Source: an uncultured Opitutaceae bacterium (lineage in GTDB: Bacteria > Verrucomicrobiota > Verrucomicrobiia > Opitutales > Opitutaceae). From it: a stretch of DNA of 41,477 nt. Positions 1 through 41,477 of the stretch are shown one piece after another. Under the pieces are notes generated by a model that worked only from the letters and a program-made list of their open reading frames with translations, was not told the origin of the DNA and searched no databases. Where the stretch lies: assembly GCA_903862935.1 (NCBI GenBank), contig CAIOZY010000006.1, positions 1-41,477 on the forward strand, read 5' to 3'. The position numbers were made by a program, and so were the translations under genes. Numbering within the stretch: position 1 is the first letter of the stretch; each line of letters starts with the position of its first letter.

Positions 1-72
1 ATACAGCGAAGAGCCTACGGATTCCGCTCCTTCCAAAGTTACCGCCTCAGAGTCATCGCTCAGTGCGGATGA
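1..72 (+). CDS. ISL3-family transposase, C-terminal fragment (runs off left edge)
   Basis: Frame 1 reads 23 codons to a TGA at 70-72 and ends RRAYGFRSFQSYRLRVIAQC-G. This closely resembles the usual extreme C-terminus of ISL3/IS204/IS1001-type DDE transposases (a KRRAYGFRSFENFRLRIL-like tail). Only the tail is visible, so I cannot say whether the rest of the element is intact, and I could not delimit its right terminal inverted repeat in the roughly 85 bases before the tRNA gene. The family call rests on this short motif alone. Its position beside the 3' end of a tRNA gene suggests that mobile DNA lies to the left of the window. Confidence 0.6.
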   Translation: MQRRAYGFRSFQSYRLRVIAQCG

Positions 73-159
73 TCCCCACCATCAACCTCCAACCCATCAA
101 TCCAATACCCCCCCTCCCCAATCTTTGAACTAGACCCATCCAATGGGCGGGAGGAAAGA

Positions 160-250
160 TGGCGGAGGAGGAGGGATTCGAACCCCCGGTGAGCTTGCGC
201 CCACGTCTGATTTCAAGTCAGGTGCCTTAAACCAACTCAGCCACTCCTCC
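160..250 (-). tRNA. tRNA-Ser (anticodon UGA)
   Basis: The minus strand folds as a class II tRNA of 91 nt: acceptor stem GGAGGAG/CTCCTCC, anticodon loop CTTGAAA with anticodon TGA, a long variable arm, a T-loop GTTCGAATC, and an encoded GCCA 3' end (CCA at 160-162). The long variable arm and the anticodon both indicate serine, reading UCA and related codons. The 3' end of the gene faces the transposase fragment at 1-72. The tRNA is transcribed away from the MFS gene that follows on the other strand. Confidence 0.96.
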
Positions 251-360
251 AAGAATTCCCGACGGTGGCCCGCCCCCGGGGGCACGTCAATCGCGGAAGG
301 GGTGAGCGTTCCGGCCTTGCCTCCCCCGGGGGGATCCTCCGTCCTTGGGCTTCTCCACCC

Positions 361-1620
361 ATGGCGACGAAGCCCCCGGGAAACACGGCTGGTCAGGAAT
401 TCCGGACCTCATGGCGCGTCCTGCTCGCCGCCATGCTCGGGGTGGGCCTGTGCGTAAACGGACTGCCCTACTACACGGTCGGGGTGTTCATCGACCCCCT
501 GGCCGCCGAGTTCGGCTGGGCCCGTTCGGCCATCAGCCTCTGGAGCTTCTTCCTCACCGGGGGGCTGGTCGTGACGGCCCCGCTTGTGGGCTGGGCAACG
601 GACCGTTTCGGGGCAAGGAGGGTGATCCTGGTGTCGATCCCGCTTCTCGCCGTCTGCGTCGCGGCGATGAGCCGGATAGGCCCCCGGATTTGGATGCTCT
701 ACGCCGCGGTTCTGGCGATGTCGGTTCTCGGCTCGGGGGCGAGCGGGATAGCGTACGGCAAGACCGTGAACAGCTGGTTTTCCGCCGGCCGGGGCCTGGC
801 GCTCGGAATCTTCGCCGCAGGAATCGGCCTGGTCTCCATCGTCGGGCCGCGGCTGATCCAAAGCGTTGTCGATGCGCTGGGATGGCGGGTCGGATTCCTG
901 GCGGTGGGAGCGGCCGCGCTGGCCGCCTGGCCTCTGATGTATCTGTTTCTCTTCGAGCAGAGGGTTGCCCTCGCCCCGGGGCAGGGCGGCGCGACCGCGG
1001 GCGCGACGTGTCGCGAGGCCCTCGGGATGCCGATCTTTTGGTTCCAGGCGGTGGCCTACGGGCTGTTCTCGATCCTGATCGGAGGAATGATCGTCCTTCT
1101 CGTTCCCTTCCTGACGGACCACGGGCTGACCCGGGTCGCGGCGGCCACCTACGCGGGGCTCTTCGGGGTCGGCTCGTTCGCGGGCCGCATCATCTCGGGC
1201 TATCTTTTCGACCGGGTCCATGCGCCGTATGTCTGCGCCGCAGTGTTCTTTCTTGCCGGGCTGGCCGTCTGTGTCCTCGGTCTAACCGGCGCCCGTTACG
1301 CCGGCGTTTGCATCCTCGTCATGGGGCTGTCGCTTGGCTCGGAGGTGAGCGCCTTGGGTTACATCACAGCCCGGTACTTCGGGCTCCGGGCCTACGGCAA
1401 GATCTTCGCCGCCCTGGCGGTCCTCACTAACCTGGGTGGTGGACTGGGGCCGTTTGCCATCAGCTGGGCTCTCGAGTGGAGCGGTGGCTACGGGCTGCCA
1501 TTCCTTGTCCTTGGGGCGCTGGCCGCTGTCGCTGCAGCGCTGATGGTGCTCATGGGGCGCCACCCCTTCCCGGACCAGCCCGGCGGGGCCGGTGCGCAAG
1601 TCGGCTCGCCTGGGGCCTGA
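361..1620 (+). CDS. MFS transporter (12-TM)
   Basis: A 419-aa, very hydrophobic protein with about twelve membrane helices. It carries the MFS loop 2-3 signature around residues 78-87 ([11 protein letters not shown]) and resembles the monocarboxylate/oxalate-formate antiporter-like branch, in which a conserved N-terminal region is followed by FGWARSAIS. The substrate cannot be read from the sequence. The ATG at 361 is chosen because the in-frame upstream extension from a GTG at 265 is Arg/Gly/Pro-rich and not membrane-like. The reading frame ends 22 nt before kdsB on the same strand, so the two may be co-transcribed. No clear Shine-Dalgarno precedes the start. Confidence 0.85.
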
Positions 1621-1642
1621 ACTCATGGTAGGGTGCCGGGCC

Positions 1643-2392
1643 ATGGGTCCAAAGACCGCGATCATCGTTCCGTGCCGGCTGGAATCGACGCGTTTTCCGC
1701 GGAAGCTGCTGCATGTGATCAAGGGCAAGCCGCTCCTGATCTGGGTGGCCGAGCGGATCGCGAGGGAGGCCCCGGAGTTCCCGCTGTATTTTGCCGTCGA
1801 TGACGAGTCCCTCCGGGCGCCCCTGGTCAGCCGAGGTTTCCAGGCCATCCTCACGAGCAAGGATCATCCCTCCGGCACCGACCGGATTGCGGAGGCGAAC
1901 CGATCCGTACGGGCCGCCTGCGTCATCAACGTCCAGGGCGACGAGCCCCTGGTAACCGGGGGGCAAATTCGGGATCTGGCGAGGTTGATCTCCGGCAAGG
2001 CTGCCATGGCGACCCTGTGCACCCCGTTTACGAAGGCGGCCGACTTCTCGAACCCGAACCAGGTCAAGGTCGTGTTCGCCCCGTCGATCGGGCGCGCGTT
2101 GTTCTTCACCCGACTTCCGGTTCCCTATGCGAGGGCCAGCGGAGGCGTCGTGGACGACGCCTGGGTCTGCGCCAACCCGTGCTTCCGGCATCTGGGACTG
2201 TATGCGTACCGTTCGGACCTTCTCGAGCGTTATGCCACGCTCCCGCCCAGTCGGCTCGAGCAGATCGAGAAGCTCGAGCAGCTGCGCGCTCTGGAGAACG
2301 GCTACGAAATCGCCTGCTCCGTGACGGACGACCCCACGATTGGCGTGGACACTCCGGAGGATGCGGTGAGGTTCGAGGAACTTCTCGGGTGA
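1643..2392 (+). CDS. kdsB: 3-deoxy-manno-octulosonate cytidylyltransferase (CMP-KDO synthetase)
   Basis: KdsB activates KDO with CTP to give CMP-KDO, the donor for the inner core of lipopolysaccharide; it acts in the cytoplasm. The 249-aa length fits the family. The nucleotide-binding N-terminus is seen as [17 protein letters not shown], followed by the family blocks HPSGTDRI and NVQGDEPL, and the C-terminus has GVDTPED. The ATG at 1643 is preferred because the family begins a few residues before the IIVPCR strand; ATG 1625 and an ATG at 1592 are in frame upstream but add non-family sequence. The second KDO gene of the window, kdsD, is about 16 kb away on the other strand, so the pathway genes are dispersed. 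Confidence 0.93.
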
Positions 2393-2529
2393 AAAAATGG
2401 CCCCGTTTCCCCAGGCAGGTTAGGCGCCGCTTGGGCTGTCTCGTTTTCTGCGAAAAGCGCGATCGGGCAGCGGGGGCCCTGGGGTGCGATTTGTAACAAA
2501 ACCGTAAAACCGGGGAGGGGGCATGGGTT

Positions 2530-2546
2530 TTGGCAAAGAGGGTGCT
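2530..2546 (+). promoter_or_regulatory. Candidate sigma-54 (RpoN) -24/-12 promoter
   Basis: TTGGCAAAGAGGGTGCT has the invariant GG (2532-2533) and GC (2544-2545) exactly 10 nt apart, with a TTGGCA -24 block and TGCT -12 block; the mismatches to consensus are in the less conserved middle. It lies about 80 bases upstream of the outer-membrane barrel gene, which leaves a plausible 5' leader of about 70 nt. Inference: RpoN-dependent, perhaps nitrogen-responsive, expression. I saw no obvious enhancer-binding-protein site, and a chance match is possible. Confidence 0.45.
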
Positions 2547-2627
2547 AAGCGCAGGGGCAACCAGTCGTGCGCCCTCAAGCGTCCGATTTGGGGCACCAAC
2601 AAGCCAAGACAACCTACTCAACCACCC

Positions 2628-3437
2628 ATGAAGACCAGACTGACCCTGCTGCGCGCGACCGCTTTCGCAGCTCTTGCCTGCGGCGGGCACGCCCAGACCG
2701 TCACAGCGCCTGCTGCCCCACAGGCGCCTGCGGCCCCCCCGAGCCTGTCCCTAACGGCCACTCCGACGTACGCCTCCCAGTACATGTTCCGGGGGCAGCG
2801 GTTGAGCGGACCCTCGTTTGAGCCCTCGGCGGAAGCCGACTACGGCGCCTGGGCACTCGGCTTCTGGTCCAATTTTCCGCTGGCGGCCAAGGTCCCCGGA
2901 CAGTCGGATCCCGAGATCGATCCCTACGGGTCCTACACGTACAGCCTCAACGACAGCTGGAGCATCCAGCCGGGCTTCACCTTGTACACGTATGTCCGGG
3001 CTCCGCTCGACCAGGGCTTCTACCGGATGACCTTTGAGCCGAATCTCGCGCTCAACTACTCGGTCGGCGCCCTGAAGCTCACCCCGAAGGTCTACTACGA
3101 CCTGGTACTCAAGGGTCCCACGTACGAATTCAACGCGGCGTGGACCCTTCCCCTGACGGCGATCAACTCTGAGATCGACTTCCTCGGGACAGCGGGGACT
3201 TACCTCCTCACTGACTTCGCAAATAATACCACGCCCAAGGTGAAGCTCTGGGGCGACTACTGGCTCGGCGGGGCCTCCATGCCCTTTGCCCTGAGCAAGG
3301 CGGTCAAGCTCACCGTGGGCTGGGCCTACACGAAGGGCAGCGGGGGGTTCAGCAAGCAGGGGACCCTCCCGAAGGTCGTCAATTCCGAGGCGGTGGCCAG
3401 AGGCGTGGCCACGGTGAGCTTGGCCTACACGTTCTGA
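2628..3437 (+). CDS. TorF-family-like outer-membrane beta-barrel protein
   Basis: A 269-aa protein with a cleavable signal peptide (hydrophobic stretch ending around GGHAQ, residues 18-23), a Pro/Ala linker, then amphipathic alternating strands from about residue 45 to the end. The phrase YASQYMFRGQRLSGPSF resembles the start of the TorF/CHP02001 putative porin family (SNYVFRGISQ-like), and the chain ends in an aromatic residue (AYTF), as expected for BAM-inserted barrels. The function is probably a small porin or adaptor; the substrate is unknown. Proteins of this kind are often found with ammonium-transport genes, but none is present here. The start has an A/C-rich leader without a Shine-Dalgarno. 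It overlaps the convergent 3425-3901 gene by 13 bp. Confidence 0.72.
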   Translation: MKTRLTLLRATAFAALACGGHAQTVTAPAAPQAPAAPPSLSLTATPTYASQYMFRGQRLSGPSFEPSAEADYGAWALGFWSNFPLAAKVPGQSDPEIDPYGSYTYSLNDSWSIQPGFTLYTYVRAPLDQGFYRMTFEPNLALNYSVGALKLTPKVYYDLVLKGPTYEFNAAWTLPLTAINSEIDFLGTAGTYLLTDFANNTTPKVKLWGDYWLGGASMPFALSKAVKLTVGWAYTKGSGGFSKQGTLPKVVNSEAVARGVATVSLAYTF

Positions 3438-3901
3438 GCCTCTCCCGACAGTGCCCTTGAGTGCCGCGACCACGCGGCGCGCAAGGCGCCCAGTTCGGAC
3501 AGCGTCGCCGCTGCCCACAGAGGTCGCACCGGGCCGAGGCGTTTCCTCGTGGCGTCCGCAAGGTCTGGGCGGAGCATGGCGACCAGGGCGCGGCCGCCCG
3601 CGGCCATGCGGTAGGGCAGGTTTGGCTCCGTTTCGGCATCCGGGCCGGTCGGAAGGGTTATTCCCGAGTCCCAGGCGACCCGCCCGAACCGGTGGCAGCC
3701 GTGGCGCCGGATCAGCCAGGACAGCCAGTCCCTCTCTGGGATGATCCCGCATCCGGCCAGCAGGAAATCATTCAGGGTGCAGGTCTCCGGACGCCCGAGA
3801 AGTTCGCCGATCTTTTCGATCGCCCTGGGGTTCACCAGTCCGACTTCCCTCAGTTCGGCGAAGAGCTCTCCGTCCGAGCCTGGATCCTGAAAGGGTATCA
3901 T
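3425..3901 (-). CDS. Hypothetical protein, last gene of the toxin/immunity operon (158 aa)
   Basis: No family recognised with certainty. The start is ATG 3901, which overlaps the stop of the preceding gene as ATGA, so translation is probably coupled. The protein looks cytoplasmic: no signal peptide, mixed charged and hydrophobic sequence. Residues about 40-75 (TLNDFLLAGCGIIPERDWLS followed by an RRHGCHRFG segment) vaguely recall the MshEN/GspE N-terminal helical module of secretion ATPases (a LGDLLVAAGVI-then-LG pattern); this is a weak resemblance, not an assignment. It may be an adaptor or structural component of a secretion device. Its 3' end overlaps the convergent barrel gene by 13 bp. 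Confidence 0.7.
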   Translation of the reverse strand: MIPFQDPGSDGELFAELREVGLVNPRAIEKIGELLGRPETCTLNDFLLAGCGIIPERDWLSWLIRRHGCHRFGRVAWDSGITLPTGPDAETEPNLPYRMAAGGRALVAMLRPDLADATRKRLGPVRPLWAAATLSELGALRAAWSRHSRALSGEAQNV

Positions 3902-4215
3902 CTGGGGCTTTCCCCGGAGGCCCCGGCGCGGCCCCGCGGGTGGAGGAGGCCGCTCACGGCGGCTGCGCATCCCATGGGTCCCAGGATCTGGGCGTGCCCG
4001 TTCCGCACGAAGCACAGGCTCGCGCAGTAGAGAAGGGCGCACGACAGTGCGGCTCGGCGCAGTCCGAAGGCCACGAGAACGGTCTGCGCTACGGCGAGGA
4101 CCATGCCCGCCGAAAGCCACAGGGCGGTCGTGACCTGCTCATGCACGACGCTGAGGATCTCCTGCAGCTGCACGGGGTCGATTCCAGTAGGAAGCGCCGG
4201 ATCCGAAGGCATCAT
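3898..4215 (-). CDS. Small membrane protein (105 aa), pilin- or VirB2-like topology
   Basis: Starts at the first of two ATG codons (4215 or 4212); its first ATG overlaps the TGA of the preceding gene. After a 30-residue polar N-terminus come three closely spaced hydrophobic stretches: about 35-55 (ALWLSAGMVLAVAQTVLVAF), 59-75 (ALSCALLYCASLCFV) and 80-93 (ILGPMGCAAAVSGLL), then a polar Gly/Arg tail. Size and hydrophobic layout resemble small type IV secretion inner-membrane subunits or pilins, but there is no sequence motif that proves this. Placed between a secreted protein and a cytoplasmic protein in a chain of coupled genes. Confidence 0.7.
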   Translation of the reverse strand: MMPSDPALPTGIDPVQLQEILSVVHEQVTTALWLSAGMVLAVAQTVLVAFGLRRAALSCALLYCASLCFVRNGHAQILGPMGCAAAVSGLLHPRGRAGASGESPR

Positions 4216-4614
4216 GGCGGCGGAATTGGAACGATGAGCGGGGCCGCGCCGAGCATCGCCTCGGGGGAGAGGATCGCGCGATGCGGCCCCCCCCGGTTTT
4301 TTTTCCTGTTCGGACCCGGCGATGAAGGAGTGCAGCCTGGGATCGGCGAGGAGCGCCTCGCGCAACGCGGGCGACAGTTCGGAGTAGGTCTTCGGTCGGT
4401 AGGTGAACGGGCCGAGGACCGGGCCGCTCGAAAGCCGCCTGCCCTGGGGGACCTTTCCCGGTCCACCGCCCGGCTGCAGATCCGTGCGGTAGGCGGCGTT
4501 GTCCGCTGCCTGCGCGGCGATGAAGGCATCGAGCAGTTCTAGGGCGTTCCGTCCCTCGGCTCCCGCCAGCGGGACGAGCCCAAGGGTGAGGCTGAGGATC
4601 AGTGCCGGCTTCAT
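4212..4614 (-). CDS. Signal-peptide-bearing protein, frameshifted at an A8/G8 tract
   Basis: Begins with a classic signal peptide (MKPALILSLTLGLVPLAGAE, residues 1-20). The middle has a YRPKTYSELSPALREALLAD block. As given, the frame after residue 109 turns into low-complexity Arg/Ala/Pro sequence and runs on into the next gene. Removing one base at the homopolymers (G8 and A8 on the coding strand, complementary to C8 4287-4294 and T8 4297-4304) gives a 133-residue protein continuing RAILSPEAMLGAAPLIVPIP and ending at TGA 4212-4214, which overlaps the ATG of the next gene. That end restores the ATGA junction seen at every other junction of this operon. Probably a periplasmic or surface protein. 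Whether the extra base is a sequencing error, a mutation, or programmed slippage cannot be decided here. Confidence 0.68.
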
Positions 4615-5024
4615 TGGAAGAATATCGCCTGGCGAAGCGCCCGGGCCGTGTTCGAAAGCCGGATCAAGTGCTCGACTAGGGGCTCGCCGTCGGTGTCGAG
4701 AAAGCAGTCCAAGGCGCTATGCGGCCGGCGGCCAAGGCTTTGGGCCAGGTCGCGCTGCCAGTCCGAGGGAAATTCGACGGGAGGCATCTCCCTCATCGCA
4801 GCCTCAATCGCGCGCAGTTCTCCGCCCAGGCAGGCGCACGCGTCAGCGGACCACTCTCCACTGCAGTCGCTGTGGAGGATCAGGGTCGGGAACCGCGACC
4901 CAGCCTGGCCCCCTTCGAGCTGCTTGGTCACGAAGTGGCGAAACGCGTTGAAGTCCGAACAGGCGCCGGCGTCGATTCCGTCCACCTCTCTGCCCTGGTC
5001 GAACACACACAGGTAAAGGCTCAT
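4611..5024 (-). CDS. Imm70-like immunity protein
   Basis: A 137-aa protein beginning MSLYLCVFDQGREVDGIDAG, then SDFNAFRHFV, and GSRFPTLILHSDCSGEWS at about residues 48-65. These blocks match what I recall of the Immunity protein 70 family of polymorphic toxin systems (LYLCVFD, a short DGxxxG turn, then a SRFPxLxLHSDxxGEW signature). Immunity proteins neutralise the cognate toxin in the producing cell. The ATG at 5024 is preferred to an upstream in-frame start at 5093 because it has GGGAGG five bases ahead and overlaps the previous stop as ATGA. The toxin gene lies two genes upstream in the same operon. Confidence 0.72.
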   Translation of the reverse strand: MSLYLCVFDQGREVDGIDAGACSDFNAFRHFVTKQLEGGQAGSRFPTLILHSDCSGEWSADACACLGGELRAIEAAMREMPPVEFPSDWQRDLAQSLGRRPHSALDCFLDTDGEPLVEHLIRLSNTARALRQAIFFQ

Positions 5025-5278
5025 AGGTCCTCCCGTCGGATCGCCCCGGGCGCCGTCTCCAGAAGGCCGTCCAGATCTGCGTCGAAGCGGCACTCCCTTG
5101 GGGCCAAGATCACAAGCTCCTTGCCCTTCAGGGTCGCCAGCGCCGCCAGCAGCCGCACCTGGGCGGTCGCCCGAAGGCAGGGGGTGTTCTTGATCAGATA
5201 AAGGCGGTCGGCTGTCTCGGCGTCCGGGCGGACGCCGCGAAGCGCGGGCGGATGGGGCTCGGACTCGGGGCGTGTCAT
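5021..5278 (-). CDS. Small hypothetical protein (85 aa) between toxin and immunity genes
   Basis: No family recognised. Acidic/basic mixed sequence with a disordered Pro-rich N-terminus (about 1-20) and a compact alpha/beta-looking C-terminal half including ALATLKGKELVILAPRECRF. No signal peptide or membrane helix. Both ends overlap neighbours by ATGA, so expression is tied to the toxin and the immunity gene. Candidate roles, all inferred, are a second immunity protein, a toxin chaperone or an adaptor for loading onto the coupling ATPase. Confidence 0.65.
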   Translation of the reverse strand: MTRPESEPHPPALRGVRPDAETADRLYLIKNTPCLRATAQVRLLAALATLKGKELVILAPRECRFDADLDGLLETAPGAIRREDL

Positions 5279-6621
5279 GGTTGTGGCGTCTCCGGCATCG
5301 GCTCGATCTTAACGCCCCAGGGGTTGAGCCACTGCCCGAACTGAATGTCGATCGGGCGGTCGGTGAGAATCCTCAGGGGCTGCTCCTCGGCCACGGAGCG
5401 GTAGGTCTGGAGGCGGAGCTGATAGGTGGAGCTCAGAATGCTGGATCCGGACTTGATCTCGGTCAGGCCCGACTCGGTGCTGTCGAGGACCGTTCCCCGG
5501 GCGACGCCCCGGGCGGTGAAAAGCGGCTGGCCGACGATCTGCCTGAACTCGGGGCTTTGGACCTGCTCGGGCGAAGGGCGCCACACCGAGGTGTTCTTGT
5601 TTAGCCGCAGGGCGCCGAGCGCGCGGGCCTCGGCCTCCTGCCCCGTCACGAGGCTCACCGGGGCGCGGAACCGTTGCCCGGCCGATCTGGGTTGCGGCGG
5701 TGCGCCCCTGCCGGGGATTGGGGCGGCGGCCTCCTCCAAAAACAGGAGGGCCGGCTCCTGCAGGGGATGCCCGTCGCGGGCCGACAACACCGAGTGGGCA
5801 ACCTGCCTCCTGAGATCGGGCCGCCCCAGCCACCCGCGGGCTGTCGCGAATTCGATCAGCCAGCCCGGATCCCGGGCGATTGCCGGCAGGAATCTCTCGG
5901 GCTTGCCGGCTAGGCCGCTGAGCGCGAAGTGGCAAGCCCACTTGGGCTGTCCGATGTCCTCGGGGCCGACCGACAGTCCGCGGGCCGCCAGCCGAGGCAG
6001 CGCAACGTAGGCGTAGAACGGATTGGTGAGCAGGACCTCCCGGTAGGGAAGGACCGGCTCGCGGGGGTTGTGTGCCAGGAAGAAAGCGGCCGCGGAGGCG
6101 TAGTCGCGGCGCTCGTCTGCGGACCACTCTGCAATCTCGCGGAACAGTCCGAAATCTCGGGTGCGCAGGGCGTGCCGCGCACCCCAGTAGGTGTCGACGC
6201 GCAAGGTCTGCCGGTAAAATCCCTCGGGCTGGCGCAGAGCCCTGCCGTGGCGCGCAGCCCAACGCAGGAGCCGGTAGACGGACTCTCCCGATCCGGCCAA
6301 TCCGGACTCCAGCATGGGAGCCGTCTCGTCGTAGAACCCGGTCGTCAGGCACAGGGCGCAGGCGGGATCGATCCGGAGGGCGGTCCGCAGCTGGGGATGG
6401 CGCAGCGCAGCAGGACCGATGCGGGTCAGCAGGTCGGGCCGGTAGGTGAGGAGCTCAAGAGCGCGCCTGTCGATGGGCGACTGCGGGGTGCGCAGGCCCG
6501 AGTGGATCGCACCCACGGCCCAACCGTCGACCGCACTCTTCCAGCGGGCCGGCCGGCCTCCCTCCAGGTCCCGCCACAGCGCGACCGGGCGGGTCAACGG
6601 GGGCGGTTGGCGGGCGCTCAT
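5275..6621 (-). CDS. Putative polymorphic toxin with C-terminal PD-(D/E)XK nuclease domain
   Basis: A 448-aa protein without a signal peptide or membrane helix. Residues 1 to about 300 are alpha-helical and Arg/Leu-rich, with no recognised family. After a Pro/Gly linker (about 301-320), the last 125 residues carry a restriction-endonuclease-fold toxin pattern: a helix with Glu (GQEAEARALG, 327-336), GTVLD with D380, EIKSG with E388 and K390, and a QLRLQ helix starting at Q401, ending in a WGVKIEP strand. D...ExK...Q is the nuclease core of Rhs/CDI-type Tox-REase domains. Predicted DNase effector. First gene of the six-gene operon that includes an Imm70-like protein, and divergent from a VirD4-like ATPase, which suggests it is the transported substrate. 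Assignment by motif reading only. Confidence 0.7.
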   Translation of the reverse strand: MSARQPPPLTRPVALWRDLEGGRPARWKSAVDGWAVGAIHSGLRTPQSPIDRRALELLTYRPDLLTRIGPAALRHPQLRTALRIDPACALCLTTGFYDETAPMLESGLAGSGESVYRLLRWAARHGRALRQPEGFYRQTLRVDTYWGARHALRTRDFGLFREIAEWSADERRDYASAAAFFLAHNPREPVLPYREVLLTNPFYAYVALPRLAARGLSVGPEDIGQPKWACHFALSGLAGKPERFLPAIARDPGWLIEFATARGWLGRPDLRRQVAHSVLSARDGHPLQEPALLFLEEAAAPIPGRGAPPQPRSAGQRFRAPVSLVTGQEAEARALGALRLNKNTSVWRPSPEQVQSPEFRQIVGQPLFTARGVARGTVLDSTESGLTEIKSGSSILSSTYQLRLQTYRSVAEEQPLRILTDRPIDIQFGQWLNPWGVKIEPMPETPQP

Positions 6622-6695
6622 TGCGCGCCGATAATGGCAAGCGGAGCGGACGGCCCCGGGTGCGCGGCCGACCTGCTAGTATCTGCCCCCTAGCC

Positions 6696-9035
6696 ATGCT
6701 TGCGATCGGGTCCTGCTCCCGGCTCCTGCGCCGCGCTGTTGCCGCGCTCGCCCGCCTGATGCCCCTCAGTTCTCCGGTCGCCTGCACGGCGCTGAGCGTT
6801 CTATTCCTGTCGAGCGCCTTCTGTCTCGTCGCTGAGACCGAGACGGTCGCGGGCGCCATTCCTCCGCTTGCCGATGCCATGGAGGGCCTTGCCGGAGGCT
6901 GGTCATTCCTGCGCGGGGCGACCTGGGCTACGGTTGGCGTCGCTGGCCTGTGCGCCTTGATTTTCCAGGCCCGCTGCCTGCAGATCTGCTTCCCGCAGGC
7001 CCTTGAGCCGGATTTTTCCGGGCCGGCGCGGATCCGGCGAGGAAGGCATGGCTTTGCGGTCGCGGGGATGCCCGTGGGCTACGATGATATGCGGACCTCG
7101 GTCCTGGTCACCGGGGTCACTGGCTCGGCGAAGACAGCTGGGGTGTTGCTGCCGGCCCTGGCGCAGCTGCTGAAGACCTACCGGGAGGAGACCCGTGATG
7201 AGTTCTCGCCAAGCGAGTTTCAGAAGATCGGCGCCTTTATCCCTGAGGTTAAGGGCGATCTGGTCGACGCATGCATCTATCTTGCGCACGAGGCGGGACG
7301 CTGCGTTTCCCGGGATTTTGCAATCATCACCCCCTGCTGCCGGATTCCGGTCGTCCGCTTTCGGGACGAGCGGGGCCGCTTCTGGTTCGTCAGCGGCAGG
7401 GGAGGGGCGGGCGGATCCGACGCCGGTGAGCTGCTGCCGCGCGTGAACTTTCCCCAGGAGCATCCGAGGGCGGGACGCCCGGTGACCGAGCTTGTCCTCG
7501 AGAGTCCGTCGGACTGTGCAGCCGTCCTGCCCCGGATGCGCGGCGTGCGCCTCAATGTGGAGCGCCAGCGGCCGCGCTTCGTCGGCTGGCGCTGGCGAGG
7601 AAGCCGCCTGGCCCGGGTGAGTCACACGACGGGTCGGGACCGCACGGAACCGCTTGCCGATGGCTGCGGACAGCCCGTGTGGGCAGACCCGCCCAGGGAG
7701 CTCTCCGTCGACGGGGTCACCTATGTCGACAACGGCCTCCACTACAACCTCGTCGACCCGCGATTGCCGGCCGCCGAGGCCGCAGAGCGGATCACCCGAC
7801 TGGTGGCGATGGCCCGGGGCGGGTCCGGGCACGGCGAGAACGACTATTTCTATGACCAGGGCCGCAAGTTGATCTCCGCCTGCATCTCGCTCCACCGGGC
7901 GGTGGAGTCCTCGGCCTGCACGGCGGCCGACGTGGTGCGACTGGCGACCCAGGAGGCGCGCCTGAGGTGCGCGCTTTCGGCCCTCGCCGACCGGATCGCC
8001 CGGCTGCGGAGGGAAGCGAGCGCGGCCGGCCCGGAGGAGAGGGAGAACCTGGAGCGCCACGAGATCGGCCCCCTCGTGGACCTCGAAGCCTTCTTCAGGG
8101 ACGAGTGGGAGCGGATGCTCGCCGACGGCAAGACTGCCAACGTCATCAAGTCGGTCATCTCGGCGGCCTTCGATGTCTTCCTGCAGGACCCGAGCCTGGC
8201 CGAGACCTTCTGCAGGCCCTCCACGTTCTCCTTCGAGGATATCGTGCAGTCCGGGAAAATCATCGGCTTTGTCCCGGGCGAGCGCTACGAGAGACTCGGG
8301 CGCCTGCTCGGCACCGCCTGCAAGCTCGACTTTCAAAGCACGATGCTGGCCCGAACGAGCCGGGCCGACCTGAACCAGGCGCGCCTGGCGCTCTACTTTG
8401 CCGACGAGTGCCACAAGTACCTGGTGAGCGGCTCCTCCACGGCCGGGGACCCGTATTTTATGAACCTTTCCCGGTCCAACAACGTGGTCAACCTCTGCGC
8501 CACGCAGAGCTACGCCTGGATTGTCGAGGTCATCGGGCGGGAGGCGGCGGAGGTGTACATCTCGGCCTTCGGTGTCCAGTTCTGGCTGCAGCAGACCGAT
8601 CCCGAGACGTGCCGGCGCGCGGCCGAGATATGCGGGACGGTGAGCCGGGAGATCGTGTGCGCGGAGCACAGCCTCAATTTTTCGGGCCTGCTTGAGGCCC
8701 TGGGCTCGGGCCGGCCGGTCGCCGTCCGGCACCAGGTGCGCACAGAGGAGAAGAAGCGCTTCGGCGCGGAGGATTTCGCTCACCTCAATGTCGGCGACAT
8801 CGTAGCCTACAACAAGGGGCGAAAGGGCCGGACGGCGAAGGTGAGCAAAGGGAGGGCCGCCTTCCATCCGTGCACGCGCAAGCCGGACGGGCCCGCGGCG
8901 GTCCGCGAGCGGGTGCGGGAGTACTACCGGGAACTTTTGGAAAACCTGACCCACGAGCGCGGCGAGAGCCGGCGCTGGGACTGCGGAGCCGGCGGGGGAC
9001 CGGGCGGCGCCGCGGCCGCTGACTGCCATGGCTAG
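6696..9035 (+). CDS. VirD4/TraG-like type IV coupling protein (ATPase)
   Basis: A 779-aa protein with two N-terminal membrane helices (about 28-46 and 75-91), then a large AAA-type ATPase domain: Walker A-like GVTGSAKT at 140-147, a VKGDLVD block typical of VirD4/TraG, Walker B as LYFADE with D570/E571, and a downstream LCATQSYAWI block with the glutamine sensor of coupling proteins. Such proteins are hexameric pumps that recruit substrates to a type IV secretion channel at the inner membrane. The Walker A has Ala for the usual Gly (GSAKT). A long charged insert lies between Walker A and B. ATG 6696 is chosen over a TTG at 6621 because the upstream extension is Arg/Gly-rich. No VirB channel genes are present in the window. 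Confidence 0.82.
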   Translation: MLAIGSCSRLLRRAVAALARLMPLSSPVACTALSVLFLSSAFCLVAETETVAGAIPPLADAMEGLAGGWSFLRGATWATVGVAGLCALIFQARCLQICFPQALEPDFSGPARIRRGRHGFAVAGMPVGYDDMRTSVLVTGVTGSAKTAGVLLPALAQLLKTYREETRDEFSPSEFQKIGAFIPEVKGDLVDACIYLAHEAGRCVSRDFAIITPCCRIPVVRFRDERGRFWFVSGRGGAGGSDAGELLPRVNFPQEHPRAGRPVTELVLESPSDCAAVLPRMRGVRLNVERQRPRFVGWRWRGSRLARVSHTTGRDRTEPLADGCGQPVWADPPRELSVDGVTYVDNGLHYNLVDPRLPAAEAAERITRLVAMARGGSGHGENDYFYDQGRKLISACISLHRAVESSACTAADVVRLATQEARLRCALSALADRIARLRREASAAGPEERENLERHEIGPLVDLEAFFRDEWERMLADGKTANVIKSVISAAFDVFLQDPSLAETFCRPSTFSFEDIVQSGKIIGFVPGERYERLGRLLGTACKLDFQSTMLARTSRADLNQARLALYFADECHKYLVSGSSTAGDPYFMNLSRSNNVVNLCATQSYAWIVEVIGREAAEVYISAFGVQFWLQQTDPETCRRAAEICGTVSREIVCAEHSLNFSGLLEALGSGRPVAVRHQVRTEEKKRFGAEDFAHLNVGDIVAYNKGRKGRTAKVSKGRAAFHPCTRKPDGPAAVRERVREYYRELLENLTHERGESRRWDCGAGGGPGGAAAADCHG

Positions 9036-9741
9036 CAACAAGGCTGCTCAACAGGATGGGGGGCACCGCGGCTGCTGGCTCCTGTGCGGGCCGGAGGCGG
9101 AGGCCCGGGCAGTCTTTGTCCCCGAGCCCCGCGGGAATCCCCTGGCTTCCTACAGCTCGGTCGGGATCGAGGACACGGCGTTCAACACCTGGCTCACGGA
9201 CCGCGTGCTCGAGGCGGTCCTGGATCGCTGGAGCCGGCCTGTGCCCGATCCCGCAGTGCGCAGGGAGACGGTCGCCGCGGACATCGAGTGGGCGGCGGAC
9301 CGAGCCCGGCGAGCGTTCCGTCAGGTGATTTCCCCGGCCGCGGCGGCCGGCGAGCCGGCGGTGCTCGCGGCAATGGGGGTGGCTGCAAACTTGATCCGCA
9401 CGATAGCAGTCATCGGGGAGTTCGTGCTGGCGGGCTCCCCGGGAACCGAACGCACGGTCTTTCGCCTCTCGCGGGCATGGTGCGGACTTTTGGACTACGA
9501 GGCGGACACGCCGTACTTCCCTTCGCGGGCGGTGAGGCCGGGCCATGCGGCCCGGCTGCGCGCCCTCCACAGCGATCCCGGCCACCTTCGCAACGCCCTG
9601 TGGTGCTCATCAGCCGAGATCGAGGCCCGCTGCGCTGAGGCGCTGGCCGCACTGCGCCAGAAGATCCTCCGTGCGGACGATGGCTCTGCCCCGGGTTCGG
9701 GGGCGGTCAGGAGAACAGGTCGGGCGTGGTCCGGCTCATGA
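9028..9741 (+). CDS. Hypothetical protein (237 aa) overlapping the coupling-protein gene
   Basis: No family recognised. Its ATG lies inside the end of the coupling-protein gene (8-nt overlap), so both are probably translated from one message. Residues about 35-60 contain a [21 protein letters not shown] block, followed by long Ala/Arg-rich helices. No signal peptide; one moderately hydrophobic helix (about 107-131) is not clearly membrane-spanning. The last roughly 20 residues look unstructured, and the gene overlaps the convergent accC by 35 bp. Possibly an accessory factor for the ATPase. Confidence 0.7.
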
Positions 9742-11071
9742 ACTCCTCCATGTAGGCGGTCGTGGCCTTGCCCTCGATGAAAACGGGATCGGCCATGATG
9801 GCCTTGTGGAGCGGGATCGTGGTCTTGATCCCACGGATGAGATACTCGCTCAGCGCCCGGTACGTCCGCTCCAGGGCGACCTTCCGGGTGGGACCGCTGC
9901 AGATGAGCTTTCCGATCATCGAATCGTAGAAGGGGGGAATCGTATAGCCGCTGTACGCATGGCTGTCGACGCGCACACCGAGCCCGCCCGGCGGGTAGTA
10001 CAACCCGATCGTGCCGGGCGACGGAGCGAAATTGCGGGCGGGATCCTCCGCGTTGATCCGGCACTCGATGGCATGCTTTTCCTGCTTCACGTCGCCCTGG
10101 TCGAAGTCGAGCTCCTCGCCGTTGGCGATGCGGATCTGCTCCTTCACGATGTCGATACCGGTAACCTCCTCGGTGACGGGATGCTCGACCTGGATGCGCG
10201 TGTTCGCCTCGATGAAGAAGAAGTGGCCTTTCGGATCGACCAAGAACTCGACTGTTCCTGCGTTCTCATACTCAACAGCCTCGGCAACCCGGATTGCCGC
10301 CTTGCCCATCTTCTTACGCAGGTCCGCGGTCAGGAAGGGGGAGGGCGACTCCTCGATCAGCTTCTGGTGGCGCCGCTGCACCGAGCAGTCCCGCTCGCCC
10401 AGGTGAACAATCTTGCCGTGGCTGTCACCGAGGAGCTGGAACTCGATGTGGCGGGGGGACTCGACGTAGCGCTCAATGTAGACCGATCCGTTGCCGAAGG
10501 CCTTTTCGGCCTCTCCCCGTGCAATGTGGTACTCCTTGGCGAAGGAGACGTCGTTGTGGGCGATACGCATGCCCCGTCCTCCTCCTCCGGCGACTGCCTT
10601 GATGATGACCGGGTAGCCGATCGATCGGGCCGTCTTCAGGGCATCCTTTTCCGTCTCAACAATCCCATCGCTTCCGGGTACAACCGGAACCCCCGCCTTC
10701 CGGGCTGTCTCCCGGGCGACCGCCTTGTCCCCCATCATCTTGATGGACTTTGATTTGGGCCCTATGAACTTGATGTTGCAGGACTCGCACTGTTCGGCGA
10801 ACTTTGCATTCTCAGAGAGAAACCCGTACCCCGGATGGATGGCGTCGACATCTGCGATTTCTGCGGCGCTTATGATGCGGTCGGCCCGCAGGTAGCTGTC
10901 GGCGCTTTTTGGGCCCCCGATGCAGATCGCTTCGTCCGCCAGTTGGACGTGGAGGGACTGGACATCGGCCTCTGAATAGACGGCCAGCGTCTTGATGCCG
11001 AGTTCCCGGCACGCGCGGACGATGCGTAGGGCGATCTCGCCGCGGTTGGCTATGAGAACCTTTTGGATCAT
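9707..11071 (-). CDS. accC: Acetyl-CoA carboxylase, biotin carboxylase subunit
   Basis: ATP-grasp enzyme that carboxylates biotin on AccB with bicarbonate and ATP, the first half-reaction of fatty-acid synthesis. The 454-aa length is usual. Visible landmarks: [20 protein letters not shown] at the N-terminus, the glycine-rich ATP loop [10 protein letters not shown], the [16 protein letters not shown] block, and the VEHPVTE motif (the strand before it reads NTRI rather than the common NTRL). It follows accB on the same strand after 93 nt, the usual accBC arrangement. The 3' end overlaps the convergent 9028-9741 gene by 35 bp. Confidence 0.97.
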
Positions 11072-11164
11072 TTCAGAACGCTTACTTAAGATTATTCTAT
11101 GTAACAGATTGTGGCATTTCCCTGGGAGGCGTCAAAAGCCACGGAAACCAGGGCCGGTGATGCC

Positions 11165-11647
11165 TCAGACCTGCTTAACCTTGTAGAGGCGCTGCCCGTA
11201 CTCGACGGGTTGCCCGTTTTCGATGAGAACCTCGACGATCGTGCCCTTGGTCTCCGCCTGGATCTCGTTCATGATCTTCATCGCCTCGATAATGCAGATG
11301 ACCGTATTCTCCACGACCTTGGCGCCCACATCCACGAACGGTTTGCTCTCTGGCGACGAGGCCCGGTAAAACGTTCCAACCATGGGCGACTTGATGTAAG
11401 TCACGCCGGCCTCCTCGGCGGGGGCCGACGGGGCTGCCGCAGCTGAGGCGGGGGCTGCTGCTGCCGAAGCCCCACCGGAAGCCGGAACGGCATCCGATTG
11501 CGCATGGGCGTGTCCGGTCATGACGACGGGAACCCCGTTCAAACCCCTTCTGATCTTGAGCTTGAAGCCTTCCTCCTCGACGGCGAACTCGGACAACTCC
11601 GAGCGTTTCATCAGCTCAATGATCTGTTTGATTTGTTTTAGGTCCAC
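11165..11647 (-). CDS. accB: Biotin carboxyl carrier protein of acetyl-CoA carboxylase
   Basis: A 160-aa protein. The N-terminal helix ([13 protein letters not shown]) and strand are followed by an Ala/Pro-rich hinge (about 52-79) and the biotinyl domain from about residue 83. Biotin attaches to K124 in EAMKIMNE. The protein carries the carboxyl group from AccC to the transferase AccAD, whose genes are not in this window. The gene precedes accC in an operon and has a long A+T-rich upstream region shared with the divergent polyprenyl synthase gene. Confidence 0.97.
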
Positions 11648-12057
11648 GGACTTCCCCTAAGTTGAAGGTGGCTGGTGAAGAGGTTAGTTGGAGTTCGAGC
11701 CCCGGCTGTTCAAAAGAAAACCAACAAATACGCAATCTATGTATATGCAAATTTATTGCGAAACAGCGAAATCTCATATTCTCGGCCGAAAACTCACCTA
11801 TTTCCGTTAATTTTTGCAAAAAATAGGCACTTTTCGCTTCTCCCTATCGAGAGGCCTTTTCTGCCCCACCTCGACTCCATCCCATTTGTGTGGGTTGGCT
11901 CGCCTAGATTTGTTGGAAAATACGCCGATTTTGGCGAAAAATCCGGGCCTAGGATCATTTTCTGGGGTTACTGAGGGCCGATTTTCGGTTCCAGCTCGTA
12001 TCTTGGCCCGTTTTGGGTGGTCATTTCCTCAAATCCGCCTTTCATTCGTCCGCGATC
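11648..12057. other. Non-coding divergent region between accB and the polyprenyl synthase gene
   Basis: 410 bases without a credible gene, visibly richer in A+T than the rest of the window. It must hold the divergent promoters of accBC and the polyprenyl synthase. Several related short blocks recur: CGGCCGAAAA, GCCGATTTT (twice), and an imperfect inverted repeat GATTTTGGCGAAAAATC around 11927-11944. I could not identify convincing -35/-10 pairs on either strand. A short reading frame through 11675-11974 is not protein-like. Confidence 0.6.
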
Positions 12058-13071
12058 ATGAGCCGAGCTGCGAGTCACGATGTGCCCCACGCCTTTGCGG
12101 ATGCCTTTGGCCTGCTCCGGCCGCATTTTGCAGCCCTCGACATTTGCCTGCGTAAGCAGCTGACCTCCTTCGAGCCCGAAATCCGGGAGATGGCCGACTA
12201 CTGCATCGACACCTCAGGAAAGCGGATACGGCCGGCTCTTGTGTTTTTCAGCGGATGGCGCGATTCCGCAGCCGTGGCCCCGGGCCTGGTCCAGGCGTCG
12301 GCGGTAGTCGAGATGGTCCACCTCGCGACCCTCGTGCATGATGACATCATGGACGGGGCGGAGGTTCGACGGGGTCGAAAGACCGCGGCCCGGGTCTACA
12401 GTCCCGCGGCGGCCGTGCTCCTGGGAGATGCGATCTTCGCCCACGCCCTCAACCTGGCCGCGAGGTTTCCGACAACGGAGGTTTGCCTGGCTGTTTCGGA
12501 GTCGACCCGAAGGGTCTGCGCGGGTGAGACAGTCCAGACACTCCGCCGGGGATCGACCGACGTTTCCGAGGCCGACTACCGCAGGATCATCGACCTGAAG
12601 ACCGCCGAGTTATTCCGGGTCTCCTGCTTCCTGGGTTCCCGGCTTGGTGGATTTGAGCCCGGTTATGTCGAGGCGGCCAGCCTCTTTGGCCGGCACCTGG
12701 GTATCGCCTACCAGATTTACGACGACCTGGTGGACTTTTTCGGAGACGAAAAGCGGATCGGAAAGACCCTCGGTACCGACCTGTTGAGCGGAAAGCTCAC
12801 GCTGCCCTTGTTTGCTCTTCTGGAACGTCTTCCGGAATCCGAACGCCCGGCCCTCAAGGACGAGATCCGGGGGGGGCAAAAGCCCCAGCTCGCGCTCCGG
12901 CTGCGGCAAATGGAGGAACTGGGGGTCTTCAGCGCGGTTGTGAAGGCCGTGGACGCCGAGCTGGCCCTCGCGGTCGCAGCCCTGGCACCCTGGCCTAAGC
13001 TGCCGCCGACACCGCTTTTGTTGGGCCTGACCGAGGTCCTGCGCGCCCAGATCGCGGGGCTGCGCCGTTAG
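12058..13071 (+). CDS. Polyprenyl diphosphate synthase (long-chain trans-isoprenyl transferase)
   Basis: Chain-elongating prenyltransferase that condenses IPP onto allylic diphosphates, probably making the isoprenoid tail of a quinone. The 337-aa protein shows GKRIRPAL at 54-61, the first Asp-rich motif DDIMD at 95-99 followed by RRGRKT, and the second as YDDLVD at 221-226 followed by GDEKRIGKTLGTDL. The length and the ALFFSGW-like region match octaprenyl/heptaprenyl synthases; the exact chain length cannot be read with confidence. ATG 12058 is preferred over an upstream in-frame GTG or ATG at 12013. An intact G8 tract sits at 12869-12876. Confidence 0.9.
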   Translation: MSRAASHDVPHAFADAFGLLRPHFAALDICLRKQLTSFEPEIREMADYCIDTSGKRIRPALVFFSGWRDSAAVAPGLVQASAVVEMVHLATLVHDDIMDGAEVRRGRKTAARVYSPAAAVLLGDAIFAHALNLAARFPTTEVCLAVSESTRRVCAGETVQTLRRGSTDVSEADYRRIIDLKTAELFRVSCFLGSRLGGFEPGYVEAASLFGRHLGIAYQIYDDLVDFFGDEKRIGKTLGTDLLSGKLTLPLFALLERLPESERPALKDEIRGGQKPQLALRLRQMEELGVFSAVVKAVDAELALAVAALAPWPKLPPTPLLLGLTEVLRAQIAGLRR

Positions 13072-13131
13072 GGCTGCGGGCGGACCCATTTTGAATTTGC
13101 ACCTCCGGGCCGCCCGGGATTCATTGGCTTC

Positions 13132-13770
13132 GTGCTCGAAGGAATGAAAGTTCTCGGCAAGACGCTCGTCGCGTCGCCCGAGCGGCTGCGCGAGGCCGAT
13201 GACGACCTCAACGTCGTCAGGCGCGTGCAGGCCGGGGATGTTGCTGCCTTCGACGGACTGATACTCAAGTACCGGGCGCGGGTCTACGGGATCATCTACA
13301 ACATGACCTCGAACCGCGAGGACGCCTCGGACCTGACCCAGGAGGCCTTCATCAAGGCCTTCCAGTCGATCCATCGGTTCCAGGGGCAGTCGGCCTTCTT
13401 CACGTGGCTGTACCGAATCGCGATCAACTCGACTGTCAGCCATCTGCGAAAGAACCGCGTCCGGTCGTTTTTCAGTCTGGAGGCCATCGACCAGGACGAG
13501 CCCGTAGCCCGCGAGATTATCGGGGCCCTGACGGACCGGTCGGGCCCGGACCAGGGGACCCTGGTCCACGAGCTCCAGGAAAAATTGAACGAAGCGATGC
13601 AGAAACTGTCTATCAATCATCGCACTGTGGTAACTTTGTTTGAGATCAACGGCCTTAGCCATCAGCAGATTGCTGAGGTCACGAACTGCTCGGTGGGTAC
13701 TGTGCGCTCGCGACTGCACTACGCTAAACAATTGCTCCAGGCTGAGTTGGAGCCGTACATGCGCAAATGA
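13132..13770 (+). CDS. RNA polymerase ECF-type sigma factor (RpoE-like)
   Basis: A 212-aa sigma factor with region 2 (about 36-100: FDGLILKYRARVYGIIYNM, then EDASDLTQEAFIKAF and TWLYRIAIN) and region 4 (about 150-205: LSHQQIAEVTNCSVGTVRSR helix-turn-helix). No region 3, so ECF type. It directs transcription of a stress or envelope regulon. The start is either GTG 13132 or ATG 13144; a GAAGGA lies directly against the latter, too close to act as its ribosome site. It overlaps the following membrane protein gene by ATGA, the usual arrangement of an ECF sigma with its controller. Confidence 0.9.
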   Translation: MLEGMKVLGKTLVASPERLREADDDLNVVRRVQAGDVAAFDGLILKYRARVYGIIYNMTSNREDASDLTQEAFIKAFQSIHRFQGQSAFFTWLYRIAINSTVSHLRKNRVRSFFSLEAIDQDEPVAREIIGALTDRSGPDQGTLVHELQEKLNEAMQKLSINHRTVVTLFEINGLSHQQIAEVTNCSVGTVRSRLHYAKQLLQAELEPYMRK

Positions 13771-14600
13771 CGCCGGATCCCAAACGCAAGGTGACTCTCG
13801 AGGATTTGCTTCGGCTGAAGCGGGCCGAGCAGCCCTCCCCGGAGTTCTGGACGCGCTTTGAGAGCGAGCTTCGGGCCAAGCAGCTTGCCGCGATCGTGGC
13901 GAAACGCCCTTGGTGGGTGCCCTATGCCCGCGCCTTCGGTGCCGTCGCCCGCCATCCCCTTCCCCTCGGTGCCGCCGCGGCCCTTGCCGTGAGCTTTGCG
14001 GGCTATCAGGGCTACGTCCGCGTGGCCACCCGCTGGCACGCCCCCCAGGCCGACTCAGTCCAGCTCGCGCAGGCCGAGCAAGCCGAACCGCTCGCCGCCG
14101 ATTCCGCCGAGGCTTCGCCGGAAGTGGCCGCCCCTTCTGCCCCGGTCCGCAACTCGGGCGCCGTGCTCGTGGCGGATCGCTCCTCGGTTAGCCCGGCTGC
14201 AGCGCAGGCGTCGGCCCGCCAGGCCCCGTCCTTCGCCGGATGGCTGGATCGGGCGGACTCCCCATCTGCCCGCTCGATCGCGGTCAACCTCGCGGCGGCC
14301 CAGGCCAACAACCCGCAGATCCTTCGCAATTTCCTTAGCCTGTCCCAGAGCCTCGACTCGGGCCTGGTTCCCGAGAGGCGGTCCGTCTCGGAGCCGCTAG
14401 CCCGCATGGCCTCGCCGGCCTCTGAGCGCCGCTCGCGCCTGCTGGCCGACGCGCTTCCCGCGGTGGCGACCTCCTCCGACGGGTCGATGCCGTCCAGCGA
14501 GCACTTTGTCAGCCAGATTTCCGACGAGCGGCTCTACCAGTCAATCAGCCGCTACGCGGCCGGAGACGGCGGCAAGCTCGCGATCAAGGTGAAGTTCTAA
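13767..14600 (+). CDS. Single-pass membrane protein, probable partner (anti-sigma-like) of the ECF sigma factor
   Basis: A 277-aa protein. Residues 1 to about 70 are cytoplasmic and charged ([20 protein letters not shown] is typical of small anti-sigma or regulator heads in this lineage), one membrane helix spans about 71-90 ([15 protein letters not shown]), and the rest is an Ala/Ser-rich, low-complexity extracytoplasmic part. There is no zinc-binding ZAS motif (no HxxxCxxC), so anti-sigma activity is inferred from translational coupling to the sigma gene and topology. Its stop codon overlaps that of the convergent fumarase by three bases. Confidence 0.78.
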
Positions 14601-16237
14601 CCTGGCGGGACGCAGATCCCGCAGGTGTTCACAAAGAAGTCGTTGCCCTTGTCGTCGACCAGGATGAAGGCGGGGAAGTCCTCGACCTCGATCCTCCAGA
14701 CGGCCTCCATACCGAGCTCCGGGTACTCGAGCACCTCGACCTTGCGGATGTTCTCCTTGGCGAGGATCGCCGCGGGGCCACCGATGGATCCCAGGTAGAA
14801 GCCCCCGTGCTTCTTGCACGAGGCGGTGACCTGGGCACTGCGGTTTCCCTTGGCGAGCATCACCATCGAGCCGCCCAGCGCCTGGAACTGCTCGACGTAG
14901 GCGTCCATCCGCCCGGCCGTCGTCGGTCCGAACGACCCGGACGCGTAGCCCTTGGGCGTCTTGGCCGGCCCGGCGTAGTAGACCGGATGGTCCTTGAAGT
15001 ACTGGGGCAGGCCCTGGCCGGCCTCGACCCGCTCCCGCAGCTTGGCGTGGGCGATGTCGCGGGCGACAACCATCGGGCCGGTGAGGGAGACCCGGGTGGT
15101 GACCGGATGGCGGGACAGTTCGGCGAGGATCTCCTTCATCGGCCGGCGCAGGTCGATCCGGACGATCTTGCCGTCCTTGATGGCCCGCTGCTGCGGCGGA
15201 ATGAGACGGCCCGGATTGGTTTCGAGCTTCTCCAGGAAAATCCCGTCCCGGGTGATCTTGGCCTTCACGTTGCGGTCCGCGGTGCACGAGACGCCCATGC
15301 CGACCGGGCAGCTCGCGCCATGGCGGGGCATGCGGATCACCCGCACGTCGACCGCGAAGTACTTGCCGCCGAACTGGGCGCCGATGCCGCTCTTCTGGGC
15401 GATCTCGAGGATCCGCTTCTCCCACTCTAGGTCCCGGAACGCCCGGCCGTGCTCGTTGCCCGTGGTCGGAAGCGCGTCGAGGTACTTGGTCGTGGCGAGC
15501 TTGAGGGTCTTCATGCAGGCCTCGGCGCTCGTCCCTCCGATGACGAAGGCCAGGTGGTAGGGGGGGCAGGCGGAGGTGCCCAGGTAGGCGAGCTTGTCGG
15601 TCACGAACTTCTCGAAACTCTTCGGGTTGAGCAGCGCCTTGGTCTCCTGGAATAAGAACAGCTTGTTTGCGGACCCGCCGCCCTTGGCGACGAACAGGAA
15701 GTCGTACTCGTCGCCCTCGGTGGCCAAGAGGTCGACCTGGGCCGGCAGGTTGGTGCCGGTGTTGACCTCGCGCCACATGTCGAGCGGGGCGGTCTGGCTG
15801 TAGCGCAGGTTCTCCCGGGTGAAGCACTCGTAGACCCCGCGGCTAAGCCACTCGGCGTCGTTCGACCCGGTCCAGACCTGCTGGCCCTTCTTCCCCATGA
15901 CGATCGCCGTACCGGTGTCCTGGCACATGGGCAGGATCCCCTCCGCGGCGATCTCGGCGTTCTTGAGCATCGTTAGCGCCACGTACCGGTCGTTCGCCGA
16001 GGCATCCTTGTCCTCTAGGATTGCGGCCATCTGCGCCAGATGCGCTGGCCTCAGGTAGAAGGCGCAGTCGTGGAAGGCCTGCTGGGCGAGGAAGGCGAGG
16101 GCCTCCGGCTCTATCTTGAGAATCTCCCGGCCCTCGAACCGGGTCAGGCTGACCCCCTCCCGGGAAAGGAGGCGGTATTCGGTCGTGTCGGCTCCGAGCG
16201 GGAGCGGCTCCTGGTACAGGAACGCAGGCGTTGCCAT
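14597..16237 (-). CDS. Class I (iron-sulfur) fumarate hydratase
   Basis: Interconverts fumarate and malate in the citric acid cycle using an oxygen-sensitive [4Fe-4S] cluster. The 546-aa length equals that of E. coli FumA/FumB, and the three cluster cysteines fall at the same numbers: C105 (PMCQDTGT), C224 (TSACPPYH) and C318 (GVSCTADRN). The C-terminal beta domain has [20 protein letters not shown]. The class I enzyme suggests a low-oxygen or facultative lifestyle, but is not proof. It lies 49 nt downstream of the Gfo/Idh gene on the same strand. No Shine-Dalgarno is apparent. Confidence 0.95.
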
Positions 16238-16286
16238 GGTGCCGGCCAGATTAACCGAATCCGGCCCCGTGTAAAGATGGCTCGGT

Positions 16287-17544
16287 CTATCCCGGGGACC
16301 CGGCCATCGAGCGGAGGACTCCGTCCAGGCGCCCGAGGTCGGCCGGGGTCACGACATCCCCGCGGCCGCGCTCCCATCCGGCGGCCCCCGGCCACTGGCC
16401 GCGGGACAGGAAGTGGTCCACCGCGGAGCCCATCCCGGTCACCGCCAGGTAGTCTTTCTGGTCCTTGCCGTCCCGGGTCAGGGTGACCTGCGAGCGCGGG
16501 ATCGGGGTGATCGTCCCGCTGGAGACGTAGGCCAAAGAGTTCAGAGCGACAAACGGCCTGCAGTCGACGAGTTTTGTCGCGGGCCGGGGCGACTCGCCCC
16601 TCAGGTAGCGGTAGTACTCGATGTGGTTCTCGGCGAGGCCGTCGAAGGGTTCCATGGGGATCCTCTCGACACGCCCGTCGGTCCACCGGACCTCGGCGTC
16701 GCGCCCCGTGACATAGCGCAGTTCCGCGCGGTCGCAAAGGACCGTCTCCGCATGCTCGGCCCCCCCCGGTGCAAGCGTGGGTCAGGGCGAAGCGCATCGT
16801 CACTCCGGAGGCCGTGTCGGCCTCGACGAAAAAAGTGTCGGCGCCCTCGATCGCATGCGCGCGGTACAGCTCGGCCCTCACGGCGGCGACCTGGGCCCAG
16901 CTGTGCAGGTCGGGCCGGCCCACCCAAAAGAGCAGGTTGTGAACGTGGTGCGATAGCCCGTTGCCGAAACAGGAATCGAGGACGGCCTTGCCCTGGGTGA
17001 AGATCCGCCCCGCCCACTCGTTGCGTTCGAAGTACGCGGTGGGCCGGGGGATCAGGCCGCGCAGGGTCGCCCCACGCAGGGCCCCAAACTCCCCGTCGAG
17101 CAGGCGCTGCTTGAGCGCCAGGCGGGGCTTCTCGACTATGAAATTAAATCCGACCAGCGTGGCCCGGGCCGGGCGGCGGTCGGAAGCGATCATCCGCTCG
17201 AGTTCGGCCAGGTCCAGGGTGGGGGGCTTCTCGAGGTAGGCCGGCACCCCGCGTGCGGTCACCGCCTCGTGCATCTCGGCGTGCAGCGGGATGGGGGTCG
17301 GGATCACGACCATGTCGAGCTCCGTGTGGCACGCCTCGAGCATTGCCGGGTACGTGTCGAAGACCTGGACCCCGCGTTCGGGAAGCCGCAGCGTCTGGCG
17401 GGCGACACCGAGGAAGGACGCCTGGGGATCGCACGTGCAGATGAGCTTTGCGTGGCCCTTCTCCTCCAGCTTGGCCACGGTCGCATGATGGGCCCCTGCG
17501 AATCCGCCCAGGCCGATGATTCCGATGCGGACCGGAGGCTTCAC
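16287..17544 (-). pseudogene. Gfo/Idh/MocA-family oxidoreductase, disrupted by a one-base frameshift at a G8 tract
   Basis: Starts with GTG 17544 overlapping the kdsD stop. The N-terminal NAD(P)-binding Rossmann motif is IGIIGLGGFAGAHH (residues 7-20), and the EKP motif is present (YLEKPPTLD). At the coding-strand G8 (plus-strand C8, 16760-16767) the frame becomes Arg/Pro-rich nonsense. Removing one G gives continuous sequence through AEHAETVLCDRAELRYVTGR and then FDGLAENHIEYYRYLRG, ending at TAG 16287-16289, a normal-looking C-terminal domain of this family. A sugar or cyclitol dehydrogenase is the likely role; the substrate is unknown. Total about 419 residues once corrected. Could be a sequencing error, a pseudogene or a slippage-read gene. 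Confidence 0.82.
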
Positions 17545-18530
17545 ACGATCTTCAGTTTCGGAAGGTCCTGGCCGTCCACGATTCCGACCGGCCTGCCGCG
17601 CGAATCCACGGCGATCAGGTCGTCAACCTTGTGCTGCTCGAAGAGCCGCAGGGCGTCCACGCTGAGGGCCCCCTCGGGCACCGTCTTTGGCTTGCGGGTC
17701 ATGAACTCGGCCACGGGGCGCTCCATGAAGCCGGGACCGGTCAGGGCGCTCCGCCGGAAGTCGCCGTCGGTGAGGATGCCGGTCAGGCGCCCGGTCCGCC
17801 GGTTGACGAGGGCGATGCACCCGCTCTTCGCCCGCGTCATCGCCAGGATCGCCTCTTGGGTCGTGATCGTGTCCGGGGCGACCGCCAGCCGGTCGCCGGC
17901 CCTCATGATGTCGCGCACCCGGAGCAGCAACACCCGCCCGAGGTTTCCGGCCGGGTGGTAGCGCGCAAAGTCATCGCGGGTCAGTCCCCGGTCCTCGAGG
18001 AGCACCATCGCCAGGGCGTCGCCTAGGGCCAGGGCCGCCGTCGTGCTGGCGGTCGGGGCGAGCTGCAGGGGACAGGCCTCGCGCCGCACGCGGAACAACA
18101 GCTGGTAGTCGGAGTTCCGGGCGAGGTCAGAGTCGGGGTTCCCGGTGAAGGCCACGATCTTCAGCCCCAGCCGCTTGAGCATGGGCATCAGGCGCAGAAT
18201 CTCATCGGACTGGCCGCTGTTGCTGAGCAGGATCGCCAGGTCGCCCTCGTCGCACAGGCCCAGGTCTCCGTGGAGGGCCTGAGTTGAGTCGAGGAAGCAG
18301 GAGGACACCCCGGTGCTGTTGAAGGTTGCCGCGATCTTCTGGGCGATCTGCGCGGACTTGCCGACCCCGCTTAAAATCAGCTTCCGGCCGGCAGCCCGCG
18401 CGGCCTCGACCGCCCGTGCGGTTGCGACGAATTCCGGCCCCAGACCGCGTGCCGTGTCCCTCAGGGCCTCGGTCTCGATTGCGATGCAGGCCCGGGCGCG
18501 GGCGAGGGTCGTCTTTGGGTTAAGGGCCAT
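17541..18530 (-). CDS. kdsD: Arabinose-5-phosphate isomerase (KpsF/GutQ family)
   Basis: Converts ribulose 5-phosphate to arabinose 5-phosphate, the first committed precursor of KDO. The 329-aa chain has an N-terminal SIS domain (GVGKSAQIAQKIAATF; LLSNSGQSDE; STQALHGD) and two C-terminal CBS domains (about 205-265 and 275-329). The active-site residues of E. coli KdsD (K59, E111, E152, H193) correspond to K58, E110, E151 and H192 here, each one number lower. First gene of a minus-strand run with the Gfo/Idh gene (GTGA overlap) and fumarase. Its promoter is in the short divergent gap to the LysM lipoprotein gene. Confidence 0.94.
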   Translation of the reverse strand: MALNPKTTLARARACIAIETEALRDTARGLGPEFVATARAVEAARAAGRKLILSGVGKSAQIAQKIAATFNSTGVSSCFLDSTQALHGDLGLCDEGDLAILLSNSGQSDEILRLMPMLKRLGLKIVAFTGNPDSDLARNSDYQLLFRVRREACPLQLAPTASTTAALALGDALAMVLLEDRGLTRDDFARYHPAGNLGRVLLLRVRDIMRAGDRLAVAPDTITTQEAILAMTRAKSGCIALVNRRTGRLTGILTDGDFRRSALTGPGFMERPVAEFMTRKPKTVPEGALSVDALRLFEQHKVDDLIAVDSRGRPVGIVDGQDLPKLKIV

Positions 18531-18604
18531 TTAGAGTTTGAGTCGCGGGTCGGAGACGGGGAAATTTACCGGCGATTAACTGGCGTTCAATCCCATTTGC
18601 ATCC

Positions 18605-19411
18605 GTGAAGCCCGTCTCCCTCCGATTTCTAGCTCCGCTGGCGCTGGCCGCGCTGCTGGCTGGGGGGGGCTGCGGAGGCGAGAACCCGGCACTGCCCGCC
18701 GAAATCAACGAGTCGCTCTACCGCGAGGGCCAGCAGCTGGAGAAGCAGGGGCGCACCCAGGAGGCCCTGAACGCCTACCTGAAGGTCATTGCCAAGCGCG
18801 GCGACCAGGCGCCGGAGTCTCATCTGGAGGTCGGGCTGATCAACCTCTACCACATCAAGGACCCGGTTGCGGCGATCTACCACTTCTCGAAGTACCTCGA
18901 GCTGCAGCCCAATTCGAAACAGGCCGTGTACGTCCACGGGCTGATCGACTCGGCCAAGCGGGAGTTCGCCCGGGGCCTGCCCGGGCAGCCCGCCAACATC
19001 ATCCCTCCGTCCGAACTCCTGGACCAGGTCGAGAGCCTCCAGCGGGAGAACCTGGCGCTCAAAGCCGAGATCGCGACCCTGCGGGACCGGGCCGCTGCGA
19101 CCCTGCCCAGGCCCGCCCCCGGTGGGACAGCCGAGGTGATCCCCTTGCCGGCCGGACTGACCCCGCTCACCGTCGCCCCGCTTTCCCAGGAGGCCCCCCC
19201 GGCGGAGGCCAGGGCCCCTTCGGCTGCGACGGCCCAGCGCACCCCGCCCGCGGGCCGCACTCACACGGTCGCCAAGGGCGACACCCTCTACAGCCTCGCG
19301 CAGCACTACTACGGCAACCGCTCGCGCTGGCGCGACCTGCAAAGCGCCAACCGCGACCAGCTGGGCGGCAGCAGCGCGCTCCGGGTTGGGATGGTGCTGA
19401 AGATTCCCTGA
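18605..19411 (+). CDS. TPR/LysM-domain lipoprotein
   Basis: A 268-aa envelope protein starting at GTG 18605. The N-terminal signal ends in LLAGGGC (C23), a plausible but imperfect lipobox, encoded partly by a G8 tract that is in frame here. It continues with TPR-like helices (about 34-115: EGQQLEKQGRTQEALNAYLK), a short coiled coil (about 139-160), a Pro/Ala linker and a C-terminal LysM domain (about 218-268: THTVAKGDTLYSLAQHYYGN) that should bind peptidoglycan. Probably a periplasm-facing lipoprotein involved in wall structure or division. It runs convergently into mbfA with 10 bases between stops. Confidence 0.85.
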   Translation: MKPVSLRFLAPLALAALLAGGGCGGENPALPAEINESLYREGQQLEKQGRTQEALNAYLKVIAKRGDQAPESHLEVGLINLYHIKDPVAAIYHFSKYLELQPNSKQAVYVHGLIDSAKREFARGLPGQPANIIPPSELLDQVESLQRENLALKAEIATLRDRAAATLPRPAPGGTAEVIPLPAGLTPLTVAPLSQEAPPAEARAPSAATAQRTPPAGRTHTVAKGDTLYSLAQHYYGNRSRWRDLQSANRDQLGGSSALRVGMVLKIP

Positions 19412-19421
19412 GAGGCCGGGC

Positions 19422-20381
19422 CTAGGCCGAGCCGATCAGGATCCCGGCCAAGAAGACGAGGACCCCGCCAAGGACCACCTGGAAGGCCGCGGACAGGAAA
19501 GGCGTATCCATGTAATGGTGGCGGATCCAGGAAATCACGCCCAGTTCAACAGCGACCACCGCCCCCGCGACGGCCGTCGCCACCGAGAAGTTCCCGATCA
19601 GGAAGGGCAGAGTGTGGCCAACCCCGCCGAGGGTCGTCATCAGACCGCAGACCCCGCCCCGCAGCCACGGGTGCCCCCTCCCGCTGATCTCGCCGTCGTC
19701 GGAGAGGGCCTCCGCGAAGCCCATGCTGATCCCGGCCCCGACCGAGGCCGCGATCCCGACCAGAAAAGCGTCCCGGCTGCTGTGCGTCGCGAAGGCCGCC
19801 GCGAACAGCGGCGCCAGGGTCGACACCGACCCGTCCATGAGCCCGGCCAGCCCCGGCTGGACCACCTGCAGGACGAACATCCGCCGCTGGGTCGCCTCTT
19901 CCTCGGCCCTGGCGCCGGAGGCCGACTGCTCGCGCTCGAACCTCGCTGCAAGGTCGGTGTGCTCGCGCTCCGCGGAGGCGAGGTCACCGAGCAGCTGGCG
20001 GATCCCCGCATCGTTGGTGCGCTGGGCGGCCGCCTCGTAGAAGCGCCGTGTCTCCATCTCCATCATCTCGATCTGCCGGCGCACCTGGGCGACCGAGAGG
20101 GTGCGCATCAGCCAGACGGGCTTGCGGTCTACGAAGCCCTTGACCTCGGTGCGATGGATCAGGGGGATGTGCTCGCCGAAGCGGGCGCGGTAAGCCTCGA
20201 TAAGCTTGTGCCGGTGGACGGACTCCTCCTTTTCGATCTTGGCTACCGCGTCCGCCGTCGCCGGGTAGTCTGCCCTCAGCCGCTCGGCGAACTCGCCGTA
20301 GGTCCGGCCATCCTCCTCCTCGAGGGATATGGCAAGGGCCAGGATCTCCCGCTCGGTCAGCTCATGAAACGATTTGGCCAT
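19422..20381 (-). CDS. mbfA: Rubrerythrin-VIT1 fusion iron exporter (MbfA-like)
   Basis: A 319-aa protein with an N-terminal ferritin-like/rubrerythrin domain (about 1-165; di-iron ligands visible in EEEDGRTYGEF, EKEESVHRHKL, EMETRRFYE, SAEREHTDL) fused to a C-terminal VIT1/CCC1-type membrane domain (from about 175: QPGLAGLMDGSVSTLAPLFA, then several helices). MbfA exports iron and protects from peroxide stress in other bacteria. Start at ATG 20381; an upstream extension to 20516 is Arg-rich and unlikely. I saw no Fur or Irr box in the 133-bp divergent gap to the asparaginase gene. Confidence 0.92.
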   Translation of the reverse strand: MAKSFHELTEREILALAISLEEEDGRTYGEFAERLRADYPATADAVAKIEKEESVHRHKLIEAYRARFGEHIPLIHRTEVKGFVDRKPVWLMRTLSVAQVRRQIEMMEMETRRFYEAAAQRTNDAGIRQLLGDLASAEREHTDLAARFEREQSASGARAEEEATQRRMFVLQVVQPGLAGLMDGSVSTLAPLFAAAFATHSSRDAFLVGIAASVGAGISMGFAEALSDDGEISGRGHPWLRGGVCGLMTTLGGVGHTLPFLIGNFSVATAVAGAVVAVELGVISWIRHHYMDTPFLSAAFQVVLGGVLVFLAGILIGSA

Positions 20382-20514
20382 GGTAGGTGTCGGGGTTGGA
20401 ACCCGATTCTCTGAGGCGCGGGTGTCCGCGGCAACCGCGAACTTGCCGATCCGGCGGCACGCTCGGGGGTTGATCCCAAGCAAGCTCCGTGGTCTTCTTC
20501 TGCACGAAATCCCC

Positions 20515-21561
20515 ATGAAATTTACACTGACCCAGGCCCTGGCGCTGATCGGCGCCTCTGCGCTGTCGGGCTCCGCCGAGCCCGCGAAGCGGCCGGCCCC
20601 CGGAGCCCGGCCCTACGGCCTCGTGATCCACGGCGGGGCGGGCGTGATCGTACGCAAAGAGATGACCGCCCAGACCGAGGCGGCCTACCGGGACAAGCTC
20701 GCCCAGGCCCGGGATGCGGGCTACGCGGTTCTCGAGCGCGGCGGCAGCGCGACCGACGCCGTTGTCGCTGCGGTCCGGGTGATGGAGGACTCCCCGCTGT
20801 TCAACGCGGGCTACGGGGCCGTCCTCGACTCTGACGGAGTCTGCGAGCTGGACGCGGCCATCATGGACGGGCGCACCCTCGGGGCCGGCGCCGTCGCAGG
20901 CGTCCAGACGGTCAAGAACCCGATCCTGCTCGCGAAGGCCATCATGGAGCGCTCGCCCCATGTGATGCTCGCCGGGCCGGGCGCCGAGCGGTTCGCCAAG
21001 GAGGCGGGCCTGGAGATCGTGCCCAACAGCTATTTCAGGACCGAAAGGCGCATGCGCGAACTCGAGCGGGCAAGGCAGCAGGAGAGGCAGGCCCCGGGTG
21101 TGGGGCAGGCCGCGGACGGGACCCCTCCCGGCGAGGACCGCAAATGGGGCACTGTCGGATGCGTCGCGCTGGACCGGGACGGAAATCTGGCCGCGGGCAC
21201 CTCTACCGGAGGCATGACCAACAAAAAGTTCGGCCGGGTGGGCGATTCCCCGATCATCGGGGCGGGCACCTACGCCAACAACGCAACCTGCGCGGTGAGC
21301 TGCACAGGCCACGGCGAGTTCTTCATGCGCGGGGTCGTCGGCCACGACATCTCCGCCAGGATGGAATACGGCGCCCTGCCGCTCGCCGAGGCCGCGGCCC
21401 GGACCCTGGCGAAGCTCGGCGACGCCGGCGGGACCGGGGGGCTTGTCGCTATCGGCCGGGACGGCGCGGTGGCCATGCCCTTTAATACCCCAGGCATGTA
21501 CCGGGCCCTCAGGATTTCGACCGGGGAGAGCCTGGTCCGGCTGTTTGGCGACGAGCGGTGA
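20515..21561 (+). CDS. Isoaspartyl peptidase/L-asparaginase (Ntn hydrolase), exported
   Basis: A 348-aa plant-type (type III) asparaginase precursor that self-cleaves into alpha and beta chains. The signature GGAGV is at 40-44, NAGYGAVLD at 97-105 and the autocleavage site is in WGTVGCVALD, making T213 the new N-terminal nucleophile. GTSTGGMTNK and GAGTYANN complete the active site. A signal peptide (MKFTLTQALALIGASALSGSA, cut near residue 20) predicts export to the periplasm, where it would hydrolyse isoaspartyl or asparagine-containing peptides. The linker before T213 (about 175-210) is long and charged, as expected for the removed segment. Starts at ATG 20515; the leader has no clear Shine-Dalgarno. 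Confidence 0.92.
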   Translation: MKFTLTQALALIGASALSGSAEPAKRPAPGARPYGLVIHGGAGVIVRKEMTAQTEAAYRDKLAQARDAGYAVLERGGSATDAVVAAVRVMEDSPLFNAGYGAVLDSDGVCELDAAIMDGRTLGAGAVAGVQTVKNPILLAKAIMERSPHVMLAGPGAERFAKEAGLEIVPNSYFRTERRMRELERARQQERQAPGVGQAADGTPPGEDRKWGTVGCVALDRDGNLAAGTSTGGMTNKKFGRVGDSPIIGAGTYANNATCAVSCTGHGEFFMRGVVGHDISARMEYGALPLAEAAARTLAKLGDAGGTGGLVAIGRDGAVAMPFNTPGMYRALRISTGESLVRLFGDER

Positions 21562-21648
21562 ACCCCGGAATCAGGGGCTAAACCCATCGATCGTGTAACC
21601 TTTTCGCGGTTGCGGGGTTCTTTGGAGTGAACCCTCCCGCTTATCCCG

Positions 21649-22602
21649 ATGAAATCCCTAATTCGCTTCACCGCGGCGGCCTGCATTTTTGCCGCCGCCG
21701 CCACGGCCCATGCCAAGATCGAGCGCGTCGTCGAAAAGAGTTTTCCCGTCCAGCCCGGCGGCACTCTCCACGTAGCCACCCAGGGGGGCGACGTGCGCGT
21801 CGCCGTCTCCGCTGACCCGGTCGTCAAGGTGGTCGCCACCGAGAAGATCAAGGCGAACTCCGAGGCCGCGGCCGACGAGATCCTGAAGAAGCTCAAGCTC
21901 ACGATGGAACTCCGCGGCAACGACGTCGTCGCCACGGCCGAGTACGACGGCGAGCACGGCCTTCATTGGGGCTCCTGGCCTCCGGTCGAGGTGAGCTTTC
22001 TCGTCACGGTTCCCTCGCGCTACTCCGCCGAACTTCGGACCTCGGGCGGCAACATCACCTCCGCCGACCTCGACGGCACGCTCCGAGCCCGGACGTCGGG
22101 AGGGGATGTGAAGCTTGGCAAGATCTCCGGCGAGGTTGAGGCCGCCTCGTCGGGCGGCGACGTCTCGCTCGCCGGGGGCGGGGCGGGAGTCAAGCTGTCC
22201 ACATCCGGGGGCGACATCCGGCTCGACCACGCCACCGGTCCGACCGAGCTGAAGACCTCCGGGGGAAACATCTCCGCCGGAACAGTCGAAGGTGCGCTCA
22301 CAGCCCGCACAAGCGGGGGCGACGTGACCGCGGCCTTCGCCTCGACCCTCAAGGGCGACTGCGCGCTTTCGACTTCGGGCGGCCAGGTGAAGGTGACTGT
22401 CGCCCCGGGCGCTGGCTTCCGGCTCGACGCCGCCACAAGCGGCGGCGAGGTCGACGCCGAGGGGCTGACAATCACGATTGAGCACGGAGGCCGCGGCCAC
22501 AGCCGCCTGGCGGGCGCGGTCAACGGCGGGGGCCCTGTCCTGCGCCTGCGCTCGAGCGGGGGCGACATCGTTGTCCGTACCGCAACCGCGGTGGCCCCCT
22601 AG
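21649..22602 (+). CDS. Secreted DUF4097-type beta-helix protein with TSGG repeats
   Basis: A 317-aa protein with a signal peptide (cut near AHA-K, residue 22) and no other membrane helix. From residue 126 to the end it has nine repeats of about 17-21 residues, each starting with (T/S)SGG(N/D/Q/E)(I/V), as in TSGGNITSADLDGT and TSGGDIRLDHATGP. Each repeat is probably one coil of a right-handed beta-helix, as in DUF4097 'putative adhesins'. The partner is unknown; surface attachment or an envelope stress role are guesses. The gene ends 18 bases before a strong hairpin shared with the convergent dihydropyrimidinase gene. Confidence 0.82.
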   Translation: MKSLIRFTAAACIFAAAATAHAKIERVVEKSFPVQPGGTLHVATQGGDVRVAVSADPVVKVVATEKIKANSEAAADEILKKLKLTMELRGNDVVATAEYDGEHGLHWGSWPPVEVSFLVTVPSRYSAELRTSGGNITSADLDGTLRARTSGGDVKLGKISGEVEAASSGGDVSLAGGGAGVKLSTSGGDIRLDHATGPTELKTSGGNISAGTVEGALTARTSGGDVTAAFASTLKGDCALSTSGGQVKVTVAPGAGFRLDAATSGGEVDAEGLTITIEHGGRGHSRLAGAVNGGGPVLRLRSSGGDIVVRTATAVAP

Positions 22603-22620
22603 GCCGCGCTGACAGCACTA

Positions 22621-22647
22621 GCCCCGGGCTTAGAACGAGCCCGGGGC
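22621..22647. terminator. Strong GC hairpin between convergent genes
   Basis: GCCCCGGGCT (22621-22630) is a perfect complement of AGCCCGGGGC (22638-22647) with a 7-nt loop (TAGAACG). It sits between the ends of the beta-helix gene (22602) and dihydropyrimidinase (22630), overlapping the stop and last codons of the latter. There is no T-tract on either strand, so it may be a weak intrinsic terminator, an RNA-stabilising 3' end, or both. Confidence 0.6.
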
Positions 22648-24012
22648 CCGGGCGACGAACCGCCCGCGGCCGGGGGTGCCGACGAAGCGGCCGTCGCGTG
22701 CGGCAATCTCGCCCCGGACCGTGACGGCGCTCGGGGCGCCCTCGTACGCCCAGCCCTCGAAGACGCTGTAGTCAACGTTCATCGCGTGGGTCCGGGCCGA
22801 GATGACCCCTCGGCGGTGGGGGTCGAAGACGACCAGATCGGCGTCGGAGCCAGGCTTGATCTCACCTTTTCTCGGATACAATCCGAAGATCCGCGCCGCC
22901 TTCGTGCTGGCACAGTCGACCAGCGTGTGCAGGTCGATCCTGCCCTCGGCCACGCCCCGCGAGTACAGGAGCTTGACGCGCTCCTCGAGCGAGGGGATCC
23001 CGCTCGGGATCCGGGTGAAGTCCCCCCGGCCCATGGCCTTCTGGGTCGCAAAGTCGAACGGGGCGTGGTCGGTTGCGACCGTGTCTATCGCCCTCGAGCG
23101 CAGGGCCTCCCACAGGACGGGCTGGTTCGAGGCGTCGCGGAGGGGAGGGGACATCACGTATTTTGCCCCCTCGAAGTCCGGAAGCTCGGCGAGAGTCTTG
23201 TCGAGCAGCAGATACTGGATCAGGGTCTCGATCCCCACCTTCACGCCGCGGCTGCGGGCCGCCAGGGCCTCCGCTAGGGCCTCCTTGCAGCTCAGGTGCA
23301 CGATGTAGACGGAGGCACCCGTCAGCTCCGCGAAACTCATCAGATGGTGGACCCCCTCGGCCTCGACCCGGGGAGGCCGGCTCTCGTGGTGCCAGCGCGG
23401 CTCGGTCCGGCCCGCTGCGAGGAGCTCTCGCTGGCGTTCGGCGACCAGGGTCTCGTTTTCGCAGTGAGCGGCGACGACCACCCCGAGCTCGCGGGCGAGT
23501 TTGAGCGTCCGGTAAAGCTCCGTGTCGTCGATCCCGAGGGTCCCCTTGTAGGCGAGCAAGATCTTGAAGGAGCTAATCCCTCGGCGGACGATCTGGCGCA
23601 GGTGCGCCTCGGCGGCCGCGTCGAACCGCGAGACCCCCATGTGGAAGGAAAAGTCGCACGCCGACACGCCCGCCGCCTGGGACATCCACAGCTCGAATCC
23701 GGCCATGAGGTCGTCCCCTCGCGCGGGGCAGCACATCTCGATCAGGGTCGTCGTCCCCCCGATCAAGGCCGCCCGGCTGCCGGTCCCGAAGGTGTCCTTG
23801 GACAGGGTCCCCATGACGGGAAGGTGCAGGTGCACATGAGGGTCGACAAAGCCCGGAAAAATGTACTGTCCGGAGGCGTCGATCACCTGGGCCCCCGCGG
23901 GCGCGGGCAGTCCACGGCCGATGCGGGTGATCGTCTCGCCGTCGCAGTAGATGTCCGCGACGTAGCGCTCGCTCGCGGTGACGATCTCGCCGTTTTTGAT
24001 GAGCAGGGCCAT
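22630..24012 (-). CDS. hydA: Dihydropyrimidinase (D-hydantoinase family)
   Basis: A 460-aa cyclic amidohydrolase that opens dihydropyrimidine or hydantoin rings in pyrimidine breakdown. All metal ligands are present: DPHVHLH (H59, H61), the carboxylated lysine K150 in SSFKILLAYKG, H183 (AAHCEN), H239 (VHLS) and D315 (TDHAPF). The C-terminus has the usual KGEIKPGSDADLVVFD. The related allantoinase/dihydroorotase groups are less likely because of the length and the K150/TDHAPF context. Divergent from chrA, with a 169-bp gap. Confidence 0.92.
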   Translation of the reverse strand: MALLIKNGEIVTASERYVADIYCDGETITRIGRGLPAPAGAQVIDASGQYIFPGFVDPHVHLHLPVMGTLSKDTFGTGSRAALIGGTTTLIEMCCPARGDDLMAGFELWMSQAAGVSACDFSFHMGVSRFDAAAEAHLRQIVRRGISSFKILLAYKGTLGIDDTELYRTLKLARELGVVVAAHCENETLVAERQRELLAAGRTEPRWHHESRPPRVEAEGVHHLMSFAELTGASVYIVHLSCKEALAEALAARSRGVKVGIETLIQYLLLDKTLAELPDFEGAKYVMSPPLRDASNQPVLWEALRSRAIDTVATDHAPFDFATQKAMGRGDFTRIPSGIPSLEERVKLLYSRGVAEGRIDLHTLVDCASTKAARIFGLYPRKGEIKPGSDADLVVFDPHRRGVISARTHAMNVDYSVFEGWAYEGAPSAVTVRGEIAARDGRFVGTPGRGRFVARAPGSF

Positions 24013-24181
24013 TGGGATTCAGGCGCTTGCCCGGGGCTCTCGGCCCCGTGCGGGCGATCCTGGGGTTGAATTAATCCGCTCGCTCCCTAGGTTCCAAGCT
24101 GCAAATCCGAGATGGGCCCCACACCAGAAACCACCAGGCCGGCCGCAGCGGAGGCGCCCGGCAAGACCCGCTAGGGCGGCC

Positions 24182-25369
24182 ATGGGGACTTTTTCCGAAC
24201 TGGGCCGGATTGCGGGGGCGTTCCTCAGACTGGGGGTGATCTGCTTCGGGGGCCCGGTCGCCCACCTGGGGTACTTCCACGATGAGTTCGTGCGCCGCCG
24301 CTGCTGGCTCGACGAGGCGGTGTACTCGGACCTCGTGGCGCTCTGCCAGGCGCTGCCCGGACCGTCCTCGAGCCAGGTCGCCTTCGGGCTCGGCATGCGC
24401 CGGGCCGGGGTTGCCGGAGGGCTCGTCGCCTCGGTGTGCTTCCTGTTGCCCTCGGCGGTCCTCATGGTTTTGTTCGCCCTCGGGGTCGGCCGGGTGGGCG
24501 ACCTGAAGAGCGTGGGCTGGCTGCACGGCCTGAAGCTCGCCGCGGTGGCGGTCGTGGCCCAGGCAGTCTGGGGCATGGGAAAGCGGCTCTGTCCCGACCG
24601 GGCCCGGATGAGCCTCTGCCTCGCGGCGGCGGGGACGGTCCTGCTCGCTCCGAGCGCGCCTGCCCAGGTTGCGGTTCTCGCTGCCGGGGCCATCGCCGGA
24701 TGGCTCCTCTACCGGCGCGAGCCGGCGGAGGGGACGTCCGGGGCCGGCCTGGGCCGGAACCACCTGTGGGCCGCCGGGACCCTCATCGCCTTCGCGGTCC
24801 TTCTGGTTGGCCTGCCGGTCGCGGCCCGCTCCGGAGGGCAGCGGGCCGTGGCGGCCTTTGACAGCTTCTTCCGCGCGGGCTCGCTGGTCTTCGGGGGCGG
24901 GCACGTGGTGCTCCCGCTCCTCAGGGCCGAGGTCGTCCCGGCGCACTGGGTTTCCGACGAGGCCTTCCTCGCCGGCTATGGCGCGGCGCAGGCCGTCCCC
25001 GGGCCCCTGTTCACGTTCGCGGCCTACCTGGGGACCCTCATGGGTGCGGGGGCTGGGGCCTGGCTTATGGGGGCGTGGTGCCTGGTTGCGATTTTCCTGC
25101 CCGGCTGGATGCTGGTCGGCGGAACGCTCCCGTTCTGGAACCTTCTGCGCGGCAGGCCAGCGGTTCGCGCCTGCCTGCTCGGGGCCAACGCCGCGGTGGT
25201 GGGAATCCTGGTCGCGGCCCTTTACAACCCTGTCTGGACCCAAGCCGTCCGGGGCGGGCGCGACGCGGCGGCGGCCCTGGTCGCCTTCGCCCTGCTGAGC
25301 CTGTGGAGGACGCCGCCCTGGCTTGTGGTCGCCCTCGCGGCGGCTGCCGGACAGTGGCTTTTGGGCTAG
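24182..25369 (+). CDS. chrA: Chromate transporter, ChrA family (two CHR domains)
   Basis: A 395-aa inner-membrane protein of the CHR superfamily. It has two homologous halves, each opening with the glycine-rich signature: LGVICFGGPVAHLGYF near residue 19 and GSLVFGGGHVVLPLL near 235, the latter followed by QAVPGPLFTFAAY. About ten hydrophobic segments. Exports chromate (often fortuitously, as a sulfate analogue). ATG 24182 is preferred because the upstream in-frame stretch from 23978 is Arg/Pro-rich. The 3' end forms an inverted repeat with the convergent sufS. Confidence 0.92.
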   Translation: MGTFSELGRIAGAFLRLGVICFGGPVAHLGYFHDEFVRRRCWLDEAVYSDLVALCQALPGPSSSQVAFGLGMRRAGVAGGLVASVCFLLPSAVLMVLFALGVGRVGDLKSVGWLHGLKLAAVAVVAQAVWGMGKRLCPDRARMSLCLAAAGTVLLAPSAPAQVAVLAAGAIAGWLLYRREPAEGTSGAGLGRNHLWAAGTLIAFAVLLVGLPVAARSGGQRAVAAFDSFFRAGSLVFGGGHVVLPLLRAEVVPAHWVSDEAFLAGYGAAQAVPGPLFTFAAYLGTLMGAGAGAWLMGAWCLVAIFLPGWMLVGGTLPFWNLLRGRPAVRACLLGANAAVVGILVAALYNPVWTQAVRGGRDAAAALVAFALLSLWRTPPWLVVALAAAAGQWLLG

Positions 25370-25384
25370 CCGGCCGGGCCGGCT
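25368..25384. terminator. Short GC inverted repeat between convergent chrA and sufS
   Basis: AGCCGGCC (25368-25375) and GGCCGGCT (25377-25384) flank a single G, giving a stem of about six pairs with a five-base loop. It lies exactly across the two gene ends (stops at 25369 and 25384). No T-tract follows on either strand, so a bidirectional terminator is only a candidate. Confidence 0.4.
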
Positions 25385-26625
25385 CAACCGCCGAAGAAGC
25401 GGATCGTCCGCCGGAGCGAGGCCACGAGCACGTCGATCTCCTCGGCCGTGTTGTACAGGTAGAAGCTCGCCCGGGCGGTGCTCGCAAGCCCGAGTTTTTT
25501 CATCAGGGGCTGGTTGCAGTGGTGGCCGCCCCTCAGGGCGATCCCGTCCTGGTCGGCGAAGGTGACGACGTCATGGGCGTGCACGTCGCGCAGGGCAAAA
25601 CTGACGAGCCCTCCGCGCTCCCCCGGGGGCCCGATCAGGCGGATGCCGGGCAACTCGCCCAGAGCCCGGTAGGCCCGCTCGGCGAGCTCCCCGTCGTGGC
25701 TTTTGATCCTCGCCCGGCCGATTCCCTCAAGGTAGTCGCAGGCGACCCCCAGCGCGTACGCGTCGGCGAAGTTGGGAGTGCCGGCCTCGAAGCGCTCCGG
25801 GGAGGGCTTCCAGCTGCTCTCGAAGAGCTCCACGTGGTTGATCATCCCGCCCCCGCCCTGGTAGGGCGGCATCGCGTCGAGTAGCTCCCGGCGCCCGTAC
25901 AGGACCCCGATCCCGGCCACGCCCGCCATCTTGTGGCCGGAGAAGGCCAGGAAGTCGCAGCCCAGGGCCCGGACGTCAACCGGCATGTGCCCGATCGACT
26001 GGGCTGCGTCGACCAGCGTCAGCGCGCCGGCCTTCCGGGCCCGTGCGCACAGCTCGGCGGCCGGGTTGATCGTGCCCAGCGTGTTCGAAACGTGGGTGAA
26101 GGCGAAGAGCTTCACCTCGGGCGTGAGAAGCCGGTCGATCTGGGAAAGGTCCAAGAGCCCGTCGTCCCCGGTAATGGGGATGTACCGCAGCTTGGCGCCC
26201 GTGCGCTGGGCGATCAACTGCCAGGGCACGATATTGCTGTGGTGCTCCATCTCCGTCAGCAAGATCACGTCGCCCGCCTTAAGGTTCGCCGAGCCCCAAC
26301 TCGCGGCAACCAGGTTGATCGACTCGGTCGTGCCCCGGGTGAAGACAATCTCCTCGGGGGCCTGCGCGTTGATGAACCGGGCCAGTTTCGAGCGGGCGTT
26401 CTCGTAGTGGTCGGTCGACCTCATCGACAGGGCGTGGAGGCCCCTATGGACGTTTGCGTTGTCCCGCTCGTAGAAATGGGAGAGTGCCTCGATCACCACT
26501 CGGGGCTTCTGCGTGGTGGCGGCGTTGTCCAGGTAGACCAGGGGCTTGCCGTTCACCTGCTGGTGGAGGATGGGGAAGTCGTCGCGGAGACTGTTCCAGG
26601 ATGAGGGCATGGGCGCGGGGGCCAT
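25384..26625 (-). CDS. sufS: Cysteine desulfurase SufS
   Basis: A 413-aa PLP enzyme that takes sulfur from cysteine for iron-sulfur cluster assembly. The PLP lysine is K232 in FSGHKMAG, and the catalytic cysteine is C370 in RGGHHCNQP, the type II (SufS/CsdA) signature. Other landmarks: YLDNAATTQKP near the N-terminus and DAAQS at 206-210. The usual SGHKxxGPTGIG reads SGHKMAGVAGIG here. Partner SufU is encoded 12 nt upstream on the same strand, so sufU-sufS form an operon; SufBCD are not in the window. Confidence 0.96.
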   Translation of the reverse strand: MAPAPMPSSWNSLRDDFPILHQQVNGKPLVYLDNAATTQKPRVVIEALSHFYERDNANVHRGLHALSMRSTDHYENARSKLARFINAQAPEEIVFTRGTTESINLVAASWGSANLKAGDVILLTEMEHHSNIVPWQLIAQRTGAKLRYIPITGDDGLLDLSQIDRLLTPEVKLFAFTHVSNTLGTINPAAELCARARKAGALTLVDAAQSIGHMPVDVRALGCDFLAFSGHKMAGVAGIGVLYGRRELLDAMPPYQGGGGMINHVELFESSWKPSPERFEAGTPNFADAYALGVACDYLEGIGRARIKSHDGELAERAYRALGELPGIRLIGPPGERGGLVSFALRDVHAHDVVTFADQDGIALRGGHHCNQPLMKKLGLASTARASFYLYNTAEEIDVLVASLRRTIRFFGG

Positions 26626-26637
26626 CTGCTTTGTTGG

Positions 26638-27093
26638 CTAGTCGGAGTGGGTCTCTGTCGTCGCGGGCGCGGGCTCACCCTTCAGGGCGTTCAGGGCGGC
26701 GTGCCAGCCCAGAGTGGCGCACTTGATCCGGGCCGGGAAGGCATGCACCCCGGCGAAGGCCGCCAGGTCGCTGATCTCCTCGGGCTCCTTGCCCGTCGTG
26801 ACGATCTCGTGGAACTGGCGGTAGAGCTCCTGGGCCTCGGCCGCGGTCTTGCCCTTCAGCTGGGTCGTCATCAGCGAGGCGCTGGCCTGGGAGATGGCGC
26901 AGCCCGAGCCGTCGAAGGAGATCTCGGCGATCCGGTCGCCGTCGAGCCTCAGGTAGACGTGGCACTGGTCGCCGCAGGTCGGGTTGTCCCCGTGGGCGAC
27001 CCGGTTGGCCGTCGGCAGCCGACCCCGGTTGCGCGGGCGGCGGTTATGGTCGAGGATCACCTGCTGGTAGAGTTCCGTGAGCTCGGAGGACAT
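26638..27093 (-). CDS. sufU: Iron-sulfur cluster assembly sulfur acceptor SufU
   Basis: A 151-aa IscU-like protein, the zinc-dependent sulfur acceptor of SufS. The zinc and sulfur ligands are C40, D42, C65 and C125, in NPTCGDQC, GSGCAISQAS and RIKCATLGW, matching the C-D-C-C ligand set of Bacillus SufU. The roughly 20-residue insertion between the second and third ligands that distinguishes SufU from IscU is present. The N-terminus is LYQQVILDHNRRPRNRG. First gene of the operon; divergent from the TPR gene with a 98-bp gap. Confidence 0.95.
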   Translation of the reverse strand: MSSELTELYQQVILDHNRRPRNRGRLPTANRVAHGDNPTCGDQCHVYLRLDGDRIAEISFDGSGCAISQASASLMTTQLKGKTAAEAQELYRQFHEIVTTGKEPEEISDLAAFAGVHAFPARIKCATLGWHAALNALKGEPAPATTETHSD

Positions 27094-27191
27094 GGCTTTG
27101 AGGCACTCTAGCTAAAAGTCCCTGCGGTGCAAAGCACAACGCGGTTGATTGTTTCCGGGGATCCGGGCAAACATTTCCTTTGCCGCATCCG

Positions 27192-29816
27192 ATGCGCATC
27201 CGCCCCTTCATAGTCTTCCTGGCCCTGATGGCAGGACCGCTGACCGCCCAGGAGGCGCTCAATCCGCCGCCGCCGCTCGCGCCCGCTTCCCCGCGGCCCT
27301 CGGCCGGGGCGGGCGGACTCGCACTTCTGGCCGCCGAGAGGGGCCAGGAGCTGGGGTTCCCGGGAGTCGCGGCCGGGATCTACCGGGAGCTGCTCGCCTC
27401 GCCGGGGGCCGACCCATCGCTTCCAGGCTACGACGCGGCCAACCGCGTGAACCTCACCCTGGCCCTGGCAACGGCGCTCCTCGACGACGGGCGGCCCGCC
27501 GAAGCCGACCGGGCTCTCAACACCCTGGCCGGGCCCCGCGGCTCGGCCTGGCACCTGCGCCGGGGCCTCGCCGGGGCGGGACTGAAGAACTTCGAGACCG
27601 CAAAAAAGGAACTCGCCGACGTGAAGCCGGCCGAACTGTCGGCCGCGGACAGGCCATGGCACTTTTTCCTCCAGGGGATCATCGCGGGGGCGGCCGGAGA
27701 CACCGTCCAGGCGGGCAATTTCTACCTGCAGGCCGAGAAGGCCGCCGACACCGAGCTTGCCCGGGCCCGTTTCCTGCTCGCCCACGAGCAGGCGCGCTTG
27801 CGCTTGGGCGAGGTCAGTGAGGCCGCCGCCGAGCAGACTCGGCAGAACGCCGAGCGGTTCCGGGGCACGGCTACCGGCTGCGACTTCGAGCGCTCGTATG
27901 CGGTCATGCTTGACGCCCTTGGCCGGAAGGCGGCGGCGGTCGAGGCTCTCCAGAGGGACCTGCTCACCCTCCCCCCGTCAGAGCGCGGCCGGGCCGACGA
28001 CTTCCGGCTGCTGCTCGGGCTGGTGTCCGGGGCTGCCGACGGCCCGGGCCGGGCCGCCCTGATCCAGCTGCTCGAGGCCGGAAGCGATCCGGACCGCCAG
28101 CGGGTCGCCCTGCAGCTGCTCGGCCGGGCCCTGGTGAGCGAGTCCGCCCGGGGAGTCCTGCGCTCGGAGCTGGACCGGCTGATCGGCTCCGCCGGGCAGC
28201 ACCCCATTCTCGACGACCTGCTGCTGATGCGCGCGAACCTGGCTCTGGGGGAGCGCGACTACGCCCAGGCGGAGGACTCTGCCCACGCGCTGCTCGAGCG
28301 CTTTCCCGGTTCGCCGCTCAAGCCGTACGCCCTGGGGCTCCTGGCAGGGGCCGCCTGGGAGCAGCGCCGCTACCGCACGGCGGCCGACCTGGCGCGGCAG
28401 ACCCGGGATGCGCTTCCGGCCGGACCGTCCCGTGCCCGGCTGAGCGTGGTCGTGGCCGAGGCGTGGTTTAGGGCGGGGGACTTTCGGGGGGCGGCCGACG
28501 CGTACGCCTCGGTGCTGCGCGACCCGCCGGCGGGAATCCCGGCCGGCGACCTCATGTTCCAGAGTGTCGAGGCCGAGATCAAGGCCGGGGCCCTGAACGA
28601 GGCGCAGGCCGACTTGGACCAACTCGCCCGAAATGCCGCCTTTGACGCCGCCAACCGGTGGGAGGCCGAGTGGAACCTCTCGCGGGCCCTGCAGCTCGCG
28701 GGCAGGACCGCGGAGGCCTACGCCCGCGTGAACCGGCTTCTCGCCCCGCCCGCCCCCTCGGCGTCGGAGGCCAAGGGCGGGCTGCCTGAGGGGCTGCGCG
28801 CGCAGATGGCCTGGCTGCAGGCGCGGCTTTCGCTCGACGCGCGCGAGCCCCAGGCCACGCTGCGGCTGGTCGACGCCCTGGACAAGACCCTACAGGGAGC
28901 CTCGGGGGACCTGCGGCTGAAGATCGCCAGCGCGGGGACCCTCCTCAAGGCGCAGGCCTACTTCGAATTGAAGCAAGAGCCCGACGCCCTGGCGCAGCTC
29001 AAGCGCTTGCGCGCGGACTACCCGAGGTCGGACGCGGCCGTGTCCTCGTACTTTGTGGAGGCCGAGCACTATGCCCGGCAGGACAAGATCGCCGAGGCGC
29101 GGCAGCTGCTCACCCGGCTCGCCGACGACTTTCCGAAGAGCGCCTACGCGCCGTATGCCCTGTACCAGGCGGCCTTCCTGGCGGAACGCCTCGGGCAGGA
29201 CAAGGACCTGGACGACGCCAACCGCCTGATCGAGAGGCTGGTCACCAGCTACCCGGACCACGAGCTGGTGTTCGATGCGCGGCTGAAGCAGGGAGACCTC
29301 ATGAGAAAGCTCAACCGCTTCTCGCTCGCCGAGCAGGACTACCAGTCGGTCATCAACAACTACGCGCGAAACCCCGATGTGATCCTGGCGCGCCTTGCCC
29401 TGGCCGAGACCTACAACGCCCAGTCGGCCGGTGACCCCTCACACGAGGAGCGGGCCCGCGCCCTGTTTGAGGACCTGTGCGACCGCGTGGACGCCAAGGC
29501 CGATGTCCGGGTCGAGGCGGGATTCAACCTGGGCTACATCTACAAGCGGCGCGGCCGTCTGGAGCAGGCCGCTCAGGTGTGGTGGCGCGACGTGGTGTCG
29601 GCCTTCCTGCTCAATCCCGACAATGCGGGGGAACTCCACGAGAAGGGCCGCTACTGGATGGCCCGGACGCTGCTCGAATTGGGGGCCGTCTTCCAGCAGG
29701 AGGGAAAGCTGGACCAGGCCGGTGATGCCTGGAAATTGATCCTCAAGACGGGCCTACCCTTCGCAGCCGTCGCGAAGGCGAATCTGGCGGCGATAACGCC
29801 GCCTGCCGGACCATGA
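27192..29816 (+). CDS. Large periplasmic TPR-repeat protein
   Basis: An 874-aa protein with a signal peptide (MRIRPFIVFLALMAGPLTAQ) followed almost entirely by tetratricopeptide-like helix pairs, clearest at about 200-300 and 590-840 (ARQLLTRLADDFPKSAYAPYALY; ASYPDHELVFDARLKQGDL-like units). The C-terminal end carries YMARTLLELG-type repeats. TPRs mediate protein contacts, so this is likely a scaffold. It precedes exbB by 52 nt, then exbD and a TonB-like gene, which suggests a role in a Ton-type energised envelope complex. Start at ATG 27192 rather than the TTG at 27180. Confidence 0.83.
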   Translation: MRIRPFIVFLALMAGPLTAQEALNPPPPLAPASPRPSAGAGGLALLAAERGQELGFPGVAAGIYRELLASPGADPSLPGYDAANRVNLTLALATALLDDGRPAEADRALNTLAGPRGSAWHLRRGLAGAGLKNFETAKKELADVKPAELSAADRPWHFFLQGIIAGAAGDTVQAGNFYLQAEKAADTELARARFLLAHEQARLRLGEVSEAAAEQTRQNAERFRGTATGCDFERSYAVMLDALGRKAAAVEALQRDLLTLPPSERGRADDFRLLLGLVSGAADGPGRAALIQLLEAGSDPDRQRVALQLLGRALVSESARGVLRSELDRLIGSAGQHPILDDLLLMRANLALGERDYAQAEDSAHALLERFPGSPLKPYALGLLAGAAWEQRRYRTAADLARQTRDALPAGPSRARLSVVVAEAWFRAGDFRGAADAYASVLRDPPAGIPAGDLMFQSVEAEIKAGALNEAQADLDQLARNAAFDAANRWEAEWNLSRALQLAGRTAEAYARVNRLLAPPAPSASEAKGGLPEGLRAQMAWLQARLSLDAREPQATLRLVDALDKTLQGASGDLRLKIASAGTLLKAQAYFELKQEPDALAQLKRLRADYPRSDAAVSSYFVEAEHYARQDKIAEARQLLTRLADDFPKSAYAPYALYQAAFLAERLGQDKDLDDANRLIERLVTSYPDHELVFDARLKQGDLMRKLNRFSLAEQDYQSVINNYARNPDVILARLALAETYNAQSAGDPSHEERARALFEDLCDRVDAKADVRVEAGFNLGYIYKRRGRLEQAAQVWWRDVVSAFLLNPDNAGELHEKGRYWMARTLLELGAVFQQEGKLDQAGDAWKLILKTGLPFAAVAKANLAAITPPAGP

Positions 29817-29868
29817 GCGTTTCGCATTTACGCGGGCCCGCCGATCGGGTGTAACTCTATTTAAACCT

Positions 29869-30501
29869 ATGTCTGTCCTCGATTTCAGCCTTTTCTCAAA
29901 GGGCGGCCCGATGATGTGGGTGCTGTTGGCGATGGGTCTGGTGGGCCTGATCATGTTCATCGAGCGCACGCTCTACTTGCACCGGGGCCAGATCCGCTCG
30001 ACGGCCTTTGTCGACGGGATCAAGAACATCCTGGCCAAGCGGCGCCTGGTCGAGGCGCTCACCGTCTGCGAGGAGACGCCGGGCCCCGTGGCCGCGGTCG
30101 TCAAGGCGGCGCTCATGCACGCCGACGACGACGCCGAGCACATGCGGTTCCACGTCCAGGAGGCGGCGGTCGTCGAGCTGCCCGCCCTCGAGCGGCGGAT
30201 CGGATCGCTCGCCGCAATCGGGCAGGCGGCCCCGCTCGTGGGCCTTCTGGGAACGGTGCTCGGCATGATCACGACCTTCCTCGCGTTCTCGCGGGGCGGG
30301 GACTACGCGACGGCGAACGCCCTTTCCGCAGGCATGTGGCAGGCCCTGTTGAGCACGGCCGGGGGCCTCATGCTGGCGATCCCGGCCCATCTCGCGCACC
30401 ATTTCCTCACCGGCCGCCTGCGCGCAATTGTCCGGGACCTGGAGTGGGCCGGAAACGAGATGATGCGCTACCTGCTCACGGAGTACCGGGCCAAGCCATG
30501 A
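29869..30501 (+). CDS. exbB: MotA/TolQ/ExbB-family proton channel
   Basis: A 210-aa inner-membrane protein with three hydrophobic helices (about 14-33, 110-133 and 147-167) and the family signature APLVGLLGTVLGMITTF (about 122-138). With ExbD it uses the proton gradient to drive a TonB-like transducer. Whether it serves Ton, Tol or motility is not provable from the chain alone; the neighbouring ExbD-like and TonB-like genes point to Ton. The ATGA overlap at 30498-30501 couples it to exbD. Confidence 0.92.
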   Translation: MSVLDFSLFSKGGPMMWVLLAMGLVGLIMFIERTLYLHRGQIRSTAFVDGIKNILAKRRLVEALTVCEETPGPVAAVVKAALMHADDDAEHMRFHVQEAAVVELPALERRIGSLAAIGQAAPLVGLLGTVLGMITTFLAFSRGGDYATANALSAGMWQALLSTAGGLMLAIPAHLAHHFLTGRLRAIVRDLEWAGNEMMRYLLTEYRAKP

Positions 30502-30944
30502 TCACGCGTCCCCTGGACCTCGCCTCGAGGCTCTCGCCGCCGCCCCGAAGCCTGGACTTTTTCTTTTTCATCAACGTGGGGTTGCTGGCTCTTTTCTTTG
30601 CGCTTTTCGGATCGCGGTTTGTCCTTGCGCCCGGCCTGGGGGTCGACTTCCGCCTGCCGCAGACCGCCGGCGCGCGGGCGGGCGCGACGGGAACGACCTG
30701 CTACATGAGCGTACTGCGCTCCGGCCAGATTCTCACCGACAACGGGCTGCTGACCATGGCCGAACTGCCCAACTGGCTCAAGGCCCGGGCCCAGAGGGAT
30801 CGCCAGCCCGTGCTTCTGGTCGGCGCGAGCGATCAGGTGCCCGTCTCCGATGTTGCCCGGATCTGCAGCATGGCTGCTGCTGCGGGCTTCATCCGCGTCC
30901 AACTGGCGGCTGAGGAGGCCGTCCCGCCGGGCGGCCGGCGGTGA
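30498..30944 (+). CDS. exbD: ExbD/TolR-family biopolymer transport protein
   Basis: A 148-aa protein with one membrane helix (about 21-40) and a periplasmic domain. The conserved TM-edge aspartate is D20 in SLDFFFF, the position expected to work with ExbB in proton flow. The C-terminal half (QPVLLVGASDQVPVSDVARI) is a typical ExbD fold. Start by ATGA overlap with exbB. The next gene begins 3 nt after the stop. Confidence 0.88.
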   Translation: MITRPLDLASRLSPPPRSLDFFFFINVGLLALFFALFGSRFVLAPGLGVDFRLPQTAGARAGATGTTCYMSVLRSGQILTDNGLLTMAELPNWLKARAQRDRQPVLLVGASDQVPVSDVARICSMAAAAGFIRVQLAAEEAVPPGGRR

Positions 30945-30947
30945 GCG

Positions 30948-31682
30948 ATGGCCTCGAGTAAGAGGGGGATCAAGCGCATCTGGGCGGTGGCCGCGGTCGC
31001 CGGTGCGGCTGCGCTCGCCTTCGGTATATCGCTCTTCCGGCCCCTCGGGGCTCCTCCCCCCCGCGCGGCGTCCCCGCCGACCCTTGCCCTGCAAATCGGG
31101 GCCCAGCCGGGTTCGCCGGCCGACCCGCTCTTCCAGGAGGACGCCCAGGCCCACGACCCGACACCGCTGTTCCTGCCCACGCAGTGGAACAGCTCCGAAA
31201 AAGAGGTCCCCCGGAGGGAACCGAGCCAGACCTTTGAGAACTTCGGGGCCAAACTTGTTTTCTCGGAAATCAATCTTGCACTGGATCTTCCATCACCTAC
31301 GGCGGTTCCGGAGCGGACCGCCGACGCCCTCGACTCCAACCCGCCCGGCCAGCCCTTCGTGGGCATTGGCCGATCGGACAGCCCGCCCCCGGTTGTCAGC
31401 TTGCGCAGCGCGTTCCTGGAGATCGTTGCAGCCGGATCGGGTCAAAGAGTCTTCTCCCAGGCGTTAATCGGTCTTGCATCGGGGGTTGCGGATTCTCCGC
31501 CGGAGGGCGGGGCCTGGCAGTTCATGGCGGCGGTCGACGCCGCGGGACTTGTGGGGGCCCTGGTGCCGACGGTTCGCTCGGGAACAACCTCGGACGGCTA
31601 TTTTCTCGACTATCTGGTGCGGACCTTTAGGGTGGGTGATCGGCTCGCCCCGGGTTTCTACCGGATATCTGTTGGGCCCTGA
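30948..31682 (+). CDS. Putative TonB-like protein (membrane-anchored, third gene of the exb operon)
   Basis: A 244-aa protein with no confident family match. It has the TonB layout: a short basic N-terminus, one membrane helix (about 11-32, WAVAAVAGAAALAFGI), a Pro-rich stretch (LGAPPPRAASPP), and a compact C-terminal domain of about 100 residues. The classic TonB C-terminal YP motif is not evident, so this is inference from topology and from its place 3 nt after exbD. It may transmit energy to an outer-membrane receptor. Downstream is about 170 bp up to the tRNA-Thr. Confidence 0.55.
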   Translation: MASSKRGIKRIWAVAAVAGAAALAFGISLFRPLGAPPPRAASPPTLALQIGAQPGSPADPLFQEDAQAHDPTPLFLPTQWNSSEKEVPRREPSQTFENFGAKLVFSEINLALDLPSPTAVPERTADALDSNPPGQPFVGIGRSDSPPPVVSLRSAFLEIVAAGSGQRVFSQALIGLASGVADSPPEGGAWQFMAAVDAAGLVGALVPTVRSGTTSDGYFLDYLVRTFRVGDRLAPGFYRISVGP

Positions 31683-31854
31683 GCGCGGGTTTAGTTCAAA
31701 ATTTGCCTTGCGTCGCAAGTTTGCTGTTGACGGGGCAATTCGCGACGTTCACTTTCTAACCTCTTTTTCGTTTTTTGACCTTAAGTTCAGCATCCGTGAG
31801 CCAGAAACCCTTGATAATCAACTGGGGTTCTTTTGGCGAGCCGGCTACTGGTCT

Positions 31855-31930
<76 letters not shown>

Positions 31931-31996
31931 GGACAGACTACCAAAAAATCCACATCACCTTCCAATCCCAACCCAACAACACGTCCCAAACCTTCC

Positions 31997-33187
31997 ATGG
32001 CTAAAGGAACATTCCAACGCACAAAACCGCACGTCAACGTCGGCACGATCGGCCACGTCGACCACGGCAAGACAACGCTGACTGCTGCGATCCTCTCGGT
32101 GCAGTCGAAGAAGGGCTTCGCGGAGATCAAGTCCTACGCGGACATCGCGAAGGGCGGCACCATCCGTGACGCCACCAAGACCGTGACGATTGCGGTGGCC
32201 CACGTGGAGTACCAGACGGCTAAGCGCCACTATGCGCACGTCGACTGTCCCGGACACGCCGACTTCGTGAAGAACATGATCACGGGCGCCGCCCAAATGG
32301 ACGGAGCGATCCTGGTTGTATCCGCCGCCGACGGCCCGATGCCCCAGACCCGTGAGCACATCCTGCTCGCCCGCCAAGTTGGCGTGCCGAAGATCGTGGT
32401 TTTCCTGAACAAGGTCGACCTGATCGACGACAAGGACCTCCTTGACCTGGTTGAGGAAGAGGTCCGCGACCTGCTCACCAAGTACCAGTTTGACGGGAAG
32501 AACGCCAAGGTTGTCCGCGGCTCTTCGACGGCCGCCCTCGAGGGCAAGCCCGAGGGGATCAAGGCGATCGACGATCTGATGGACGCCATCGACAGCGAGA
32601 TCCCGGAGCCCGTCCGCGAGGTCGACAAGCCCTTCCTGATGTCCATCGAGGACGTCTTCTCGATCACCGGCCGCGGCACCGTCGCCACAGGCCGTATCGA
32701 GCGCGGCATCGTGAAGCTGAACGAGACCGTCGAGATCGTCGGGCTGAAGGACACGAGCACGACCGTTGTCACCGGCATCGAAATGTTCCGCAAGCTCCTC
32801 GACGAGGGTCGGGCGGGCGACAATGTCGGCGTTCTGCTGCGCGGCGTTGAGAAGGACGGCATCGAGCGCGGCCAGGTCCTGGCGGCCCCGAAGTCGATCA
32901 CTCCCCACAAGAAGGCCAAGGCTGAGATCTACGTCCTGTCCAAGGACGAGGGCGGCCGTCACACCCCCTTCTTCAACGGCTATCGTCCGCAGTTCTACTT
33001 CCGGACGACGGACGTCACCGGTATCGTCAACCTGCCCAAGGGCGTCGAGATGATCATGCCCGGCGACAACATCAATATCGACATCGACCTGATCGTCCCG
33101 ATCGCAATGGAGAAGACTCAGCGCTTTGCCATCCGCGAAGGCGGTCGCACCATTGGTGCGGGCCGCATCACGGACATCACCGAGTAA
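31997..33187 (+). CDS. tuf: Elongation factor Tu
   Basis: A 396-aa GTPase that brings aminoacyl-tRNA to the ribosome. G1 loop GHVDHGKT at 19-26; then [12 protein letters not shown] and NKVDLID; the C-terminal barrel ends [11 protein letters not shown]. The start [20 protein letters not shown] at 31997 is the normal EF-Tu N-terminus; the in-frame extension upstream crosses the tRNA and is not coding. The leader just before the ATG (CCCAAACCTTCC) is C/A-rich without a Shine-Dalgarno. Sits between tRNA-Thr and tRNA-Trp. Confidence 0.99.
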
Positions 33188-33216
33188 GTGCCTCTGTTCC
33201 AACTGCCAATACGACT

Positions 33217-33247
33217 CGCCGAGGTCCTCCCCCGCGGAGCCTCGGCG
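33217..33247 (+). terminator. Hairpin after tuf (possible terminator or processing signal)
   Basis: CGCCGAGG (33217-33224) pairs with CCTCGGCG (33240-33247), with a further TCC/GGA pairing inside the loop. No T-tract follows (next bases CCGTCGTCTAAAA), so intrinsic termination is uncertain. It could be a structured spacer that marks the tuf/tRNA-Trp boundary for RNase cleavage. Confidence 0.35.
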
Positions 33248-33270
33248 CCGTCGTCTAAAATCCACGCCAC

Positions 33271-33346
33271 AGGGGTGTAGCTCAATTGGTAGAGTAGCGG
33301 TCTCCAAAACCGTCGGTTGGGGGTTCGAGTCCCTCCGCCCCTGCCA
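33271..33346 (+). tRNA. tRNA-Trp (anticodon CCA)
   Basis: A 76-nt cloverleaf: acceptor AGGGGTG/CGCCCCT (one G-T pair), D-arm TAGCTCAATTGGTAGAGTA, anticodon stem GCGGT/ACCGT around CTCCAAA (anticodon CCA), T-loop GGTTCGAGTCC, and encoded CCA at 33344-33346. Located between tuf and secE, the usual place in many bacteria. Confidence 0.97.
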
Positions 33347-33358
33347 CTCTCACACGCC

Positions 33359-33562
33359 ATGTCCAATCCTTTCCGCAGCACACGCATCTTCTTCGGCGAA
33401 ATGACCGCCGAACTGAAGAAGGCCAGCTGGCCGACCCCCTCCGAACTGAGGGACTCCACCGTCGTCGTCATCGTGGCGTCGATCATCCTGGGGTTGTTCA
33501 CCGGAATCAGCGACTTCTCGCTCTACCAAGTCGTGGACCTGTTCACGTCCTGGGTCAGTTAA
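33359..33562 (+). CDS. secE: Preprotein translocase subunit SecE
   Basis: A 67-aa single-span protein of the SecYEG channel. The cytoplasmic amphipathic part (FFGEMTAELKKASWPTPSEL, with the conserved KKxxWP) precedes a membrane helix at about 37-56 (VVVIVASIILGLFTGI). Short SecE lacking the extra E. coli helices. The start is 13 bases after the tRNA-Trp CCA; an in-frame upstream extension would overlap the tRNA and is rejected. nusG follows after 9 nt. Confidence 0.95.
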   Translation: MSNPFRSTRIFFGEMTAELKKASWPTPSELRDSTVVVIVASIILGLFTGISDFSLYQVVDLFTSWVS

Positions 33563-33571
33563 AACGAACCC

Positions 33572-34153
33572 ATGTCCACCGCTCCTACCGCCGCTCCTGC
33601 GGGCGCCCAGTGGTTCGCCCTGCACACCCTCTCCGGCCAGGAGAACAAGGTCAAAATCTACATCGAGCGATTCAAGACCGCGGAGGAGCTCGACGACCAG
33701 ATCTTCGAGGTGCTCCTTCCGACGGAGGTTGTTTCCGAGGTCAAGAACGGCAAGAAGTCGACCAAGGTCCGCAAGCTCTACCCGGGCTACGTCTTCATCC
33801 AGATGCGCCTGTTCGGCGAGGACGGCAAACTCATCAACAAGCCCTGGTACTTCGTGAAGGAAGTGGCCGGCGTCATCGGGTTTGTAGGCGGCGAGCACCC
33901 CGCGGCGCTCCGCCAGAGCGAGATCGACGAGATCCGGGCCAGGATCGAGGCGGCCAACGGCAAGGAAGTGCCGAAGGTGCAATACGCCGTGGGCGAGGAG
34001 GTCAAGATCAACGACGGGCCCTTCGCGAACCTCAACGGGCGCATCGACGAGATCGACCCCGATCGCGGAAAGCTCCGCGTGTCGGTTTCGATCTTCGGCC
34101 GGTTCACGCCGGTGGAACTTGAATACTGGCAGGTGCAGCGCCTCGCCGAGTGA
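33572..34153 (+). CDS. nusG: Transcription termination/antitermination protein NusG
   Basis: A 193-aa NusG. NGN domain from about residue 14 (WFALHTLSGQENKVKIYIER) with the KLYPGYVFIQM block, and a C-terminal KOW domain (about 140-193: GEEVKINDGPFANLNGRIDE). Binds RNA polymerase and couples it to Rho or ribosomes. A somewhat long acidic/basic linker (about 118-135) separates the domains. It forms the secE-nusG-rplK order found in most bacteria. Confidence 0.97.
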   Translation: MSTAPTAAPAGAQWFALHTLSGQENKVKIYIERFKTAEELDDQIFEVLLPTEVVSEVKNGKKSTKVRKLYPGYVFIQMRLFGEDGKLINKPWYFVKEVAGVIGFVGGEHPAALRQSEIDEIRARIEAANGKEVPKVQYAVGEEVKINDGPFANLNGRIDEIDPDRGKLRVSVSIFGRFTPVELEYWQVQRLAE

Positions 34154-34176
34154 CAACCCAACAACCCCTTTAATTC

Positions 34177-34602
34177 ATGGCCAAGAAAATCCAAGGTTAC
34201 ATCCGCCTCCAACTCCCCGCTGGGGCAGCCAATCCGGCGCCGCCGGTCGGCCCCGCGCTCGGCGCGCAAGGCGTCAACATCATGGCGTTCTGCAAGGAGT
34301 TCAACGCTAAGACCAAGGATCAGAACGGCATGATCCTTCCGGTGGTGATCACGGTTTACGCGGACAAGAGCTTCTCGTTCATCCTGAAGTCGCCGCCCGC
34401 CTCGGTGCTGCTCAAGAAGGCAGCTAATATCGCCAGCGGCTCGGCCAAGCCCAACCAGGACAAGGTCGGCAAGGTTACCCGCAAGCAGCTGCTCGAGATC
34501 GTCAAGCTCAAGCAGAAGGACCTCAACTGCAAGGACGACGAGGCGGGCATCCGCATCATCGCCGGCACCGCTCGCAACATGGGCATCGATGTTGTCGACT
34601 GA
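34177..34602 (+). CDS. rplK: 50S ribosomal protein L11
   Basis: A 141-aa protein of the ribosomal GTPase centre that binds 23S rRNA helices 43/44. Landmarks: [30 protein letters not shown] with the proline-rich switch, and [17 protein letters not shown]. Preceded by an A/C-rich leader (CAACCCAACAACCCC) without a Shine-Dalgarno. A gap of 82 nt follows before rplA, where a leader for L1 autoregulation could lie (TCCCGCGGGA palindrome at 34630-34639). Confidence 0.98.
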
Positions 34603-34684
34603 GTTTTCTGACTCGTTAACGAAACCACATCCCGCGGGAGCCTGACGGCGTAGTCCGGGGCGTTCGCACCGCAAGGAGACCAAA

Positions 34685-35377
34685 ATGGAAAAACATAGCA
34701 AACGGTATCGCGCCGCCGTGAAGGCAGCCGATCTCACTAAGGAGTATCCCCTGAAGGAGGCCGTGGACGTGCTCGTCCGCTTCCCGAAGGCCAAGTTCGA
34801 CGAGACCGTCGAGCTCTCGTTCAGCCTGGGGGTCGACCCGACCGCCGGCGAGCAGATGGTGCGCGGAACGACCCCGCTGCCGAACGGCTCGGGCAAGAAA
34901 ATCCGCGTGCTGGTCTTCACCGACAACCCGGATGCGGCGATAGCCGCCGGTGCCGACCACGCCGGCCTTCAGGACATCATGGCCAAGATCAACGAGGGCT
35001 GGCTCGACTTCGACGTCGCCATCGCGACCACGGAGGCCATGAAGACCGTGCGCACGATCGCCCGGGTGCTCGGCCCGAAGGGGCTGATGCCCAACCCGAA
35101 GAGCGGCACCGTCACCGACGACATCGCCGCCGGGATCAAGGCCGTCAAGGCCGGCCGCGTCGAGTTCAAGATGGACAAGACGGGCAACATTGGCGTCGGC
35201 GTCGGCAAACGTTCCTTCACCCCGGCCCAGATCGTCGAGAACGCCCTGGCCGTGGTCGACGCCGTCGGCAAGGCCAAGCCCGCCCACTTCAAGGGCCACT
35301 ACATCAAGTCCGTCGCCATTTCCTCGTCGATGAGCCCCGCTGTCCGCGTGGCATCCAGCGAATTCAGCAAGTACTAA
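34685..35377 (+). CDS. rplA: 50S ribosomal protein L1
   Basis: A 230-aa protein of the L1 stalk, needed for tRNA exit. Landmarks: GTTPLPNGSGKKIRVLVF and RVLGPKGLMPNPKSGTV, then GNIGVGVGKRSF. Clear ribosome-binding site (CAAGGAG) in front of ATG 34685. In other bacteria L1 binds its own mRNA leader and represses the operon; the 82-nt gap upstream contains short inverted repeats but I did not find a convincing L1 site. Confidence 0.98.
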   Translation: MEKHSKRYRAAVKAADLTKEYPLKEAVDVLVRFPKAKFDETVELSFSLGVDPTAGEQMVRGTTPLPNGSGKKIRVLVFTDNPDAAIAAGADHAGLQDIMAKINEGWLDFDVAIATTEAMKTVRTIARVLGPKGLMPNPKSGTVTDDIAAGIKAVKAGRVEFKMDKTGNIGVGVGKRSFTPAQIVENALAVVDAVGKAKPAHFKGHYIKSVAISSSMSPAVRVASSEFSKY

Positions 35378-35392
35378 GCGGAGGCCCGACCC

Positions 35393-35908
35393 ATGAGAGC
35401 CGAAAAACAATACCTTATTGCCGAGGTCGAGACCCACCTCAAGAAGTCCGACTACGTGATCCTCGCCAACTTCAACGGGGCGAGCGTCGCCGACCTGGCC
35501 GAGCTGCGCAAGCGGCTGGCCGTCGAGAAGGCGGAGTTCCACGTCGTCAAGAACAGCTCGCTTCGCGTCGCCGCGAAGGCCCTTGGCCTGCCCTCGATCG
35601 AGGAGTGCCTCACCGGGCCGACTGCCCTCATCGTGGGCGGCCGCAACTCCCCCGGAGTCGCGAAGGTCCTCAAGCAGTTCTTCAAGGAGAAGCAGAAGAT
35701 CGCGGTTAAGGCCGGTATCCTCAGCCAGAAGCTGATCACCGCCAAACAGATCGAGCAGCTGGCGGAGATGCCCTCGCTCGAGACGCTGCGCGCCCAGTTC
35801 CTGGGTCTGCTCAACCAGCCCGCGAGCTCCTTCGTTCGCGTCATCAACGCGGTGCCCCAGGCCGCACTCAACGTCCTCCAGGCGAAGGTCCGCGCGGCGG
35901 GCGCCTGA
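35393..35908 (+). CDS. rplJ: 50S ribosomal protein L10
   Basis: A 171-aa protein that anchors L7/L12 dimers at the stalk base. N-terminal domain with VILANFNGASVADLAELRKR and LTGPTALIVGG; C-terminal helix for L12 binding. Good Shine-Dalgarno (GGAGG) before the start. It is 15 nt after rplA. The next gene rplL starts only after a 115-nt gap that carries a folded element. Confidence 0.97.
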   Translation: MRAEKQYLIAEVETHLKKSDYVILANFNGASVADLAELRKRLAVEKAEFHVVKNSSLRVAAKALGLPSIEECLTGPTALIVGGRNSPGVAKVLKQFFKEKQKIAVKAGILSQKLITAKQIEQLAEMPSLETLRAQFLGLLNQPASSFVRVINAVPQAALNVLQAKVRAAGA

Positions 35909-35955
35909 TTCGAACCAAAATTTTCTTTTATCAGAATAGACAACCACTAAACGCA

Positions 35956-36009
35956 GCGGGCTAGGGGATACGTCCCTTAAACACGCCCCCGACGGGGCCG
36001 CTAGCCAGC
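35956..36009 (+). promoter_or_regulatory. Structured RNA element ahead of rplL (three-way-junction-like)
   Basis: Outer stem GGCTAG (35959-35964) pairs with CTAGCC (36001-36006), extended by GC/GC across a G-A mismatch (35956-35957 with 36008-36009). Inside are a GGGA-TACG-TCCC hairpin (35965-35976, a UNCG-type tetraloop) and GCCCC-CGAC-GGGGC (35985-35998). A TTAAACAC linker separates them. The rplL Shine-Dalgarno (GCAGGAG) begins two bases after the structure and the ATG is at 36024. Likely a regulatory leader or processing site controlling L7/L12 output; function inferred only from position and pairing. Confidence 0.55.
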
Positions 36010-36023
36010 CGCAGGAGACAACC

Positions 36024-36407
36024 ATGAGCAACATCACCAAAGAACAAGTTATCGAGTGGCTTTCCAGCCAGTCGGTCCTCGAGATCGCCGGTCTGGTCAA
36101 GGACCTCGAAACCAAGTGGGGCGTTTCCGCCGCCGCACCGGTAGCCGCCGCAGCAGCCCCCGCTGCTGCCGCCGCCGCCGCTCCCGCCGAGGAGAAGACC
36201 GAGTTCACCGTCGTCCTCCTCGAGGCTGGCGCGAACAAGATTGGCGCGATCAAGGAGGTCCGGGCCATCACCGGTCTCGGACTCAAGGAGGCGAAGGACC
36301 TCGTCGAGGGAGCGCCCAAGCCCGTTAAGGAAGGCGTTTCGAAGCAGGAGGCCGAAGAGATCAAGAAGAAGCTCGAGGCCGCCGGCGCGAAGGTCGAACT
36401 CAAGTAA
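36024..36407 (+). CDS. rplL: 50S ribosomal protein L7/L12
   Basis: A 127-aa stalk protein. N-terminal dimerisation helices (about 1-35), an unusually alanine-rich hinge (about 38-58, mostly Ala with some Pro), and a C-terminal factor-binding domain with [20 protein letters not shown] and [22 protein letters not shown]. Preceded by the folded element at 35956-36009 and followed by a strong terminator-like hairpin before rpoB, so its level can be set apart from both neighbours. Confidence 0.97.
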
Positions 36408-36451
36408 GCACTTATTGGGCAAAAAATTGTCCACAGTCTTGCACCAAGCGA

Positions 36452-36492
36452 GACCGGCCGGGGCATCCCCTGGCCGGTCCTTTGCCTTTTTT
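36452..36492 (+). terminator. Intrinsic terminator/attenuator between rplL and rpoB
   Basis: GACCGGCC (36452-36459) pairs perfectly with GGCCGGTC (36472-36479), and the interior GGGG-CAT-CCCC (36460-36470) extends the stem past one unpaired T. A T-rich tail (CTTTGCCTTTTTTACC) follows. It is the clearest rho-independent signal in the window. By analogy with the E. coli rplL-rpoB attenuator, it probably lets only part of the ribosomal-protein transcripts continue into rpoBC. Confidence 0.82.
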
Positions 36493-36579
36493 ACCATTGT
36501 AACTAGCCTTGCATTGCGCGGCGCTCTCCTCAGGGCGGCGCGAGGCTGTTTGTTGACCTAATCCGAACCGGAATTTCCC

Positions 36580-41477
<4,898 letters not shown>

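Follow-up and report, generated by a model that had tools for sequence, protein, structure and literature searches.

The spacer between rplJ and rplL in an uncultured Opitutaceae bacterium encodes a compact folded RNA directly ahead of rplL, and its conservation and covariation among relatives confirm that this folded RNA is real. From its likeness to known sites we favour, with slightly better than even confidence, the reading that it is a relocated three-way-junction variant of the feedback site of L10(L12)4, and that it would repress the translation of rplL. The window, i.e., the whole stretch of DNA that was analysed, is 41,477 nucleotides long (contig CAIOZY010000006.1 of assembly GCA_903862935.1), and rplJ, rplL and the parts of the element described below lie on its + strand.

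Genomic setting

The open reading frames (ORFs) around the element, which we take from protein recognition to be tuf, secE, nusG, rplK, rplA, rplJ, rplL, rpoB and the start of rpoC, follow one another in this order, and the nearest named relatives of the RplL protein of the window, located by tblastn, belong to Opitutales-type Verrucomicrobiota MAGs, e.g., Lacunisphaera and Candidatus Didemnitutus. The ORF of rplJ (35393–35908), encoding ribosomal protein L10, starts 15 nt after the end of rplA, and that of rplL (36024–36407), encoding ribosomal protein L7/L12, has homologs by tblastn and is the proposed target. The element sits in the 115 nt spacer that separates the two (35909–36023), together with the Shine–Dalgarno sequence of rplL, read from the sequence as AGGAG (36013–36017) ahead of the AUG at 36024. 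The element is presumably co-transcribed with the rplJ and rplL genes.

Of 115 fetched family loci, 113 have both rplA and rplJ, one genome contributing two. The gap between these genes measures 6–27 nt with a median of 14, which leaves no room for a leader there in the family. Other classes of the phylum, in which the element was not seen, have short gaps as well, and a short gap alone therefore does not imply that a leader has been replaced. A mobile repeat was considered and ruled out, because the spacer is present in one copy in its own genome and the covariance model described below matches once in each of 29 matching genomes.

Two further hairpins were noted in the neighbourhood. In the rplL–rpoB spacer, a GC-rich hairpin of 12 pairs with a run rich in T after it (36452–36479) is terminator- or attenuator-like, the scan having given two such sites against 2.4 in shuffled sequence. 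In many relatives (L002, L003, L116, L122, L179 and others), an extra hairpin of the CCGGCGCAAGCCGG type lies between the rplJ stop codon and the element; none was seen in the window.

Anatomy of the element

The core of the element is a three-way junction at 35959–36006, which is present in the minimum-energy fold of 35930–36040. Read 5′ to 3′, it consists of an imperfect lower stem P0, a small asymmetric loop, the six-pair stem P1, the hairpin P2 stacked directly upon it, the junction strand J2/3, the hairpin P3, a single G or A, and the returning strands of P1 and P0, which are followed by the Shine–Dalgarno sequence. The 5′ strand of P0 (GCAGCG with mismatches, 35953–35958) forms 2 + 2 pairs in the fold and was assessed over relatives in a lower-stem test; its 3′ strand (AGCCGC, 36007–36012) is placed by sequence, fold and the same test, with the Shine–Dalgarno sequence immediately 3′. 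The two strands of P1, GGCUAG (35959–35964) and CUAGCC (36001–36006), are supported by the fold, the covariance model and covariation, the former also by the tree analysis. P2 (GGGA-UACG-UCCC, 35965–35976) is paired in 100% of alignment cells and shows no pair-breaking change on the tree; its loop is UACG in 69 of 98 aligned rows and varies in the remainder. P3 (GCCCC-CGAC-GGGGC, 35985–35998) varies in sequence and shows strong covariation.

The unpaired strands were delimited from the aligned rows. J2/3 reads UUAAAC (35977–35982), and its first four letters are UUAA in 96 and UCAA in 2 of the 98 rows, a count to be read with the knowledge that the parser choosing the model rows required U[UC]AAA, a pattern found in 126 of 127 spacers. 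J3/1 (35999–36000) is a C and then a G, and the last base before the returning strand of P1 is G in 82 rows and A in 16. In ten family members (L141, L146, L149, L154, L160, L165, L181, L183, L188 and L192), P3 has GA or GC as one flank and GAA or AAA as its opposite, replacing the usual G–C pair. Six of these ten have GA on both flanks, which could form tandem G·A pairs, and in nine of them none of AGGA, GGAG and GAGG precedes rplL.

The distance from P1 to the rplL start has a median of 17 nt and a range of 10–23 over the 98 rows (a few starts were extrapolated from tblastn), and in 72 of these rows the stretch from the element to the start contains AGGA, GGAG or GAGG. The lower stem P0 reaches the ribosome-binding site in most relatives. 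In the predicted fold of the window, the ribosome-binding site itself falls beyond the element, and a 2-pair hairpin is all that touches it. The folding energy is only mildly unusual (z −1.74, with 11 of 200 shuffles folding as well) and so is weak evidence, and the reality of the fold rests on conservation instead.

The first-pass annotation had offered an RNase III-type processing site as one explanation, in which RNase III or another endonuclease would part the rplJ from the rplL mRNA. A hairpin-rich spacer between two cistrons of differing required yields would suit such a site, but P1 and P2 stacked together amount to only ~10 bp with a short loop, falling short of a long double-stranded stem, and the strongest conservation lies in unpaired letters, which fits recognition by a ligand better than cleavage; we regard processing as very improbable.

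Conservation and covariation

Relatives were located via RplL, and their rplJ–rplL spacers were then extracted. A covariance model, R1, was built from 43 cores (alignment A1, comprising 43 of 55 selected cores) and matched all 113 family loci inspected, one per genome (the window and 86 others, then 26), the count leaving out one locus with a cut gene (L087) and one from the same genome as another (L091, shared with L088). These 113 loci are not a random draw, as they include 80 picked down a list with matches in 169 of 200 genomes; the cores of 41 are identical to a row of the model, and those of 72 are not. At E ≤ 1, R1 matched none of 69 control loci, i.e., 27 from other classes of the phylum, 39 from other bacteria and three 23S loci. 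The first-pass annotation had described an outer six-pair stem enclosing a UACG-capped hairpin and a GC hairpin, and this architecture was found at its place in the window as P1, P2 and P3, and at the inspected family loci by means of R1.

Covariation was followed in a second alignment, A2, of 98 rows, in which a genome or two is repeated (L002, L004, L005 and others share contigs with other loci) and identical rows were counted once. Standard pairs occupy 92.1% of the pair cells versus 76.5% after shuffling (97 distinct rows), in an alignment that was fitted to the structure and is hence biased towards it. Fourteen of the 16 pairs change on both sides, none of 500 shuffles reaches the observed values, and when the structure is slid along the alignment, pairing drops to 34–52%. 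The absence of covariation, or the loss of the stems in close relatives, had been put forward at the outset as what would speak against the element; the 14 pairs that change on both sides, and the match of R1 at every one of the inspected family loci, leave it standing.

Since related sequences inflate covariation counts, the changes were mapped on a tree of RplJ (96 of the 98 rows), which gave 96 pair-keeping double changes, 61 single changes and 60 breaks. Pair-keeping double changes numbered 2–32 in controls with slid partners and on average 13.7, at most 41, in controls with re-paired columns. The 60 pair-breaking changes are not clearly fewer than in the same controls (47–87 slid; mean 78 and minimum 45 re-paired), so that the excess of covariation lies in the double changes and not in rarer breaks. 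The lower stem P0, which lies outside the structure fit, gave a mean score of 4.58 versus 1.95 with shuffled partners (sd 0.21, maximum 2.77; 90 distinct flank pairs); the P0 of the window itself is imperfect and scored 0 in this test.

Conservation of this kind bears on the likeliest of the rival explanations, i.e., that the element is a device that binds no ligand and sets the translation of rplL or the stability of its mRNA by exposing the start, shielding against nucleases or uncoupling rplL from rplJ, resulting in an excess of L12 over L10. Its position next to the ribosome-binding site, which stays outside the element, would be in keeping with this. A near-invariant unpaired UUAA and a conserved junction nevertheless exceed what a passive stem would need, and the likeness to L10 leaders would have to be a coincidence, so that we consider a device of this sort unlikely.

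Distribution among the Verrucomicrobiota

A whole-genome scan with R1 under strict filters (31 candidates scored per genome) found matches in 29 of 194 genomes of the phylum, each matching once, all belonging to the order of the window, and every one of the 29 lying no more than 30 nt upstream of the rplL match of the same genome. Within the family, 18 of 19 genomes matched, and the sole exception (G027) is also without a detectable rplL. Among the 15 genomes from other families of this order, 11 matched, in families f2, f3 and f4; the other four have related spacer forms by reading and folding, one of them (f6) being found by R1 as well (E 5.8e-5).

This distribution makes it hard to see the element as a switch for a small molecule or some other protein unrelated to the ribosomal stalk. 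A compact conserved junction would be a reasonable receptor for such a ligand; the confinement of all 29 matches to the position ahead of rplL, one per genome, and the likeness that the element bears to L10 leaders and the stalk site speak against it, and of all the explanations considered we give this one the least credence.

Reading of the spacers extended the related forms to f5 and f6 of the same order and to further families of the class (f7, 4 of 4 loci; f8, 2 of 3; f9, 2; f11, 2; f12, 1; f13, 1), the assignment of one locus (L016) to f9 being a guess. No evident element was seen by the same reading in the two genomes of the same-class family f10 or in one f8 genome. When R1 was applied without filters to 27 loci of the same order or class, 13 gave correctly placed matches, the weakest being f6 (E 5.8e-5), L010 (0.013) and L278 (0.026), and the support of R1 beyond f1–f4 is limited to these three; five chance matches had E values of 1.4–9.4. 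The other 14 loci were missed (L227, L229–L236, L016, L269, L274, L275 and L276), and for all of them except L274 the element is based on reading and folding. The three-way junction is present in the minimum-energy fold of 19 of 21 representatives, the two others being f5 members without P3, and the pairs of L229, L231, L233 and L235 differ in detail from R1. J2/3 departs from UUAA in f8, where it reads AGAAUU, and in one genus of f7, where it reads UGAAAU. Among 27 loci of other classes, R1 matched none and spacer reading, from which L256 and L263 were left out, revealed no element; as R1 misses most families of the same class too, absence from the other classes is weakly tested.

Two observations were made along the way. 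In f5 (L227 and L230, from two genomes), P3 is gone, and the plain helix–hairpin–UUAA–helix that is left is, by eye, much like the core of a classical L10 leader. One record titled Akkermansia muciniphila (L006) has an RplL and an element of the Opitutales type and is probably misnamed or a mixed bin.

Proposed mode of action

The element is a conserved and covarying RNA within a cluster of ribosomal-protein genes, in an untranslated stretch before one of them, as is generally expected of a ribosomal-protein leader. The suggestion of the first-pass annotation that it could regulate the synthesis of L12 gains from this, as a covarying RNA that adjoins the rplL start is well placed to do so. In the proposed mechanism, the element would be a cis-acting RNA in the rplJ–rplL part of the transcript, acting in the manner of an L10 leader. 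When L10(L12)4 is in excess over free 23S rRNA, it would bind the three-way junction (P0–P1–P2–UUAA–P3), which would mimic its site in 23S rRNA, and the bound complex would cover the rplL ribosome-binding site, leading to lower translation of L12. The feedback site would then be internal to the operon rather than ahead of rplJ, and would adjoin the gene for L12, of which each L10 requires several copies.

The fold, its conservation, its place beside the rplL start, the order of parts in common with L10 leaders and the short rplA–rplJ gap are observed; that L10(L12)4 is the ligand, that control acts on translation and that it is repressive is what we infer from them. The window has no run of U after the element, which ends at the ribosome-binding site, and attenuation is therefore not indicated. 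When the rivals to feedback by L10(L12)4 are ranked, the passive device affecting translation or stability comes first, L11 as the ligand (see below) second, and RNase III processing or some other ligand last.

Novelty and significance

The element appears to be new within the sources covered. A scan of positions 30000–41477 of the window with Rfam 15 returned two tRNAs and one chance match, with nothing on the element. Nor was it found in literature searches or by term in the portions consulted of PMC7247131, PMC2864571, PMC4538822 and PMC10931766. The 20 ribosomal-protein leader candidates of PMC7247131 are of the same kind, i.e., feedback RNAs of ribosomal proteins, but the terms L10, uL10, bL12, L12 and Verruco- are absent from its main text.

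A large bacterial group seems to keep the core of an L10 leader, placed at rplL instead. L12 would then be the partner under regulation, and the element would offer a handle on how the unusual ratio of L12 to L10 is set. For the annotation of Opitutales genomes, it provides a new RNA family with a working covariance model.

Comparison with the stalk site of 23S rRNA

What we take to be the stalk site of 23S rRNA (helices 42–44) was compared in three genomes of the same class (G274, G339 and G304), all of which have UUUAAA between two hairpins, so that P3 has a counterpart there. The element and the 23S stalk base are alike in having three helices, the last two of them separated by UUAAA, whereas the hairpins of the element are much shorter and their loops are not conserved. 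R1 matches none of the three 23S loci supplied as controls, and the exact 23S pattern has no match in the genome of the window and 18 relatives. With one mismatch allowed, it was found in 4 of 11 chosen genomes, three of the matches looking like 23S and none being in the family of the window.

Ribosomal protein L11 binds a three-way junction of 23S rRNA with UUAAA between two hairpins, and the 23S loops matching P2 and P3 make tertiary contacts that L11 recognises. L11, the product of rplK, might accordingly replace L10(L12)4 as the ligand and serve as the feedback protein for rplL, a possibility to which the 23S likeness at the junction, the counterparts of both hairpins and the rplK ORF upstream in the same gene cluster all lend something. 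The loops of P2 and P3 vary here, however, P2 is very short, and the element is found at rplL and not at rplK, which together render L11 quite improbable as the ligand.

To return to L10(L12)4, a bolder version of the proposal, to which we give tentative and distinctly lesser credence, is that a class-wide RNA may mimic all three helices of the 23S rRNA stalk base and feed back on L12 alone, having arisen from an L10 leader through relocation, loss of the kink-turn and acquisition of the third rRNA helix. If so, these bacteria would tune the number of L12 copies per L10 by detecting finished stalk complexes where rplL starts.

Comparison with L10 leaders

L10 leaders are feedback RNAs located ahead of rplJ. 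The Rfam consensus RF00557 runs P1, P2, CUUAAuu and the returning strand of P1, the hairpin closing with a C, and the element follows this order too, with P1, a directly stacked P2, an unpaired UUAA at once thereafter and the closure of P1, and with an outer stem below P1. The unpaired UUAA is the most informative of these parts. It differs from RF00557 in lying between rplJ and rplL rather than ahead of rplJ, in having the extra helix P3 in most Verrucomicrobiota elements, and in having no terminator after it in the window. A hairpin at the place of P3 is seemingly present, by eye, in two L10 leaders of other bacteria (L026 and L052).

The model RF00557 gave no match at E ≤ 1 in positions 30000–41477 of the window and none above its cut-off in the 194 genomes of the phylum; it finds only 4 of 14 control genomes, and its absence from the phylum is thus weak evidence. 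A single weak match in the phylum (G231) adjoins aspS and was rejected. Conversely, R1 matches no L10-leader locus among its 69 controls.

A looser descriptor of helix–hairpin–UUAA–helix was not discriminating (2.56 versus 1.84 hits per kb), and a strict form, set after the looser one had failed, was run with all 256 four-letter words in the place of UUAA. TTAA ranked highest in the Verrucomicrobiota spacers (81 of 127), as expected because they had furnished the descriptor, and independently also in the stretch of 320 nt preceding rplJ in other bacteria (16 of 57 loci, the next word reaching 9), where its density was 0.88 per kb versus 0.018 elsewhere. An L10-leader-like GAC or GAU flank was seen by eye in 14 of these 16 loci. 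Two of the 16 (L032 and L041) are unlike L10 leaders in appearance, and 11 are titled as alphaproteobacteria and therefore not independent.

One other Rfam family, RF02858 (Arrc08, an sRNA of Actinobacillus), was compared. Its consensus holds an L10-leader-like core with CUUAAU; it differs in being annotated as an sRNA, and it gave no match to the window at E ≤ 1. RF02858 also matches weakly, far below its cut-off, ahead of rplJ in two loci (L035 and L079) where an L10 leader is expected, and judging by its consensus this "sRNA" may be an rplJL leader.

The clearest difference from L10 leaders concerns the kink-turn. According to PMC4538822, L10(L12)4 requires both a kink-turn and a UAA left unpaired, and PMC10931766 likewise reports that it reads these. 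The letters of the kink-turn flank P1, with GAC or GAU 5′ of the stem and GA 3′ of it. Ten of the 11 aligned L10 leaders have both parts (a pattern containing GAC had served to select 10 of the 11), versus 2 of 85 distinct flank pairs here, or 7 of 85 with a wider window; this is a judgement by letters, and a kink may form without them. The alignment of L10 leaders (L038 and 10 of 12 found) aligned poorly in the lengths of P2.

With no match to RF00557, no match of R1 to L10 leaders and the kink-turn letters nearly absent, the element is best described as L10-leader-like and not as a member of that family. The first-pass annotation had set the element apart from classical L10 leaders, which lie ahead of rplJ, and had not recognised a structured element between rplJ and rplL. 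The position is borne out; the implied lack of kinship with L10 leaders is probably wrong, given the RF00557 order of parts and the UUAAA common with the 23S stalk site. As the kink-turn is regarded as central to recognition, its apparent lack here offers a natural test of the UUAA and junction versus the kink-turn as the target of L10(L12)4.
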